Part shown: positions 1 to 64,000 of the stretch, one piece after another
Position numbering within the stretch: position 1 is the first letter of the stretch
Layout: the number at the start of each line of letters is the position of its first letter
Assembly (NCBI RefSeq): GCF_035984545.1
Contig: NZ_JAXCHP010000001.1
Location: 3,968,001 to 4,032,000, forward strand
Source: Cryobacterium sp. GrIS_2_6
GTDB lineage: Bacteria > Actinomycetota > Actinomycetes > Actinomycetales > Microbacteriaceae
Length of the DNA stretch: 64,000 bases
Direction of reading: 5' to 3'
Translations under genes and position numbers: made by a program
Notes under the pieces: model-generated
Told to the model about the DNA's origin: nothing
Databases searched by the model: none
The model's input: the letters and a program-made list of their open reading frames with translations, nothing else

Positions 1-1836
1 ACCGGGGTGGATGTTGTCCCCAGCCAGGACATCGGTGTGCGGCGCGATCGCGTCGTGCCAGCCGGCGATGCCCACGAGGCGGTGGTCGGCCGCGAAACCG
101 GCGAGTGCCTCGTTCACGCCGGCCGTCCAGTCCCGGTCGGCGAAGGCGGTCACGAGCACGAGCTTCCGGTCGGGGCCGATCGTGGCCTCGATCGCGAGCA
201 GCTCATCCCTGGTGATCGGCCCGTTCGTGCCGAGCCCGACGACGACGACCGGACGCAGTGTTCCGGCGGCGGCCTGGGCGGCAAGGATGTCCGGAGCCGC
301 GCGCATGCCCCGGGACACGGCGGCGTCGATCAGGATGCCCGGGAACCGGCCTTCGAGCTCGGGGGCCGAGGCAAGCATCACGGAATCGCCGACGGCCGAG
401 ATCAGGTCGCCCGGTGCGGCCGGCGCCGGCGCCGCGGTCGGGTCGCTCTTCCGCTCGGCGTCCTCGCGCTTCCGGTCGGCCTGGGCGGCTTCGAGCAGGT
501 GCCGGCCGCTCGTGATCCGTGCCTGCGCACTCGTCTCGGCGGGTGCGACGACGACGGCGGCCGTCGTGCCGCCGACGAGGATCAGGCCGACCATCGCTGC
601 GACGCCGACGACCGCGAGCCGGGACCACGACTCGGTCGCGAAACGCGACAGGGAGCGGATGCCGCCGCGCAGGCCCCTGCGCCGCACCGGCTGCTCGAGC
701 CACCGGTACGAGGCTGCGGCCACAAGCACGGCGACGGCGGCGACGAGCAGGTGCACCTCGACGCCGGCGGCCGGCCAGGCGACGCCGGCGAGCACGAAGA
801 GGGGCCAGTGCCAGAGGTAGATGCCGTAGGACCGTTCGCCGGTCCACCGGAGCACCGGGGTGTCGAGCCAGCGGCCGAATCGGGCGCCGCGGACGGCGGC
901 CCAGATCACGACGCAGGACAGCAGGCTGATGGCGGCGAGCCCGCCCCGGTACGCCAACGGCCCCGCGGCGGGCAGCCACGCCGCAGCCGCACCGATGCCG
1001 AGCAGTGCGACGAGGCCGAGCCAGGGGCGCAGCCGGGCGGGGGAGGCGAGCCGGGAGGCGAATCGGGTGAAGCCCGCTGGGCCGGTGCGGGCGGCACTGG
1101 CGTTGGCGTTGCTGGTCGGTGTGACCAAGCCGTTCGGGTGCCGCAGCAGGAGCGCGAGGGCCGCGCCGGCGAAGAGCCCGAAGCTGTGCGTGTCCGAGCC
1201 GTAGTAGACCCGGGTCGGATCTGCGCCCGGCTGGAACAGGAACCCCATCCAGAGCAGGGAGAGGACGCCGAGGGTGCACACGACCGCCAGGCGAATCCGG
1301 GCGCTCCGGATCAGCAGCACCGCGAGCAGCGCAAACGGCCAGACCAGGTAGAACTGCTCCTCGACGGCCAGGGACCAGAGGTTCCGGAACAGCTCAGGAC
1401 TCGTCGCCGAGAAGTAGCTCGTCGAGCCTGCGATCGACACCCAGTTGTAGCCGAACGTCACCGCGCCGAGCACTCGCCAACCGAGGCCGACGAGCACGTC
1501 GCCCCCGAGCATCCACGCCACGGTGCAGCAGAGCAGCACGAGGGGAACGAGCGGCGGCACGAGCCTGCGCACCCGGCGGCTCCAGAACCGGCGCAACGAG
1601 ATCCGGCGGGACCTGGCATATTCGTCCACGAGGAGACCGGTGATCAGGAACCCGCTGATCACGAAGAACACGTCGACGCCGACGAAGCCGCCGGGCAGCA
1701 TCTGTGGGAAGAAATGGAAGACGAGCACAACGCTCACGGCGATGCCGCGCAGGCCGTCGAGGCCGGAGAAACGGCGCGAATCCCGAGTCTCAGAGTCCGG
1801 GCGCAGGGATGCGGGAGTGCGGTAACTGAGTTTCAT
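1..1836 (-). CDS. Acyltransferase 3 / SGNH fusion (OafA/OatA-like), 3' end cut by window
   Basis: Membrane O-acyltransferase predicted to move acetyl groups across the membrane onto a cell-wall or surface polysaccharide. The reading frame starts at an ATG at 1836 and stays open for 612 codons to base 1. The N-terminal half has the Acyl_transf_3 signature: FSGLDGLRGIAV, the catalytic-type His in LVFHFF, then GVDVFFVISGFLIT and LWSLAVEEQFYLVWP, within about ten membrane segments. The last 150 residues form an extracytoplasmic SGNH hydrolase-like domain with AVGDSVML (nucleophile Ser) and, just before the edge, a D-x-x-H pair in GDNIHPG. This two-domain layout is that of OatA and OafA enzymes. 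It is divergent from truA across about 60 bp. The exact substrate cannot be told from sequence. Confidence 0.85.
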   Translation of the reverse strand, partial: MKLSYRTPASLRPDSETRDSRRFSGLDGLRGIAVSVVLVFHFFPQMLPGGFVGVDVFFVISGFLITGLLVDEYARSRRISLRRFWSRRVRRLVPPLVPLVLLCCTVAWMLGGDVLVGLGWRVLGAVTFGYNWVSIAGSTSYFSATSPELFRNLWSLAVEEQFYLVWPFALLAVLLIRSARIRLAVVCTLGVLSLLWMGFLFQPGADPTRVYYGSDTHSFGLFAGAALALLLRHPNGLVTPTSNANASAARTGPAGFTRFASRLASPARLRPWLGLVALLGIGAAAAWLPAAGPLAYRGGLAAISLLSCVVIWAAVRGARFGRWLDTPVLRWTGERSYGIYLWHWPLFVLAGVAWPAAGVEVHLLVAAVAVLVAAASYRWLEQPVRRRGLRGGIRSLSRFATESWSRLAVVGVAAMVGLILVGGTTAAVVVAPAETSAQARITSGRHLLEAAQADRKREDAERKSDPTAAPAPAAPGDLISAVGDSVMLASAPELEGRFPGILIDAAVSRGMRAAPDILAAQAAAGTLRPVVVVGLGTNGPITRDELLAIEATIGPDRKLVLVTAFADRDWTAGVNEALAGFAADHRLVGIAGWHDAIAPHTDVLAGDNIHPG

Positions 1837-1897
1837 AGCGGTGAGCGGAGCCGATCCGGGTTCTACGATACCCGGCCCGGCACTTACACTTACCTCC

Positions 1898-2809
1898 GTG
1901 AATCTTCCTGCCGCCCCCGTTGTCTCCCGGCTCCCGGAGAACACCCGGATCAGGCTGGACATCGCCTACGACGGCACCGATTTTTCGGGATGGGCGATTC
2001 AACCAGAGCTCCGCACCGTGCAGGGCCAGATCGAGGCAGGGCTCGCCGCGATCCTGCAGAGCTACCCGCCGTATCCGTCCCTCATCGTCGCCGGGCGCAC
2101 GGATGCGGGGGTGCACGCCCTCGGTCAGGTCGCGCACTTCGACCTCACCCCCGACCAGGTTGGGGGCCTGCTCCGACGGGGAAGGGGCCGGACCCCTGCG
2201 ACGCTCGCGGTGATGGTGCAGCGGAGGCTCGGGGGGATCCTGGTGACCCAGCCGGAGATCGTGATCAAGGCATCCGCAGTCGCACCCCCCGGATTCGACG
2301 CTCGGTTCTCGGCGAACTGGCGCCGCTACGAGTACCGGATCGCCGACTCGGTGCTCGGGCACAACCCGCAGGACCGGCTGCGCACGACCTGGCACGGCTT
2401 CGCGCTCGACCTGGAACCGATGCAGGTGGCCGCGGCGTCCCTGCTCGGGCTGCATGACTTCGCGACCTATTGCAAACCCCGGCCGGGCGCCACGACGATC
2501 CGCACTCTGCAGGAGTTCAGCTGGCGGCGGGACCCGGACGGCGTGCTCGTCGCGACGGTGCAGGCGGACGCCTTCTGCCACAGCATGGTGCGGGCGCTCG
2601 TCGGGGCGTGCGTCGCGGTCGGAGAGGGACGGCTCGCGGGGGAGCGGCTTGCGACGCTGCGGATCAACCGGGCCCGCACGAGCGAGTTCAAGGTCATGCC
2701 GCCGCAGGGCCTCACCCTGCTCGCGGTGGACTATCCCGCCGACGACCAGCTCGCGGCCCGCGCCCTCGAGACCCGTGCCCGGCGCGCCCTCGACGAGGAC
2801 GAAGAGTAG
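1898..2809 (+). CDS. truA: tRNA pseudouridine(38-40) synthase TruA
   Basis: Converts uridines 38-40 of the tRNA anticodon arm to pseudouridine. The protein has 303 residues if it starts at the GTG at 1898. An in-frame upstream start at 1841 exists, but the TruA fold begins with IRLDIAYDGTDFSGWA near residue 18, and a TACACT -10 box lies 7 nt before the GTG, suggesting a leaderless message. The catalytic Asp is Asp69 in the family motif GRTDAGVHA. The second half has FSANWRRYEYRI and the HSMVRALVGACV segment typical of the family. The C-terminus is a short acidic tail. It lies just upstream of rplM and rpsI, a common arrangement in bacteria. Confidence 0.95.
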   Translation: MNLPAAPVVSRLPENTRIRLDIAYDGTDFSGWAIQPELRTVQGQIEAGLAAILQSYPPYPSLIVAGRTDAGVHALGQVAHFDLTPDQVGGLLRRGRGRTPATLAVMVQRRLGGILVTQPEIVIKASAVAPPGFDARFSANWRRYEYRIADSVLGHNPQDRLRTTWHGFALDLEPMQVAAASLLGLHDFATYCKPRPGATTIRTLQEFSWRRDPDGVLVATVQADAFCHSMVRALVGACVAVGEGRLAGERLATLRINRARTSEFKVMPPQGLTLLAVDYPADDQLAARALETRARRALDEDEE

Positions 2810-2839
2810 AGCAGCGCGCCGCCGAATCGCGCAGCCGAA

Positions 2840-2868
2840 TTGCGCCGACGCTCCCGGCGGACTACCAT
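2840..2868 (+). promoter_or_regulatory. Predicted rplM-rpsI promoter
   Basis: TTGCGC at 2840-2845 and TACCAT at 2863-2868 are separated by exactly 17 bp, a good housekeeping sigma-factor promoter. Transcription would start near 2875 and leave a leader of about 125 nt before the rplM GTG. Confidence 0.55.
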
Positions 2869-2926
2869 TGACCCTTGGTGTCTGTGCGTTGCAGCCAGGC
2901 ATGCGAACGTGAGCCCTCCATCGATC

Positions 2927-2947
2927 GTGTTCCCCGTCGGGGAACAC
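2927..2947 (+). promoter_or_regulatory. Hairpin in the rplM 5' leader
   Basis: GTGTTCCCC-gtc-GGGGAACAC is a perfect 9-bp stem with a 3-nt loop in the untranslated leader of the L13 gene. No T-run follows it, so it does not look like a simple terminator. Ribosomal-protein leaders often bind their own product, so an autoregulatory role is possible but not shown. Confidence 0.45.
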
Positions 2948-3000
2948 ACCCGGAGCGGGATTCACGAACACCTCCGTTCGAACAAGAAAGCAGCACAACA

Positions 3001-3447
3001 GTGACGCGCACTTATACTCCCAAAGCAAGCGAAGTCCAGCACGACTGGGTCGTCATCGACGCCACAGACATCGTGCTCGGTCGTCTTGCCAGCCACGCCG
3101 CCGTTCTCCTCCGGGGGAAGCACAAGGCAACGTTCTCTCCCCACATGGACATGGGAGACTTCGTCATCATCGTCAACGCCGAGAAGATCGCCCTCACCGG
3201 CAAGAAGCTCGAACTGAAGATCGCATACCGCCACTCCGGTTACCCGGGCGGCATTTCCGCCCAGAACTACTCGGAGATGCTCGAGAAGCACCCGACGCGT
3301 GCGGTTGAGAAGGCGATTCGCGGCATGCTGCCGAAGAACTCGCTCGGTCGCGCCCAGCTCGCGAAGCTCAAGGTCTACGCAGGCCCGGAGCACCCGCACG
3401 CTGCGCAGCAGCCCAAGCCGTACACCCTCTCCCAGGTCGCTCAGTAG
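3001..3447 (+). CDS. rplM: 50S ribosomal protein L13
   Basis: Large-subunit protein that binds 23S rRNA early in 50S assembly. Starting at the GTG at 3001 it has 148 residues, the usual length, and begins [21 protein letters not shown] longer in-frame start exists at 2875, but the extra 42 residues have no counterpart in the family. Family motifs are [11 protein letters not shown] near residue 21, the [13 protein letters not shown] segment, and [10 protein letters not shown] with [12 protein letters not shown] in the C-terminal third. It is followed after 50 nt by rpsI, the usual L13-S9 operon. Confidence 0.97.
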
Positions 3448-3497
3448 CGCCGGCCACCAGACTTCTCGACTCTAAGAAAAAAAGGATTCACACCATC

Positions 3498-3983
3498 GTG
3501 GCGAAGATCGCAGATCAGATTGACCAGGCTCCGGAGAGCTATTCCACCGAGACCCCGGCCGAAATCGTAACCAAGGCGCCCCGCGCCGTCCTCAACGTTC
3601 CCGGCGCAGCCGTGGGCCGTCGCAAGCAGGCCATCGCCCGCGTGCGCATCGTTCCCGGCTCCGGCACCATCACGGTGAACGGTCGCGAATTCGGGGACTA
3701 CTTCCCGAACAAGCTTCACCAGCAGCTCATCAACGACCCGTTCAAGGTCCTCGACCTGATCGGTAGCTACGACGTCATCGCACGCATCACCGGCGGTGGC
3801 CCCTCCGGCCAGGCCGGCGCCCTGCGTCTCGGTATCGCGCGTTCGCTCAACCAGATCGACGAAGAGAACAACCGCGCCATCCTCAAGAAGGCCGGCTTCC
3901 TCAACCGTGACGCTCGCGTCAAGGAGCGCAAGAAGGCCGGACTCAAGAAGGCCCGTAAGGCGCCTCAGTTCTCGAAGCGCTAG
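3498..3983 (+). CDS. rpsI: 30S ribosomal protein S9
   Basis: Small-subunit head protein whose C-terminal tail reaches the P-site tRNA. The protein has 161 residues from the GTG at 3498, preceded by an A-rich purine tract with AAAGGA. The first 35 residues are the variable acidic extension common in actinobacteria. The conserved core runs from [17 protein letters not shown] through [19 protein letters not shown] to the basic tail [11 protein letters not shown] that inserts toward the decoding centre. It is co-transcribed with rplM, and glmM begins 19 nt downstream. Confidence 0.97.
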
Positions 3984-4002
3984 AACGATAGTCGGCGCCG
4001 AC

Positions 4003-5373
4003 ATGCCTCGACTTTTCGGCACCGACGGTGTTCGGGGCCTGGCCAACCGTGATCTCACGGCTGGCCTGGCCCTGGGCCTCGCTCAGGCGAGTGCCGCAGT
4101 GCTCACGCAGGGTCGCAGTGCGGAATCGCGCCGTGCCGAGGGCCGCCGTCCGGTGGCCGTGCTCGCACGTGACCCGCGCATTTCCGGCGAATTCCTCGCC
4201 TCGGCAGTAGCCGCGGGCCTCGCCAGTTCCGGTGTCGACGTCCTTGACGCCGGCGTCATCCCCACGCCGGCCGCGGCATTCCTGATCGCGGACATCGGCG
4301 CGGACTTCGGCGTGATGATCTCCGCCTCCCACAACCCCGCCCCCGACAACGGCATCAAGATCTTTGCCTTCGGCGGCACCAAACTTCCCGACGACGTCGA
4401 GGATCGCATCGAGGCCCACCTCGACCACGACAAACTCACACCGATCGCCGGCGACGTCGGCCGGATCTCACGCTTCGCGGACGCAGAAGACCGCTACGTC
4501 GTGCACCTGCTCGGTACCCTCCCGCACCGCCTCGACGGTATCCACGTCGTCCTGGACTGCGCCAACGGCGCGGCCGCCGGCGTGTCCCCGCAGGTCTTCA
4601 CGGATGCCGGCGCGCGCCTGACCGTCATCGGCGCCAACCCGAACGGGCTCAATATCAACGACGGGGTCGGGTCGACCCACCTCGACAACCTCGCGAAGGC
4701 CGTCCTCGAGCACGGTGCCGACGTTGGCATCGCCCACGACGGCGACGCCGACCGTTGCCTCGCCGTCGACCGGCACGGCAACATCGTGGACGGTGACCAG
4801 ATCATGGCGATCCTCGCCGTGTCGATGGCTGAGCGCGGTGTCCTCAAGGACCGCACTCTCGTGGCCACCGTGATGAGCAACCTCGGCCTCCGGAGGGCCA
4901 TGGCGGCCAACGACATCCGCATGATCGAGACCAAGGTCGGCGACCGCTACGTGCTCGAAGAGCTCAACGCGCACGGCCTGTCCCTCGGTGGGGAACAGTC
5001 CGGTCATGTCATCATGACGGCCTTCGCGACCACCGGCGACGGCATCCTCACCGGACTGCACCTCGTCGCCGAGATGGCCCGCACCGGCAAGCCGCTCCAC
5101 GAGCTCGCCGCCGTGATGACCGTGTTCCCGCAGATCCTCGTGAACGTGCGCGGCGTCGATCACCACGCGCTGAAATCCGACGAGGTCATCGCCGTCGCCG
5201 TGCGCGAGGCCGAAGCCGAACTCGGCGACACCGGCCGGGTGCTGCTGCGTCCGTCCGGCACCGAGCCGATGGTGCGCGTCATGGTCGAGGCGGCCGACCA
5301 GGCCACCGCCGACCGGCTCGCGCATTCGCTCGCCGACATCGTGCGCGTGCGCCTCGCCCTCAACTCCCTCTAG
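4003..5373 (+). CDS. glmM: Phosphoglucosamine mutase GlmM
   Basis: Interconverts glucosamine-6-phosphate and glucosamine-1-phosphate on the route to UDP-GlcNAc and peptidoglycan. The protein has 456 residues from the ATG at 4003. A longer frame opens at 3796 inside rpsI, but that part is the rpsI overlap and not protein-like. It starts with the family signature [12 protein letters not shown]. The phosphoserine loop is [12 protein letters not shown] with active Ser109, the metal-binding loop is DGDADRC, the sugar-binding loop is GGEQSGH, and the phosphate-binding [12 protein letters not shown] lies near the C-terminus. GlmS, the previous enzyme of the pathway, is encoded 2.3 kb downstream. The stop overlaps the end of the opposing YidC-like gene by 4 bp. 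Confidence 0.97.
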
Positions 5374-6128
5374 GACCCGGGCCCGGTCGCAGCGAACGCG
5401 CGGTAGAGGATGCCGCGTTCGAGGAGCGTCCAGGCCGTGCTCACCGTGAGGTAGAGCGTCGCGGCCAGCGGGACCACGCTCGCGAACACAAGCGTCAGGA
5501 ACGGGAGCCAGCTGAGGATTGCGGCGAGCCGTGATGCAGCGGGCTGGGCTGTCGGCACGACCGGAGAGGCGTATCTCGCAGCCAGTCGTCGAGAGAGCCC
5601 CGCGGTCAGAGCGATGACGGTGAGGAGCGCTCCGAACAGCATGAGTCCGGGCCAGAAGACCGGGGTGGTGCCCAGAAACGCAAGGAACGACGTGCCGAGC
5701 GGGACGCCGCCGAGCTCCTGAGCGAGGAGCGGATTCGGATGTCCGTTGATGCTGGCGAGGACGAAGAGCGCGTACACGGTGGACACGATCGGCGCCTGCA
5801 GGAGCGTCGGCAGGCATCCGGCCAGGGGCGACGCCTTCTCAGCTGCGTAGAGCTCAGCTGTCCTGCGGCTCAGTAGCTCGGGGTCGGTCCGGTACCGGCG
5901 TTGCAGCTCCCGGAGTTTCGGGGCGAGGCGCCTGCGGACGAACTCGGCGCGCACCTGGGCGCGGCCGACCGGTACGAGAGCTGCCCGCAGCAGAAGCGTG
6001 ACCAGGACGATGACGAGTGCGGTGCTGCTCGCGCCGGAGAGAGGTGCGAGCGCGGAGGAGAAAGTGGTGATGGCCGCCGAGGCGGCTTGGAGCAGGGCTG
6101 CGACGGGCGCAACGGAATAGAGGTCCAC
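5370..6128 (-). CDS. YidC/Oxa1-family membrane insertase paralogue
   Basis: Predicted inner-membrane protein of the YidC/Oxa1/Alb3 family, which helps insert proteins into the membrane. From the GTG at 6128 it has 252 residues, shorter than the housekeeping YidC encoded near oriC in most bacteria. It has a first hydrophobic segment, then the conserved amphipathic stretch [16 protein letters not shown] whose Arg sits in the groove, the cytoplasmic [14 protein letters not shown] helical hairpin, the [17 protein letters not shown] segment, and further membrane helices to the end. No N-terminal lipobox is seen. The family assignment is firm. The role as a second, specialised insertase is inferred from size and location away from rnpA/rpmH. 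Confidence 0.85.
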
Positions 6129-6211
6129 GGAGGATATCCCAACGGTCGGAGGAAGAGGGGCGCGTCTGCGGTCGCGCGGCCTCGCCCTGCGTTGGAGTTG
6201 CCGGCTGAGGA

Positions 6212-6544
6212 CTAGGCGACCGCGAGCGGCCGGGCCGGTGCGCGCGGGCGTGGACGCCCGGCGGTGTTGGGATGACTCGGTGCGGCGAGTTCGCTGAGCA
6301 CCTCGCGGTGTCGGTGGGAGCGGCGGCCGACTGTGATCTCGAGGGCGTCGGCGGCCGTGAGCCGGCAATTGACCGCGATCACGAGCGCCAGGCCGAGTAC
6401 GGCGACGCCGGCGAAGAACATCATCCCCGGTTCGGTCGGCACGAGGATGAGCGCGAGCAGCGGACCGGCCAGGTACAGCACCAGCGCGGTGTAGGCGGCT
6501 CTCACGATCGCGCCTCCAGGCGGGTCGGCCAGAACGAATGTCAC
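6212..6544 (-). CDS. Small two-helix membrane protein (possibly DUF6412-like)
   Basis: A 110-residue protein from a GTG start at 6544. It has two membrane helices: AAYTALVLYLAGPLLALILV at about residues 15-35 and FFAGVAVLGLALVIAV at about 44-60. A cytoplasmic basic tail follows, with VGRRSHRHREVLSELAAPSHPNTAGRPRPR. It lies 83 bp upstream of the YidC-like gene on the same strand, so the two may be co-expressed. Its make-up resembles small actinobacterial proteins annotated as DUF6412, but I cannot confirm that without a profile search. Function unknown. Confidence 0.7.
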   Translation of the reverse strand: MTFVLADPPGGAIVRAAYTALVLYLAGPLLALILVPTEPGMMFFAGVAVLGLALVIAVNCRLTAADALEITVGRRSHRHREVLSELAAPSHPNTAGRPRPRAPARPLAVA

Positions 6545-6571
6545 GCCGACTCTACGCCGCGGGCCGAACGA

Positions 6572-6647
6572 ATTCGACGGAGTTTTTCCGTTCTGAACCG
6601 GTTTACCCGGTCTCTCACGTGTTTAAACCCCAAAATCTCCGTCGAAT
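6572..6647. repeat. Inverted repeat with 16-bp arms between coaA and the small membrane gene
   Basis: Arms 6572-6587 and 6632-6647 are complementary in 15 of 16 positions around the perfect core ATTCGACGGAG / CTCCGTCGAAT. The 44-bp spacer holds smaller palindromes (ACCGG/CCGGT, CACGTG, GTTTAAAC). The element lies downstream of coaA and just upstream of the small membrane gene, so it could be a terminator for one or an operator for the other. Confidence 0.6.
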
Positions 6648-6678
6648 CGGTCCGGGCGGCGGGCGGATGACGCACCGT

Positions 6679-7635
6679 TCAGAGCTTGCGAAGCAGCACC
6701 TTCGACACGGCGTGGTTCTCATCCTTGCGGAGCACCAGGGTCGCCCGGGAGCGCGTCGGCAGGATGTTTTGCACCAGGTTGGGCTCGTTGATCTCGTCCC
6801 AGATGCGGCGGGCCTCACGGCGGGCCTCATCCTCGGTCATCGTCGCGTACCGGTGGAAGTACGACTTCGGGTTACTGAACGCGCCGCGCTGCAGGCGCAG
6901 GAACCGGTCGACGTACCAGCGGGCGATGTCCTGGGTGCGGGCATCCACGTACACAGTGAAGTCGAAGAGGTCGCTGACCGTGAGCCCGTGACCCGTTGTC
7001 GGCGGCGCGAGCACGTTGAGGCCTTCGACGATGAGGACGTCCGGCTGGCGCACCACGATCTGCGCGTCGGGCACGATGTCGTAGTTCAGGTGCGAATAGA
7101 ACGGAGCCCGCACCTCGGCCGCGCCGCCCTTGACGGCGGACACGAAGCGGAGCAGGGATCGCCGGTCGTACGACTCTGGGAACCCCTTGCGAGCCATCAG
7201 TCCGCGCCGGGCCAGTTCGGCGTTCGGGAACAGGAACCCATCGGTGGTCACGAGTTCGACCCGGGGGGTGTCCTCCCAGCGGGCCAGCAATTCGCGCAGG
7301 AGCCGGGCGATCGTCGACTTGCCGACGGCGACTGACCCGGCGACGCCGATCACGAACGGGGTGCGCCGGGCGCGTTCGCCGAGGAAATCGCTCGTCGCCC
7401 GGTGCAACTGGCTTGCTCCAGCGGCATAGAGGTTGAGCAGGCGGCTGACGGGCAGGTACACATCGGTCACCTCGCCGAGGTCGAGCGGCTCGCCGAGGCC
7501 GCGCAACTGCACGATCTCGGTCTCACGGAGGGGGAGCTGGGTGGTGGGTGCAAGGGCCGCCCAGTCCGCTCGATCCAGCTCGACGAACGGTGTGGTGTGG
7601 CCGTTGTTCCAGAGGCTCGCGGCTGGATCGGACAT
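6679..7635 (-). CDS. coaA: Type I pantothenate kinase CoaA
   Basis: Phosphorylates pantothenate, the committed step of coenzyme A synthesis. The protein has 318 residues from the ATG at 7635. The same frame stays open far upstream through glmS and alr, but that extension is the antisense of those genes. The bacterial CoaA fold is clear: P-loop [12 protein letters not shown] at residues 97-108, [31 protein letters not shown] and [10 protein letters not shown], then [20 protein letters not shown] and an [20 protein letters not shown]-terminus. It is divergent from glmS with only 33 bp between start codons. Confidence 0.96.
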
Positions 7636-7645
7636 TCCACACAGC

Positions 7646-7658
7646 TTAGTCGGACTAA
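7646..7658. promoter_or_regulatory. Palindrome in the coaA/glmS divergent promoter
   Basis: TTAGTC-g-GACTAA is a perfect 13-bp palindrome in the 33-bp gap between the two start codons. It overlaps the glmS -10 box and so could bind a regulator affecting both genes, or simply reflect two back-to-back -10 regions. Confidence 0.45.
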
Positions 7659-7661
7659 AAT
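7656..7661 (+). promoter_or_regulatory. glmS -10 box, leaderless start
   Basis: TAAAAT lies 7 nt before the glmS ATG at 7669. That is the distance from a -10 box to the transcription start, so the ATG should be at or near the 5' end of the message. No Shine-Dalgarno motif is present. Confidence 0.55.
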
Positions 7662-7668
7662 CGGGGCT

Positions 7669-9519
<1,851 letters not shown>

Positions 9520-9556
9520 GCGCTGGCGGAGTGGGGACGGGCAGGCGGTCGCGGGC

Positions 9557-9913
9557 GTGATTCGTGGCATCGGCGTCGACATCGTCGACCTCGACCGGTT
9601 CGACCGGCAGGTTCTGCGCACGCCCGGACTCGTTCCCCGGCTGTTCGCGGCCGCCGAACGTGACCTGCCCATCCACTCCCTCGCGGCGCGGTTCGCGGCC
9701 AAGGAAGCATTGATCAAGGCGCTCGGCGACAGTGCAGGCACGAGCTGGCAGGAGATGGAAGTCGTGAGCGACGCGCACGGTAACCCCGGATTCCGGCTGA
9801 GCGGGGTCATGGCCGAGGTGCTGCGTGCGCGCGGCGTCGACTCCGTGCACCTCACGATGACCCACGATGCGGGCGTAGCCTGCGCCTTCGTGGTGCTCGA
9901 GGGTGCATCGTGA
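9557..9913 (+). CDS. acpS: Holo-[acyl-carrier-protein] synthase AcpS
   Basis: Transfers the 4'-phosphopantetheine arm of CoA to the acyl carrier protein. The protein has 118 residues from the GTG at 9557, starting [14 protein letters not shown] with the Mg-binding Asp in GVDIVD. The second conserved block is [13 protein letters not shown], with the metal-binding Glu and the substrate Lys. The C-terminal block [19 protein letters not shown] is also typical. Its stop overlaps the alr GTG by 4 nt, so the two are translationally coupled. CoaA, in the upstream CoA pathway, is encoded nearby on the other strand. Confidence 0.94.
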
Positions 9914-11070
9914 GCGAGTTCCGCGAGGCCGTCATCGACCTCGGTGCGATCGCCGCGAACGTCGCCCACCTGCGCGCCGCGATCGGCACCCCGCATTTCA
10001 TGGCCGTCGTCAAGGCCAACGCCTATGGCCACGGCGCGGTCCCCGTCGCCCGCACCGCCCTCGCCGCCGGGGCAGACTGGCTCGGCGTCGCCGACCTCAC
10101 CGAGGCACGCTCGCTCAGGGACGCAGGCATCGGCGCCCCGCTCCTCGCCTGGCTGCACGGGCCCGACACGGATTTCGCGGCCGCGATCGCCCGGGACATC
10201 GACCTGGGTATCTCGTCCGCCCGCCAGCTGCGAACCATAGCGGATGCCGCCGGCAGGCTCGGCCGCGTCGCGAACGTCCACCTGAAGCTCGACACCGGCC
10301 TCAGCCGCAATGGCCTGAACGGGCCGGACTGGGCCGAGGTCTTCGCGCTCGCCTCCGGCTTCGAACGGGATGGCCTCGTGCACGTCCGCGGCATCTTCAG
10401 CCATCTCTCCAACGCCTCCCCGGCCGCGGACGACGAGGCTGTCGCCCGCTTCAGCTCCGGCCTCGACCTCGCCGCAGCGGCAGGGCTGACCCCGGAGCTC
10501 GCGCACCTCGCGTCGACCGCGGCCGCCCTGCGCCTGCCCGCCGCCCGGTTCTCCATGGTGCGGATCGGCATCGGCCTCTACGGGCTGTCCCCCTTCGACG
10601 ACGCGAGCCCGCGGGAGCTCGGCCTTTCGCCGGCGATGACCCTGCGCGCGAGCGTCGCGGCCGTTCGCCGGGTGCCGGCGGGAGCGGGCGTGTCCTACGA
10701 CTACCTGTGGCGTGCCCCTGAGGACGGCAATCTGGCCCTCGTCCCGCTCGGTTACGCGGACGGTGTGCCCCGCGCGGCATCCGGCTCTGCGCGAGTCAAC
10801 ATCAACGGCCGCGGCTATCCGATCGTCGGACGCATCGCGATGGACCAGTTCGTCGTGAGTCTCGGCCAGGACGGTGTCGACGTCGGAGACGAGGTCGTGC
10901 TCTTCGGCGACCCCGACGCCCGTGGGGGAGCGACGGAGCCGGTGCCGAGCGCGGCCGACTGGGCGGATGCCGCCGGCACGATCAACTACGAGATCGTCAC
11001 CCGGATCGGGCACCGCGTTCCGCGCAGCTACCGGGCTGTCTTCAGCGAGAGCGGGGAGCCCGAACGATGA
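9910..11070 (+). CDS. alr: Alanine racemase Alr
   Basis: PLP enzyme interconverting L- and D-alanine for peptidoglycan. The protein has 386 residues from the GTG at 9910. The PLP lysine is Lys35 in [12 protein letters not shown]. The barrel contains [13 protein letters not shown] and [12 protein letters not shown]. The second catalytic base is the Tyr of [12 protein letters not shown] at the start of the beta domain, and the C-terminal domain has [15 protein letters not shown] and [17 protein letters not shown]. It overlaps acpS and tsaE by 4 nt on each side, indicating a tight operon. Confidence 0.96.
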
Positions 11071-11624
11071 GCCGCCGGGTGATCCCCGACGCCGCCGCGA
11101 TGAACTCCTGGGGTGTCCAGGTCGCCGCGGAGCTCCGTGCGGGCGACCTGCTGGTGCTGACCGGTCCGCTCGGCGCGGGCAAGACCACGTTCACCCGCGG
11201 CCTCGGCGTCGGCCTCGGCGTGCGCGGCGCGGTGACGAGCCCGACCTTCGTGCTCGCCCGCACGCATCCGAGCCTTGTCGGCGGCCCGCCGCTCGTGCAC
11301 GTCGACGCCTACCGGCTGCAGGATGCGATGGAACTCGACGACCTCGACATCGACTTCGAGCATTCCGTCGTCGTGGTCGAGTGGGGTCGCGGGCTGCTCG
11401 ACGGGGTCGCGGACTCCTGGCTCGACATCGAGATCGAGCGGCCGACCGGCGCTCTTCAGTCCGGCCGGCCGGGCGTGGCCGGCCCGGCCCTGGCATCCGT
11501 TGCTCCGGGGGCCGCCGCCCCCGGCCTGGACCTCGACGTCGACCTCGACGAGCCGCGCACCGTCACCATCACCGGGTTCGGCCCCCGCTGGGCCGCGTTC
11601 GAGGGCGCATGGCCCGGGGAATAG
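11067..11624 (+). CDS. tsaE: tRNA t6A biosynthesis ATPase TsaE
   Basis: ATPase that resets the TsaB-TsaD complex making threonylcarbamoyl-adenosine at position 37 of ANN-decoding tRNAs. The protein has 185 residues and overlaps alr by ATGA. Walker A is GPLGAGKT at residues 33-40, followed by [11 protein letters not shown], and [10 protein letters not shown] with the conserved Asp and Tyr. [13 protein letters not shown] carries the Trp-Gly motif of the family. It is longer than the usual 150-160 residues because of a Gly/Ala/Pro-rich insert at about residues 130-160 before the last strand. Confidence 0.93.
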
Positions 11625-11627
11625 GCT
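11622..11627 (+). promoter_or_regulatory. Internal -10 box for leaderless tsaB
   Basis: TAGGCT, overlapping the tsaE stop, lies 6 nt before the tsaB GTG. This suggests an internal promoter that makes a leaderless tsaB-rimI-tsaD message in addition to read-through from alr-tsaE. Confidence 0.45.
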
Positions 11628-11633
11628 GAACAG

Positions 11634-12266
11634 GTGCTTCTCGCCATCGATACCTCCGCCGGAACCAGCGTCGCGGTCCTCGACGGGGTCCGCGGCGTGC
11701 TCGCGGACATCGACACCGCAGACACCATGCGCCACGCCGAGGTGATCGGCACCCTCATCGCCGAGTGTCTCGACCGGGCGAACGTGCGGGTCGCCGACCT
11801 CACCGGTGTCGTCGGCGGCATGGGCCCCGGCCCATTCACCGGCCTCCGCGTCGGCATCGCCGCCGCCCGCGTCTTCGCTCTCGGTGCCGGCCTGCCCTTC
11901 CTCCCCGTGATCAGCCACGACGCCATCGCCCTGAGCCGCTTTCGGGCCGGCCACACCGGCGGCCTCGTCGTCGTGACCGACGCCCGCCGGCGCGAGGTGA
12001 ACTGGTCGGCCTACAGCGGGGCGGATGCCGCCGGCCTGCCCGTGCGCCTCGCCGCGCCAGGGGTGGCCAAACCGGCCGTCCTCCTCGAGCCCGACTGGGT
12101 CTACGCGGGCCTGGTCCGCGCGGACGCCGTGACCGTTCCGGCCGCCGACCTCGGCAGGGTCGCCGAACTGCTGCTGGCCAACGACCGTGTCTTCGCGACC
12201 GACGCCGCCTTCTACTTGCGCTCGCCCGACGTCACCCTCTCCAACGGTCCGAAACGGGTGAGCTGA
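11634..12266 (+). CDS. tsaB: tRNA t6A biosynthesis protein TsaB
   Basis: Non-catalytic ASKHA-fold partner of TsaD in t6A formation. The protein has 210 residues from the GTG at 11634, beginning LLAIDTSAGTSVAVLD. The motif GVVGGMGPGPFTGLRVGIAAA is the family signature. It sits 9 nt after tsaE, and rimI begins directly after its TGA, so the whole t6A set is one transcription unit. Length is near the usual 210-230. Confidence 0.93.
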   Translation: MLLAIDTSAGTSVAVLDGVRGVLADIDTADTMRHAEVIGTLIAECLDRANVRVADLTGVVGGMGPGPFTGLRVGIAAARVFALGAGLPFLPVISHDAIALSRFRAGHTGGLVVVTDARRREVNWSAYSGADAAGLPVRLAAPGVAKPAVLLEPDWVYAGLVRADAVTVPAADLGRVAELLLANDRVFATDAAFYLRSPDVTLSNGPKRVS

Positions 12267-12806
12267 GTGACCTGGCAGCTGCGCCGCGCCCACGCGGGCG
12301 ACCTCGACGGCATCATGGCCCTCGAGACCCGCCTCTTCGAGAACGACGCCTGGTCCGCGGAGGGCATGCTCCGGGACGTGACCGACCCCGACTGCTACTA
12401 CCTCGTCGCTGTCCCGCCGGACGAACAAGACCGCATCGAGGCATACGCGGGGCTGCTCGCGCCGCGCGGGGCGCTCGAGGGCGACATCCAGACCATTGCC
12501 GTCACCGAGACGGCCCGCCGGCACGGTCTCGGCGGCACCCTCGTGCAGAGCCTCGTCACCGAGGCCCGCAAGCGCGGCATCCGCGAGGTATTCCTCGAGG
12601 TCCGCGCTGACAACCCCGGCGCCCAGCGGGTCTACCTCCGGCTCGGCTTCGAGGAGATCGGTGTGCGGCGCGGCTACTACCAGCCGGACAACGTCGACGC
12701 GCTCGTGATGCGACTCGCAGTGCCGCCCGCGGAGGCGGCGCTCGCCGCGCCCGACCCGGTGCAGTCCCCGACCGACCCGACGGATCCCGCGGAGGCGACC
12801 GAATGA
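12267..12806 (+). CDS. rimI: Ribosomal protein S18-alanine N-acetyltransferase RimI
   Basis: GNAT-fold acetyltransferase commonly encoded between tsaB and tsaD. It acetylates N-terminal alanine, with S18 as the best-known target. The protein has 179 residues from a GTG that directly follows the tsaB stop. The acetyl-CoA binding loop is [10 protein letters not shown] (R-x-x-G-x-G/A), preceded by IQTIAVTE, and [23 protein letters not shown] is the conserved C-terminal core. Residues after about 150 are an Ala/Pro/Asp-rich tail not seen in enterobacterial RimI. The true substrate in actinobacteria may be broader than S18. Confidence 0.9.
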
Positions 12807-13870
12807 ACCGCGACAACCCCCTGGTGCTCGGCATCGAAACCTCGTGCGACGAAACCGGCATCGGGATCGTCCGCGGAAGCCGGCTGCTCTCCAACACGAT
12901 CGCCTCCTCGATGGACGAGCACGCCCGCTACGGCGGCGTCGTGCCCGAGGTCGCGGCCCGCGCCCATCTCGAAGAGCTCGTCCCGATGATCCGCGCGGCA
13001 ACCGTCGACGCGGGCATCCGCCTCGAGGACGTCGACGCGATCGCCGTCACCTACGGCCCCGGCCTGTCCGGCGCCCTCATGGTCGGCGTCGGCGCCGCGA
13101 AAGCACTGGCGATCGCCCTCGGCAAGCCGATCTACGCGGTCAACCACCTCGTCGGCCACGTCGGCGCCGACGTGCTCCAGACCGACACCGACCCGGGCAC
13201 GGAGCCCCTCGAATACCCGACGATCGCCCTCCTCGTCTCCGGAGGGCACACCTCGCTTCTCCTCGTGCGCGACCTCGTCTCCGACGTCGAACTGCTCGGC
13301 GAGACGATCGACGACGCGGCGGGGGAGGCCTTCGACAAGGTCGCCCGCATCCTCGGCCTGCCATACCCCGGCGGCCCGCAGATCGACCGCGTCGCGCTCG
13401 GCGGCGATCCGGCGTACATCCGCTTCCCCCGCGGCCTCAGCCATCACAAGGACATGGAACACCACCGCTACGATTTCTCCTTCTCCGGGCTGAAGACCTC
13501 GGTCGCCCGCTGGGTCGAGCAGACCCGCGACGCGGGGGAGACCGTGCCGCTCGCGGACGTCGCGGCGAGCTTCCGCGAGGCCGTCATCGACATCCTGCTC
13601 ACCAAGGCCGTCGCAGCGTGCACCGACCTCGGGGTGCCGCGCCTCCTCCTCGGCGGCGGGGTGATCGCGAACGCGCGGCTCCGCGAGGTCGCCGTCGAGC
13701 GTACGGATGCCGCAGGCATCGCCCTGCGCATCCCGCCGCTTTCGCTGTGCACCGACAACGGCGCCATGATCGCCGCGCTCGGCGCCCAGCTGATCATGGC
13801 GGGTCACGAGCCGTCCACCCTTGACTTCGGCGCCGATTCAACGCTCCCCGCCTCCGTTATCCAGGGCTGA
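12803..13870 (+). CDS. tsaD: tRNA N6-threonylcarbamoyladenosine transferase TsaD
   Basis: Transfers the threonylcarbamoyl group from its adenylate to A37 of tRNA. The protein has 355 residues and overlaps rimI by 4 nt. It begins [16 protein letters not shown]. The metal-binding region is [16 protein letters not shown], followed by [20 protein letters not shown] and [12 protein letters not shown]. The nucleotide-binding part has [33 protein letters not shown] and a C-terminal [14 protein letters not shown] with [13 protein letters not shown]. It is the last gene of the tsaE-tsaB-rimI-tsaD operon. Confidence 0.96.
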
Positions 13871-13943
13871 AAACCGCGTCCCATCTCCGGTTCCTATGCA
13901 TCCGCGATACGCTGGACGCAACAGACATGGCTCGTCATGGGCG

Positions 13944-13979
13944 TTGACACCCGTTCAATGGGGGTGCCACTATGGCACC
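13944..13979 (+). promoter_or_regulatory. Promoter with a palindrome over the -10 region
   Basis: TTGACA at 13944-13949 is followed after 18 bp by CACTAT at 13968-13973. The -10 lies inside GGTGCC-actat-GGCACC (13963-13979), a perfect 17-bp palindrome. This looks like an operator where a repressor would block transcription of the downstream membrane-protein gene at 14014. Confidence 0.55.
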
Positions 13980-14013
13980 GCCAGCTGATCGAAGCCCAAA
14001 GGAGCCGTTAGTC

Positions 14014-14481
14014 ATGACCGACCCGAACCAGCCTCCGGTAACCCCGCCCCCGGTGAACCAGCCCCCGATCTACCAGCCGCCCGCCGCCCCCGCGTACCAG
14101 GCGCCTGCCGCCCCGGCGTACGGCGCTCCGGACACCCACGGTCAGCAGCAGTACGGCCAGCAGCAGCAGTACGGCCAGCAGCAGCAGTACGGCCAGCAGC
14201 AGGAGTTCGGCCAGCAGGCATACGGCCAGCCCCTCGCCCAGGACAAGTACAACGTCCTCGCGATCGTGTCGCTCGTTTCGGCGTTCTTCGTCTCTCTCGC
14301 GGCGATCATCACCGGCCACATCGCGCTCAGCCAGATCAAGAAGACCGGGGAGAAGGGCCGAGGGCTCGCAATCGCCGGCCTCGTGCTCGGCTACCTCGGC
14401 ATCGTCGCCGGGATCATTGGCGCGATCCTCTTCGTCGTCCTGATCAGCACGGCCTCGACCAACGGGTACTCCAGCTACTGA
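14014..14481 (+). CDS. DUF4190-type membrane protein with Gln/Tyr repeats
   Basis: A 155-residue protein from the ATG at 14014, which has AAAGGAG 10 nt upstream. An in-frame ATG at 13972 lies on the promoter palindrome and is less likely. Residues 1-35 are Pro-rich, and residues 48-72 hold the tandem repeat QQQYG (four copies). The rest has two membrane helices flanking HIALSQIKKTGEKGRGLAIAG, the short loop typical of DUF4190 proteins. The low-complexity N-terminus is predicted cytoplasmic. It leads a group of three similar small membrane genes. Function unknown. Confidence 0.8.
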   Translation: MTDPNQPPVTPPPVNQPPIYQPPAAPAYQAPAAPAYGAPDTHGQQQYGQQQQYGQQQQYGQQQEFGQQAYGQPLAQDKYNVLAIVSLVSAFFVSLAAIITGHIALSQIKKTGEKGRGLAIAGLVLGYLGIVAGIIGAILFVVLISTASTNGYSSY

Positions 14482-14564
14482 CCCACTGGATCGTCCCTGC
14501 TGGCGTCGTCACGACTGACCTGTCGTCACCGTTGACCCGTCAATGAAGTGGAAAGGAACAGCTC

Positions 14565-15155
14565 ATGAGTGATCTGAACGCCCCGGGCGCTTCGGGAATC
14601 CCTCCGGTTCCCGAGGTTCCGCAGGTGCCCGACGTGCCGCACGTGCCCGAGGTTCCCGAGGTCCCGCAGATTCCGCGCGGCGAGTCCACCGTGGCCGCTG
14701 CAGGACCGCCCGGAACGGAGTCCCTGGCATCCGGCGGCGTTGGGTTCGCCGGCCCGCCGTTCACGGATGCTCCGACCGCCGGTCCAGCGCCCGGCGGTCC
14801 TCCCTCCGCCGGACCGCCGCCGCCCGGTTCCGGGTATCCGTACCCGCCCGCCCCGGGGACGCAGGCTCCCACCCGCCAGCCGCTGCTCAGCATTCTCTCG
14901 CTCGTCGCAGGTGTCGTCGGACTGCTCGGCCTCCCGGTCGCCTTCATCCCCTTCGTCGGCGGGGTGCTCACCCTGCTGCTTCCGGCCGCGGCCATCGTGC
15001 TCGGGGCGCTCGGGCGCACGAGGGAATCGCGCGCACGTGCCCTGTGGCTCACCGGCCTGATCACGGGCATCGTTGGCGTCGCCCTCTCCCTGCTGAGCAT
15101 CGTCGTCTGGATCATCGTCTTCGCAAGCATGCCGAGTACCTACTACTATCGCTGA
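14565..15155 (+). CDS. DUF4190-like membrane protein with Val-Pro repeats
   Basis: A 196-residue protein from the ATG at 14565, with GAAAGGAA as ribosome site. The first 35 residues carry repeated PxVPxVP units and residues 60-110 are Pro/Gly/Ala rich. Two hydrophobic segments (about 112-150 and 163-190) are separated by ALGRTRESRARALWL, the same layout as the preceding gene. It is probably co-transcribed with its neighbours, 83 nt after the first and 42 nt before the third. Likely a divergent paralogue. Function unknown. Confidence 0.75.
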   Translation: MSDLNAPGASGIPPVPEVPQVPDVPHVPEVPEVPQIPRGESTVAAAGPPGTESLASGGVGFAGPPFTDAPTAGPAPGGPPSAGPPPPGSGYPYPPAPGTQAPTRQPLLSILSLVAGVVGLLGLPVAFIPFVGGVLTLLLPAAAIVLGALGRTRESRARALWLTGLITGIVGVALSLLSIVVWIIVFASMPSTYYYR

Positions 15156-15197
15156 GAGCCCGTTCCCCGGGCGAAGTGACCGGACCGGGAGGCCGCG

Positions 15198-15599
15198 ATG
15201 ACGGATGCACGCGCCGCCGGTGACGAGCTCCGCTTCGAACTGACGCGCCCGCCGGAGGAAGTCACCGGCGAACTCGACTACGCGTCGACCGTCACGGCTC
15301 CCACCGAATGGGTGCCGTACGTCTACACCGAGTCCGAGCTGCGCGCCCTCGCCAGCAGGCGTGCCGTCTCTGTCGCGTCCCTCTGCTTCGGCGCCGTCGG
15401 TCTCGCCGGCGCTGTCTTCGTGTTCTGGACCGCGCCGCTCTCGCTCGCGGCCGTCGTGCTCTCCGTCTGGGCGAGCCGCACCGAACGCGCGGCCGTCTCG
15501 ATCTGGGCCTGGGGCCTCGGTACCGGCCTCGCGGGCCTCGTCATCGCCGCCGGCTGGATCGTGCTGATCAGCCAGGGCATCAGCCCCATCCCGCACTGA
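15198..15599 (+). CDS. Small membrane protein, DUF4190-like
   Basis: A 133-residue protein from the ATG at 15198, with GGGAGG 8 nt upstream. Residues 1-55 are polar and acidic. Two hydrophobic stretches follow (SVASLCFGAVGLAGAVFVFW and a C-terminal helix ending GWIVLISQGI), linked by VWASRTERAAVSIWAWG. It is third in the run of small two-helix membrane genes starting at 14014. No enzymatic motif is visible. Confidence 0.72.
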   Translation: MTDARAAGDELRFELTRPPEEVTGELDYASTVTAPTEWVPYVYTESELRALASRRAVSVASLCFGAVGLAGAVFVFWTAPLSLAAVVLSVWASRTERAAVSIWAWGLGTGLAGLVIAAGWIVLISQGISPIPH

Positions 15600-15646
15600 G
15601 CTCCGGGCACTGAACTCCGGGCACTCCAGTGTCCGGCACTGAGTGC

Positions 15647-16861
15647 TCAGCGCGGCGGCTGCACCCGCTCCACGAGCAGAGCAAGCCTGCGCCCGCCCGC
15701 CCGGGTGAGCACGAGAGTGGCCGACTCGGACCCGTGCAGCTTCAGCCGGGTGCGCAGCACGGCCGGGTCAACGTCCACGCCGCGCTTCTTGATCTCGAGC
15801 GTGCCGATCCGACGCTCCTTGAGCGCGAGCCGGAGTTTCTTCTCGTCCACCGGCAGGGACTCGAGCACCCGGAACGCCGTCGCGAACGGGGTCTCGTGCA
15901 GCGACTCTGAGCTCAGGTACGCGATGCCCTCCCCGAGCATCAGCGCGTCCATGCTGCGGGCCAGGTCGCCGATCAGCCGCGCCCGGATCACCGCGCCATC
16001 CGGCTCATACAGGTAGCTCCCTGGCACGCCTGCCTCTCCGGGCACGGTCTCGACGTCCAGACTGTCCGCGGCCGCGGTCAGCTCGTGCCGGCCGTCCCTG
16101 CCCAGGAGCAGGGCCGAACGGCGGATGCCCTCGCGAGCGAGAACGCCGAACCAGAGCCCCATCTCCACGAGCTTTCCGTCTACGGACACCCACTGCGCTT
16201 CCGCGGCGGCGGGAATGCCGTCGCGGTCGTGGCCCGGACCGAGTTTCACGCCGATCGGCATCCGCTCGCTCAGGCCGAAGACGAAGTCGAGGTTCGGCGA
16301 ATAGTCTTCCGGGCGGGTCAGCCGGGAGGTGTTGCTGTGACCTGCCGTGCGGCGGGCCGGGTCGAGCCAGGCCGCGTCGAAGCCGGTGAGGTCGAAGGTC
16401 TCCGCGTCACCGTGCACGACGGTGGCATTGTCGAAGGGGGCGAGGTTGTAGCTCGCGACCGTGGCCGTGACCTCGTCGGTGTCCACTGCGGTCACCTGGA
16501 TGTCGAGCGCGGCGAGGGCCATGGAGTCGCTGCCGATCCCGCTGCCGAGATCGGCGACCCGCTTCAGTCCGGCAGCGGCGAACCGGCCGGCGTGCAGCGC
16601 GGCGACGGGAAGGCGGGTGGCCTGTTCGAGACCGGCCTCTGTGAAGAGCATCCGCCCGGCGAAGTCGCCGAACTTGGCCACGGCCTTCGCCCGCAGCCGG
16701 GACTGGCCGAGCACCGCGGTCACGAGTCCCTGCGGGTGGCCGGCCTTCCGCAGGTCGCTCACGAGGCGCACCACATCGGAGGCGTTGTCCCAGGGCGGAA
16801 GCGAGTCCAACAGGCGCAGCCCCTCGGGGGACAACAGGTCAACAAGCTCGGAGCGGTCCAT
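15647..16861 (-). CDS. Class I SAM-dependent methyltransferase with THUMP-like domain
   Basis: A 404-residue predicted methyltransferase. Residues 1-100 are helical with LVTAVLGQSRLRAKAVAKFG. The Rossmann SAM site is VADLGSGIGSDSMALAALD, with TAVDTDEVTA as the second strand and AAWLDPARRT in place of the usual NPPY. The C-terminal third contains KRGVDVDPAVLRTRLKLHG, which matches the THUMP-like domain found with these proteins in actinobacteria. The substrate is probably an RNA base, but this is inferred from the domain only. It is convergent with the small membrane genes and divergent from groES. Confidence 0.82.
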   Translation of the reverse strand: MDRSELVDLLSPEGLRLLDSLPPWDNASDVVRLVSDLRKAGHPQGLVTAVLGQSRLRAKAVAKFGDFAGRMLFTEAGLEQATRLPVAALHAGRFAAAGLKRVADLGSGIGSDSMALAALDIQVTAVDTDEVTATVASYNLAPFDNATVVHGDAETFDLTGFDAAWLDPARRTAGHSNTSRLTRPEDYSPNLDFVFGLSERMPIGVKLGPGHDRDGIPAAAEAQWVSVDGKLVEMGLWFGVLAREGIRRSALLLGRDGRHELTAAADSLDVETVPGEAGVPGSYLYEPDGAVIRARLIGDLARSMDALMLGEGIAYLSSESLHETPFATAFRVLESLPVDEKKLRLALKERRIGTLEIKKRGVDVDPAVLRTRLKLHGSESATLVLTRAGGRRLALLVERVQPPR

Positions 16862-16909
16862 TGTCCAAACGATATCAAGCCGTGGCCGCCGCGCCCGGAA
16901 CGCCCGAGT

Positions 16910-16936
16910 CTGGCACTCACGTTGCGTGAGTGCCAG
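16910..16936 (+). promoter_or_regulatory. CIRCE operator (HrcA site) of groES
   Basis: CTGGCACTC-N9-GAGTGCCAG is a perfect inverted repeat matching the CIRCE consensus with the correct 9-bp spacer. A second half-site, TTAGCACTC, lies at 16956-16964 with a degenerate partner. HrcA binding here would hold groES down until heat stress. Confidence 0.9.
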
Positions 16937-16950
16937 AAGCGCCCTAAACT
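16922..16950 (+). promoter_or_regulatory. groES promoter embedded in CIRCE
   Basis: TTGCGT at 16922-16927 lies in the spacer of the CIRCE element, and TAAACT at 16945-16950 follows after exactly 17 bp. HrcA bound at CIRCE would cover the -35 box. Confidence 0.65.
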
Positions 16951-17011
16951 CGCTGTTAGCACTCTCGCTGTGAGTCTGCCAACCAAGTCTTAGCTAAGAA
17001 AGAGGTCAACC

Positions 17012-17308
17012 GTGTCGGTCTCCATCAAGCCGCTCGAGGATCGCATCGTCATCAAGCAGGTCGACGCCGAGCAGACCACCGCATCAGGTCTGGTCATCCC
17101 TGACACTGCCAAGGAAAAGCCCCAGGAGGGCGAAGTTGTCGCCGTCGGCCCCGGCCGTATCGACGACAACGGCAACCGCATCCCGCTCGACATTGCCGTG
17201 GGCGACAAGGTCATCTACTCCAAGTACGGCGGAACCGAGGTCAAGTTCGGTGGCGACGACCTCCTCGTCCTCTCCGCACGCGACGTGCTCGCCGTCGTCG
17301 TCCGCTAG
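17012..17308 (+). CDS. groES: Co-chaperonin GroES
   Basis: Ten-kilodalton lid of the GroEL folding chamber. The protein has 98 residues from the GTG at 17012, with AAGAAAGAGG upstream. It shows [13 protein letters not shown], the mobile loop region around [37 protein letters not shown] and [17 protein letters not shown]. It is monocistronic here: a strong terminator follows within 50 bp and no groEL is adjacent, unlike the groES-groEL operon of many bacteria. A groEL must be elsewhere. Confidence 0.96.
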
Positions 17309-17357
17309 GGATTCGTTCCAGGCGCCACGCACCACCGCAGTACACGTACGAACAACA

Positions 17358-17397
17358 CAAAATCCCGGATGGCCTGATCATCCGGGATTTTGTTTTG
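17358..17397 (+). terminator. Rho-independent terminator of groES
   Basis: A perfect 14-bp stem (17358-17371 with 17379-17392, core AAAATCCCGGATG) and a 7-nt loop, followed by a T-rich tail. The A-run before the stem makes it potentially active in both directions. Confidence 0.85.
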
Positions 17398-17463
17398 CCA
17401 GGTGAACGCGGCCCGCACCACCGAGCACGTCAAAGCAGGGCATGCCCGCGAAGGGGAATCATT

Positions 17464-18393
17464 GTGAGCAGGACACGGAGTCAGTCGGCCGAGCCGACGA
17501 GCGGACTGGCCTTCGCGATCTCCGCGTACGGCCTGTGGGGCCTGCTCCCGCTCTTCTTTCTGCTGCTGCACCCGACGGGGCCCTTCGAGGTCGTTGCCTG
17601 GCGGGTGCTCTTCTCCCTGGTCTTCTGCCTCGCCCTGATCACCGTCACCCGCGGCTGGCCCGCCCTGCTCATCGTCCTCCGCCGCCCGAAGACGGTCTGG
17701 GTGATGGGCCTGGCCGGCCTCCTGATCTTCGTCAACTGGCAGACCTACGTCTTTGCGACGCTGACCGGGCACGTGGTCGAGGCCGCCCTGGGCTACTTCA
17801 TGAACCCGATCGTCACGGTGCTGCTGGGCGTCTTCGTTCTGCACGAGCGGTTGCGGCGCATCCAGTGGATCGCGGTCGCGATCAGCGCGGCCGCTGTGCT
17901 CGTGCTGACGCTCGGCTACGGGGCGCTGCCGTGGATCTCGCTCGTCCTCGCCCTGTCGTTCGGGTTCTACGGGCTGATCAAGAAGAACGTCGGACCCGGC
18001 GTCGGCGCGCTCACCGGCCTCACCCTCGAGACCGCCTGGCTGATGCCGATCGCGATCGCGGAACTCCTCATCGTGGGCGCCGTCACCGGGCTCACCTTCG
18101 GTACCGTGTCGCCGTGGCACACCGTCGGCCTCGTCTCGACGGGTGTCGTGACGGCCGTCCCGCTGCTGTTCTTCGCAGCGGCCGCCCGCCGCCTGCCGCT
18201 CAGCCTGCTCGGTCTTGTGCAGTTCGTCGCGCCGGTGCTGCAGTTCCTCGTCGGGGTTTTCATTCTCGGCGAGCCGATGCCGCCGGAGCGCTGGGTCGGC
18301 TTCGGGCTCGTCTGGGTCGCGCTCGTGATCCTCACGGCCGACATGGTCGTCACCGGACGCGCCCCGCGGCGAGCATCCCCCGAACCCCTGTGA
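17464..18393 (+). CDS. rarD: EamA-family permease, RarD type
   Basis: A 309-residue membrane protein with about ten helices from the GTG at 17464, preceded by GAAGGGGAA. RarD hallmarks are present: SGLAFAISAYGLWGLLPLFF at the start, FEVVAWRVLFSL, NWQTYVFATLTGHVVEAALGYFMNPIVTVLLG and IAVAISAAAVLVL. The family exports or exchanges small metabolites. The name RarD comes from a chloramphenicol-sensitivity phenotype elsewhere, and no substrate can be read from sequence. It stands alone between the groES terminator and the next lipoprotein gene. Confidence 0.88.
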   Translation: MSRTRSQSAEPTSGLAFAISAYGLWGLLPLFFLLLHPTGPFEVVAWRVLFSLVFCLALITVTRGWPALLIVLRRPKTVWVMGLAGLLIFVNWQTYVFATLTGHVVEAALGYFMNPIVTVLLGVFVLHERLRRIQWIAVAISAAAVLVLTLGYGALPWISLVLALSFGFYGLIKKNVGPGVGALTGLTLETAWLMPIAIAELLIVGAVTGLTFGTVSPWHTVGLVSTGVVTAVPLLFFAAAARRLPLSLLGLVQFVAPVLQFLVGVFILGEPMPPERWVGFGLVWVALVILTADMVVTGRAPRRASPEPL

Positions 18394-18437
18394 CCGGCGA
18401 TACGCTCAAAGCATCCCCACCTGTGAAAGGACCACGG

Positions 18438-19202
18438 ATGCCCTTTCCAGCTCTGAACGTCACCTCGCGCCCCCGAGGACTCATTTCTGCCGGTCTCGCG
18501 CTCACCGTCGTCGCCGCCGCGCTGCTGCTTTCCGGGTGCACCGCGAGTGGAGCCCCGGTCGCCGTGACGAGCACCCCGACCGTCGCCCCGACTCTCGCGG
18601 CCACCGGTGACGGCACGCTGCTGATCGGCACGCTGTTCCCGATGACCGGGGAAGCGGGAGCCGCCGTGACCGGCGCCGCTCAGGTCGCCGGCACCGAGCT
18701 GGCCGCCCGCGAGATCCTTGAGCAGGCCGTGCCCGGCACGATGCCGATCCAGCTCGTGCATCGGAACTCGACGGGGAATGTTGCGGCCGCGGTTGCCGAC
18801 CTGGTGGCGCGACACGTTGACCTCGTTCTCTGGGACGCGACGAGTGCGGTGCCCGCTGACGTCACGGCATCCGTCGCAGCAGCGGGCATCGCCCTGCTGC
18901 CTCTGAACGACTTCACGAACGGCGGCACTCCGCTCGCAGCGGACGAGGCCTTCGCAGTGCGCCTGCGCACCTCGGACCCCGGGCTCGCCGATACCGCCGG
19001 AGGCGGGGAAGCCTTCGACGGGGTGGTGCTCGCGGCCCTCGCCGCGATGGAGGCAGGCGACGACGGCGGGCCCTCGATCGCCCCGGCCCTCGACCGGGTC
19101 AGCCGCGGCGAGGCGGTGTGTACATCCTGGGCATCCTGCATCACCGACCTCGGTGAAAAGAAGCAGATCGCATACCAGGGCGTGACCGGGCAACGCTCCT
19201 AG
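18438..19202 (+). CDS. Shortened periplasmic-binding-protein-like lipoprotein
   Basis: A 254-residue lipoprotein whose signal peptide ends in LLLSGC (Cys34). From TLLIGTLFPMTGEAGAAVTG it follows the first lobe of a branched-chain amino-acid binding protein (compare SLVVGSILPITGSLAYLN in the next gene). It then jumps to EAFDGVVLAALAAMEAG and CTSWASCITDL, which match PEAYDATTLSALAALKA and CKSYAECAPLV close to the C-terminus of the neighbour. About 170 residues corresponding to most of the second lobe are missing, and it ends soon after YQGVTGQ. The frame is intact and codon use normal, so it is a reduced paralogue or a late-stage remnant. It is unlikely to close on ligand like a normal binding protein. 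Confidence 0.75.
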   Translation: MPFPALNVTSRPRGLISAGLALTVVAAALLLSGCTASGAPVAVTSTPTVAPTLAATGDGTLLIGTLFPMTGEAGAAVTGAAQVAGTELAAREILEQAVPGTMPIQLVHRNSTGNVAAAVADLVARHVDLVLWDATSAVPADVTASVAAAGIALLPLNDFTNGGTPLAADEAFAVRLRTSDPGLADTAGGGEAFDGVVLAALAAMEAGDDGGPSIAPALDRVSRGEAVCTSWASCITDLGEKKQIAYQGVTGQRS

Positions 19203-19264
19203 TACAGCACCTCGTCCGACGGCGTCCCCCAGAGCAGGTGCCAGTGGTGTCACGAATCGCTAAC

Positions 19265-19294
19265 GATGTTCTCTTTGCGCGGCAAGAAAACATC
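19265..19294. promoter_or_regulatory. Imperfect dyad upstream of the binding-protein gene
   Basis: GATGTTCTCTTTGC and GCAAGAAAACATC form a near-palindrome about 95 bp before the start at 19389. It has no T-run, so an operator or mRNA structure is more likely than a terminator. Confidence 0.35.
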
Positions 19295-19388
19295 TTCGAA
19301 ACAAAGTGATCCTAGGTTGGAGCCTAATAACGCGAGTAGGCCTCACCCGGAGGCGTACTTACGCGTGCAAGATGAAAGGGTACCCAGG

Positions 19389-20723
19389 ATGATTAAATCC
19401 AAGCACGCCCTCCGGACCGCCATCGTGGCGGGAGCAGGCGTCATCGCCGTCATGCTCTCCGGTTGTGCATCCGGCGGCGGTTCAACCGCTACCACGACCT
19501 CGGCTGCGGCCGCGTCCTCGTACACCGACGCAGCTTGTGCGAGCGGAGCGTCCACGGACAAGTCGCTGGTCGTCGGCTCGATCCTCCCGATCACCGGTAG
19601 CCTCGCCTATCTCAACCCGCCGGAACTCGCCGGCGTCGGCCTCGCCGTCTCCGACATCAACGCCGCCGGCGGCGTCGGCGGCAAGGACGCCTGCGTCCTG
19701 GCCACCGACTCCGGTGACAGCACCGACCTGACAATTTCGACCGCGTCCGCCCAGAAGCTCATCGCCGCCAAGGTCTCCGTCGCTATCGGCGCCGCGTCCT
19801 CGAGCGTTTCGCTCAACGTCGTCGACTCCTTCGCTTCCGCCAAGATCGTCCAGATCTCTCCGGCCAACACGTCGGCCAAGCTCAGCGGCTACGGTCCGTT
19901 CTACTTCCGTACCGCACCGCCGGACTCGGTCCAGGGTTCCGCGCTCGGCCAGCTCATTACGGGTGACGGCAATGCAAAGGTCGCCTTCCTCGTCTTCAAC
20001 GACTCCTACGGAACCGGCCTCCGCGACTTCACGCAGGCCAGCGTCGAAGCCTCCGGCGGAACCATCGTCTACGGCGGCAAGGGCAACGGCCAGGAATTCC
20101 CCCCCGGCCAGACTACGTTCTCGTCCGAGGTGACCGCCGCGAAGGCGACCAACCCTGACGCGATCGTCATCCTCGCCTTCGACGAGACCAAGTCGATCAT
20201 CCCCGAGCTCAAGGCTCAGGGCGTCGACCTCTCCAAGGTCTACCTGTCCGACGGCAACACCGCCGACTACAGCAAGGACTTCGAAGCCGGCACGCTGACC
20301 AGCGCACAGGGCACGATCCCTGGCGCATACCCGGCAGATGACTTCAAGGCCAAGCTCGTCTCCTGGTACAAGGACACCCAGAACGCAGCTCTCGGAGACT
20401 TCTCCTACGCTCCTGAGGCCTACGACGCGACCACCCTCTCCGCCCTCGCGGCCCTGAAGGCCAAGTCCACCGTCTCCGCCGACATCCAGGCGCAGCTCGC
20501 GGCCGTTTCCGGCGCGAGTGGCAAGGGCACCAAGTGCAAGAGCTACGCCGAGTGTGCACCGCTCGTCACCGCCGGAACGGACATCCAGTACGTCGGACAG
20601 TCCGGCGTCGGCCCGTTCAACTCGCACAACGAGCCGTCGAGCGCCTTCATCGGCATCTACAAGTTCGACAAGGACAACAAGCCGGTCTGGCAGTCCGCCA
20701 TCGAAGGACAGACCTCCTACTAG
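19389..20723 (+). CDS. Branched-chain amino-acid-type ABC substrate-binding lipoprotein
   Basis: Extracellular ligand-binding lipoprotein (LivK/Peripla_BP_6 family) of 444 residues from the ATG at 19389, with AAAGGG upstream. An in-frame start at 19266 would add residues ahead of the signal peptide. The lipobox is AVMLSGC (Cys26), followed by a Ser/Thr/Ala linker. The two-lobe fold starts at VVGSILPITGSLAYLNPPEL. A Cys pair (TKCKSYAECAPL) near the C-terminus may form a disulfide. It is encoded opposite the livHMGF operon, which would supply its membrane and ATPase partners. Ligand identity (amino acid, urea or other) cannot be set from sequence. Confidence 0.9.
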   Translation: MIKSKHALRTAIVAGAGVIAVMLSGCASGGGSTATTTSAAAASSYTDAACASGASTDKSLVVGSILPITGSLAYLNPPELAGVGLAVSDINAAGGVGGKDACVLATDSGDSTDLTISTASAQKLIAAKVSVAIGAASSSVSLNVVDSFASAKIVQISPANTSAKLSGYGPFYFRTAPPDSVQGSALGQLITGDGNAKVAFLVFNDSYGTGLRDFTQASVEASGGTIVYGGKGNGQEFPPGQTTFSSEVTAAKATNPDAIVILAFDETKSIIPELKAQGVDLSKVYLSDGNTADYSKDFEAGTLTSAQGTIPGAYPADDFKAKLVSWYKDTQNAALGDFSYAPEAYDATTLSALAALKAKSTVSADIQAQLAAVSGASGKGTKCKSYAECAPLVTAGTDIQYVGQSGVGPFNSHNEPSSAFIGIYKFDKDNKPVWQSAIEGQTSY

Positions 20724-20765
20724 CAGGAGAGTGCTGATCGTCGGCTGAGGCCGCACGAACACAGG

Positions 20766-20800
20766 GAGCGGGGTCGGGCGAAAGCCCGGCCCCGCTCTTT
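20766..20800 (+). terminator. Terminator of the binding-protein gene
   Basis: A 14-bp GC-rich stem (GAGCGGGGTCGGGC with one G-T pair), GAAA tetraloop at 20780-20783, then CTTTCG. It lies 43 bp after the stop at 20723. Confidence 0.8.
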
Positions 20801-20863
20801 CGTGCGCCCGCCCCCGTGCCGTGCGCGGCAGCATCCGCTCGCGTGCTAGTGCCGGTCGCGCCC

Positions 20864-20915
20864 GCGCCGGTTTCGGCAGCCCGCCGTTGCGGTAGCGGGC
20901 TGCGCAGACGGGCGC
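20864..20915. repeat. Short (52-bp) variant of the GC-rich palindromic element
   Basis: The left arm begins GCGCCGGTTTCGGCAGCC and the right arm reverse-complements to GCGCCCGTCTGCGCAGCC. The arms match the 58-bp elements at 33676, 33903 and 35176, but the centre is 6 bp shorter. It lies between the convergent binding-protein and livF genes. Confidence 0.6.
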
Positions 20916-20937
20916 GGTGGCGGATGCCGCCGGGGAC

Positions 20938-20980
20938 GCAAAAAGGCCCGTACCGGCCCCCAGGGGGCTGGCACGGGCCT
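20938..20980 (-). terminator. Terminator of the livHMGF operon
   Basis: Eighteen-bp arms (20944-20961 with 20963-20980, two mismatches) followed on the minus strand by TTTTTGCG. It lies 19 bp beyond the livF stop. Confidence 0.75.
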
Positions 20981-20998
20981 CTCGGCGGTGCGGACGGG

Positions 20999-21781
20999 TC
21001 AGGCGATGCTGACGGGCTTCTCGTCCTTCTCGGCGTCAACGTCCTTGGCGAGGGTGCCGAGGTAGAGCTCGATGACCTTGGGGTCGTCGGCGAGCTCGCG
21101 GCCGGTGCCTGTGTAGGCGTTGCGGCCCTGGTCGAGCACGTAACCGCGGTCGCAGATCTGCAGGCACCGGCGCGCGTTCTGCTCGACCATCACGATCGTC
21201 ACGCCGGTCTTGTTGATGCGGCGGGTGCGGATGAAGGTCTCGTCCTGACGCACAGGGGACAGGCCGGCGGACGGTTCGTCGAGGAGCAGCACGGACGGGT
21301 CCATCATGAGCGCACGCGCCATCGCGACCGACTGGCGTTCACCACCGGAGAGCGAACCGGCGCGCTGGGTGCGGCGGTCGGCGAGGGCGGGGAACAGGTC
21401 GAAGATCGCGTCGAGACGCTCGACGAGCAGCTTGGGCCGCAGGTAGAGGCCCATCTGCAGGTTCTCCTCGATCGTGAGGGAGGGGAACACGTTGTTGTTC
21501 TGGGGGACGAAGCCGACGCCGGCCTGCACGAGGCGGTTCGCCTTGAAACCGGTGATGTCTTCGCCCTTGAGCGTGACGCTGCCGCTGCGGACGGACACCA
21601 GTCCGAACAGTGCCTTGAGCAGCGTGGACTTGCCCGCGCCGTTCGGACCGATGATTCCGATGAGCTCACCGGGGTAGACATCCAGGTTGCAGCCGTTGAG
21701 GATATTGACCCCGGGAACATAGCCGGCGACGAGATCCGTCGCCTGCAGGACCGGAGCGGGAGAGCCTGTGGGTACAACCAT
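20999..21781 (-). CDS. livF: Branched-chain amino-acid-type ABC transporter ATPase LivF
   Basis: Cytoplasmic ATPase subunit of 260 residues. Walker A is GPNGAGKST, the Q-loop region is GVGFVPQNNNVFPSLT, the ABC signature is LSGGERQSVAMARAL, Walker B is VLLLDEPSAGL and the switch His is replaced in MVEQNARR, as in LivF proteins. It is the last gene of the operon livH-livM-livG-livF, 2 nt after livG. It would dimerise with LivG to drive uptake through LivH/LivM. Confidence 0.92.
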   Translation of the reverse strand: MVVPTGSPAPVLQATDLVAGYVPGVNILNGCNLDVYPGELIGIIGPNGAGKSTLLKALFGLVSVRSGSVTLKGEDITGFKANRLVQAGVGFVPQNNNVFPSLTIEENLQMGLYLRPKLLVERLDAIFDLFPALADRRTQRAGSLSGGERQSVAMARALMMDPSVLLLDEPSAGLSPVRQDETFIRTRRINKTGVTIVMVEQNARRCLQICDRGYVLDQGRNAYTGTGRELADDPKVIELYLGTLAKDVDAEKDEKPVSIA

Positions 21782-21783
21782 GA

Positions 21784-22779
21784 CTACGCGTCGCCTTCCG
21801 TGCGGTTTTCGAGTTCGACCTCTTTGGCCAGTTCCTCCGCGACTTCGTCCGTGAGGAGCGAGTCATCGCCGAGGTCGGTGTCGTGGTGCGCGCCGAGGTA
21901 GGCGTCGATCACGGCCTGGTCGTCCATGACGGTGGCCGACGGGCCCTCCGCAACAACCTTGCCCTCGGCCATCACGACGACCCAGTCGGAGATGTGCCGC
22001 ACCATGTGCATGTCGTGCTCGACGAACAGGACGGTCATGCCCTCGTCGCGGAGTGACTTGATGTGCCCGAGCAGCGACTGGGTGAGTGCGGGGTTGACCC
22101 CGGCCATCGGCTCATCGAGCATGATCATGGTCGGTTCGCTCATGAGTGCCCGCGCCATCTCGAGGAGCTTCTTCTGGCCGCCGGAGAGGCTCCCGGCCAT
22201 GTCGTTCTTCTTCTCGAGAAGCTTGAAGCGCTGCAGGAGGTCCTCGGCCTGCGCCGTGATCTCCCGTTCGCGCGCCGCCCAGAGCGGCTTGATCACCGCG
22301 GCGAAGAGGTTTTCGCCGGGCTGGTCCTTCGCGCCGAGGAGCATGTTCTCGAGCACGGTGAGCCTGCTGAGCGCCTTGGTGAGCTGGAAGGTGCGCACCA
22401 TGCCGCGCTGGGCGACCTTCGCTGCACCCATGTTGTTGACCGAACGCCCGTTGAACATCGAGCGGGCGGCGTGGTCGGACTTCGGCCCGCCGATGAGGCG
22501 CGGGGCGGAGCTCGGCTTGTCGAAGCCCGTGATCAGGTTGAAGAACGTGGTCTTGCCCGCGCCGTTCGGGCCGATCAGGGCCGTGATGATTCCGCGCTGC
22601 ACCTCGAGGTGCGGCACGTTGACGGCGGTCATGCCGCCGAACTGGCGCACGATGTTGTCGACGACCAGGATCGGGTCGGGCTTGGGGACGCCGGGGAGGG
22701 GGGAGACGGCGGCGACGCTCGCGGTGGCGGCGGCAGCAGCAGCTGTCGGGGCGGCGGTGACTCCGAGATCAGTTGACAT
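21784..22779 (-). CDS. livG: Branched-chain amino-acid-type ABC transporter ATPase LivG
   Basis: ATPase subunit of 331 residues from the ATG at 22779, whose first 11 nt overlap livM. Residues 1-35 are an Ala-rich extension (AAPTAAAAAATASVAAV) not found in short LivG proteins. The ATPase core has Walker A GPNGAGKTTFFNLITG, signature LSGGQKKLLEMARAL, Walker B MIMLDEPMAGVNP and VLFVEHDMHMV with the switch His. The C-terminal EAYLGAHHD-type region and an acidic tail follow. It pairs with LivF. Confidence 0.92.
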   Translation of the reverse strand: MSTDLGVTAAPTAAAAAATASVAAVSPLPGVPKPDPILVVDNIVRQFGGMTAVNVPHLEVQRGIITALIGPNGAGKTTFFNLITGFDKPSSAPRLIGGPKSDHAARSMFNGRSVNNMGAAKVAQRGMVRTFQLTKALSRLTVLENMLLGAKDQPGENLFAAVIKPLWAAREREITAQAEDLLQRFKLLEKKNDMAGSLSGGQKKLLEMARALMSEPTMIMLDEPMAGVNPALTQSLLGHIKSLRDEGMTVLFVEHDMHMVRHISDWVVVMAEGKVVAEGPSATVMDDQAVIDAYLGAHHDTDLGDDSLLTDEVAEELAKEVELENRTEGDA

Positions 22780-23758
22780 TGAAGCTCAGCTCCTTCTTGT
22801 TACCGAGTACACCCTGGGGTCTGAAGATCACCACGAGCATGAGCACCACACCGATCAGGATCCAGGAGAACTGTTCCGCCTGCTGGCCGTTCATGATGCT
22901 GTCCGGCACGAACTGGCCGGCGACGCCCTGCACGAACAGGCGCAGGGCGAAGAAGATGATCGAGCCGAGCACGGGCCCGAACACGGTCGCGGCGCCGCCG
23001 AGCAGCAGTGCGGTCCACACGAAGAACGTCATCGAGCGTCCCATGCTGTCCGCTTGAACGGATGCCGGCAGCACGTAGATGATGCCGCCGAGCGCTCCGA
23101 TGGTGCCGCCGAGGATGAGCGCCTGCATCTTGTAGCTGTAGACGTTCTTGCCGAGGCTGCGGATCGCATCCTCGTCTTCCCGGATGCCGCGGAGCACGCG
23201 ACCCCAGGGGCTCCGCATCAGCAGGAACACGAAGAGGCAGAGGATCCCGACGATGGACCACGCCACCAGGCGGATCCACCAGCCGTTGGAGCCGGTGTTG
23301 TCGTAGGTGAACGGGCCGAGGGTGGTCTGGCCGTCGCCGAGGAAGGAGAGGTCGGTGAACGGGCCGCGGTAGCTCTGACCGGTGAGACCGTTCGAGCCGC
23401 CGGTGATGTCGGTGAGGAGCGACGAGCGCCCGATCATCCGCACGATCTCTGCGGCCGAGATCGTGACGATCGCGAGGTAGTCACCGCGCAGCTTCAGCGT
23501 CGGAACGCCGAGGATGAGTGCGAATACCGCCGCGGCGACGAGTGCGATCAGCACGGCCGGGAACAGTGGGATCCCCGCGACGATGGAGATGGCGAAGGCG
23601 TATGCGCCGACGAGCATGAACCCGGCTTGGCCCATGTTGAGCAGGCCGGTGTAGCCGAAGTGGATGTTGAGTCCGATGGCGGCGATGGCGAGTGCTGCCG
23701 TCGATGGTGAGAAGGCGGAGGCGGCAATCGCCGTCAGGGTCGTCAGAAATTCATTCAC
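22769..23758 (-). CDS. livM: Branched-chain amino-acid-type ABC permease LivM
   Basis: Membrane permease of 329 residues from the GTG at 23758, with about eight to nine helices. The BPD_transp_2 family pattern is clear: HFGYTGLLNMGQAGFMLVGAYAFA near residue 32, LRGDYLAIVTISAAEIVRMI, and the cytoplasmic coupling segment SPWGRVLRGIREDEDAIRSLGKNVYSYK contacting the ATPases. The C-terminus is VVIFRPQGVLG. It overlaps livG and follows livH by 13 nt. Confidence 0.92.
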   Translation of the reverse strand: MNEFLTTLTAIAASAFSPSTAALAIAAIGLNIHFGYTGLLNMGQAGFMLVGAYAFAISIVAGIPLFPAVLIALVAAAVFALILGVPTLKLRGDYLAIVTISAAEIVRMIGRSSLLTDITGGSNGLTGQSYRGPFTDLSFLGDGQTTLGPFTYDNTGSNGWWIRLVAWSIVGILCLFVFLLMRSPWGRVLRGIREDEDAIRSLGKNVYSYKMQALILGGTIGALGGIIYVLPASVQADSMGRSMTFFVWTALLLGGAATVFGPVLGSIIFFALRLFVQGVAGQFVPDSIMNGQQAEQFSWILIGVVLMLVVIFRPQGVLGNKKELSFNVN

Positions 23759-23771
23759 GGTCTTGTCCTTC

Positions 23772-25163
23772 CTAACCGATGCGCTCTCGGCGCCCGAAAA
23801 TGCCTTGTGGCCTGACGAGCAGGACGAGGATGAGAATGAGCAGTGCCGTGGCGTACTTGAAGTCGCCGGGGAGCACGAGGTTCGTGAGCTCGACGACCAT
23901 GCCGATGATCATCGCGCCGGCGAGGGCGCCGAACGCGGTGCCGAGGCCGCCGAGGGTGACCGCGGCGAACATCAGCAGCAGCAGCTGCAGGCCGGTCTGC
24001 CAGTTCACGCCGTTGAGCACGAGGCCGAGCATCACTCCTGCGAGTCCGGCGAGTCCGGCGGAGGCCGTCCAGACCAGGCGGATGATGGCGTCGACGTCGA
24101 TCCCTGAGGCCGCGGCGAGCGAGGGGTTGTCCGAAACAGCGCGGGTGGCCCGGCCGATCCGGGACCGGAGCAGGAACAGCCCGACGAGGATGATGACCGC
24201 AACGGCGATGCCCATCGCCCAGAGCGACTGCACAGAGAGGGTGATCGGGCCGATTTCGACGGTGACCGGGTTGGCCTTGTCGATCCGGACGGTCTTGGCC
24301 CCGATGAAGAACTGGAACGCGTACTGCAGCGCGATCGAGAGCCCGATGGTCACGATCATCAGCTGGGTGTTCGGCAGGCCGCGCTTGCGCAGTGGCTTCC
24401 AGATCAGCGCGTCCTGGAAGTATCCGGTCGCCGCGCAGACCGCGACGGTGAGGAAGGCGGCGAGGAAGAGGTTGAGACCGAGCTGGTTGGCGAGCACGAA
24501 TGCCAGCAGGCCGCCGAGGGTCACCTGCTCGCCGTGGGCGAAGTTGCTCAGCCCGGTCGTCCCGTAGATCAGCGAGAGGCCGACGGAGGCGAGGGCGAGC
24601 AGCAACCCGAGGCGGATGCCCGACGCGGCCTGCTGGAGGAAGCGCTCCCACGTGACGGAGCCGCTCGTCGCGGAGTCACCCGTCGAAGGGGCAGAGGTCG
24701 AGATGCCGGTGCTTTCCCCGCTGACCAGCTTGAAGATGGTGCCGGCGTTGCGACCCAGACCGCCGTTGACGGTTGCCGGGTTGGCGATGCTCGGGTCGAG
24801 AGTGTTCCCGCTCGGCAGGCTCGTGGCGTCGAGGGTGACGGTGGATGGACCTGCGACCGTGATGGCCACGCCCCACTTGCCCGCGGCATCCGTCACGAGG
24901 TTCTCGGTCGTGTCACCGTTCGTGACCGTGAGCCTCACGCCGACGGCGGGGTCGCCGTTGCCCTGCTTGATCGTGCCCTGGATGCAGCCTGTGGTGGCAT
25001 CGGCCACACATGCCGTTGTCGGGACGGCCGTCGCCGCGGATGCACTCGTCGCGCCGAGGCCCATCAGGCCCAGACTGGCGACTCCGATGAGCAGGAGACC
25101 GGCGAGCATCCGCCGGGACGACAGGAGGCCTGCCGTACGCGTTCGCTGCATGAATGGTGTCAA
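23772..25163 (-). CDS. livH: LivH permease with an N-terminal secreted beta domain
   Basis: Membrane permease of the ABC system, 463 residues from a TTG at 25163. This codon sits 7 nt after GGAGG, while the next ATG (25151) is 19 nt away, so the TTG is preferred. Residues 1-43 form a signal peptide ending GATSASA. Residues 44-165 form an extracytoplasmic domain with GCIQGTIKQGNGDPAVGVRLTV and AAGKWGVAI, which resembles carboxypeptidase-regulatory/prealbumin-like beta sandwiches. From about 175 the LivH fold begins: LGLLLALASVGLSLIYGTTG, NFAHGEQVTLGG, and SRIGRATRAVSDNPSLAAASGID for ATPase contact. The added domain is the unusual part. It might receive the binding protein. Confidence 0.88.
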   Translation of the reverse strand: MTPFMQRTRTAGLLSSRRMLAGLLLIGVASLGLMGLGATSASAATAVPTTACVADATTGCIQGTIKQGNGDPAVGVRLTVTNGDTTENLVTDAAGKWGVAITVAGPSTVTLDATSLPSGNTLDPSIANPATVNGGLGRNAGTIFKLVSGESTGISTSAPSTGDSATSGSVTWERFLQQAASGIRLGLLLALASVGLSLIYGTTGLSNFAHGEQVTLGGLLAFVLANQLGLNLFLAAFLTVAVCAATGYFQDALIWKPLRKRGLPNTQLMIVTIGLSIALQYAFQFFIGAKTVRIDKANPVTVEIGPITLSVQSLWAMGIAVAVIILVGLFLLRSRIGRATRAVSDNPSLAAASGIDVDAIIRLVWTASAGLAGLAGVMLGLVLNGVNWQTGLQLLLLMFAAVTLGGLGTAFGALAGAMIIGMVVELTNLVLPGDFKYATALLILILVLLVRPQGIFGRRERIG

Positions 25164-25367
25164 AACGTAACCTCCGTGAACGGGCGGGGCCTTGGGGTGG
25201 TCGAGGGGAAAAAACTCGGGTGAACCGGCCCCTGCCAACTTCTTCGTCGACAGTACGTCCCGATTATGTCGCAAATGTTTCGGAGTGATCCTCGGAATCG
25301 TTTCCGTCCTCAAGGAATGCGCGCGCGGAGAAGTCGCTTAACATTGGGGAACCGGTCGTTTCAATGA

Positions 25368-26918
<1,551 letters not shown>

Positions 26919-26959
26919 CCGGGTCGCGCAGGCGCGCCCACCCGGGTGCCGCTCGCGGC

Positions 26960-27747
26960 TCAGGTTAGCGCGGCGATCCGCGAGACTGCCTCGCTGAGCA
27001 CCTCGGGTGAGCAGCCGAAGTTGAGCCGGGCGAAACCGGCGCCGGGAGTGCCGAAGAGCAACCCGGGCAGCAGCGCGACCTTCGCACGCTCGAGGGCGAC
27101 CGCCGCCGGATCATCGCCCCAGCCGAGCGAGCGCAGGTCCAGCCAGGCCAGATAGCCCGCGCGCGGCTGCTCGTAGCCGACCCCGCCGAGATGCGCGTCG
27201 AGGAGCCCGGCCAGCAGTCCCCGGTTCGCCTCGAGCGCGGCGAGCACGCCGTCGAGCCGCAGGCCGCCGTCGCGGAGCGCGGCTTCGAGGTCGTCGAGGT
27301 CGAGCGTCCAGCCGGTCTGGCCGTGCAGGAGCAGAACATCGACGACCCGGCCGCCCGCCGCGGGCACGAGGTCGAAGAACGCCGGGTAGACCGGGGGAGT
27401 GATCACGACCTCGTCGCCCGGCTCGAGGATCATCCGCAGCACCTCGACGACGGCCGAGCCCACTTCGTTCGTCACGACGACCTGCCGGGGGTCGACCGGC
27501 CAGCCCCAGCGGCGCGCGGCGAAGGCGGCGAACGCCTCGGCGAGCGGCTCAGCGGATGCGGCGTAGCCGGTGTCGCTCCGGCGCACGGCCTCGAACAAGG
27601 CGTCCCTGATCGGCTCGGCGAGCGGGTAGTCGAGTTCGGCGACGAAAAGAGGGAGCACGTCGTCGGGAACGCCCGCCACTTCAGGCTCGTGCGTTCGCGC
27701 AGCAGGGACAGCGGTTCGGCTTCAGCGTCTATGACAGCAGCGTGCAC
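26960..27747 (-). pseudogene. Broken PLP aminotransferase / C-S lyase (MalY/PatB type)
   Basis: Remnant of a fold-type I cystathionine beta-lyase-like enzyme, normally about 390 residues. The N-terminal piece reads SLLRERTSLKWRAFP in one frame. The continuation DDVLPLFVAELDYPLAEPIRDAL is in the next frame, which a single missing base near 27667 explains. Inside the second frame, DLDDLEAALRDGG runs straight into LRLDGVLAALEANRGLL. About 115-130 residues that should lie between are absent, including the NPHNPTGR loop and the S-x-S-K segment with the PLP lysine. The C-terminal part (AGYLAWLDLRSLGWG, GFARLNFGCSPEVL) is well preserved. Without the lysine the product cannot work as an aminotransferase. 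The upstream end is set at the in-frame GTG at 27747 and is uncertain. Confidence 0.85.
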
Positions 27748-27831
27748 CTCCTGTGCTGCCGGCGCACCCGTCGCCCACCCGCCGCGCGACACCCCACGAC
27801 AGTGCGGGCAGCGGATGGCGGGACGCGAGGG

Positions 27832-29805
27832 TCAGGGGACGGCGGCGGTGCCGTTCACGGTGGCGCTGTTGCCGCCGAAGTCGGTCACGGTCAGGTCGAC
27901 CTGCAACCGGCTGCCGGAGGGGAGCCTGGCGAAGGCGTAGTGCAGGGCAGGGAGGTCGGCGTGGAGGCCGTAGTCGCTCGTGCCGACCCAGCTCTCGGTA
28001 CCGTCGCCCTGCACGTTGAGCCGCTCGGGCACGATCATGCCGTCCGGGTCCGCGGTGAGCTCGCCGTAACTGCCGAGCTTGTCGTCATAGGCGAAGTAGG
28101 TCTCGTTGAGAATGTCTCCGCTCGCGCCGTCGAGGGTGAGGCTCAGGAGCACGTCCTGGTAGGTCTCTCCCGCGACGTCACCGGGCGAGTAGTACGCCAT
28201 CGGAACGTCGATCGTGACGGAGCCGGACCCAGCCGTGGCAGTTCCCGTTTCGTTGCCGAGCTGCGCGTATGCGGGCGTCGTGTCGGTGCCGTCGGCCAGG
28301 GTGAGCTGGGTGAGGTCGTAACCGCCCTGCACCCGGCCCGACCCGCCTGCGTCCACCGTCGCCGCCCGCTCACCGAGGTAGGTGACCGAGCCGTCTGCCT
28401 CAATGAGGCCGTACCGGACGGATGCGCTCGCCGCGTTCCCGAGCCCGGCCGGGTCGAGTGTGGCGCTGATACTCAGGCCGTCCGCGCCGAAGGAGACTTC
28501 GGCGTCACCCCCGGTGAACCGGGCCTTCTCGGCGCCGGGGATCGCACCGCCGGCGGCGTAATAGGAGGTCAGGAAGTCGAGCCAGCCACCCGCGGTGCCG
28601 AGTGCGCGGTAGTCATCCGCGAAGTACGCTTTCTGGGGCGGGAAGTAGATCGACAGCCCGGTGGCACCCGCGGTGGACTGGCCGTCGACCTTGTCGACCA
28701 CCGCGGCACTGATCGCCCGCACGAGCGTCTCGGCAGCGTCGGCTTCCGCCGTGTCGCCCTGCCCGATCTCTCCGGCGAGGAGGCCGAGGTCGGTCATGAA
28801 CGAGTCCTCGGCCGGATCGGGGCTGCGCCCGAAGCCGAGGGTTCTCGCGAGCGTTCGGCCCACCACGGGAGCGAGACCGGCCCCGCGCCCGACCAGGCCG
28901 CTGCTGAAGGCCGCGAGCGCGGCATCCACCGCGGGCAGCTTGCCGAGGTCGATCAGGGACAGGGTGATCTCAGCCGCGTCGCCCTCGGTTTCGGCCTGGG
29001 AGGAGAACCCCGTGATCAGCGCGGCGCCGAGCTCGTCGACGGTGGCGCCGTCGGCGGCCATCTCGAGGGCCGTGTAGTTCCAGCCGTGACCCGGCTCGAG
29101 CTCCTGCGAGGCGAGCAAGCGGTCCGCGCGCGGGGCCAGGGCGCTTGCGACCTCGTAGGTCGCCATCAGGCAGGCGTCGAAGCCGAGCAGGTCGAGCTTC
29201 GACACACCGGCCGCGCTCAGGCCGCTGCCGATGGCGTCGTTCAGTTCTGCGAGGCTCAGCGAATCACCGCCGGCCGACTCGTAACCCCCGACGCCCGGCC
29301 AGGATGCGCCGTGATCGGAGATGATCACGGCGTAGTGCTCGGCGGGGTACGCGCTGATGCCGCGGGTGATGAAGTCGGAGAGCACGGCGGGGTCGCCGGT
29401 GTCCACGGGGCCGAGGTCGTCCATCACCTCTGCGCCGCCGGGCAGGACGTGCAGGAGCTTCCCGCCGGTCCAGTCGGGCTGTCCGAGCACGGGTTCTGCG
29501 CTGTAATCCGCCGAACGGTCGACGAGGGCGACGAGATTGAGGCCGTCGTGCGAGCCGACCTCGCCCATCTCGCCGAGGTCGGCCATCATGAACGGCTCGA
29601 GGTCGGTGTCGGCGATCGAGTACGTGAGAACGGTCCAGCTGCCGGCGGCCGGGCCGTCGCCGCTGTTCGGCTCGACCGGGCTGCCGGTCGTGCACGCTGC
29701 CAGGCTGACAACCAGGGCCAGTGCGGCCAGCGCTGCGACGGTCCTGCGTGCCGCTCGTGCCGCTCCTACCGCTTGTACCGCTCCTACCGCTTGTGCCGTT
29801 CGCAC
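27832..29805 (-). CDS. Clostripain-family (C11) cysteine peptidase lipoprotein
   Basis: A 657-residue exported lipoprotein from the GTG at 29805. The signal peptide ends VVSLAAC with lipid-anchored Cys38. The caspase-like fold shows WTVLTYSIADTDLEPFMMAD at residue 57, the catalytic His165 in IISDHGASW and the catalytic Cys212 in GFDACLMATYE, the two blocks that define clostripain-related peptidases. The last 250 residues look beta-rich (GYGLIEADGSVTYLGE-type strands) and may be substrate-binding. The first 20 residues come from an imperfect DNA repeat (AVGAVQAVGAARAAR). It follows a membrane-protein gene by 11 nt, so the two are likely an operon. The substrate is unknown. Confidence 0.85.
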   Translation of the reverse strand: MRTAQAVGAVQAVGAARAARRTVAALAALALVVSLAACTTGSPVEPNSGDGPAAGSWTVLTYSIADTDLEPFMMADLGEMGEVGSHDGLNLVALVDRSADYSAEPVLGQPDWTGGKLLHVLPGGAEVMDDLGPVDTGDPAVLSDFITRGISAYPAEHYAVIISDHGASWPGVGGYESAGGDSLSLAELNDAIGSGLSAAGVSKLDLLGFDACLMATYEVASALAPRADRLLASQELEPGHGWNYTALEMAADGATVDELGAALITGFSSQAETEGDAAEITLSLIDLGKLPAVDAALAAFSSGLVGRGAGLAPVVGRTLARTLGFGRSPDPAEDSFMTDLGLLAGEIGQGDTAEADAAETLVRAISAAVVDKVDGQSTAGATGLSIYFPPQKAYFADDYRALGTAGGWLDFLTSYYAAGGAIPGAEKARFTGGDAEVSFGADGLSISATLDPAGLGNAASASVRYGLIEADGSVTYLGERAATVDAGGSGRVQGGYDLTQLTLADGTDTTPAYAQLGNETGTATAGSGSVTIDVPMAYYSPGDVAGETYQDVLLSLTLDGASGDILNETYFAYDDKLGSYGELTADPDGMIVPERLNVQGDGTESWVGTSDYGLHADLPALHYAFARLPSGSRLQVDLTVTDFGGNSATVNGTAAVP

Positions 29806-29816
29806 AGCGTGCCCCG

Positions 29817-30509
29817 CTACAGGCCGACGTAGGGGATCATCGCGGTCAGCGCGGCAGCGGTGAGGAAGATCACCACGCCGGTCGACATCAGCACGAGCTG
29901 CACCTTGAACTGGCGCACGAGGGCGGCGATGCCGAGCAGGAACAGCGAGATGGACATCAGCACAGTATTGAGGGTGAGCCGGTCACTGAGGCTGTTGTAC
30001 TCGTCGCCCTGGCCGATCGTCGCGACCGACTTCGCCTGCGTCTCGGAGTAGCCGCCGAAGAGGGTGCTCTGGTATTCCTCATCGTCGAGCGGGCTGTGGT
30101 ACACGGTGGCGTCGGCGGTGTTCTCGGCTTCGGCCCGGGCGATGGCCGCGGCGAAGTCCGTCGAGACCGCCTGGAAGGTCAGGGTGTCGTACTTGCCCGT
30201 CGCGTCGGCGGCGACCGCCGCATCCGTGCTGTCCTTCTCGATGTCGAGCTCGGCGAGGCGGTTCCAGACCTGGGTGTCCTCGAGGAATTGCTGGTTGGCC
30301 TCGAGATAGAGCGACTCCGCCTCGGTGGACTGCGTCGAACCCTTGGTGTACGCCCCGGCCATCTGGCTGTCGTAGAGCGCCGCCTGGAAGGAGGCATAGG
30401 CCGTTGCGATGGAGACGAGGCCGAGGAGGACCGCGATGACGAGCTCCAGGTTGCTGAACATCAGGTTGAGGCGAGGCCTCGCGGACTCGGTGGGCTTGTC
30501 GGACGACAT
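29817..30509 (-). CDS. Three-helix membrane protein of unknown function
   Basis: A 230-residue protein from the ATG at 30509, with AGGAG 7 nt upstream. An in-frame start at 30527 is less well placed. Helix 1 (LELVIAVLLGLVSIATAYASF) is at about residues 21-41. Then comes a long soluble, mostly helical segment rich in Ala/Asp/Glu/Thr (about 42-160). Two C-terminal helices follow (LMSISLFLLGIAALV and LMSTGVVIFLTAAALTAMI). It is upstream of and probably co-transcribed with the clostripain-like lipoprotein, and divergent from guaB3. No enzyme motif is visible. Confidence 0.72.
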   Translation of the reverse strand: MSSDKPTESARPRLNLMFSNLELVIAVLLGLVSIATAYASFQAALYDSQMAGAYTKGSTQSTEAESLYLEANQQFLEDTQVWNRLAELDIEKDSTDAAVAADATGKYDTLTFQAVSTDFAAAIARAEAENTADATVYHSPLDDEEYQSTLFGGYSETQAKSVATIGQGDEYNSLSDRLTLNTVLMSISLFLLGIAALVRQFKVQLVLMSTGVVIFLTAAALTAMIPYVGL

Positions 30510-30603
30510 CGGGTACTCCTGGTGCATCGGGCAGGTTTGCGGGTCTCACCTGCGGGATTTGCGCCAGCCTAGCGGTTCACACCCTCCGGTTACGGGCTGC
30601 GCC

Positions 30604-30609
30604 TAAGCT
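30604..30609 (+). promoter_or_regulatory. guaB3 -10 box, leaderless start
   Basis: TAAGCT lies 6 nt before the guaB3 ATG at 30616, with no ribosome-binding motif between, consistent with a leaderless transcript. Confidence 0.5.
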
Positions 30610-30615
30610 GGGGTT

Positions 30616-31734
30616 ATGGAAATCGAGATCGGCCGCTCCAAGCGCGCTCGCCGCGCGTACGCCTTTGACGACATCGCGGTCGTGCCCAGTCGGCGCACCC
30701 GCGATCCCGAAGACGTGAATGTCAGCTGGACGATCGACGCGTACGAATTCGCGATCCCGTTCCTCGCCGCCCCGATGGACTCCGTGGTCTCCCCGACCAC
30801 GGCGATCATGATGGGCCAGCTCGGCGGCATCGGTGTGCTCGACCTCGAGGGCCTCTGGACCCGCTACGACGACCCGGAACCGCTCCTCGCCGAGATCCGC
30901 GAACTTCCGGCCGACCGTGCGACCGCCCGCATGCAGGAGATGTACTCCGAACCGATCAAGCCGGCCCTCGTCACCGAGCGTCTCGCCCAGATCCGCGCCG
31001 CCGGGGTCACCGTCGCCGGAGCGCTCTCCCCGCAGCGCACCCAGGAACTCTACGAAACCGTCGTCGCCGCCGGCGTCGACCTCTTCGTCATCCGCGGTAC
31101 CACGGTGTCCGCCGAGCACGTCTCGCTCAACCAGGAGCCGCTCAACCTCAAGAAGTTCATCTACGAGCTCGACGTACCCGTCATCGTCGGCGGTGCGGCC
31201 ACATACACGGCGGCCCTGCACCTGATGCGCACCGGCGCGGCCGGCGTGCTCGTCGGCTTCGGCGGCGGCGCGGCGTCGACCACGCGGGCCTCGCTCGGCA
31301 TCCACGCCCCGATGGCCACGGCCGTCGCCGACGTCGCCGGCGCTCGCCGCGACTACCTCGACGAATCCGGCGGACGCTACGTGCACGTCATCGCCGACGG
31401 CGGCCTGAGCACCTCCGGTGACATCGTCAAGGCGCTCGCCTGCGGCGCGGACGCCGTCATGCTCGGCACCACCCTGGCCAGGGCGACGGATGCCCCCGGC
31501 GGCGGATTCCACTGGGGCGCCGAGGTGCACCACCCGCAGCTGCCCCGCGGCAAGCGAGTCGAGGTCGGCACCGTCGCCCCGCTCGAGACCATCCTGTACG
31601 GCCCGACGCCGATCGCCGACGGCACCGCCAACCTCGTCGGCGCCCTGCGCCGGTCGATGGCGACCACCGGTTATTCGACCCTCAAGGAATTCCAGCGCGT
31701 CGAGGTGGTTGTCGCGCCGTACCGAACGAACTAG
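30616..31734 (+). CDS. guaB3: GuaB3-type IMP dehydrogenase-family protein
   Basis: A 372-residue barrel protein of the actinobacterial GuaB3 group, without CBS domains. It opens MEIEIGRSKRARRAYAFDDI, has PFLAAPMDSVVSPTTAIMMGQLGGIGVLDLEGLWTRY, and the long AIMMGQ-type alpha segment typical of the group. At the place of the IMPDH catalytic loop it reads VGFGGGAASTTRASLGI, with Ser where GuaB has Cys. The phosphate-binding ADGGLSTSGDIVKALACGAD is kept. Loss of the Cys argues against normal IMPDH chemistry. Its role (GMP reductase-like or regulatory) is not settled. It is divergent from the preceding membrane gene. Confidence 0.88.
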   Translation: MEIEIGRSKRARRAYAFDDIAVVPSRRTRDPEDVNVSWTIDAYEFAIPFLAAPMDSVVSPTTAIMMGQLGGIGVLDLEGLWTRYDDPEPLLAEIRELPADRATARMQEMYSEPIKPALVTERLAQIRAAGVTVAGALSPQRTQELYETVVAAGVDLFVIRGTTVSAEHVSLNQEPLNLKKFIYELDVPVIVGGAATYTAALHLMRTGAAGVLVGFGGGAASTTRASLGIHAPMATAVADVAGARRDYLDESGGRYVHVIADGGLSTSGDIVKALACGADAVMLGTTLARATDAPGGGFHWGAEVHHPQLPRGKRVEVGTVAPLETILYGPTPIADGTANLVGALRRSMATTGYSTLKEFQRVEVVVAPYRTN

Positions 31735-31773
31735 CGTCGAGGTACGCACCACCACCTCGATGGGAGTACGCAC

Positions 31774-33534
31774 ATGGCAACAGGGAATTCGGTCACGCGG
31801 TCGAACAAGCTGGGACCGGCGGAACGCGCCGCGGCCATTGACAGGCTGAAATCCAAGGAGGTCGACATCCTCGTCGTCGGCGGCGGGATCGTCGGCGCGG
31901 GCAGCGCCCTCGACGCCGTCACCCGCGGACTGAGCGTCGGCATTCTCGAGGCACGGGACTGGGCCAGCGGCACGTCGAGCCGGTCCTCCAAACTCGTGCA
32001 CGGCGGCATCCGCTATCTCGAGCAGCTCGACTTCCGCCTCGTGCGGGAGGCCCTCACCGAGCGGGGGCTGCTCCTCCAGCGGATCGCCCCGCACCTGGTC
32101 AAGCCCGTGCGCTTCCTGTACCCGCTGAAGAAGCGCGTCACCGAGCGTTTCTACGTGGGCGCCGGCATGCTGCTCTACGACATCTTCTCCTACACCGGCG
32201 GCCGGCCGCCGGGGGTCCCGCACCACCGGCACCTGTCCAAGCACCAGGTGATGGGCATGGTGCCGAGCCTCGACGCCGACGCGACGGTCGGCGGTATCAC
32301 CTACTACGACGCGCAGGTCGACGACGCGCTGTACACGGCGTCGCTCGTGCGCACCGCCTCGTTCTACGGCGCCCACGCGGCGAGCCGGGTGCGGGTCGAG
32401 GGCTTCATCAAGGTCGGCGAACGGGTCGTGGGCGTGCGCGCGCACGACCTCGAGACCGGCGAACGCTTCGAGGTGCGCGCGAAGCAGGTCGTCAACGCGA
32501 CAGGCGTGTGGACCGACGACACCCAGCGGATGGTCGGCGAACGCGGCACCTTCAAGGTGCGCGCGAGCAAGGGCATCCACCTCGTCGTGCCCCGCGACCG
32601 GTTCCAGTCGGCGATGGGGCTGCTGCTGCGCACGGAGAAGAGCGTGCTCTTCGTGATCCCGTGGGGCAGGCACTGGCTCATCGGCACCACCGACACCGAC
32701 TGGCACCTCGACAAGGCTCACCCCGCGGCGACGGCCGCCGACATCGACTACCTGCTCGAGCACGTCAATTCGGTGCTGCAGGTGCCGCTGACCCGCGAGG
32801 ACGTCGAGGGTGTCTACGCGGGTCTCCGGCCGCTGCTCGCCGGGGAGTCGGAGCAGACCTCGAAACTGTCCCGCGAACACCTGGTCGGGCACTCCGTTCC
32901 CGGTCTCGTCGTGATCGCCGGCGGCAAGTGGACCACATACCGGATCATGGCGAAGGACGCCATCGACGCGGCCGTTGACGCCCTCGACGGGAAGATCGCC
33001 CCGTCCACGACGCACGAGATCCCGCTGCTCGGTGCGGAGGGGTACAAGGCCGCGTGGAACAAGCGCACCCGCATCGCCACGGCATTCGGGCTGCACACCG
33101 TGCGGGTCGAGCACCTGCTCAACCGGTACGGCACCCTCACCGACGAGCTCCTCGACCTCATCCGGGACCGCCCTGAGCTGATCGAGCCGCTCCCGGGAGC
33201 CGACGACTACATCCAAGCCGAGGTCGTGTATGCGGCCGGCCACCTGGGCGCCCTCCACCTCGAGGACGTCCTGGCCAGGCGCACCCGCATCTCGATCGAG
33301 GCCTGGGATCGCGGGGTCTCCGCGGCGCCGGTCGCGGCCAGGCTGATGGCCGGGGTGCTCGGCTGGGACGCCGAACGCGAGGAACGCGAGGTCGCGGTCT
33401 ACCTCAAGCGCGTCGCCGCGGAACGCGCCTCCCAGCTCGAACCCGACGACGAGTCCGCCGACCGGGTGCGCCTCGAGGCTCCCGACATCGTCCTGACCGA
33501 GCGGTCGGCGATGGGCGACTCCGCCACGCACTGA
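31774..33534 (+). CDS. glpD: Aerobic glycerol-3-phosphate dehydrogenase GlpD
   Basis: FAD enzyme that oxidises sn-glycerol-3-phosphate to dihydroxyacetone phosphate and passes electrons to the quinone pool at the membrane. The protein has 586 residues from the ATG at 31774. The FAD dinucleotide fold is DILVVGGGIVGAG at residues 31-43, followed by ARDWASGTSSRSSKLVHGGIRYLE, the family signature. VPSLDADATVGGITYYDAQVDDA and WLIGTTDTDWH are further conserved blocks. The C-terminal helical domain covers about residues 430-560. A glycerophosphodiester phosphodiesterase that would feed it lies at 43.8 kb. Confidence 0.94.
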   Translation: MATGNSVTRSNKLGPAERAAAIDRLKSKEVDILVVGGGIVGAGSALDAVTRGLSVGILEARDWASGTSSRSSKLVHGGIRYLEQLDFRLVREALTERGLLLQRIAPHLVKPVRFLYPLKKRVTERFYVGAGMLLYDIFSYTGGRPPGVPHHRHLSKHQVMGMVPSLDADATVGGITYYDAQVDDALYTASLVRTASFYGAHAASRVRVEGFIKVGERVVGVRAHDLETGERFEVRAKQVVNATGVWTDDTQRMVGERGTFKVRASKGIHLVVPRDRFQSAMGLLLRTEKSVLFVIPWGRHWLIGTTDTDWHLDKAHPAATAADIDYLLEHVNSVLQVPLTREDVEGVYAGLRPLLAGESEQTSKLSREHLVGHSVPGLVVIAGGKWTTYRIMAKDAIDAAVDALDGKIAPSTTHEIPLLGAEGYKAAWNKRTRIATAFGLHTVRVEHLLNRYGTLTDELLDLIRDRPELIEPLPGADDYIQAEVVYAAGHLGALHLEDVLARRTRISIEAWDRGVSAAPVAARLMAGVLGWDAEREEREVAVYLKRVAAERASQLEPDDESADRVRLEAPDIVLTERSAMGDSATH

Positions 33535-33554
33535 CACAGGCGGTACCGCCACCG

Positions 33555-33593
33555 GGCGGATGCCGGGCGCATGCCGTGCGCCCGGCATCCGCC
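33555..33593. repeat. Perfect 17-bp hairpin, left boundary of the accessory interval
   Basis: GGCGGATGCCGGGCGCA at 33555-33571 pairs perfectly with 33577-33593 over a 5-nt loop. It lies 20 bp after the glpD stop and could terminate that gene. Its core is repeated almost exactly at 35339-35373 on the far side of the next gene. Confidence 0.75.
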
Positions 33594-33675
33594 TCGGCTG
33601 TGTCGCCTCCTCGCCCGCCGGTGCCCGCGCCGGTTTCGGCTCGTCGCGCCGGTGTGTGTGTTCGCGCTCGCGTCC

Positions 33676-33733
33676 GCGCCCATTTCGGCAGCCTGCGCCC
33701 GCGGTTTCGGGTGCGGCCTGCCGAAACGGGCGC
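33676..33733. repeat. 58-bp palindromic element, copy 1
   Basis: Left arm GCGCCCATTTCGGCAGCC, a 23-bp centre beginning TGCGCCCGCGG, and a right arm whose reverse complement is GCGCCCGTTTCGGCAGG. The two arms differ at only one position over the first 15. Confidence 0.75.
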
Positions 33734-33861
33734 GGGCGCGGCTGGCGGATGTCGGGCGCGCCAGCGTCGTCGGGGGAAGTCCGCGTAGTTCGAGCGTGCC
33801 CGTGTGCCCGCGCAGCGCTACTGACCTTCTGCTCGCGCCCGTCCGGCATCCGCTCGCGTCC

Positions 33862-33885
33862 GCGCCCATTTCGGCAGCCTGCGCC
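33862..33885. repeat. Partial copy of the 58-bp element (left arm only)
   Basis: The first 24 bp, starting GCGCCCATTTCGGCAGCC, are identical to copy 1. The rest diverges into GCGCCGGTTTG. Confidence 0.6.
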
Positions 33886-33902
33886 GGTTTGTGTTCGCGC
33901 CC

Positions 33903-33960
33903 GTGCCTATTTCGGCAGCCCGCGCCCGCCGTTTCGGGTGCGGCCCGCGCAAATGGGCGC
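33903..33960. repeat. 58-bp palindromic element, copy 2
   Basis: Left arm GTGCCTATTTCGGCAGCC, centre CGCGCCCGCCGTTTCGGG, right arm reverse complement GCGCCCATTTGCGCGGG. Spacing of arms and centre (18-23-17) is identical to copy 1. The right arm uses the alternative end sequence GCGCGGG. Confidence 0.75.
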
Positions 33961-34043
33961 GGCGGTAGTTGGCGGATGCCGCCGCGCCGGCGCTCGCGAC
34001 CGGCCCGCGCTCGCGACCGCGCTCGCGCCGTCGTACCGGGCTG

Positions 34044-35027
34044 TCACCGCGCCTGCGGAACACCACGTGCGGTGAGGAATCGGCCGAAGACGGAGGGGAC
34101 CTTGAGTAGGTCCCAATCCCAGCGAGAGACCGTCGGACCGCAGGCGCGCACCCGGTCTTCGCGTCGCTTTTCGTCCATGATGACCTCGACCGTCGTGCGT
34201 CCCTTGGTGAATTCCTCTTTGACGTATTTGCCGAAACCGTCGAACTCGCCGACCTTCGAGATTTTGCGCCAGAAGAAGTCGACGAAGGCGATGAAGCCGG
34301 CTTCGTCGTCGAAGCGCACCTGCAGTTCCGGCACGAGGAAGCCCAACATGAATATCAGCGCGCGGCTCACGGATTCGCCCGCTGAACCCGATTCGGAGCT
34401 GGTGAAGTCGACCGCCCGGAATGCCGCGGACCGACCGATCACACGTGCACGGCGGGGAAGCCCGTCGAGGGCGGTCTCGAGTTCCTCCCGGGTCGCCAGG
34501 GCCGTGCCGTGTCGCGGTTTGTGGATCGCCCTGTCGACGATCGCGACGGCGGCAGGGAAGGAAACCACGCGAGCGAGTGCGACGGCGGTGTCAGCCGGGG
34601 CAGTGACGAGGAGGCCGTCGTGTTCGACTATGGAGACCGGTCCGTCCTGGAACCGCCGGATCGTGCCGTGTTTCGACCGGCCACCGCTTGCCGTAGCCGT
34701 CAGGACCTCGATTCCCGCCGGCCAGCGGCCCACGACCGGGAGGTCCCAGATCGCGGCCGCGGAGTGGTGCGAGAAGACGACCGGCGCCTCGCTCATCGCG
34801 GCCAGCGCGCGAACGCGGAGCAGGTATTGCTTCTCCGGCTTGAGCAGCCTCCATTCGACGGTGAGCGTGTACGCGCCCCACCGCAGCCGAATGAGGTGGC
34901 CGCGCTCGATCTCGGAGCGCAGTTCGCGCTCCAGGCCGACCGCCCGCGCATCGCGGCTGAGGAGTATCCCGTCCGGGCGGGCGATGGCGACGAGGAGGGA
35001 GAGGGGCGTCACGGCCGAGATTGACAT
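34044..35027 (-). CDS. AbiEi-like antitoxin N-domain fused to a nuclease-fold-like C-domain
   Basis: A 327-residue protein from the ATG at 35027 (a GTG at 35042 would add five residues). Residues 1-60 resemble the winged-helix AbiEi domain (IARPDGILLSRDARAVGLERELRSEIERGHLIRLRWGAYTL), followed by SHHSAAAIWDLP. The C-terminal part has FVDFFWRKISKVGEFDGFGKY, with an acidic pattern E-x-D then K, and EVIMDEKRREDRVRACG-type residues, similar to DUF559/Vsr-like PD-(D/E)XK nucleases attached to such proteins in actinobacteria. Aromatic and Lys content is higher and GC lower than in neighbours (for example GGTGAATTCCTCTTTGACG), a hint of transfer. No AbiEii toxin partner is adjacent. Function is inferred only. 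Confidence 0.72.
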   Translation of the reverse strand: MSISAVTPLSLLVAIARPDGILLSRDARAVGLERELRSEIERGHLIRLRWGAYTLTVEWRLLKPEKQYLLRVRALAAMSEAPVVFSHHSAAAIWDLPVVGRWPAGIEVLTATASGGRSKHGTIRRFQDGPVSIVEHDGLLVTAPADTAVALARVVSFPAAVAIVDRAIHKPRHGTALATREELETALDGLPRRARVIGRSAAFRAVDFTSSESGSAGESVSRALIFMLGFLVPELQVRFDDEAGFIAFVDFFWRKISKVGEFDGFGKYVKEEFTKGRTTVEVIMDEKRREDRVRACGPTVSRWDWDLLKVPSVFGRFLTARGVPQAR

Positions 35028-35175
35028 GTGCCGAGGTTCCACCTCAGAGGCCGCACCCGAGGGCGCGAGCTCCAGGACTGTGCAGAAAATCCCCGTCGGG
35101 AGCCCGGTTGAGGAGAGCCCTGCCAGCCTCCCGTCGCCGTCGCCGCGGCGTCCGCGCCGCCGCTCCCGGGCGCCC

Positions 35176-35233
35176 GCGCCGGTTTGCGCGGGCCGCGCCT
35201 GCCGTTTCGGGGGCGGCTAGCCGAAACCGGCGC
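35176..35233. repeat. 58-bp palindromic element, copy 3
   Basis: Left arm GCGCCGGTTTGCGCGGGC, centre CGCGCCTGCCGTTTCGGG, right arm reverse complement GCGCCGGTTTCGGCTAG. It has the same 18-23-17 layout as copies 1 and 2, with the two arm types swapped relative to copy 2. Confidence 0.75.
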
Positions 35234-35316
35234 GGCGGCGAGCGCGGCGGCGAGTGGCGGCGGCGAGCGCGGCGGCGAGTGGCGGCGGCGAGCGGCGGCG
35301 GCGAGCGGCGGCGGGG
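35232..35316. repeat. Tandem array of a 12-13 bp GC unit
   Basis: Six units of (G)GCGGCGGCGAG[C/T] follow each other directly. The first two units form a 25-bp block that is repeated exactly. This kind of array can change copy number by slippage. Confidence 0.8.
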
Positions 35317-35338
35317 CCAGCGCAGCATCACGACCGGC

Positions 35339-35373
35339 CGGATGCCGGGCGCACGTCGTGCGCCCGGCATCCG
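35339..35373. repeat. Perfect 16-bp hairpin, right boundary of the accessory interval
   Basis: CGGATGCCGGGCGCAC at 35339-35354 pairs perfectly with 35358-35373 over a 3-nt loop. It shares the core CGGATGCCGGGCGCA with the hairpin at 33555, differing in the loop. Confidence 0.75.
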
Positions 35374-35406
35374 CCTGCGCCCGGCCGGGGTGACGGGCGG
35401 CTTCGA

Positions 35407-35412
35407 TAGACT
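35407..35412 (+). promoter_or_regulatory. -10 box of the antiporter operon
   Basis: TAGACT, a common actinobacterial -10 form, gives a leader of about 30 nt ending in CAGGAG 8 nt before the ATG at 35449. Confidence 0.5.
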
Positions 35413-35448
35413 GGGCCCACTTGCCCTTAATCTTCAGGAGTCGTAACC

Positions 35449-35976
35449 ATGGTTGACGTTCGGCGGGTCAAGCTTCCCGGAGTGGGTGTGCTGCACACCT
35501 TCATCACCGATGACGGCGGCAAGGTCGGCGTCATCGCCCACCGCTCCGGGCACAGCGACCTCATCACCTTCGCGGACGACGAGGGCGGCCCCGACGCGAG
35601 CAAGGTCTCCCTCCGCCTCAACGAAGACGAGGCGCACACCCTCGCCGAACTCCTCGGCGGCACCCAGATCACCGAGTCGCTCACTGCGCTCGACCAGATC
35701 CCCGGTCTCAGCATCGACTGGTTCACGGTCGACTATGAGGACCACATCGCCGGCCAGACCCTCGGCAACCCCGCCGACCGCGGCATCGCCGGCCTCACGG
35801 TCGTCGCCGTCGTGCGCGGCGAGTCCGCCAACCCTGCACCGGCCCAGGACTTCCGGGTCTTCCCCGGCGACACCCTCGTCGTCGCAGGGTCACCGGAGAA
35901 GGTCGCCAAGGCCTTCACGTTCTTCCGCACCGGTGAGCTCAAGGCCAAGACCGTCGACGCGCCGCCTGGGGGCTAA
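35449..35976 (+). CDS. Cation:proton antiporter regulatory subunit (KhtT-like, TrkA_C domain)
   Basis: A 175-residue cytoplasmic protein that would gate the antiporter encoded 3 nt downstream. The N-terminal half (VRRVKLPGVGVLHTFITDDGGKVGVIAHRSG) matches the KhtT/YhaT N-domain. Residues 95-165 form an RCK C-terminal (TrkA_C) domain: GQTLGNPADRGIAGLTVVAVVRG and FRVFPGDTLVVAGSPEKVAKAFTFF. Such subunits bind nucleotides such as c-di-AMP in Bacillus; whether this one does is not visible. The operon order regulator-antiporter-SURF1 is tight. Confidence 0.88.
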   Translation: MVDVRRVKLPGVGVLHTFITDDGGKVGVIAHRSGHSDLITFADDEGGPDASKVSLRLNEDEAHTLAELLGGTQITESLTALDQIPGLSIDWFTVDYEDHIAGQTLGNPADRGIAGLTVVAVVRGESANPAPAQDFRVFPGDTLVVAGSPEKVAKAFTFFRTGELKAKTVDAPPGG

Positions 35977-35979
35977 CGG

Positions 35980-37767
35980 ATGAACCTCGGCACGGACCTG
36001 ATCACACTCGGCATCCTGCTGGTCGTGGCCTATGTGCTCGGGCGCGCCGCAAAACTGATCGGCCTGCCGTCCATCCCGATCTACATGATCGTCGGCCTGC
36101 TCGCGAGCCCGTACACCCACTGGTTCCCGCTCGACTTCCACTCCGCCGACATCGAGCTCATCGCTGTCTTCGGGCTCATCCTGCTCCTGTTCAGCCTCGG
36201 CCTCGAGTTCGACCAGGAGGAGTTCTTCAACGACGCCGGGAAACTGCTGCTATCCGGCGGCTCATACGTCGTGATCAACATGGGCATCGGGTTCGCCTTC
36301 GGGATGATGGTCGGCTGGGGCACCCGGGAGGCCCTCGTCATTGCCGGGATGACCGGCACCTCCTCGAGCGCGATCATCACCAAGCTCCTGATCGAGCTGC
36401 GCCGCCTCGCCAACAAGGAGACGCCGATGATCCTCGGCGTGACCGTGGTCGGCGACATCTTCATCGCTGTTTACCTGTCGATCGTCTCGGTAGTGCTCAG
36501 CGGCAAGACCGAGATCTGGCCGATCGTGCTCCAACTGAGCATCGCGTTCCTCTTCCTCGTCGTGATGTTCTCGCTCGCCCGCTGGGGCGGCCGGGTCGTG
36601 TCCCGCCTGGTCCGCACCAAGGACGACGAACTCTTCACGATCCTGTTCTTCGGGCTTGCCGTGCTCTTCGCCGGGATCGGCGAGATCATCGGAGTGACGG
36701 ATGCGATCGGCGCGTTCCTGATCGGTGTCGTCCTCGGCGCGAGCACATACCGCACCCGGCTCGAACGTGTCGCCGTCCCGTTGCGGGACATCTTCGCCGC
36801 CTTCTTCTTCCTCAACTTCGGCCTCGCGCTGCACATCGCCGAGTTCGGTTCGGTCATCCTCGTCGTGCTTGCGGCGGTCGTGATGACCTTCGTGCTCAAC
36901 CTGATCTCGGGGATGCTGCTGGCCCGGTTGCACTCGATGGGAATCTCCGAGGGGCTCAATGCCGCCGCGATCCTGGTGAACCGCGGAGAGTTCACGCTCA
37001 TCCTCGCGACCCTCTCGGTCGGAGCGGGCCTGAACGGCCAACTCCAGCCGTTCGCGGGACTCTACGTGCTCACCATGGCCATCCTCGGTCCGCTCTTCGC
37101 CGCGAACTCCGAACGGCTCGGCGCCCTGCTGCCCGGACGTCGCCGGAAGCGCGCCGGAATCCGGCCAGACCGCGACCCGATGCACGCCGAGGAGTTCCGG
37201 CTTGTCGACGCGGCGACAGCAGGCGGACTGAGCGACCAGGACGCCCAGCGCGCCGCCGCCCACCTCGGCGAACAGCCGCTGCCGCCCCTGCGGCCGGAGC
37301 CCCGGAAGCGCGCCGACCACGACGGGCGCGCCGACCACGACGAACGGGCAGAGCAGGCCGAGCGCGGCGAATACGCCAAGCACGTGCTGGACGACGGGAT
37401 CGACGAACTCGACGGTCCGACGCCGCTGCCGTCCCTCGGCCGCCCGAACGCCGCCCAGCGCGCAACCGCAGGCGCCGATGCACAGGCCGACGCGCATCCG
37501 GCTGCCGACGCGCATCCGGCTGCCGACGCGCATCCGGCTGCCGACCCGCAACCGACTGCCGACCCGCAATCGCACACAGCTCCCGATTCCGGTTCCGATT
37601 CCGACTCCGGCTCCGATTCCGTCTCCGGCTCCGACTCCGGCTCCGGCTCCGGCTCCGACCGGGCCGCGGACGCCGACCCGATGGCCGACTACGCCAAACG
37701 ACTTTCGCGCACTCGCGCCCAGAGGGACAAGCCGGCGCCCGACGCCGGGACAGGTGACTACCAATGA
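35980..37767 (+). CDS. CPA2-family K+(Na+)/H+ antiporter with a long repetitive tail
   Basis: Membrane antiporter of 595 residues. Residues 1-385 form the CPA2 fold of about 12-13 helices: GLPSIPIYMIVGLLASP, LILLLFSLGLEFDQEEF, GMTGTSSSAIITKLLIE (the TSS motif) and FFFLNFGLALHIAEFG. Residues 385-595 are a soluble, charged tail. It holds ADAHPA repeats from an 18-bp DNA repeat, then a Ser-Gly-Asp stretch (SGSDSDSGSDSVSGSDSGSG) from a TCCGGC-type hexamer repeat. The partner regulatory subunit precedes it. The tail is not needed in known KhtU proteins and its role is unknown. Confidence 0.9.
   Translation: MNLGTDLITLGILLVVAYVLGRAAKLIGLPSIPIYMIVGLLASPYTHWFPLDFHSADIELIAVFGLILLLFSLGLEFDQEEFFNDAGKLLLSGGSYVVINMGIGFAFGMMVGWGTREALVIAGMTGTSSSAIITKLLIELRRLANKETPMILGVTVVGDIFIAVYLSIVSVVLSGKTEIWPIVLQLSIAFLFLVVMFSLARWGGRVVSRLVRTKDDELFTILFFGLAVLFAGIGEIIGVTDAIGAFLIGVVLGASTYRTRLERVAVPLRDIFAAFFFLNFGLALHIAEFGSVILVVLAAVVMTFVLNLISGMLLARLHSMGISEGLNAAAILVNRGEFTLILATLSVGAGLNGQLQPFAGLYVLTMAILGPLFAANSERLGALLPGRRRKRAGIRPDRDPMHAEEFRLVDAATAGGLSDQDAQRAAAHLGEQPLPPLRPEPRKRADHDGRADHDERAEQAERGEYAKHVLDDGIDELDGPTPLPSLGRPNAAQRATAGADAQADAHPAADAHPAADAHPAADPQPTADPQSHTAPDSGSDSDSGSDSVSGSDSGSGSGSDRAADADPMADYAKRLSRTRAQRDKPAPDAGTGDYQ
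37486..37539. repeat. 18-bp direct repeat (three exact copies) in the antiporter tail
   Basis: GCCGACGCGCATCCGGCT occurs three times head to tail, then two degenerate copies to about 37575. A (TCCGGC/TCCGAC/TCCGAT) hexamer array follows to about 37658. Both keep the reading frame, so slippage would only lengthen or shorten the protein tail. Confidence 0.85.
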
Positions 37768-38558
37768 TCCGCATGATGCTCCGCCCTCGCTGGATTCTCG
37801 CGCTCCTGCTCGCCCTCGCCGTCGCGGCCGGCTTCGCGGCGCTCGGGCGCTGGCAGCTCGAACGCGCCGTCGCATCCGGTGTGGTCGTCGAGAAGAGCAC
37901 CGAGACCGTGAAACCCCTCTTCGACGTCGTGACTCCCGGTGGCGCCCCACGTGACGCGGCGACCGGCCAGCTCGTCACCGTCGACGGCAGTTACGTGCCC
38001 GGCGACGAGCAGCTCATCAGCGACCGTTCCAACGACGGAACCTCCGGCTACTGGGTGGTGAGCCACTTCATCGTCGGTGCGGCAGGCAGCGGCAACAGCA
38101 GCGCGGGCGCGAGCATCGCCGTCGCCCGCGGCTGGGCGCGGGAGGAGGCGACGGCCCGGGCGACGATGGAAGGCCTCGCGTCCGCCCCGGCCAACCAGGT
38201 CGTCACCCTGGCCGGCCGGCTCCTCCCGACCGAAGCCCCCGTCGTTCCCGCAGACGGCCGTGACCCGCACAGCATGACGACCGTGTCCACCGCTGCCCTG
38301 ATCAACCTCTGGGCCGGCTTCGACGGCACAGCGGTCTACCCTGGCTACATCGTCGACGGGACCGCGGCCTCCGGTCTCACGGGAATCGATTCGCCGGCAC
38401 CCCTCACGGATGCCTCCCTCAACTGGCTGAACATCTTCTACGCCATCGAGTGGGTCGTCTTCGCCGGCTTCGCCGTGTTCCTCTGGTACCGCCTCGTCCG
38501 GGACGCCTGGGAGCGCGAGGAGGAGCTCCGCGAGGAAGCGGCGATATCCGCCGGTTAG
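37764..38558 (+). CDS. SURF1-family cytochrome oxidase assembly protein
   Basis: A 264-residue membrane protein overlapping the antiporter stop by ATGA. It has the two-helix SURF1 plan: helix 1 (WILALLLALAVAAGFAALGRWQLERA) at residues 10-35 with the conserved GRWQ, and a C-terminal helix (IFYAIEWVVFAGFAVFLWYRL) at about 223-245. Between them are LVTVDGSYVPGDEQLISDR and GYWVVSHFIV, the family's extracytoplasmic core. SURF1 helps insert heme a into cytochrome c oxidase. The usual C-terminal NYLPWA-type end is replaced here by LNWLNIFYAIEW. Confidence 0.88.
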   Translation: MIRMMLRPRWILALLLALAVAAGFAALGRWQLERAVASGVVVEKSTETVKPLFDVVTPGGAPRDAATGQLVTVDGSYVPGDEQLISDRSNDGTSGYWVVSHFIVGAAGSGNSSAGASIAVARGWAREEATARATMEGLASAPANQVVTLAGRLLPTEAPVVPADGRDPHSMTTVSTAALINLWAGFDGTAVYPGYIVDGTAASGLTGIDSPAPLTDASLNWLNIFYAIEWVVFAGFAVFLWYRLVRDAWEREEELREEAAISAG

Positions 38559-38567
38559 AATTGGCGC

Positions 38568-38998
38568 ATGCCACTCGAACCCAAACGCGCTGATATCCCC
38601 AGCATCCCGGGGGCGTTGAAGCTCTACCAGACGTCCTCGATCATCACCGGCGTCTTCCTGCTGCTGCTCTGCGCCGAGGTCATCCTCAAATTCGGCTTCC
38701 AGTACGAGCTCGAGCTCGGCGGCCCGTACGGGCTGCTCGTCCCGCGCGACACCGTCACCGCGTTCAACCTGAGCACCGCGATCCTGATCATGCACGGCTG
38801 GTTCTACGTGCTGTACCTGTTCGCGGACTTCCGGCTCTGGAGCCTGATGCGCTGGCCGTTCAGCCGGTTCCTCCTGATCGCCCTCGGTGGCGTGATCCCC
38901 ACACTGTCCTTCTTCCTCGAGGGCCGCGTCGCCCGCGAGGTCCGCGCCTGGCTTGCCGCCAGGGCACTTTCCGACGCCGAGGGTGCGGAGGCCCGTTC

Positions 38999-39002
<4 letters not shown>
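38568..39002 (+). CDS. DUF3817 integral membrane protein
   Basis: A 144-residue protein with three to four helices. It begins [33 protein letters not shown]. The internal block [47 protein letters not shown] is the DUF3817 signature. A TAGAAT box lies 6 nt before the ATG, so it may be the first gene of a leaderless DUF3817-guaA message. Linkage of this family to guaA is common in actinobacteria, but its function is unknown. Its stop overlaps guaA by 4 nt. Confidence 0.88.
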
Positions 39003-40618
<1,616 letters not shown>

Positions 40619-40655
40619 GCGCTCCCCGCTGAGCGACTCCCGCTTAGTTGCGGAC

Positions 40656-40691
40656 AAAGCACCCTCGTCGTCGAGACGGGGGTGCTTTTCC
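40656..40691 (+). terminator. Rho-independent terminator of guaA
   Basis: AAAGCACCC pairs with GGGTGCTTT with further pairing inside (TCGTC/GACGG), followed by a T-run. It lies 38 bp after the guaA stop. Confidence 0.85.
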
Positions 40692-40935
40692 CGTAACCGG
40701 GCGAAGGCGTGGCGTTTCCGGCGCGCGCCAAGTGGCGATCACCGGAACGTGACAGCTGTCATGGGGCAGCGGTGACAGGAGGGACTTCCGGCGACGCGGC
40801 ATCCGCGTGAGGATGAGTGCGAAGCGTCGACGGGAGCCGCTTCGGCTCTCCGTCGTATCCCGCGGAAGCCTCCTCGCGGCGGCAGCCGGCCGGGCATTCC
40901 GGTCGGGGCGTCGTCCCCGGACGAAGGTGACGACC
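40692..40935. other. Gap between guaA and a small hypothetical gene
   Basis: No supported gene is present. The main feature is TGACAGCTGTCA at 40750-40761, a perfect 12-bp palindrome that could be a regulator site, with a second TGACAG nearby at 40773-40778. Confidence 0.4.
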
Positions 40936-41331
40936 ATGGATTCCACGGTTTCGGAAACACGCGGGTTCGATGATGAGCCGCGCTCGTCGGTCGCTCCGCC
41001 CCGGAGCGTCCGTGCCGAGGAATCCGCACCCCGGCACCGCGTCCTCCCCGACGGCGATGAGATCGCCGCGGAGGCCCTCGCCCTCTTCCGAAACGCCGCT
41101 GCGCGGCCGCACGTCGAAGCCGTGTACACCGGCGCGAATGGCTGGGTCGACGTGCCGGGACGCGCCGTGTTCACCCGTGCGCTCGCCGATCACTACCGGC
41201 AGGCGGGCGTCGCGATGGTCCGGTTGGCCTGGCGGTTTCGCACCCGTACCTTCTCGATGAGCCGGGCGACCTCGCGGCCCGGCGGGCCGGACGGGCAGTG
41301 GCGCGTCGAGGCTTCGTCCTCCCAGCCCTGA
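40936..41331 (+). CDS. Hypothetical protein
   Basis: A 131-residue frame from an ATG at 40936 with CGAAGGTGACGACC before it. Residues 1-35 are polar and probably disordered. Residues 40-100 form a compact segment with LPDGDEIAAEALALFRNAAARP, VEAVYTGANGWVDVPGRAVFTRALADHYRQAG. No family is recognised. A terminator follows 54 bp downstream, which supports a real gene. The frame is open further upstream (to 40807), but that part is Arg-rich and not protein-like. Confidence 0.45.
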   Translation: MDSTVSETRGFDDEPRSSVAPPRSVRAEESAPRHRVLPDGDEIAAEALALFRNAAARPHVEAVYTGANGWVDVPGRAVFTRALADHYRQAGVAMVRLAWRFRTRTFSMSRATSRPGGPDGQWRVEASSSQP

Positions 41332-41384
41332 CCGCTCCGGCGCTGACCGCTCCGGCGTTGACCGGGACTTCTGAGCGCATCCCC

Positions 41385-41405
41385 ACCCCGTTCGGGGGGT
41401 TTTTC
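41385..41405 (+). terminator. Terminator before the response-regulator gene
   Basis: ACCCC-gttcg-GGGGGT followed by TTTTT. It lies just after two copies of TGACCGCTCCGGCG (about 41329-41361). Confidence 0.7.
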
Positions 41406-41420
41406 GATGTCGGTGTTTGC

Positions 41421-41426
41421 TAGAGT
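41421..41426 (+). promoter_or_regulatory. -10 box of the response-regulator gene
   Basis: TAGAGT preceded by TGTTTGC. It would give a leader of about 67 nt ending in the G-rich ribosome site GGGAGGGGGGG before the ATG at 41500. Confidence 0.4.
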
Positions 41427-41499
41427 CCATACGCGACCTTCCATTTCACAACTGCCGTGATCGCGGGCAGTCGTCCGACGTCGGGAGGGGGGGGCAGGG

Positions 41500-42162
41500 A
41501 TGAGCTTCGAAACCACCCAGCCCGCACTTCCCGCCCCGGCGCGGGGGCAGGGCTCGCTGATCCGGGTGCTGCTCGTCGAGGATCACGTCCTCCTGCGCAC
41601 GGCTCTCCAGGCTGTCTTCTGGCTCGAAGCCGATATCGAGGTCGTTGCCGCGATCGGCGAAGGCGCCGAGGTCCTGTCGGCTGTGCGTCAGACCGCTCCC
41701 GATGTCATAGTCCTCGACATCCACCTGCCCACGATCGACGGCCTGGGGCTGTTGCCACTGATCCAGGCCGCCGACCCGCGGGTCAAGGTGCTGCTGCTCT
41801 CGAGCCATCCGCGCCCCGGTGACGTCCGCCGCGCCATCCAGGGCGGCGTGGATGGCTTCCAGAAAACGGACCTGGCCTCAGGGCGCCTGATCGCGGTCAT
41901 CCGGAAGATCCACGCCGGCGACCGCGTGATCGACCCGCAGCTCGCGATCAACGCGATGATGCACGGAGAATCACCGCTCACGGCGCGGGAGACCGAGGTC
42001 CTGTTCCTCGCGGCCGGGGGACGGAGTGCCCCCGAGGTCGCACGCTCGTTGCACCTGAGCCCAGGGGCCGTCCGGAACTACCTCTCGGCGGCATCCGCCA
42101 AGCTCGGGGCAAGCAACCGGTCAGAGGCGATCCGAACCGCGACAGACATGGGCTGGATCTGA
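41500..42162 (+). CDS. Orphan NarL/LuxR-type response regulator
   Basis: A 220-residue DNA-binding response regulator. The receiver domain (20-140) has the acidic pair in LLVEDHVLLR, the phosphorylated Asp73 in VIVLDIHLP, and LLLSSHPRPGDVRRAIQGGVDGFQKTD with the conserved Ser and Lys. A linker leads to a LuxR-type helix-turn-helix at about 152-215 (LTARETEVLFLAAGGRSAPEVARSLHLSPGAVRNYLSAASAKLG). No histidine kinase is nearby on either strand, so its partner is elsewhere. It resembles the DesR/NarL group. Confidence 0.92.
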   Translation: MSFETTQPALPAPARGQGSLIRVLLVEDHVLLRTALQAVFWLEADIEVVAAIGEGAEVLSAVRQTAPDVIVLDIHLPTIDGLGLLPLIQAADPRVKVLLLSSHPRPGDVRRAIQGGVDGFQKTDLASGRLIAVIRKIHAGDRVIDPQLAINAMMHGESPLTARETEVLFLAAGGRSAPEVARSLHLSPGAVRNYLSAASAKLGASNRSEAIRTATDMGWI

Positions 42163-42198
42163 GCCGGACTCCGGCTCTGCGACCCCTGCATTAACGAC

Positions 42199-42239
42199 GT
42201 GAAGTCGGAGATATTCCTGGCGAAAATCTCCGACTTCAC
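42199..42239. terminator. Hairpin between convergent genes
   Basis: GTGAAGTCGGAGAT at 42199-42212 pairs perfectly with 42226-42239 over a 13-nt loop. It lies between the stops of the response regulator and the Bax inhibitor-1 gene, so it could end both transcripts. No clear T-run is present on either side. Confidence 0.6.
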
Positions 42240-42283
42240 AGTGTGTGCGGAGAGGGTTCTGCTCTCGCGAGGGCGCGAGCGAG

Positions 42284-43090
42284 CTAGTTTCGCGAGATCG
42301 CGAAGAGGCGGAGCAGCTCGACGTAGAGCCAGACGACTGTCACCATGATGCCGAACGCGCCGGACCAGCCGTACTTGCGGGCGACCCGATTGTTGACGCC
42401 GCGCTGGATGAAGTCGAAGTCGAGCACGAGGGAGTACGCGGCCATGAGCACGGCGAGGATGCCGATCGCGACGCCGAGCGGGATGCCGAAGATCTTCACG
42501 TTGCTGCTGAGGCCGAACGGGCTGTCGATGGCGCCGAAGGCGACGAGGCCGAAGTTGAGCATCGAGAACACGAAGTAGCCGACCATCGCGATCAGGAAGA
42601 CCTTGGTCGCACGCTTCGAAGCACGGATCTTGCCGCTCGCGAACAAGGCGAGGGTCACGCCGACGACCACGAGGGTCGCGAGCACGGCCTGGACGACGAC
42701 GCCAGGGTAGATCGCCTCGAAGATGTACGAGATACCGCCGACGAAGAGGCCTTCAGCCGCGGCGTACGCGAGGATCAGGCCCGGTGACGGCTCCTTCTTG
42801 AAGGCGTTGACGAGGCCGAGCACGAGGCCGACGATCATGCCGAGGAACGGCAGGAACGGCATCGTCGGGCTGAGCAGCCAGGCCGCGGCCGCTGCGACGA
42901 GCAGCAGGGCGAAGCTCAGCGTGGTCTTCACGATGGTGTCTTCGTAGGTCATCCGGCCGGTGTCTTGCGAGCCTGCGGACGGCGCTTCGTAGATGCGCTG
43001 CAGGTCAGCTTCGGTCAGGCCGGTCGCTGCCGCGGATCCTTGTGCGGCAAAGGCGGGATTGCGCGAGAATGCGGGGTTTGAGGATGCCAT
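42284..43090 (-). CDS. Bax inhibitor-1 / YccA-family membrane protein
   Basis: A 268-residue protein from the ATG at 43090 with seven helices. A polar N-terminus of about 50 residues (LTEADLQRIYEAPSAG) precedes MTYEDTIVKTTLSFALLLVAAAAAWLL. The family pattern continues with PGLILAYAAAEGLFVGGISYIFE and, near the C-terminus, LVLDFDFIQRGVNN with the conserved acidic residues of the BI-1 pH-sensing di-aspartyl site, then WSGAFGIMVTVVWLYVELLRLF. Members form calcium-leak channels in some bacteria; activity here is not shown. Confidence 0.92.
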   Translation of the reverse strand: MASSNPAFSRNPAFAAQGSAAATGLTEADLQRIYEAPSAGSQDTGRMTYEDTIVKTTLSFALLLVAAAAAWLLSPTMPFLPFLGMIVGLVLGLVNAFKKEPSPGLILAYAAAEGLFVGGISYIFEAIYPGVVVQAVLATLVVVGVTLALFASGKIRASKRATKVFLIAMVGYFVFSMLNFGLVAFGAIDSPFGLSSNVKIFGIPLGVAIGILAVLMAAYSLVLDFDFIQRGVNNRVARKYGWSGAFGIMVTVVWLYVELLRLFAISRN

Positions 43091-43167
43091 GTTCCTAAGA
43101 TCTCAATCAGCTCGGGTGTTGTCAACGCCGGGGGCCCGGCATGTCGCCGGTTAGCGTTTCTGAGAGT

Positions 43168-43743
43168 CTATTCAGCCCTGCTGGGCGTCTGCCTTGTAGA
43201 TCCTGAGGGACTGTCCCCGGCGTCGCCTGTCCCGGTCGTTTCATCGGCCGACGGCGGATTGAGCCGCGCCCAACGCCTCTGGGCGATCCAGCGTGCGACC
43301 CAGGCGGATGCGATCACCGTCGCGGAGCCCACGACGTCGCCGACCCAGTTCTGCGACGAGTTGTGCAGCGACAGCTTGAGGACGAAGCTCACGACGACGG
43401 GGGCGAGCAGCACGAGGTAGCTGATCCCCGGCCGGTGCCGCACGAACAGCCAGCACGCGAGGAGTACGGCGAACGCGCCGGTGAAATCGGGGCCGGCCAG
43501 GAGTGTGAGCGCGGCGATTTCCGCGGGGAGGATCACCAGCAGTCGCCGCCAGAGCTCCCCGGGCAGCGCGAGCCAGCCGAGCAGCTGCATGGCGGGCCCG
43601 ATGGCGAGGAAGAAGAGACTGTAGGTGCTCGTGAGGTTCGTCGCGGCAATGCCGAGCGCGATCGCAGAGACTCCGAGCGTCAGGCGGGCGCGATACACCG
43701 CCGGCGTGTGGCGTCGGGTGTCGGGTTCCCTCCAGAGTGTCAT
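43168..43743 (-). CDS. Multi-helix membrane protein, unknown
   Basis: A 191-residue protein from the ATG at 43743. After a short polar start it has four to five helices (LTLGVSAIALGIAATNL, FFLAIGPAMQLLGWLAL, LLVILPAEIAALTLLAG, GAFAVLLACWLFVRHRPGISYLVLLAPVVVSFVL). A segment SSQNWVGDVVGSATVIASAWVARWIAQRRW and a polar tail follow. The long open frame upstream of this ATG is the antisense of the glycerophosphodiesterase. It is divergent from that gene by 36 bp. I do not recognise the family. Confidence 0.7.
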   Translation of the reverse strand: MTLWREPDTRRHTPAVYRARLTLGVSAIALGIAATNLTSTYSLFFLAIGPAMQLLGWLALPGELWRRLLVILPAEIAALTLLAGPDFTGAFAVLLACWLFVRHRPGISYLVLLAPVVVSFVLKLSLHNSSQNWVGDVVGSATVIASAWVARWIAQRRWARLNPPSADETTGTGDAGDSPSGSTRQTPSRAE

Positions 43744-43767
43744 GGCTTCGAGTCTGCCAGCAGCGCG

Positions 43768-43773
43768 TATGGT
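43768..43773 (+). promoter_or_regulatory. -10 box of the glycerophosphodiesterase gene, leaderless
   Basis: TATGGT lies 6 nt before the ATG at 43780 in a 36-bp divergent gap. The purines CAGGGA between them would mostly be untranscribed if the start is leaderless. Confidence 0.4.
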
Positions 43774-43779
43774 CAGGGA

Positions 43780-44808
43780 ATGCAACCGATCGTGATCGGT
43801 CACCGCGGGGCGAGCGGTTACCGGCCGGAGCACACCCGCGGCGCCTATGAGCTCGCGGTTGCCCTCGGTGCTGACGCGGTCGAACCCGACGTCGTCGTCA
43901 CCCGCGACGGCGTGCTCATCGTGCGTCACGAGAACGAGCTCTCCGCGACGACGGATGTTGCGGCCCACCCCGAATTCGCCGCTCGCCGCACCCGGAAGGT
44001 CATTGACGGCATCCGGACGACGGGCTGGTTCACCGAGGACTTCACCTGGGCCGAGCTGCGCACCCTGCGAGCGCGCGAACGGCTGCCGGCCCTCCGCAAG
44101 GCCAGTGCGTCCTTCGACGGCCGATTCCCGCTGCTGCGGTTGCGCGACGTTTTCAAGCTCATGGACCGGGTGTCCAGCCGGGCGAGGCGCCCGGTCGGCG
44201 TCGTCGCCGAGATCAAGCACGCGAGCTATTTCGAGTCGATCGGCCTCCCTGTCGACGAACTCTTCGCCGCCGAGGTGAACACCGCCGGCTGGAACGCCGG
44301 CGACGGACGGCTCACGATCGAGAGCTTCGAACGCACCCTGCTCGACCAGGTCTACGCACGCGGCATCTATGGCAAGCGGATCTTCCTGCTCGAGGCGACG
44401 GGGAAACCGGCCGACCAGGTGCGCCTGCTCGGCCGCTCGGCCCCCGACTACGCGGACTACCTGACCGACCAGGGCCTCTACGGGCTGAGCGGTCTCGTCG
44501 ACGGCGTCAGCGTGCCGAAGTCGCTCGTCCTCGAGATCGGGGCGGACGGACACGTCACGGGCGCTTCCGACCTCGTCGACGCGGCCCACGCCGCCAACCT
44601 CGAGATCTATTGCTGGACCCTGCGCCCGGAAAACGTGTTCCTCGCGAAGACCTTCCAGCGCGGGCGGTTCCGCGCCGACTTCGGCGACTGGCAGACCGAG
44701 TTCCGCACCATCATGGGCACCGGGATCGACGGGGTCTTCGCCGACCACCCCGACCTCGCCGTCGCGGTCCGTGACGAACTCGCCGCAGAGGCCCGCGAAG
44801 ACCGCTGA
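43780..44808 (+). CDS. Glycerophosphodiester phosphodiesterase
   Basis: Hydrolyses glycerophosphodiesters to glycerol-3-phosphate and an alcohol. The protein has 342 residues from the ATG at 43780. The GDPD signature is IGHRGASGYRPEHT at residues 6-19, with DAVEPDVVVTRDGVLIVRHENEL carrying the second catalytic His and metal-binding acids, and VVAEIKHASYF with the metal Glu. The sequence after residue 270 (IYCWTLRPENVFLAKTFQ) matches the long GlpQ-type group. No signal peptide is seen, so it acts in the cytoplasm unless secreted by another route. Product would feed GlpD at 31.8 kb. Confidence 0.92.
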   Translation: MQPIVIGHRGASGYRPEHTRGAYELAVALGADAVEPDVVVTRDGVLIVRHENELSATTDVAAHPEFAARRTRKVIDGIRTTGWFTEDFTWAELRTLRARERLPALRKASASFDGRFPLLRLRDVFKLMDRVSSRARRPVGVVAEIKHASYFESIGLPVDELFAAEVNTAGWNAGDGRLTIESFERTLLDQVYARGIYGKRIFLLEATGKPADQVRLLGRSAPDYADYLTDQGLYGLSGLVDGVSVPKSLVLEIGADGHVTGASDLVDAAHAANLEIYCWTLRPENVFLAKTFQRGRFRADFGDWQTEFRTIMGTGIDGVFADHPDLAVAVRDELAAEAREDR

Positions 44809-44913
44809 ACCGGGCGGCCGCCGATCGACCTGCCTCCGGTACTGCCGGCAACGCTGGCAAGCGGCCGGGCGCCCCGGCCGGTGTCAGGGGCACCGCTTAG
44901 ACTTGGAGGCGAG

Positions 44914-47397
44914 ATGATGACGCCCTTCGACCCGGACAACACCCCCGCACGCACTTCTTCGGCAACGCCGATAATCCTGGACGGCTATGGCGACGGCTTC
45001 GGCCCCGGCCGCCCCGATGGCGAGCCCGGCCAGCGGCAGAGTCCCCTGCTCGACGGGCTGAACCCGCAGCAGCTCGAAGCCGTCGAGTACCGCGGGCCGT
45101 CCCTCCTCATCATCGCGGGTGCAGGCAGTGGCAAGACGAGCGTGCTGACCCGCCGCATCGCGAGCCTGCTCGAGACCAGGGAGGCCTACCCGAGCCAGAT
45201 CCTCGCGATCACCTTCACCAACAAGGCCGCCGCCGAGATGCGCGAGCGGGTCAAGGTCCTCCTCGGCGAGGGTTCAGAGGGCATGTGGATCTCGACCTTC
45301 CACTCGTCCTGCGTCCGCATCCTGCGCCGCGAGGCCGAGAGTGCCGGCCTCTCCTCGAGCTTCAGCATCTACGACTCCGCGGACACCAAGGTCACCCTCA
45401 AACGCATCATCAAGTCGCTCGACGCCGACACGTACGGATTCACGCCCGGCAACGCCGCCGCGAAGATCTCCAAGCTCAAGAACGAGCTCGCCGACGTCGA
45501 TTCCTACGCCCGCAACGCCAACCTCAGTGACCCGCAGGAGGTCATGTTCATCGAGATCTTCCGCCAGTACACGCAGCGCTTGCGTGCGGCGAACGCCCTC
45601 GACTTCGACGACCTGATCGGCGAGACGGTCTACCTGTTCCGCGCCTTCCCCCGCGTCGCCGCAACCTATCGGCGGCGCTTCCGGCATATCCTCGTCGACG
45701 AATACCAGGACACCAACCACGCCCAGTACTCGCTCGTGCGCGAACTCACGCTACCCGTCACCGCAGAACTCGCCGACGAGCTCGAGGCGACCGGCGTGCA
45801 CGTGCGCAACCTGCGCGAGCCGACTGGCGGCATCCCCGGTGCCTCCCTCACCGTCGTCGGCGACTCCGACCAGTCCATCTACGCCTTCCGCGGCGCCGAC
45901 ACCCGCAACATCAGCGAATTCGAACGGGACTTCCCCGGCACGAAGGTCATCCTGCTCGAGCAGAACTACCGCTCGACCCAGAACATCCTCTCGGCGGCGA
46001 ACGCCGTGATCGGCCACAACTTCGACCGCAAAGACAAGAAGCTGTGGAGCGCGGGCGGCGACGGCGAGAAGATCGTCGGCTACACCGCGTACAACGGTCA
46101 CGACGAGGCCCAGTTCGTCGCGGACGAGATCGAGACCCTGCACGGGGCAGGCATGGCTTACCGGGACATGGCCGTGTTCTACCGCACCAACGCCCAGACC
46201 AGGGCGCTCGAGGAGATCTTCGTCCGCGCCGCAGTGCCGTACCGCGTCGTCGGCGGCACCAAGTTCTACGAGCGCGCCGAGATCAAGGACGCGCTCGCCT
46301 ACCTGATCGCGGTCGCCAACCCCGACGACGAGCTCGCCCTGCGGCGCATCCTGAACACCCCCAAGCGCGGCATCGGCCCCGCAACGGAGACCGGGCTCGG
46401 CAGCTTCGCCGAGGCCAACCAGATCAGCTTCCGCGAGGCGATGCGCGATTCCGCATCACTCGGACTCGGCCAGAAGGTCACCGGCGCGATCCTGCAGCTG
46501 GCCGGCGTGCTCGACGAGGCCGCCCTCAAGATCGACCCGGCGTATCCCGGCGGCCCGGTGAACGTCTCCGAGCTGCTGACCTTCGTGCTCGAGGGCAGCG
46601 GGCTGCTCACGGTGCTGCGCAACAGCCGCGACCCCCAGGACGAAGCGCGGGCGGAGAACATCGAGGAACTCGTCGCCCAGACGAAGGACTTCAACCGGGA
46701 GAACCCCGACGCCGGCCTCGTCGACTTCCTCACCCAGGTCTCGCTCGTCGCGGCAGCGGACGACCTTGACGACGCCTCGGGCACCGTCTCCCTGATGACC
46801 CTGCACACCGCAAAGGGCCTCGAGTACGAAGCCGTGTTCCTGACCGGGGTCGAGGAGGGGCTCCTGCCCCACCAGATGTCGGCGAACGAGCCGGGGGGCC
46901 CCGCCGAGGAGCGCCGCCTCTTCTACGTGGGCATCACCCGGGCCCGGCAGCGCCTCTACCTCTCGCTCGCGATGACCCGCGCCCAGTTCGGCGAGATCAA
47001 CGTGGCCATGCCGAGCCGTTACCTTCAGGAGATCCCGGCCGCGCTGATCGACTGGAAGCAGTCGCCCGGCATGGCCAACTCCCGGAACGGCACCCAGTCG
47101 CGTGCGCTCAATCGCAGGGACGGCTTCGGCGGCGGCTTCAACTCCACCCGCAGCGGCTTCAGTGAGCTGCCGCCCGCCCCGAAGCCGAAGACCGAGTGGG
47201 CCAACGCCCTCACCCAGGTCCGCGACAACGGGGATCTCGAGCTCGCGGCCGGCGACCGGATCCGGCACTCGAGCTTCGGCGACGGTCGCGTCAACCAGGT
47301 CACCGGTGAGGGCACCAAGCGGGTCGCACATGTCCAGTTCGATACGGCGGGCGCAAAGAAGCTTCTGATCAAGATCGCGCCGATCGAGAAGATCTAG
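44914..47397 (+). CDS. pcrA: ATP-dependent 3'-5' DNA helicase PcrA/UvrD
   Basis: Superfamily 1A helicase for repair and for removing proteins from DNA. The protein has 827 residues from the ATG at 44914, which follows TTGGAGGCGAG. A disordered 45-residue lead is followed by LNPQQLEAVEYRG (Q motif), Walker A AGAGSGKTS at about 68-76, ITFTNKAAAEM, ISTFHSSCVRILRREA, the Walker B helicase box VDEYQDTNHAQY, GDSDQSIYAFRGAD, EQNYRSTQNIL, LMTLHTAKGLEYEAVFLTGVEEGLLPH and RLFYVGITRARQRLYLS. The C-terminal 60 residues contain GDRIRHSSFGDGRVNQVTGEG, the RNA-polymerase-binding Tudor-like fold of PcrA. Confidence 0.96.
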   Translation: MMTPFDPDNTPARTSSATPIILDGYGDGFGPGRPDGEPGQRQSPLLDGLNPQQLEAVEYRGPSLLIIAGAGSGKTSVLTRRIASLLETREAYPSQILAITFTNKAAAEMRERVKVLLGEGSEGMWISTFHSSCVRILRREAESAGLSSSFSIYDSADTKVTLKRIIKSLDADTYGFTPGNAAAKISKLKNELADVDSYARNANLSDPQEVMFIEIFRQYTQRLRAANALDFDDLIGETVYLFRAFPRVAATYRRRFRHILVDEYQDTNHAQYSLVRELTLPVTAELADELEATGVHVRNLREPTGGIPGASLTVVGDSDQSIYAFRGADTRNISEFERDFPGTKVILLEQNYRSTQNILSAANAVIGHNFDRKDKKLWSAGGDGEKIVGYTAYNGHDEAQFVADEIETLHGAGMAYRDMAVFYRTNAQTRALEEIFVRAAVPYRVVGGTKFYERAEIKDALAYLIAVANPDDELALRRILNTPKRGIGPATETGLGSFAEANQISFREAMRDSASLGLGQKVTGAILQLAGVLDEAALKIDPAYPGGPVNVSELLTFVLEGSGLLTVLRNSRDPQDEARAENIEELVAQTKDFNRENPDAGLVDFLTQVSLVAAADDLDDASGTVSLMTLHTAKGLEYEAVFLTGVEEGLLPHQMSANEPGGPAEERRLFYVGITRARQRLYLSLAMTRAQFGEINVAMPSRYLQEIPAALIDWKQSPGMANSRNGTQSRALNRRDGFGGGFNSTRSGFSELPPAPKPKTEWANALTQVRDNGDLELAAGDRIRHSSFGDGRVNQVTGEGTKRVAHVQFDTAGAKKLLIKIAPIEKI

Positions 47398-48449
47398 TGT
47401 CGGAGGGACTCATCGAACGGGTGCGTTCACTGCGTACGCTCGACGTCGAGGTGGCCGTGCGAGCGAGCCTCGCGATGGCACTTCCACTGGTGCTCCTCGT
47501 GGCCTGGGGGCGCCTCGAGTGGACCGCCTACGCGTCTTTCGGTGCGATGACGGCGCTCTACGGCCGCAACGAGCCCTACCGGCTGCGCGCCCGCACCATC
47601 AGCATCGGCGGGGGATTCCTTCTCGTGAGCATCACCCTCGCGCTTATCGTGGCCATCGCCGGTGCGAGCCTTCCCCTCCTGACCGCCGGACTGCTGTTCG
47701 TCGTGGCCGCCGGCATCCTGATCGCCGTCACCGCCGGGCTCGTGCCCGGCACCCCGCTGTTCTTCGTATTCGCGTTCGCGGTCTGCGCCCAGGTGCCGAC
47801 GCCAGCGGCGGAGTTCGGCCCGCGGCTGCTCGTGGCGGTGTGCGGTGCGGCCTTCGCCTGGCTGCTGACGATGTCCGGCTGGACGCTCCGGCGGCTCTCG
47901 GGGGACCGGTCTGCCGTGCTGTTCAAGGGGCTGCCCCGGCGGCCGCGCCTCTGGCCGCGCGCCGTCACCGATCCGCAGGTCTGGCTGACGATCCTGCAAA
48001 ACGTCGCGGGCGTGCTCATCGCCGGCGGTCTGGCGATCGCCGCCGGAATCGGGCACCCCTACTGGGCCGTTGTCGCCGTCGTCGCCGTGCTGCCGCCGCC
48101 CCGGGCGGCCCACTCGATCTCCCGGGCCGTGCACCGCGTGGTCGGGACCGCACTGGGCGTGGTCGTGACGGGCCTCGTGCTGTTGCCGGGGCCATCCGTC
48201 GCGTGGCTCGTGGTCGTGATCGCGGTCAGCCAGTTCGGCGCCGAGATCCTGGTCGGAAAGCACTACGGGGCCGCGCTGCTCTTCATCACCCCGCTCGCCC
48301 TCTCCGTCGTGCACCTCAGTAGTCCCGTTCCGGTGCCCGCCCTGCTCGTCGACCGCATCGTCGAGACGGCACTCGGGGCGGGGGTCGCGATCCTGCTCGT
48401 GCTGCTATTCCGGTTCGGCTCCGGCAAGCGGACCGGCGCAGCAGCATAA
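47397..48449 (+). CDS. FUSC-family integral membrane protein
   Basis: A 350-residue membrane protein whose GTG shares its first base with the pcrA stop. It has two repeats of about five helices. Residues 20-150 include LAMALPLVLLVAWGRLEWTAYASFGAMTALYGRNEP, and residues 200-345 include AAGIGHPYWAVVAVVAVLPPPRAAHSISRAVHRVVGTALGVVV, the FUSC_2 signature. The family includes aromatic-acid and other hydrophobic-anion exporters. Substrate is unknown. It may share the pcrA message. Confidence 0.85.
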   Translation: MSEGLIERVRSLRTLDVEVAVRASLAMALPLVLLVAWGRLEWTAYASFGAMTALYGRNEPYRLRARTISIGGGFLLVSITLALIVAIAGASLPLLTAGLLFVVAAGILIAVTAGLVPGTPLFFVFAFAVCAQVPTPAAEFGPRLLVAVCGAAFAWLLTMSGWTLRRLSGDRSAVLFKGLPRRPRLWPRAVTDPQVWLTILQNVAGVLIAGGLAIAAGIGHPYWAVVAVVAVLPPPRAAHSISRAVHRVVGTALGVVVTGLVLLPGPSVAWLVVVIAVSQFGAEILVGKHYGAALLFITPLALSVVHLSSPVPVPALLVDRIVETALGAGVAILLVLLFRFGSGKRTGAAA

Positions 48450-48529
48450 GCGGCAGGTGAGGTGGATTCCATAGCCGGTACATAGGCTTCCGAAAGGCTC
48501 CACATGGGAAGTGGCCCGATGCTCGGAAC

Positions 48530-49969
48530 ATGAGCCTCGACACCAGACCCCTGCGCCTCCAGCAGCGTCTCTCCGAGAAGACGCGCACCCGCCGTCAGCC
48601 CGCCCCACGCGTCAACCCGAACTACCCGAGACGGATGCGCCTCGCCGACACCCTGCAGGTGTTCTGCATCGTCTCGCTCGCACTCGCCGTCGCCCTCTTC
48701 CTCGGCTGCGGCGGGGCCGCCCGTTTCGGCACCCCCGCGGACGCCCTCACCTCGATCGGCATCGTCACCGGCCTCGTCGGCACCGACCTGCTGCTCGTGA
48801 TGACACTGCTCGCCGCCCGGCTGCCCGCGATCGACCGCGCATTCGGCCACGACAACGCGATGGCGCTGCACCAGTCCCTCGGTAAGCCGGCCCTCTACCT
48901 GATCCTCGCCCACGCGGTCTTCCTCATCATCGGGTACGCCCTCTCCAGCGAGGTCACCGTGTTCGCCGAAACGTGGAGCATGCTCACCCAGATGCCGGAC
49001 ATGCTCCTGGCCTTCATCGCGCTCGGCCTGCTCGTGCTCGTGGTCGTCACCTCGCTCGTCATCGTGCGCCACAAGCTGCCATACGAGGTCTGGCACATCG
49101 TGCACCTGCTCTCGTACGTCGCCGTGCTCGCCGCACTGCCGCACATGCTGACCGCAGGCACGGTCCTCGTCGCCGGATCGCTGCAGTGGTACTACTGGCT
49201 CGCCCTGTACGTCGGCGTGGCCGGATCCATCGTGGTCTACCGGGTTGTGCTCCCGATCGTGCGGTCGCTGCGCTCCCGGCTCGTCGTGGCAGGCGTCGAT
49301 CGTGAGGCGCCCGGTGTCGTGTCGATCCGCCTCTCCGGCCGCCGGCTGCACCACCTGCAGGCGACCGCAGGCCAGTTCTTCATCTGGCGGTTCTGGACGC
49401 CGGGGCAGTGGTGGCAGGCGCACCCTTTCTCGCTCTCCGCCGCGCCGGCCCACAACTCCCTCCGGGTCACGGTGCGTGCGCTCGGTGACGGTTCGACCGA
49501 CCTCGCCTCGGTGCCGGTCGGCACCCGGGTGAGCTTCGAAGGCCCGTACGGGCTGTTCACCGACCGGGCCAGGACGAGCCCGCGGATCGTGCTCCTCGCC
49601 GCAGGCATCGGCGTCGCCCCGATCCGGGCGCTCCTGGAAACGGCGACCTTCGCGCCGGGCCAGGCGACCGTGCTGTTGCGCTCGCACTCCGTCGCGGACA
49701 GCTACCTCGTCGACGAGATCGCCGAGCTTTGCCGCCTGCGGGGAGCCGAGTTCCGTATCATCGCGGGCAAGCGTGCCCCCGGAGCCCACAGCTGGCTGCC
49801 CGGCGACGCCGTCAACGCGCGGATCACCCTCAAAACCCTCGTCCCGAATCTCAGCGAATCGGACGTCTACATTTGCGGTCCACGGCGGTGGACCGACGAG
49901 GTCGTGCGGGATGCCCGCTCGGCCGGACTACCCACGCAACAGATCCACTTCGAAAGGTTTGACTGGTGA
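48530..49969 (+). CDS. Ferric-reductase-like transmembrane flavoprotein, copy 1
   Basis: A 479-residue protein predicted to carry electrons from NAD(P)H and FAD across the membrane via heme. After a basic start there are six helices (about residues 45-260). Paired His residues suitable for two hemes lie in MALHQSLGKPALYLILAHAVF and WHIVHLLSYVAVLAALPHML. The cytoplasmic part has an FAD-binding barrel (GQFFIWRFWTPGQWWQAHPFSLSAAP) and an NAD-binding fold (VLLAAGIGVAPIRALLETATF, DVYICGPRRWTDEVV), ending HFERFDW. The next gene, an FMN-binding protein, overlaps it by 4 nt. It is the first half of a tandem duplication with 50640-52627. Confidence 0.9.
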   Translation: MSLDTRPLRLQQRLSEKTRTRRQPAPRVNPNYPRRMRLADTLQVFCIVSLALAVALFLGCGGAARFGTPADALTSIGIVTGLVGTDLLLVMTLLAARLPAIDRAFGHDNAMALHQSLGKPALYLILAHAVFLIIGYALSSEVTVFAETWSMLTQMPDMLLAFIALGLLVLVVVTSLVIVRHKLPYEVWHIVHLLSYVAVLAALPHMLTAGTVLVAGSLQWYYWLALYVGVAGSIVVYRVVLPIVRSLRSRLVVAGVDREAPGVVSIRLSGRRLHHLQATAGQFFIWRFWTPGQWWQAHPFSLSAAPAHNSLRVTVRALGDGSTDLASVPVGTRVSFEGPYGLFTDRARTSPRIVLLAAGIGVAPIRALLETATFAPGQATVLLRSHSVADSYLVDEIAELCRLRGAEFRIIAGKRAPGAHSWLPGDAVNARITLKTLVPNLSESDVYICGPRRWTDEVVRDARSAGLPTQQIHFERFDW

Positions 49970-50514
49970 GAAAACGAGCAGCGGCTGCGGCCGCAACAGC
50001 GTCCCTGTCCGTACTGGCAATCGGGTGGCTGGTCGGAACGCCGGCCGTCGCCTCCCTGCAGAACACCCTGGGCGGATCCGCGACGGATGCGACGGTGTCT
50101 GCCGCCGCATCCGCCCCGGCCGTTTCGACCTCCACGGCCACGGCGCCGGCGGTCGCCACCGCGACTCCGACCGCGACTCCGACCGCGACTCCGACCGCGA
50201 CCGCTACCCCGACCGCGGCCGCCCCGGTGGCCGGCGTCACCGGAACCTTCACCGGTTCCGTCGTCGCCACCCGGTTCGGGAACATGCAGGTCTCCGTCAC
50301 GATCGCGGACGGTACGATCACCGACGTCACGGCGCTCCAGCTGACCGACAAGGATTCCAAGTCGGTTCAGATCAGCAACCGGGCCGCCCCGGTGCTCAAG
50401 GCCGAAGTGTTGCAGAAGCAGTCCGTCGCGGTGGCGAATGTGAGCGGCGCGACCTACACGACCCAGGGGTACCTCACCTCGTTGCAGGCGGCGCTCGACG
50501 CCGCCGGGTTCTAG
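49966..50514 (+). CDS. Secreted FMN-binding-domain protein, copy 1
   Basis: A 182-residue protein from the GTG at 49966 (GTGA overlap). Residues 1-30 form a signal peptide or anchor (AAAAAATASLSVLAIGWLVGTPAVA). Residues 38-88 are an Ala/Thr/Pro linker with TATP repeats. Residues 92-182 form an FMN_bind domain: TGTFTGSVVATRFGNMQVSV and VANVSGATYTTQGYLTSLQ. The S-G-A-T motif (Thr163) is the type that receives FMN through a phosphodiester bond from ApbE. It would take electrons from the upstream reductase on the outer face of the membrane. Confidence 0.9.
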   Translation: MRKRAAAAAATASLSVLAIGWLVGTPAVASLQNTLGGSATDATVSAAASAPAVSTSTATAPAVATATPTATPTATPTATATPTAAAPVAGVTGTFTGSVVATRFGNMQVSVTIADGTITDVTALQLTDKDSKSVQISNRAAPVLKAEVLQKQSVAVANVSGATYTTQGYLTSLQAALDAAGF

Positions 50515-50543
50515 CCGAGGGCATCCGTTTCGCCCTGCGCATG

Positions 50544-50592
50544 GGAACCTGTGAACTCGTGCAGCGCACATTGGCGACGCACAGGTTCCTTT
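50544..50592 (+). terminator. Hairpin between the two redox pairs
   Basis: GGAACCTGTG at 50544-50553 pairs perfectly with 50580-50589, followed by TTT. The 26-nt spacer holds GTGC-agc-GCAC. It could act as a partial terminator that sets the ratio of the two modules. Confidence 0.5.
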
Positions 50593-50639
50593 CAGGTCCT
50601 CGATAGAGATTCATTGGATTCGCCGGGGATGCTCACCTT

Positions 50640-52043
50640 ATGAGCCTCGACACGCGGGCACGCCCGCACCAAGCCAGGTCGCGCATCCACCCGAATTATC
50701 CGCGGCGGATGCGACTGGCCGACAGCCTGCAAATCCTCGCGGTGGTCTCGGTGGCGCTCGTCGTCGCGGTCTTCCTCGCCGACGGGGGAGCGGCCAGGAT
50801 CAGCACACCCGCCGACGCCATCACGGCACTCGGAATCGTCACCGGGCTGGTCGGCACCGACCTCCTCCTCGTCATGATGCTGCTCGCCGCGCGGCTGCCC
50901 GCGATCGACAGGGCTTTCGGCCACGACAGTGCGATGGCGCTGCACCAGTCGCTCGGCAAACCGGCGCTCTACCTGATCCTCGCCCACGCCGTGCTGCTCA
51001 CCATCGGGTATGCGCTCGTGCAGCCCGCCGGGTTCTTCGACGAGGTCTGGATCATGTTTTCGTCGCTCCCGGACATGCCGCTGGCCTTCCTCGGGCTGGG
51101 CCTGCTCATCGCCGTCGTGGTCACTTCGCTCGTCGTCGTGCGGCACAAGTTCCGCTACGAGGTGTGGCACCTCGTGCACCTGCTGTCCTACGTCGCCGTG
51201 CTCGTCGCGATTCCGCACCAGCTCAGCGTCGGCACCCTGTTCCGCGAGGGATCGCTGCAACGCTACTACTGGCTCGCCCTGTATGCGGGCGTTGCCGGGT
51301 CCATCATCCTCTTCCGCTTCATCGTGCCGATCGTGCGATCGCTGAGGGCCCGGCTCACCGTGGTCGGAGTCGACCACGAGGCCCGTGGGGTCGTCTCGAT
51401 CCGCCTGTCCGGCCGGCAGCTGCGCAGCCTCAAGGCGAAGTCCGGCCAGTTCTTCATCTGGCGGTTCTGGACCCCCGGGTTGTGGTGGCAGGCGCACCCG
51501 TTCTCGCTCTCTGCCGCGCCCACCGGCTCGTCCCTCCGCATCACCGTGCGCGGGCTCGGCGACGCGTCTTCCACGCTCCCGCGCGTGCCCGTCGGCACTC
51601 GGGTGAGCTTCGAAGGCCCGTACGGACTCTTCACCGACTTCGCCCGCACCTCGCCGCGGATCGTCTTGATCGCCGCGGGCATCGGGGTCGCACCGATCCG
51701 CTCGCTTCTCGAGACCGCCACGTTCGCACCCGGGCAGGCGACCGTGCTCCTCCGGTCGAGCACCGTCGACGACACCTACCTCGTCGATGAACTCGCCGCC
51801 CTCTGCCGCGCCCGCGGCGCCGAACTGCGCATCATCGCCGGCAAGCGCGCCCCGGGAACCAGCAGCTGGCTCCCCGGCGACGCTGTCCAGGCCCGGATCA
51901 CCCTCGCAACCCTCGTGCCCAAGCTCCGCGAGGCCGATGTCTACATCTGCGGGCCACGCAAGTGGACGGACGAGGTCGTGCGGGACGCCCGGTCGGCAGG
52001 CTTGCCGACCCGGCAGATCCACTTCGAAAGGTTCGACTGGTGA
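50640..52043 (+). CDS. Ferric-reductase-like transmembrane flavoprotein, copy 2
   Basis: A 467-residue paralogue of the gene at 48530, aligning over its whole length after a shorter N-terminus. It has the same six-helix membrane part with MALHQSLGKPALYLILAHAVL and WHLVHLLSYVAVLVAIPH, the FAD segment GQFFIWRFWTPGLWWQAHPF, the nucleotide fold IVLIAAGIGVAPIRSLLETATF and the same HFERFDW end. Differences cluster in the membrane loops (VQPAGFFDEVWIMFSSLPDM against SSEVTVFAETWSMLTQMPDM) and the N-terminus. Overlap with the next FMN-binding gene is the same 4-nt GTGA as in copy 1, so the pair was duplicated as a unit. Confidence 0.9.
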   Translation: MSLDTRARPHQARSRIHPNYPRRMRLADSLQILAVVSVALVVAVFLADGGAARISTPADAITALGIVTGLVGTDLLLVMMLLAARLPAIDRAFGHDSAMALHQSLGKPALYLILAHAVLLTIGYALVQPAGFFDEVWIMFSSLPDMPLAFLGLGLLIAVVVTSLVVVRHKFRYEVWHLVHLLSYVAVLVAIPHQLSVGTLFREGSLQRYYWLALYAGVAGSIILFRFIVPIVRSLRARLTVVGVDHEARGVVSIRLSGRQLRSLKAKSGQFFIWRFWTPGLWWQAHPFSLSAAPTGSSLRITVRGLGDASSTLPRVPVGTRVSFEGPYGLFTDFARTSPRIVLIAAGIGVAPIRSLLETATFAPGQATVLLRSSTVDDTYLVDELAALCRARGAELRIIAGKRAPGTSSWLPGDAVQARITLATLVPKLREADVYICGPRKWTDEVVRDARSAGLPTRQIHFERFDW

Positions 52044-52627
52044 GGGCCCGCGCAGTCACCCTGGCCACCCTGGCGTCCCTGTCCGTGCTCGCAGTCGGTT
52101 GGCAGGTCGGCGCCCAGGCGAACGCCTCGATGCAGGCGCTCTCGGCGCCGCAGGCCGCGCCCGCGACCATCCCGCCTCCGAGCGTCGGGCCGGCAACTCC
52201 TACGCCGGCCGCCTCAGCACCGGCCGTGTCCGGTCCGGCGACGACGTCTGCCGGTTCCACGACCACCGTGCCGACAGCGGCGACCCCCGCTCCGGCAGCG
52301 CCTGCCCCCGCGGTGCCTGCCCCCGCGGCGCCCGCCCCGGCGGCCCGGCCGACCGGAACGTTCACGGGATCAACCGTTCAGACCCGATTCGGCCCTGTCC
52401 AGGTCTCCGTCACGATCGCCAACGGCACGATCACCGAGGTCACAGCCCTGCAGCTGACCAACGACGGCGGCCGCTCTGTCGCGATCAGCGCGCAGGCCGC
52501 CCCGATCCTCCGCTCCGAGGTGCTCGCCGCCCAGTCCGCGAAGGTCAGCAACGTCAGCGGAGCCACATACACGACGAGGGGCTACCTCACCTCTCTCCAG
52601 GCTGCGCTCGACACGGCCGGGTTCTAG
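52040..52627 (+). CDS. Secreted FMN-binding-domain protein, copy 2
   Basis: A 195-residue paralogue of 49966-50514 from the GTG at 52040. The signal segment is RAVTLATLASLSVLAVGWQVGAQA. The linker (about 40-105) is longer and Ala/Pro-rich (APAAPAPAVPAPAAPAPAA). The FMN_bind domain reads TGTFTGSTVQTRFGPVQVSV and SNVSGATYTTRGYLTSLQ, with Thr176 as predicted flavinylation site. The domain is far better conserved between the two copies than the linker. ApbE, its modifying enzyme, is encoded directly downstream. Confidence 0.9.
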   Translation: MRARAVTLATLASLSVLAVGWQVGAQANASMQALSAPQAAPATIPPPSVGPATPTPAASAPAVSGPATTSAGSTTTVPTAATPAPAAPAPAVPAPAAPAPAARPTGTFTGSTVQTRFGPVQVSVTIANGTITEVTALQLTNDGGRSVAISAQAAPILRSEVLAAQSAKVSNVSGATYTTRGYLTSLQAALDTAGF

Positions 52628-52666
52628 ATCGTGCACCCGGCAGGGGTCGCCGCTAGCGTTGGTGCC

Positions 52667-53491
52667 ATGGACGCGCAGACCTTCGAGACCATGGGCACCG
52701 TCGTGAGCCTCCGCATCGGCAGCACGGCACACGGCAGCGCCACGGGTGACGGCGTGATCGGTGACGGCGGGACCCGCGCCGTCACCGAGGCCGCCACCCC
52801 GGCTGCCGGCCCGGACTCGGCCCTCGCCGCCGTCCGCTCGGTGTTCACCCGCTGGGACGAGCATTTCAGCCTGTACCGACCCGACTCGGAGATCAGCAGG
52901 ATCGCGCGGGGGGACATCCGTCTCACCCAGGCGAGCGCCGAGCTGCGGGACTGCTACGCGATCGCGCTCGACTGGCGCGACCGCACGGACGGCGTGTTCA
53001 CGCCGCACCGCGCCGACGGCGTGCTCGACCTTTCCGGGGTCGTGAAAAGCCTCGCGATCGCGGAGGCGGGGGAGGCCCTGCGGGGTCTCGGCCTCTCGGC
53101 GTGGTCGGTCAACGCGGGCGGCGACCTGCTCGTGAGCGGCGACCAGTCACCGGGCCAGGACTGGGTCGCCGGCATCGTCGACCCGGCAAGCCGGCATGAA
53201 CTCCTCGCCTCCGTGCCGCTCGTCGCCCCGGTGCGGGCCGTTGCGACCTCGGGAAGTGCCGAGCGCGGCGAGCACATTTGGACCAGCGCGGGCGGCGGCC
53301 CCTCGCCCTACCGGCAGGTCAGCGTGATCGGTCTCGACATCGTGACCGTCGACGTGCTCGCCACCACGATCATCGCGGGCGGCGAGGCGGCACTGGGCCG
53401 CAGCATCGAGACCTTCCCGATCGAGGTTCTCGCGGTCCTGCGGGACGGTTCGCTCGTCGCCACCGCCGGGCTTCGCTCCGGCCAGAGCTGA
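52667..53491 (+). CDS. apbE: FAD:protein FMN transferase ApbE
   Basis: Transfers FMN from FAD to Thr/Ser of secreted FMN-binding domains; the two neighbours carry such sites. The protein has 274 residues from the ATG at 52667, preceded at 7 nt by TAGCGT. A GTG at 52631 is also in frame and only 3 nt after the preceding stop. It has FETMGTVVSLRI, FTRWDEHFSLYRPDSEISRI, VLDLSGVVKSLAIAEAGEALR (where family members usually have K-G-x-A) and WSVNAGGDLLVSG. GLDIVTVDVLATTIIAGG corresponds to the metal/FAD loop, with Val-Asp-Val-Leu-Ala-Thr. No lipobox is visible, so export is unclear. Confidence 0.9.
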   Translation: MDAQTFETMGTVVSLRIGSTAHGSATGDGVIGDGGTRAVTEAATPAAGPDSALAAVRSVFTRWDEHFSLYRPDSEISRIARGDIRLTQASAELRDCYAIALDWRDRTDGVFTPHRADGVLDLSGVVKSLAIAEAGEALRGLGLSAWSVNAGGDLLVSGDQSPGQDWVAGIVDPASRHELLASVPLVAPVRAVATSGSAERGEHIWTSAGGGPSPYRQVSVIGLDIVTVDVLATTIIAGGEAALGRSIETFPIEVLAVLRDGSLVATAGLRSGQS

Positions 53492-53655
53492 GCCGCCGGA
53501 GGGTTCCGGACGGTTCCGCGCGGTTCCGCACCGATTTCCACCGGTTGTGCACAGGGACGACCCGGTCCTTGTCAGTGGCGGGGCGGGAGCGTACCGTTGC
53601 TCGCGCGGGGGCACCCAGCGGGGGGCGTCCCTCTTCCGACGAGGAGGCAGCCACA

Positions 53656-53934
53656 ATGAGAATTGATCCGGACGGGCTCTGGCCGCGGCGAACGGACTCC
53701 GGCAGCGACGGTCTCGACGAAGACCGCGACATCGACGACGTCGCGCTCACCCTCGAGGAGGACCTGGTCCCGGAAGACGACCAGGACGATGATCTCGACT
53801 GGTCGATCGACGCCGACGACCGCGTTGTCGACCAGGACGACGAGGACGAGGACGACCGCGGTGTGGACGAGCACAGCATCACCGAGATCGATGATGCCGA
53901 GGAGTTCGACGACGTCGACGACTACGAACGGTAG
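53656..53934 (+). CDS. Small, extremely acidic protein
   Basis: A 92-residue protein from the ATG at 53656, which has GAGGAGG 9 nt upstream, a strong ribosome site. After RIDPDGLWPRRTDSG nearly half of the residues are Asp or Glu (EEDLVPEDDQDDDLDWSIDA, DQDDEDEDDRGVDEH, DDAEEFDDVDDYER). It is predicted disordered and cytoplasmic, with pI near 3.5. The frame is also open upstream through the antisense end of apbE, but that part is Arg-rich noise. Function unknown. The acidic tail could mimic nucleic acid or bind cations. Confidence 0.65.
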   Translation: MRIDPDGLWPRRTDSGSDGLDEDRDIDDVALTLEEDLVPEDDQDDDLDWSIDADDRVVDQDDEDEDDRGVDEHSITEIDDAEEFDDVDDYER

Positions 53935-53945
53935 ACCGGGGCGGT

Positions 53946-54425
53946 TCAGCTCGGGCGGAGCAGGCGGTGGTCCGGGTCGAGGGTGCCGAGCAGGCTGCCG
54001 CAGATCTCGGAGAGTTGGCTGACCTGACCGGGCGTCAGGGAATCGAAGACGACCGAGCGCACCTCCTCGACATGGCCGGGCGCGCTCCCGACGACCTTGG
54101 CCCAGCCGGCCTCGGTCAGTTGTGCGATCGAGGTACGACCGTCGCTCGGCGAGGCGCACCGGGTGAGCAGGCCCTGGACTTCGAGCCGGGCGATCACGTG
54201 CGACAGGCGGGAGAGAGATGAGTTCGTGCGTGCAGCGAGCTCGCTCAGGGCGAGGGAGCGCTCGGTGCTCTCCGAGATCATCGCGAGCACGTAGTACTCG
54301 AAGTGGCTTAGCCCGGCATCCCGTTTCAACTGCGTCTCGAGTCGCCCCGGCAGGAGCATGGTCACGGCCATCAGGCGCAGCCAGGCCTCGCGTTCGTCAT
54401 CTGTCAGCCAGCGCGGTTCGGTCAT
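53946..54425 (-). CDS. MarR-family transcriptional regulator
   Basis: A 159-residue winged-helix repressor. The N-terminal helix is LTDDEREAWLRLMAVTMLLPGRLETQLKRDAGLSHFEYYVLAMISES, the DNA-reading part is LALSELAARTNSSLSRLSHVIARLEVQGLLTRCASPSDGRTSIAQLTEAGW, with the basic wing RxxxPxDGR in slightly altered form. It is divergent from the oxidoreductase at 54558 with a 27-bp palindrome between them, so it very likely represses that gene and itself. Confidence 0.92.
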   Translation of the reverse strand: MTEPRWLTDDEREAWLRLMAVTMLLPGRLETQLKRDAGLSHFEYYVLAMISESTERSLALSELAARTNSSLSRLSHVIARLEVQGLLTRCASPSDGRTSIAQLTEAGWAKVVGSAPGHVEEVRSVVFDSLTPGQVSQLSEICGSLLGTLDPDHRLLRPS

Positions 54426-54456
54426 GCCGAGAATTCTACCGGTTAACTTGACGGTT

Positions 54457-54483
54457 CAACTAAAGAGTCGTAGTCTTTAGTTG
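54457..54483. promoter_or_regulatory. MarR-type operator palindrome
   Basis: CAACTAAAGA-gtcgtag-TCTTTAGTTG is a perfect 10-bp inverted repeat with a 7-bp spacer. An outer, looser pair (TTAACTTGA near 54443 and TTCAAGTAA near 54488) encloses it. It sits midway between the divergent marR and oxidoreductase genes. Confidence 0.75.
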
Positions 54484-54557
54484 TTGCTTCAAGTAATTGT
54501 GACGGGAATCCCGCCGGAGGCAGCATCCATCTGACACTCTTCCGGAGGAAAATGACT

Positions 54558-55199
54558 ATGACGAACATCACGATCATCGGCAGCGGCAACATGGCTCGCG
54601 GTATCGGCACCCGTGCCGTCGTCGCCGGAAGCGGACTCCAGATCCTCGATCGCGACCCGGCCAAGGCCGCGTCCCTTGCCGCCGAGCTCGGCGGCCAGGT
54701 CACTTCGGGCACTCTCACCGGCCCGCTCACCGGTGACATCGTGGTGCTCGCGCTCCCGTTCGACGCAGCCAAGGAAATCGTCACCACCCTCGGTGCAGCC
54801 CTGTCCGGCAAGACCGTGATCGACATCACCAACCCCGTCGACTTCAGCACCTTCGACTCCCTCGTCATCGCCCCCGGTACCTCCGCCGCCGAAGAACTCG
54901 CCGCGCTCGCCGCGCCCGGAGTGACCATCGTCAAGGCGTTCAACACGACCTTCGCCGGCGCCCTCGTCACGGGCACCGCCGCGGGCCTCCCGCTCGATGT
55001 GTTCATCGCGTCCGACTCCGACGAGGCGAACGCGACCGTCTCCGCCTTCGTCACCGCCGCAGGCCAGCGTCCGATCGTCGTCGGCCCGCTGCGTCGTGCC
55101 CGCGAGCTCGAGGGCTTCCAGTTCCTCGTGATGACCCTGCAAGCCAACCCGGCATTCGAGGACTTCAACTGGAACACTTCGCTCAAGGTGCTCGTCTAA
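54558..55199 (+). CDS. NADP/F420-dependent oxidoreductase (FNO-like)
   Basis: A 213-residue Rossmann-fold protein. The ATG at 54558 has GGAGG 9 nt upstream. An ATG at 54552 is only 3 nt from it and less likely. Residues 1-15 give NITIIGSGNMARGIG (G-x-G-x-x-A), then QILDRDPAKAASLAAELGG, IVVLALPFDAAKEIV and VIDITNPVDFSTFDSL, IVKAFNTTFAGAL, the pattern of coenzyme F420-dependent NADP oxidoreductases and ferric-reductase-like NADP-binding relatives. The cofactor partner cannot be proved from sequence. Expression is probably induced when the divergent MarR regulator lets go. Confidence 0.88.
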   Translation: MTNITIIGSGNMARGIGTRAVVAGSGLQILDRDPAKAASLAAELGGQVTSGTLTGPLTGDIVVLALPFDAAKEIVTTLGAALSGKTVIDITNPVDFSTFDSLVIAPGTSAAEELAALAAPGVTIVKAFNTTFAGALVTGTAAGLPLDVFIASDSDEANATVSAFVTAAGQRPIVVGPLRRARELEGFQFLVMTLQANPAFEDFNWNTSLKVLV

Positions 55200-55263
55200 C
55201 CGTCAGATCCCCCCACAGCCCGCATCCGCGGGGCGCTGGCTGTGGCGTTTCCGCTGTTACTGG

Positions 55264-55357
55264 GGCATAACTCCTGCACATTCTGCCGGAGCGTCGACCG
55301 AGGCCCGGAAAGACGCGTCGAACATCCCGCCGCCCGGAAATTTGCAGGAGTTATGCC
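55264..55357. repeat. 94-bp inverted repeat at a convergent gene end
   Basis: GGCATAACTCCTGCA at 55264-55278 and its exact complement at 55343-55357 enclose 64 bp. The right arm includes the stop codon of the DUF3054 gene. It could terminate both convergent transcripts, although no T-run is present. Confidence 0.65.
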
Positions 55358-55737
55358 AACCGGCGCGTACGGACCCGGCGCACGAGCACCGCGATGCCGC
55401 GCCAGCCGACCAGGAACACACCGAGCACGATCGCCGTCACGACGATAAAGCTCGGCTGAACGCCCTGGCCGCTCACGACCCTGAGCAGAAACCCGACCGC
55501 GACCGTCCACAGCCAGACACCGAGCCCGGTGTAGACGATTCGCTGCGGGGCGTGCCAGGCGCGCATGATCAGCCAGCCGATCGTGAGGCCGCCGAGGAAC
55601 GGCCACCAGGTCGTCAGCACGCCGAGCAGGTCCTCGCCGTGGCTCGCGCGGCCGATCGCCGCGAAGACGAGTACAAGGGCGGCGTCGATGCCCGCCGCGA
55701 GCAGAGCGGATGCTGGGAGCGTGCGTGGTGAGGACAT
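55351..55737 (-). CDS. DUF3054 membrane protein
   Basis: A 128-residue protein with four helices. Matching features of DUF3054 are LAAGIDAALVLVFAAIGRASHGEDLLGVLTTWWPFLGGLTIGWLIMRAWHAPQR and the helix VVTAIVLGVFLVGWRGIAVLVRRVR. The basic end RRVRTRRLA is cytoplasmic. The family is widespread in actinobacteria and of unknown role. It follows the VIT1/CCC1 gene by 15 nt and is likely in the same message. Confidence 0.88.
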   Translation of the reverse strand: MSSPRTLPASALLAAGIDAALVLVFAAIGRASHGEDLLGVLTTWWPFLGGLTIGWLIMRAWHAPQRIVYTGLGVWLWTVAVGFLLRVVSGQGVQPSFIVVTAIVLGVFLVGWRGIAVLVRRVRTRRLA

Positions 55738-55752
55738 GGCACCAGCCTACGG

Positions 55753-56463
55753 TCAGACCGAGGTGCCGATCAGGCCGCCGATCGCCCAAGTCACGCCGAG
55801 GGCGAGCAGGCCTCCGACGACGACCCGCGAGATCGCCCGGCCGCGGGGGCTGCCGCCGAGGTAGGCGCTCAGCCAGCCGGTAATCGAGAGGGCGACCGCT
55901 ACGGCCAGGAACGTGGCAGACAGCCGCCATGCCGGCGGTGGCAGCAGCACAGCGAGAAGCGGCAGGATCGCGCCGACGGTGAACGCGAGCGCGGACGCGA
56001 ACGCCGCATGCCAGGGGTTCGAGAGTTCTTCGGTGCCGATGTGCAGTTCCACCTCGAGATGCGCGGCAAGGGCGTCGTGCGCGGTGAGCTCGTCGGCGAC
56101 GCGCCGGGCCGTCTCAGCGCTGAGCCCCTTGGCCCGGTACATCTCGGCGAGCTCGGCGAGTTCCTGCTCTGGCAGGTTGGCGAGCTCCCAGCGTTCCTTG
56201 GCGATCAGGGTGCGCTCGGTGTCGCGTTGGCTGCTCACCGAGACGTATTCGCCGAGGGCCATCGAGATCGCCCCAGCGAGCAGGCTCGCGACTCCGGCGA
56301 TCAGGATCGCCGCGGAATCCGGGGTGGCCGCGGCCACGCCGACGACGAGTGCGGCGACGGAGACGATGCCGTCATTCGCGCCGAGCACACCGGCGCGCAG
56401 CCAGTTGAGCCGTTCGGCGTGGCCGGGGGCGTGCGGTTCGATGCCGTGGTCGAGTTCAGTCAT
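55753..56463 (-). CDS. VIT1/CCC1-family Fe2+/Mn2+ transporter
   Basis: A 236-residue membrane protein from the ATG at 56463 (a TTG at 56475 is also in frame). Family signatures are LRAGVLGANDGIVSVAALVVGVAAA in helix 1, AGAISMALGEYVSVSSQRDTE in helix 2 with metal-binding Met/Glu, and the cytoplasmic hairpin (about 85-150) with Glu-rich ELANLPEQELAELAEMYRAKG. Three more helices follow. It is predicted to move ferrous iron or manganese out of the cytoplasm. The nearby ferric-reductase-like genes make an iron link plausible but unproven. Confidence 0.9.
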   Translation of the reverse strand: MTELDHGIEPHAPGHAERLNWLRAGVLGANDGIVSVAALVVGVAAATPDSAAILIAGVASLLAGAISMALGEYVSVSSQRDTERTLIAKERWELANLPEQELAELAEMYRAKGLSAETARRVADELTAHDALAAHLEVELHIGTEELSNPWHAAFASALAFTVGAILPLLAVLLPPPAWRLSATFLAVAVALSITGWLSAYLGGSPRGRAISRVVVGGLLALGVTWAIGGLIGTSV

Positions 56464-56637
56464 GCCGGAAGTCAAGCAGCCCCGGGGCGTTCGCGCTACT
56501 CGCGGAGGCGCGGGTCCGCCCCCGATCCAGTCGTCCCACTCTCCACCGTCCCGATCCTCCCCGCCCTGACCGTTCGTGGTGCGTCAGTCGCGTACGTCGC
56601 ATTGCCGCGCCGGGCCGTCGTGCTGGAGGATGGACTC

Positions 56638-57510
56638 GTGATCCTCGTGGTCGTGCTGACGCTCGCCTCCGCCCTGTCCTATGGCGTTTCGGATTTCTTC
56701 GGAACCCTCGGCGCACGGCGGTTCGGAGTGATGCCCGCGACAACCCTGACCTACCTGTGGGCGACGGTCGCGCTCGGCGCAGGCCTGCTGGTCGTGGGCG
56801 GAACCTGGTCTGAGGGCGCCGTCTTCTGGGGTGCGGTCTCGGGGGTGGCGGCCGTCGTCGGCTTCGGTCTATTCTACCAGGCGCTCACCGTGGGTCCCGT
56901 GAGCGTGCTCTCCCCGGTGATCGGCCTCCTGGTCGCCGGAGTGCCGGTAGGCGTCGCCACCGTGGGCGGCACGCGGCTCTCCGGTGCGGCCTGGGTCGCC
57001 GTCGGCCTCGCCCTCGCGAGCGCGGTATTGGTGTCGACCTCGCGCCGCGCCGGGAGCGTGCGGGTGTCCCGGCAGGCCTGGATAGTCGGTATCGGTTCCG
57101 GGATCGCGTTCGGCGTGTCCGTCGTCGCGCTCTCCTTCGCCCCCGGATCCGCCGGGCTGGTCCCTGCATTCGTGGAGATCGCACTCGGTCTCCTGCTCCT
57201 CCTGGTGCTCGGGATGTGGCGCCGCGGGTCCGCCGGCCGGCTCCCGTTCTCGCTGGGTCCGCTTCGGTCGGCCGGGCCGCGCTGGATCGCCGGGAGCATG
57301 GTCGCCGGCGTGTTGCTCGGCGTCGGGGACGCCCTCCTCCTCATCGCCCTGTACTCCGGCAACCTCGCCGTGGTAGGCGTGCTGGTCGCCCTGTACCCGG
57401 TAGCGACGATCCTGTTGTCGATCGCGGTCCTCGGGGAACGCCTCACGCTGCCGCAATCCATCGGCGTCGGCACCGCCCTCGCCTCCTCCGCCCTTTTCGC
57501 GCTCGGCTGA
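56638..57510 (+). CDS. EamA-family drug/metabolite transporter
   Basis: A 290-residue protein with ten helices from the GTG at 56638, which follows CTGGAGGATGGACTC. The frame is open far upstream (to 56008), but that part is antisense of the VIT1 gene. It has two EamA repeats: SYGVSDFFGTLGARRFGVMPATTLTYLW with GFGLFYQALTVGPVSVLSPVIGLL, and LGVGDALLLIALYSGNLAVVGVLVALYPVATILLSIAVLGERLT, the classic end of each repeat. Direction and substrate unknown. Confidence 0.88.
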   Translation: MILVVVLTLASALSYGVSDFFGTLGARRFGVMPATTLTYLWATVALGAGLLVVGGTWSEGAVFWGAVSGVAAVVGFGLFYQALTVGPVSVLSPVIGLLVAGVPVGVATVGGTRLSGAAWVAVGLALASAVLVSTSRRAGSVRVSRQAWIVGIGSGIAFGVSVVALSFAPGSAGLVPAFVEIALGLLLLLVLGMWRRGSAGRLPFSLGPLRSAGPRWIAGSMVAGVLLGVGDALLLIALYSGNLAVVGVLVALYPVATILLSIAVLGERLTLPQSIGVGTALASSALFALG

Positions 57511-57555
57511 TCCCCGCATCCGCCCCCCCCATGCAGACGACGGCTCCGGCCGAAC

Positions 57556-57613
57556 GCGCCAGTTGCGCCGCTCCGCGCCAGGCATGCCAGGCGCGCAACG
57601 GCGCAACTGGCGC
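57556..57613. repeat. 58-bp palindrome between convergent genes (probable family member)
   Basis: Perfect 16-bp arms (CGCGCCAGTTGCGCCG at 57555-57570, complement at 57599-57614) enclose a smaller palindrome around GGCATGCC. Length is 58 bp counted from the first GCGCC, and the centre begins CGCGCC, as in the elements at 33676, 33903 and 35176. The arm sequence is only loosely similar. Confidence 0.65.
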
Positions 57614-57649
57614 GCCCGAGGCGGGAGGCCGCGCGGGAGGGGGCGCAGG

Positions 57650-60367
57650 CTAGCCGGGAAGGGCGGTGCCGGCGAGGGCGTCGTGGTATTGCCGGGTGCG
57701 GTAGTACTCTCCGTGAGTGCCGACCGCGCCCGTGTACCCGCTCGTATCGATCTCATCGGCGAACCGGTCGATCGGGTTGCCCGGCGCCCGGTTCGACCAG
57801 GCCGGGAAGCCCAGCGGATCGGTGGCCCGCCACAGGCTGATCCAGCGCCGCACCGGCAACGCGGCAGCGGGCGAGGCCGGTTCCGGGGCGGGCGGCGTCG
57901 CCAGCGCGTCGGACAGCCACGGGTCCGTGCTCCACAGCCGCGGGCGCAGGCAGGGCAGGGTGCCGAGCACGTCCGGCCCGAGGATCTCGGGAAAGAACCG
58001 CCCGAAGTACGGCCGCACCTGCACGCCGAAGCTCAACAGCGTGACCCGGTCCCGCCGCACCGACCAATCCGGGTGTGCGGCGAGGGAGAAGAGGGCGGCG
58101 ACCGCGACGACCGACCCCATGCTGTGGGCGGCGAGCACGACCTCCCGCCGGCGCGGTGGTGTCCCTTCCGCCCGGCCGTCAAGCCACCAGAGCACCCGGC
58201 GGCAGACCTCGGGGACGGCGCGTTCGGTGTAACAGGGAGCCCCGAGCGGATGCCCGGCGCGCGGCAGGAAACAGGCGAGGTCCCAGACGATCGCGAGCGG
58301 CCTCGTCGCCCGCCCGGGAGCCGGGGGGATGACGAGCCCGGCGAGGACGAGCACGGCGACGCCCGCCCAGCCGGCCATCGACACGTCGAGCCACGCCAGC
58401 AGCCCGGGCGGTGCGGTGATGCCGCCGGTCGGGACGGACCCCGGTGTCGCTGCCGCGGAATCCGCCGGCAGCAGCCGGGGCACGACGACGGTGAGGACCT
58501 CCGTCGCGAGGAGGGCGAGGAAGCCGGCCGAGGCGACGATCCCGGTGACCGGTTCGACGAGGTGCAGACGAGCCGCGAGCGCGCGCTTGCGGTCACGCAC
58601 GGGGCGGAGCAGCGTCACGAGTTCGGCCTCGGATCCCGCCGGCATCGGGGTCTCGCCGCCGGGGACGCCGGGGCCGTCGGGTTCTCCGAAGCCGGGCTCT
58701 CCCGCGTGGTCGCCGGACGCTCCCGCTGCGTCCGTTCCCGTGCCGTCGCCGGACCCAGGCGAGACATCGTCCGGGCTCCACTTCGCGACGCGGGGGCCGA
58801 CCCGGCGCGGCCGGATCAGGGCGCAGGCAACGGAGAGCGCCGCGACGGCGAGGAGCGCGAATGCGAGCCCGCCGAACCACGGGTACACGCCCGGCACGGT
58901 CAGGAGGGGCGTCGCCGGCGACCCTGCCGCATTCGTCGGCGCACCGAGGAGGGCGCTCGCACCGGCTCCGCCGTTCAGCCAGGTGCCGACCCCGACGGTG
59001 AGGAGGCTCGACAGGATGAGCCCGACGGTGAGCGCGAGGGTCAGGAACACGGCGGGCGCGAGGCCGTGCCACGCTTCGAACCGGAGCCGGCCGCGTGGGG
59101 CGGGGTAGCGGAACACGGCGCTCGCCACGACGCAGGCGAGCATGCCGCCGAGGAGTGCGAGCAGCGTGATCGAGGAGACCGGGGAGACGGAAGCGACCGC
59201 GGCTGCCGTGCCCTGGGCCGATCCGGGGGCCGCTGCGCCGTCGTCTCCCGGGAAGGGCGGGGCGAGCCCGAGGACGAGGAGCACCGCGAGGTGCGTCCCG
59301 ATGCCGAGCAGCACGAGCGCGGTGTGCCACCGGGCGCCTGGCGTGCGAGCGATGGGCTCGACGGGAAGGGTGCGCGTGCAGACCGCGGTCACGAGGGCGG
59401 CCAGGAGCAGGGTCCCCGCGACCAGGAACACGACGCCCGCCGCCGTTCCGGACGCGCCCGCGCGCACCCCGCCGCCCCCGCCGGCCAGGGCGGCGCAGGA
59501 GAGGAGCGACGTGAGGCTCAGCCCGGCCGCGAGGTGGGCGAGCGAGAGCCGGTGCGTTTCACCGCGCCGATTCCAGAGGTGCGGGGACTCCAGCAGCGGC
59601 CGGGGCGTTTCGGCCGAAGTGCCGGGTCGCCCGTCCGCCGGGCGGGCGCCCGGTCGTGCCGCCGCTGCCGGCCGGGCGGCGAGATAGCGGTCGGCGACGT
59701 CATACCGCAGCCGCGCGCCGTTCGAGAGCTGCCAGATCCCGAGGATCATCGCGATCGGCGCGAGCGAGAAGACGGCCATCCGCTGCCCGGTCGTCCACGC
59801 GGCGAGGCCGCCGAGCGCGCCGGGCAGCCCGGAGCAGACCAGCGCCCCGTCGACGTAGCACTGCCGGGCGAGCAGGTCGATGCCGAGGTTCGCGACCGTC
59901 GCGACGAGCAGGAGCGTCAGCAGCACGCCGAACAGGCGGATGACCCCGGCCCGGACGCTGAGGCCGCGCGGCACCGCCTGGGTCGGGAGCCGCCAGCACC
60001 AGGCGGCAGCGTTGGCGATCGAGAACGGGAGCAGCAGGGCCCAGCCGATCCGGGCGAGTGCGGCGATGACCGCCCAGACCGGCCCGGCCCCACCGGGGGT
60101 GCTGCGCACCAGTCCGCCCCAGGAGTATGCCTCGCGGCGGATCCGGCGAGGGACGTAGCCGCGCTCCTCCGCGGCATCCGCTGCCCGGCGATGACGCCGG
60201 AGGGAATCTGGAGTCGGTGTCCAGAAGCTGCCGAGCACGTCGCCGGCGGCGAGCTCTACCTCGTCCGGCGGCAGGTCGAGCAGGGCGAACGGCGAGGTGT
60301 TGTTGATGCCGTGCACCCGCAGTTCGAGAACGTGCGGGGGAGCGGATGTCCTGAACGGTCCGGCCAT
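57650..60367 (-). CDS. Large multi-TM protein with an alpha/beta-hydrolase-like Ser motif
   Basis: A 905-residue protein from the ATG at 60367, which has GGAAGG 8 nt upstream. A longer frame to 60517 has no ribosome site. It opens with [36 protein letters not shown], then has about 12 helices spread between residues 80 and 700, separated by long polar Gly/Pro/Asp loops. The soluble C-terminal part has [23 protein letters not shown] near residue 746, a G/A-x-S-x-G nucleophile elbow, then [12 protein letters not shown] and [13 protein letters not shown] with candidate Asp and His. This suggests a membrane-bound lipase or esterase. I know of no characterised relative. It is divergent from sucC. 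Confidence 0.75.
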
Positions 60368-60566
60368 GCGCGGTCCTTCCGGCGGCGGGGGTGTGGCTGG
60401 CATGGTACTGCCGTCCGGAAGGTTTGGCGAGGCAGCGGCATCTGGGACGCTAGAGTTTGAACTGGTCAGATTGTCTCGACGTCGAGCTACATTCGATGGC
60501 GGACGCTGTGCCGGCACACCCCTCGTACCCTGCAGGAACGCTAAGACGCGGATTGGACAAAGCAGC

Positions 60567-61736
60567 GTGGACCTTTACGAATATCAGGCAAGAGACCTGT
60601 TTGAGCAGTATGGAGTCCCGGTTCTGCCGGGCATCATCGCGGACACACCCGAGGAGGTGCGCGCCGCAGCGGAGAAGCTCGGCGGTGTTGTCGTCGTCAA
60701 GGCCCAGGTGAAGGTCGGCGGTCGCGGCAAGGCGGGCGGCGTCAAGGTCGCCAAGACCCCCGACGACGCCTTCGCGGCCGGCCAGGCGATCCTCGGACTC
60801 GACATCAAGGGCCACACCGTCAACCGGGTCATGGTCGCCGGCGGCGCGCGCATCAAGCAGGAGTTCTACTTCTCGGTGCTGCTCGACCGGTCCAACCGCT
60901 CGTACCTCTCGCTCGCGAGCTACGAGGGCGGCGTCGAAATCGAGGTTCTCGCCGTCGAGAAGCCCGAGGCGCTCGCCTATGTCGCGATCGACCCGAACCT
61001 CGGGATGGACCTCGAAACGGCCCGGCGCATCGCGGTCGAGGCGAAGTTCCCCGCCGAGCTCGTCGAGAAGGTCGCCCCGGTCTTCGTGCAGCTCTACAAC
61101 GTTTTCACGGGCGAGGACGCGACTCTCGTCGAGGTCAACCCGCTCGTCCTGACCGAAGAAGGCGACATCATCGCCCTCGACGGAAAGGTCACCCTCGATG
61201 AGAACGCCGGCTTCCGCCACCCGAAGCACGCCCTGCTCGAGGACGCGGCAGCCGCCGACCCGCTCGAGGCCAAGGCCAAGCTCAACGACCTCAACTACGT
61301 CAAGCTCGACGGTGTCGTCGGCGTGATCGGCAACGGCGCCGGTCTCGTGATGTCCACGCTCGACGTGGTCGCGTACGCGGGCGAGAACTTCGGCGGCGTC
61401 AAGCCGGCCAACTTCCTCGACATCGGCGGCGGAGCATCCGCTGAGGTCATGGCGGCCGGGCTCGACGTCATCCTCGGCGACCCTCAGGTCAAGAGCGTCT
61501 TCGTCAACGTCTTCGGCGGCATTACCGCCTGCGACGCGGTCGCCCGCGGCATCGTCGGCGCGCTCGCCGAGCTCGGCAGCGCCGCGAACAAGCCCCTCGT
61601 CGTGCGCCTCGATGGCAACAACGTCGAGGAAGGCCGCCGCATCCTCACCGAGGCCAACCACCCGCTGGTCACCTTGGCCGCCACCATGGACGAGGGCGCC
61701 GCCAAGGCCGCCGAGCTCGCCTACGCCGCGAAGTAA
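60567..61736 (+). CDS. sucC: Succinate-CoA ligase (ADP-forming) beta subunit SucC
   Basis: TCA-cycle enzyme subunit that binds nucleotide and succinate. The protein has 389 residues from the GTG at 60567 ([19 protein letters not shown]). The frame is open upstream, but that part is not protein-like. The ATP-grasp domain has [42 protein letters not shown], and the C-terminal CoA-ligase domain has [36 protein letters not shown] with [26 protein letters not shown] -10 at 60452 would give a leader of about 100 nt. sucD follows after 13 nt. Confidence 0.96.
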
Positions 61737-61749
61737 GGGATTTTCGAAC

Positions 61750-62637
61750 ATGTCTATCTTCCTCAACAAGGACTCCAAGGTCATCGTCCAGGGCATCACC
61801 GGCGGTGAGGGCACCAAGCACACCGCCCTCATGCTCACGGCAGGCACCCAGGTCGTCGGCGGCGTCAACGCCCGCAAGGCCGGCACCACCGTCGTGCACG
61901 GCGACGTCGAGCTGCCCGTCTTCGGCTCGGTCGCCGAGGCCATCGAGAAGACCGGGGCGGATGTTTCGATCGCCTTTGTCCCGCCGGCCTTCACCAAGGA
62001 CGCCGTCATCGAAGCCATCGACGCCGAGATCCCGCTGCTCGTCATCATCACAGAGGGCGTCCCGGTTCAGGACTCCGCCGAGTTCTGGGCATACGCCAAG
62101 GCCAAGGGCAACAAGACCCGCATCATCGGGCCGAACTGCCCCGGCATCATCACGCCCGGCGAAGCGCTCGTCGGCATCACGCCGGCGAACATCACCGGCA
62201 AGGGCCCGGTCGGCCTCGTCTCCAAGTCGGGCACCCTGACCTACCAGATGATGTACGAACTGCGCGACCTGGGCTTCTCGACCGCGATCGGCATCGGCGG
62301 CGACCCGATCATCGGCACCACGCACATCGACGCCCTCGAGGCCTTCGAGAACGACCCGGAGACCCTCGCGATCGTGATGATCGGCGAGATCGGCGGCGAC
62401 GCGGAGGAGAAGGCGGCGGACTACATCCGGGCGCACGTCACCAAGCCCGTCGTCGGCTACGTCGCGGGCTTCACGGCGCCGGAGGGCAAGACCATGGGCC
62501 ACGCCGGGGCGATCGTCTCCGACGGCGCAGGCACCGCCCAGGGCAAGAAGGAGGCCCTCGAGGCCGCAGGGGTCAAGGTCGGCAAGACGCCGAGCGAGAC
62601 CGCGACCCTGCTGCGCGAGGTTCTCGCCGCACTGTAG
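61750..62637 (+). CDS. sucD: Succinate-CoA ligase alpha subunit SucD
   Basis: Binds CoA and carries the phosphohistidine intermediate. The protein has 295 residues from the ATG at 61750. It has [22 protein letters not shown] (CoA site), the [15 protein letters not shown] and [23 protein letters not shown] blocks, [26 protein letters not shown] and the catalytic His251 in [10 protein letters not shown]. It pairs with SucC encoded 13 nt upstream. A strong terminator follows 28 bp after its stop. Confidence 0.97.
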
Positions 62638-62665
62638 CCCGGCATCCGCTCGCAGAGCCCGAAGA

Positions 62666-62702
62666 GGGGGCCCGCCACCACGGCGGGCCCCCCTTTTTTT
62701 TC
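62666..62702 (+). terminator. Rho-independent terminator of sucCD
   Basis: GGGGGCCCGCC-accac-GGCGGGCCCCCC followed by eight or more T. It is one of the clearest terminators in the window. Confidence 0.92.
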
Positions 62703-62759
62703 GCGCGTCACGGCGGGGGCGCGCGGGCCGGTCAGGCGGGCGAGGTAGGCTCCCACCGG

Positions 62760-64000
62760 ATGAACCGCTTAACGACAGCCCTGCTCGCCGCACTCGAGGC
62801 GCTCATTGTCGTAGCCATCGGAGTGGGCGTCTCCCTCGTACCCCTGACCATCCTGTGGGCCACCCAGTACGGCCTCGCGGTCGACTGGCTCGTCTTCTGG
62901 CGTGCTTCGGTCACGGTCTGGCTGCTCGGCAACGGCGTCGACCTCGCCGTCCAGCTCGACCCCACCGTCGTCGCCGCGCTCGGTCTGCCCGGCGCCGAGG
63001 CGCCGTTCTCCCTCACGATCGCGCTCCTCGGCTTCGCCGTGCTCGCCCTGTTCCTCGGCAGGCACACCGGCCGCCGCGCGGCGGACTCGCCGCACCGCTG
63101 GACCGGCGTCCTGACCGCGATCCCCGTCTACGGGCTGCTCGCGACCCTGCTCACCCTCACCGTCGGCACGGATGCCCTGCAGCCGTCGATCCCGCAGGGC
63201 GTGCTCCTGCCCACGGCCGTGTTCGCCGCCGGGGTGTTCATCGGCGCCCGCCACCGGACCGAGTCGCCAGAGCATCCGGTTGCCGGCCAGGCGCCTCACC
63301 CGCAGGGAGCCTCCGCTCACCCGGCTCCGGCTCACCCGGCTCACCCGGCTCCTGGTCGCCCGGCAACCGGCCGTCCGGCCTGGCTGCGCGCCCTTCCCGC
63401 GCTCCCGGCCCTTCCACGACTGCCCCGGCTCCCCGACGTGGCCGCCGAATGGCGCTCGGTTCTTGCCGGAGCCCTCCGTGCCGGCTTCGGCGCCGCGACC
63501 GGAACGGTCGGCGTCGCGGCCCTCGCCGTCTTCGTGCTGATCCTCGGCAACTTCGCGACGATCATCGGCCTCTACGAGACCGTGCAGGCCGGGGTGATGG
63601 GCGGCATCACCCTGACGATCGCCCAGCTCGCGCTCATCCCCAACCTGGTGATCTGGGCGGCAGCCTGGTTCGTCGGGCCCGGCATCGCCGTCGGCCTCGG
63701 GTCGAGCGTGTCCCCGGTCGGCACCGTCCTCGGCCCGGTACCCGGCCTGCCGCTGCTCGGCGTGCTCCCGCACGGCAGCCTCGCCTTCGGGTTCCTCGGG
63801 CTGCTCGTGCCCGTTCTGATCGGCTACCTCACGGCTTTCGCAACCCGGCAGCGCCAGCACCGTGTGGGCGAGGCAGGCGCCGATCGCGGCCGGCTGGCTC
63901 TCACCGGAGCACTGGCCGGTGTCGTCGCCGGCATTGTCCTCGGATTACTGGCCTGGTGGTCCGGAGGGGCCCTCGGTCCAGGCCGGCTCGTGGACGTCGG
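62760..64000 (+). CDS. DUF6350-type multi-helix membrane protein, 3' end cut by window
   Basis: Open from the ATG at 62760 to the window edge, 413 codons. It has helices at LLAALEALIVVAIGVGVSLVPLTILW, FSLTIALLGFAVLALFLG, VLTAIPVYGLLATLLTLTVG and several more. Between about residues 160 and 225 a His/Pro/Ala-rich insert appears (APHPQGASAHPAPAHPAHPAPG). The segment LRAGFGAATGTVGVAALAVFVLILGNFATIIGLYETVQAGVMGG is characteristic of the DUF6350 group found between sucCD and purine genes in Microbacteriaceae. A TAGGCT box lies 8 nt before the ATG. Function unknown. Confidence 0.8.
   Translation, partial: MNRLTTALLAALEALIVVAIGVGVSLVPLTILWATQYGLAVDWLVFWRASVTVWLLGNGVDLAVQLDPTVVAALGLPGAEAPFSLTIALLGFAVLALFLGRHTGRRAADSPHRWTGVLTAIPVYGLLATLLTLTVGTDALQPSIPQGVLLPTAVFAAGVFIGARHRTESPEHPVAGQAPHPQGASAHPAPAHPAHPAPGRPATGRPAWLRALPALPALPRLPRLPDVAAEWRSVLAGALRAGFGAATGTVGVAALAVFVLILGNFATIIGLYETVQAGVMGGITLTIAQLALIPNLVIWAAAWFVGPGIAVGLGSSVSPVGTVLGPVPGLPLLGVLPHGSLAFGFLGLLVPVLIGYLTAFATRQRQHRVGEAGADRGRLALTGALAGVVAGIVLGLLAWWSGGALGPGRLVDV

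Follow-up and report, generated by a model that had tools for sequence, protein, structure and literature searches.

Three copies of a 58-bp palindrome lie close together in Cryobacterium sp. GrIS_2_6, two of them flanking a single gene, and the question raised by this locus is which enzyme, if any, works with such a repeat. The locus was analyzed within a stretch of 64,000 nucleotides, termed the window; coordinates of up to five digits refer to the window unless another scope is given. With a probability of roughly 60%, we favor a two-part repeat system in which palindromes of fixed length are paired with the gene that they enclose, whose predicted product combines an AbiEi-type winged-helix (wHTH) domain with a Vsr-like nuclease domain. 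Such a system would resemble REPIN/RAYT pairs while using an unrelated enzyme. The features concerned are as follows.

33676 to 33733, minus strand (set by the AAACSG loop): palindrome copy 1, 58 bp, 26-6-26
33903 to 33960, minus strand: palindrome copy 2, 58 bp, on the 3' side of the nuclease-like gene
35176 to 35233, minus strand: palindrome copy 3, 58 bp, on the 5' side of the nuclease-like gene
34044 to 35042, minus strand: nuclease-like gene, 332 amino acids, with an AbiEi-type winged helix at the N terminus and a predicted Vsr/DUF559-like nuclease at the C terminus of its product; proposed palindrome partner
33627 to 33639, plus strand: isolated half-unit GCGCCGGTTTCGG
33862 to 33880, plus strand: isolated left-arm half-unit
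20864 to 20915, no strand: shortened 52-bp variant (genome coordinates G000:C1:3988864-3988915)
57556 to 57613, no strand: GCGCC-tipped 58-bp palindrome with a different inner sequence
33555 to 33593, no strand: GGATGCC hairpin, left boundary of the block
35339 to 35373, no strand: GGATGCC hairpin, right boundary of the block

Anatomy and distribution of the 58-bp palindrome

The three copies named in the original prediction were confirmed in the sequence at 58 bp each, with a consensus that starts with GCGCC and ends with GGCGC. An 18-23-17 layout had been proposed for them; the fixed length of 58 bp stood, while the division into arms and center gave way to a single imperfect hairpin, which describes the copies better and has 26 positions per arm and a 6-nucleotide loop of AAACSG or its complement. 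Watson-Crick pairs are formed at 22, 19, and 20 of the 26 arm positions in copies 1, 2, and 3, respectively. Three first-order Markov shuffles of the 64-kb window contained one, three, and zero places with at least 18 pairs (maximum of 18), and the real window contains six more unrelated places with 18 to 19 pairs; thus, shared sequence, and not pairing alone, singles out copy 2. Of two further relatives that had been listed, the 52-bp variant was recovered by a covariance model (E = 8.7e-7), whereas the element at 57556, a 58-bp palindrome with 23 of 26 positions paired, is absent from the model matches. Stretches of GCGGATGCC/GGCATCCGC adjoin several elements. Elsewhere in the window, a 29-bp inverted repeat, TCTGGCACTCACGTTGCGTGAGTGCCAGA, is present at 16909 to 16937 and, we presume, resembles the CIRCE/HrcA operator. 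No Rfam family reached its gathering score in the window, and sub-threshold microRNA and sRNA matches within 2.1 kb were taken as chance.

The covariance model was built from 24 copies of the 58-mer and scored 150 of 10,900 first-look candidates from the GrIS_2_6 genome (G000). At a threshold of E <= 1 it gave 67 rows representing 34 places, 33 of them matched on both strands and one on a single strand. Within the genus, 40 of 57 genomes harbored a match at E <= 0.01, in agreement with the amplified, REP-like palindrome that had been predicted, although copy number was very uneven: model rows with both strands counted numbered 65 in G000, 73 in C. breve (G008), 50 in C. algoricola (G002), and 33 in G049, with 12 to 22 in seven others and 0 to 6 in the remainder. 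Among 299 genomes of the family, 15 had matches at E <= 1e-4, distributed over 8 of 85 genera including Cryobacterium. A strict pattern run over GTDB species genomes found 19 stretches, 18 of which are from Cryobacterium; the 19th, from a Lentisphaerae MAG, was taken as chance, the palindrome not being seen by eye. The covariance search bore out many 58-bp copies, mostly intergenic, but not the compensatory arm changes expected to accompany them. Paired cells amounted to 84.1%, compared with 84.2% after shuffling, and changes on both sides affected 5 pairs, compared with 5.8; each arm varies independently, and the idea that the arms are matched alternatives was not supported.

Comparison with related species was possible for 18 of the 34 places, and at 16 of these an alignment with one or more relatives runs across the element, a degree of sharing that is overstated because the relatives' loci were mostly chosen for holding elements; the spanned copy at genome position 152535 is probably a repeat-to-repeat match. 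In locus L100 of C. glucosi, the 58-mer at 157261 is missing and the region of 156369 is occupied by other DNA. Opposite each of the pairs at 3166230/3166395 and 115440/115577, C. algoricola has one copy only. In L100, the junction of one near-empty site has GCGC in common, which could be a target-site duplication but is explained equally well by a deletion. Counting against a repeat-enzyme system, no clear target-site duplication and no excision product were found in the material compared. Several 58-mers carry a one-sided tail in which the right arm is directly repeated at 41-bp intervals (L001-L011, e.g., L004:4034-4251).

Gene contexts were assigned using a home-made ORF caller. The 58-mers lie between convergent ORFs at 18 of 34 places, compared with 37 of 144 background gaps; the others are in tandem (10) or divergent (3) gaps or inside called ORFs (3), so that 31 of 34 are outside, and the background comprises a further 83 tandem and 24 divergent gaps. 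This bias, together with the position of many 61-bp palindromes (described below) 4 to 30 bp from called ORF ends, would be expected if the repeats were operators and bidirectional terminators, with an AbiEi-like protein autoregulating through the copy on its 5' side and the other copies being kept as gene-end terminators. AbiEi proteins are described, in the part of the source available, as repressing their own promoters via inverted repeats (PMC7319586). We consider this explanation unlikely. No T-tract follows the 24 inspected copies of the 58-mer, and it leaves unexplained the presence of copies on both sides of the gene and their left/right likeness, the fixed lengths of 58 and 61 bp held by different sequences, and the joint differences of gene and palindromes between sister species. 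A terminator role on top of the two-part system is possible.

A nuclease-like gene enclosed by matching palindromes

The original prediction placed the mobilizing enzyme outside the window. This is probably wrong, as copies 2 and 3 enclose the nuclease-like gene at 34044 to 35042, whose homologues frequently have matching palindromes around them; its position makes it a candidate for that enzyme. The RAYT or other Y1 transposase that had been suggested was not found: a search of the GrIS_2_6 genome with Y1_Tnp (PF01797) gave no match at E <= 0.001, whereas 5 of 14 control genomes did match. Mobilization of a REP/BIME element by a RAYT (Y1/HUH) transposase is thus very improbable here and would require that a RAYT has since been lost, although the elements do look alike in being inverted pairs scattered between genes and in part clustered in tandem.

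The window protein had no Pfam or NCBIfam match, and a sequence search of solved structures using it returned none. PADLOC identified AbiEi in its N-terminal part (E = 1.6e-9), and AbiEi_4 matched 23 of 64 family members at E <= 0.01. Using a structure model with a pLDDT of 90.2, the top Foldseek match was the AbiEi antitoxin 6y8q (E = 1.5e-4) and the third was Rv2827c (E = 9.1e-4). The C-terminal domain is predicted to be a Vsr/DUF559-like PD-(D/E)XK nuclease. In an alignment of 64 of 73 proteins (nine were excluded by length), E223, D255, E266, and D268 were invariant, which we take to be the active-site residues of a PD-(D/E)XK nuclease of the Vsr/DUF559 type. Foldseek matches to Vsr (1cw0, E = 0.27, probability of 0.90; 1vsr, E = 0.38, probability of 0.85) and to the homing-endonuclease domain 3r3p (E = 0.81, probability of 0.54) were weak and stood among unrelated folds with similar E-values. 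The DUF559 cut-off was passed by one paralogue only, L214, which also matched the MTES_1575 family (PF18741) at 31.8 bits, under the cut-off of 38.2. The wHTH is the least conserved part of the protein, with a mean identity of 0.52 among orthologues (n = 26) and 0.32 among paralogues (n = 38), compared with 0.70 and 0.53, respectively, in the nuclease part. Scanning of four neighboring ORFs (E <= 1e-10) identified no toxin such as the AbiEii nucleotidyltransferase that adjoins AbiEi in AbiE systems; these were IMPDH-like, alpha-glycerophosphate oxidase-like, a 175-amino-acid ORF without a match, and a Na/H exchanger.

Homologues of the window protein were identified at E <= 1e-5 in 54 of 57 genomes of the genus, with four rows in GrIS_2_6. 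For analysis of their flanks, 73 loci were taken, comprising 33 returned by the search and 40 obtained by place (the next 20 listed rows and 20 hand-picked at rough intervals). Palindromes of at least 50 bp within 350 bp of the gene were found on both sides at 49 loci, on one side at 19, and on neither at 5, i.e., on at least one side at 68 of 73. Among 173 control ORFs of at least 300 amino acids, which passed a third-position G+C filter and came from unselected stretches of G000 and G042, none had palindromes on both sides, with 26 having one on the left and 28 on the right. Loci with palindromes on both sides made up 22 of 30 in the group of L211 and L216-L244, mostly glpD-side orthologues, and 27 of 43 others. 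The figure of 49 of 73 is conservative, as the 350-bp windows miss some two-sided loci (e.g., L240 and L279) and three loci lack a full flank. A test that makes no use of palindromes gave a comparable picture, in that the 350-bp left and right flanks matched each other at a score of at least 20 at 49 of the 70 family loci whose flanks were complete, whereas the highest score among the 173 controls was 18. The loci are related and hence are not independent trials, the paralogues with unrelated palindromes being the stronger part of this evidence, and the tip motif, the 350-bp window, the score cut-offs, and the 19-bp offset test described below were all chosen after viewing the sequences.

Palindromes differ between paralogues. 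Left/right similarity had a median of 0.65 within a locus (n = 49), compared with 0.16 between loci, and a palindrome's own partner ranked first at 22 of 49 loci and second or third at 23 more (top three, 45 of 49); the partner is often not first because close orthologues compete. Across 2278 pairs, palindrome similarity between loci was 0.16-0.17 at 35 to 45% protein identity and rose to 0.72 at 80% identity or more; for proteins 25 to 45% identical it was at background. The 70- to 74-bp family of the L212 paralogue gave nine arm matches, compared with one in the control, and with so few copies it is evident that not every palindrome family has been amplified. A further paralogue, L213/L215 (G000:C1:3814399-3815285), is split over two reading frames and has no palindromes, as if decayed.

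The palindromes follow rules of length and motif spacing. At 31 glpD-side loci, 47 of 70 palindromes have symmetric G[CT][GA]CC tips at a length of exactly 58 bp, while five tip matches fell elsewhere between 44 and 79 bp, and the inside of these palindromes differs between species. Palindromes with CGCGA tips, which occur with three inner sequences (G000, G008, G002, and G042), usually measure exactly 61 bp, but lengths of 63 and 69 bp were also seen. Taking one palindrome per locus, a motif in the left half was repeated at an offset of 19 bp in 30 of 68 loci, compared with never more than one of the 68 at any of 23 other offsets and 20 of 6,800 shuffled arms. With the best palindrome per locus, the repeat was present in 41 of 68 (14 of 27 orthologues and 27 of 41 paralogues). 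In other genera it was found in 10 of 24 palindromes, and any other offset from 8 to 29 bp in at most two. A common layout is therefore two motifs per arm, mirrored, giving four sites.

The 61-bp family and differences between sister species

A paralogue in GrIS_2_6 (match at 3157147-3157746) is enclosed by two members of a 61-bp family, whose arm has 62 matches in this genome and none in the control; these matches form 30 elements of 61 bp, with two arms left unpaired. Twenty-nine copies were read, and their 22-bp arms are near-constant, with 1.9% of sites off consensus, a value on which the selection of copies by arm match bears. The center is 17 nucleotides in every copy and highly variable, with a mean entropy of 1.22 bits, compared with 0.11 in the arms, and a pairwise identity of 0.49, compared with 0.51 expected from column composition. 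Twelve of the 30 elements are in convergent gaps, 9 in tandem gaps, 2 inside ORFs, and 7 at locus edges. The variable centers of these 30 places (e.g., 3184800-3184860 in L350 and 3167819-3167879 in L085) could be used as a natural barcode of copying.

At the corresponding locus of C. breve and C. algoricola the paralogous gene is present, but its 61-bp palindromes are of another sequence, beginning CGCGAGAGTACG on the left and with a pair of related copies on the right. The protein sequences also diverge: between GrIS_2_6 and C. breve, 29 of 62 residues are identical in the wHTH, 57 of 118 in the middle, and 92 of 124 in the nuclease part. Agreement between C. breve and C. algoricola is 97 to 98%, and nucleotide alignments around the locus are mostly at 81 to 96%. 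Gene and palindromes thus differ together at this locus. However, the sisters with CGCGAGAG-type paralogue palindromes also hold well-kept CGCGAAAG-type palindromes (3 in 140 kb and 5 in 120 kb), so that a given type of gene does not strictly go with one type of palindrome. No CGCGAGAG-type palindrome was found in 400 kb of unselected GrIS_2_6 sequence.

Individual sites also vary in content. Where GrIS_2_6 has 61-mers at 3184800, 3192750, and 3152052, one or both sisters carry another palindrome, and at 3159378 C. breve has the same type and C. algoricola a decayed copy. The 17-nucleotide center of the copy at 3184800 is identical to that of the C. algoricola copy at the orthologue of 3167819, where C. 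breve has the same center with an 8-nucleotide insert; at site 3184800 itself, both sisters hold the other palindrome type. Judging from these sequences, the shared center seems to reflect copying from site to site, in a single case. A further palindrome family, beginning AATTCGACGGAGAT, occupies the same intergenic places in L198, L207, L208, and the C. breve orthologue of 3152052.

The window block is bounded by two nearly identical GGATGCC hairpins. In G016 and C. algoricola the whole block is missing and one such hairpin is present where GrIS_2_6 has two, as if the block had been lost or gained between them. Both genomes lack the glpD-side gene yet have kept many 58-mers. This would fit a degenerate mobile element, i.e., a former insertion sequence with inverted ends whose solitary palindromes are MITE-like relics on which the protein no longer acts, as would the inverted repeats of about 65 to 80 bp that flank the gene in another family (L299, L301, L304-L306, and L312-L314). 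We regard such decay as somewhat less likely even than the operator and terminator explanation, since the nuclease has kept its acidic residues in all 64 aligned sequences, the 61-mer arms are so little diverged, subject to the selection noted above, and palindrome likeness tracks protein identity.

A putative repeat-enzyme pair and its relation to known systems

In the two-part system that we favor, the first part would be the fixed-length palindromes (58 bp for the glpD-side group), with recognition motifs often doubled 19 bp apart in each arm and mirrored, and the second a chromosomal gene between two copies, encoding an AbiEi-type DNA-binding domain joined to a Vsr-like PD-(D/E)XK nuclease. 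The wHTH domain, as a multimer spanning the dyad, would bind the motifs, and the nuclease would nick or cut at the bound palindrome; through repair or strand transfer, palindromes would then be copied to further sites at gene ends or replace palindromes already present elsewhere. As a consequence, a gene would change together with its palindromes. Several observations weigh against this system: 19 of the 73 loci have a palindrome on one side only and 5 have none, 58-mers persist in G016 and C. algoricola in the absence of the glpD-side gene, the sisters mix palindrome types, most of the 58-mers that could be compared are shared with a relative, and the L212 family has hardly been amplified. 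To our knowledge, REP-like palindromes with a known partner are all tied to one superfamily, the Y1 tyrosine transposases. If the proposed pairing is true, a structurally unrelated partner would mean that repeat-enzyme pairs arose more than once, and the large family of uncharacterized AbiEi/DUF559-like genes would gain a possible function. The constant arms and variable center of the 61-mers would also allow copying to be traced in sequenced strains without experiment.

A literature search, which left preprints and most subscription papers outside its scope, yielded no work that connects palindromic repeats to DUF559, AbiEi, or Vsr proteins, and the pairing looks like an undescribed one. The available parts of two articles describe REPIN/RAYT systems as inverted pairs in which the ends are conserved and the spacer less so, together with single, distinct chromosomal genes that a cognate repeat adjoins (PMC3116915, PMC3733652); the conserved-ends layout and the cognate repeat beside the gene are shared here. 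The enzyme, in contrast, is a predicted AbiEi-wHTH and Vsr-like nuclease and not Y1/HUH, the arms contain the 19-bp motif repeat, and, as far as the tips seen show, GCGCC or CGCGA stands where REPIN/RAYT has a GTAG or CGTC tag at one end. The proposed system is therefore REPIN/RAYT-like in its working yet not a member, as the defining Y1 enzyme has no match in the genome. TIRtrons, which are TIR-flanked RAYT relatives, likewise have the gene inside inverted repeats, and part of these repeats belong to repeat families according to the available part of the source (PMC3733652), but their enzyme fold is unrelated.

Likeness to the AbiE type IV toxin-antitoxin systems (AbiEi antitoxin and Rv2827c) is confined to the N-terminal domain; here the C-terminal half is a predicted nuclease, the scanned neighbors are not toxins, and the repeats are on both sides of the gene and dispersed. 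From the part of the source available, AbiEi binds two 23-bp inverted repeats and Rv2827c binds four, which makes a four-site palindrome a plausible target (PMC7319586). The predicted C-terminal fold is shared, at the weak E-values given above, with the homing endonuclease I-Bth0305I (3r3p) and the Vsr repair nuclease (1cw0 and 1vsr), but here the gene is outside its putative target and there are many putative targets per genome. The sub-cut-off match of L214 points to the Vsr-family REase domain of MTES_1575, which is described as part of a very long multidomain protein with HEPN; palindromes are not mentioned in the available part of that description (PMC3710099).

Using the 64-protein alignment as a query, homologues were identified in 256 of 394 genomes sampled across the class. 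Outside the genus, the left and right flanks matched each other above the 99th percentile of 570 between-locus pairs at 16 of 27 returned loci, and above all 570 at 13 of 27; this background leaves out pairs inside one over-represented family, whose neighbors are orthologous. With the window protein as the sole query, tblastn matched a single record among 72,556 from plasmids and none among 50,697 from phages. A wider form of the proposal, which we put forward tentatively and hold to be doubtful as it stands, is that these proteins are palindrome-homing nucleases throughout the actinomycetes, which would recognize four motifs at a fixed length, cut, be repaired from copies of their own family, and overwrite rivals at gene-end sites, the 17-nucleotide center of the 61-mers recording the copying. 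The same sites do hold different palindromes in sister genomes, but the mixed palindrome types of the sisters loosen the coupling and lower the odds of this wider form. In the over-represented family, the repeats flanking the gene resemble insertion sequence ends, and most of them contain AATGATCA.
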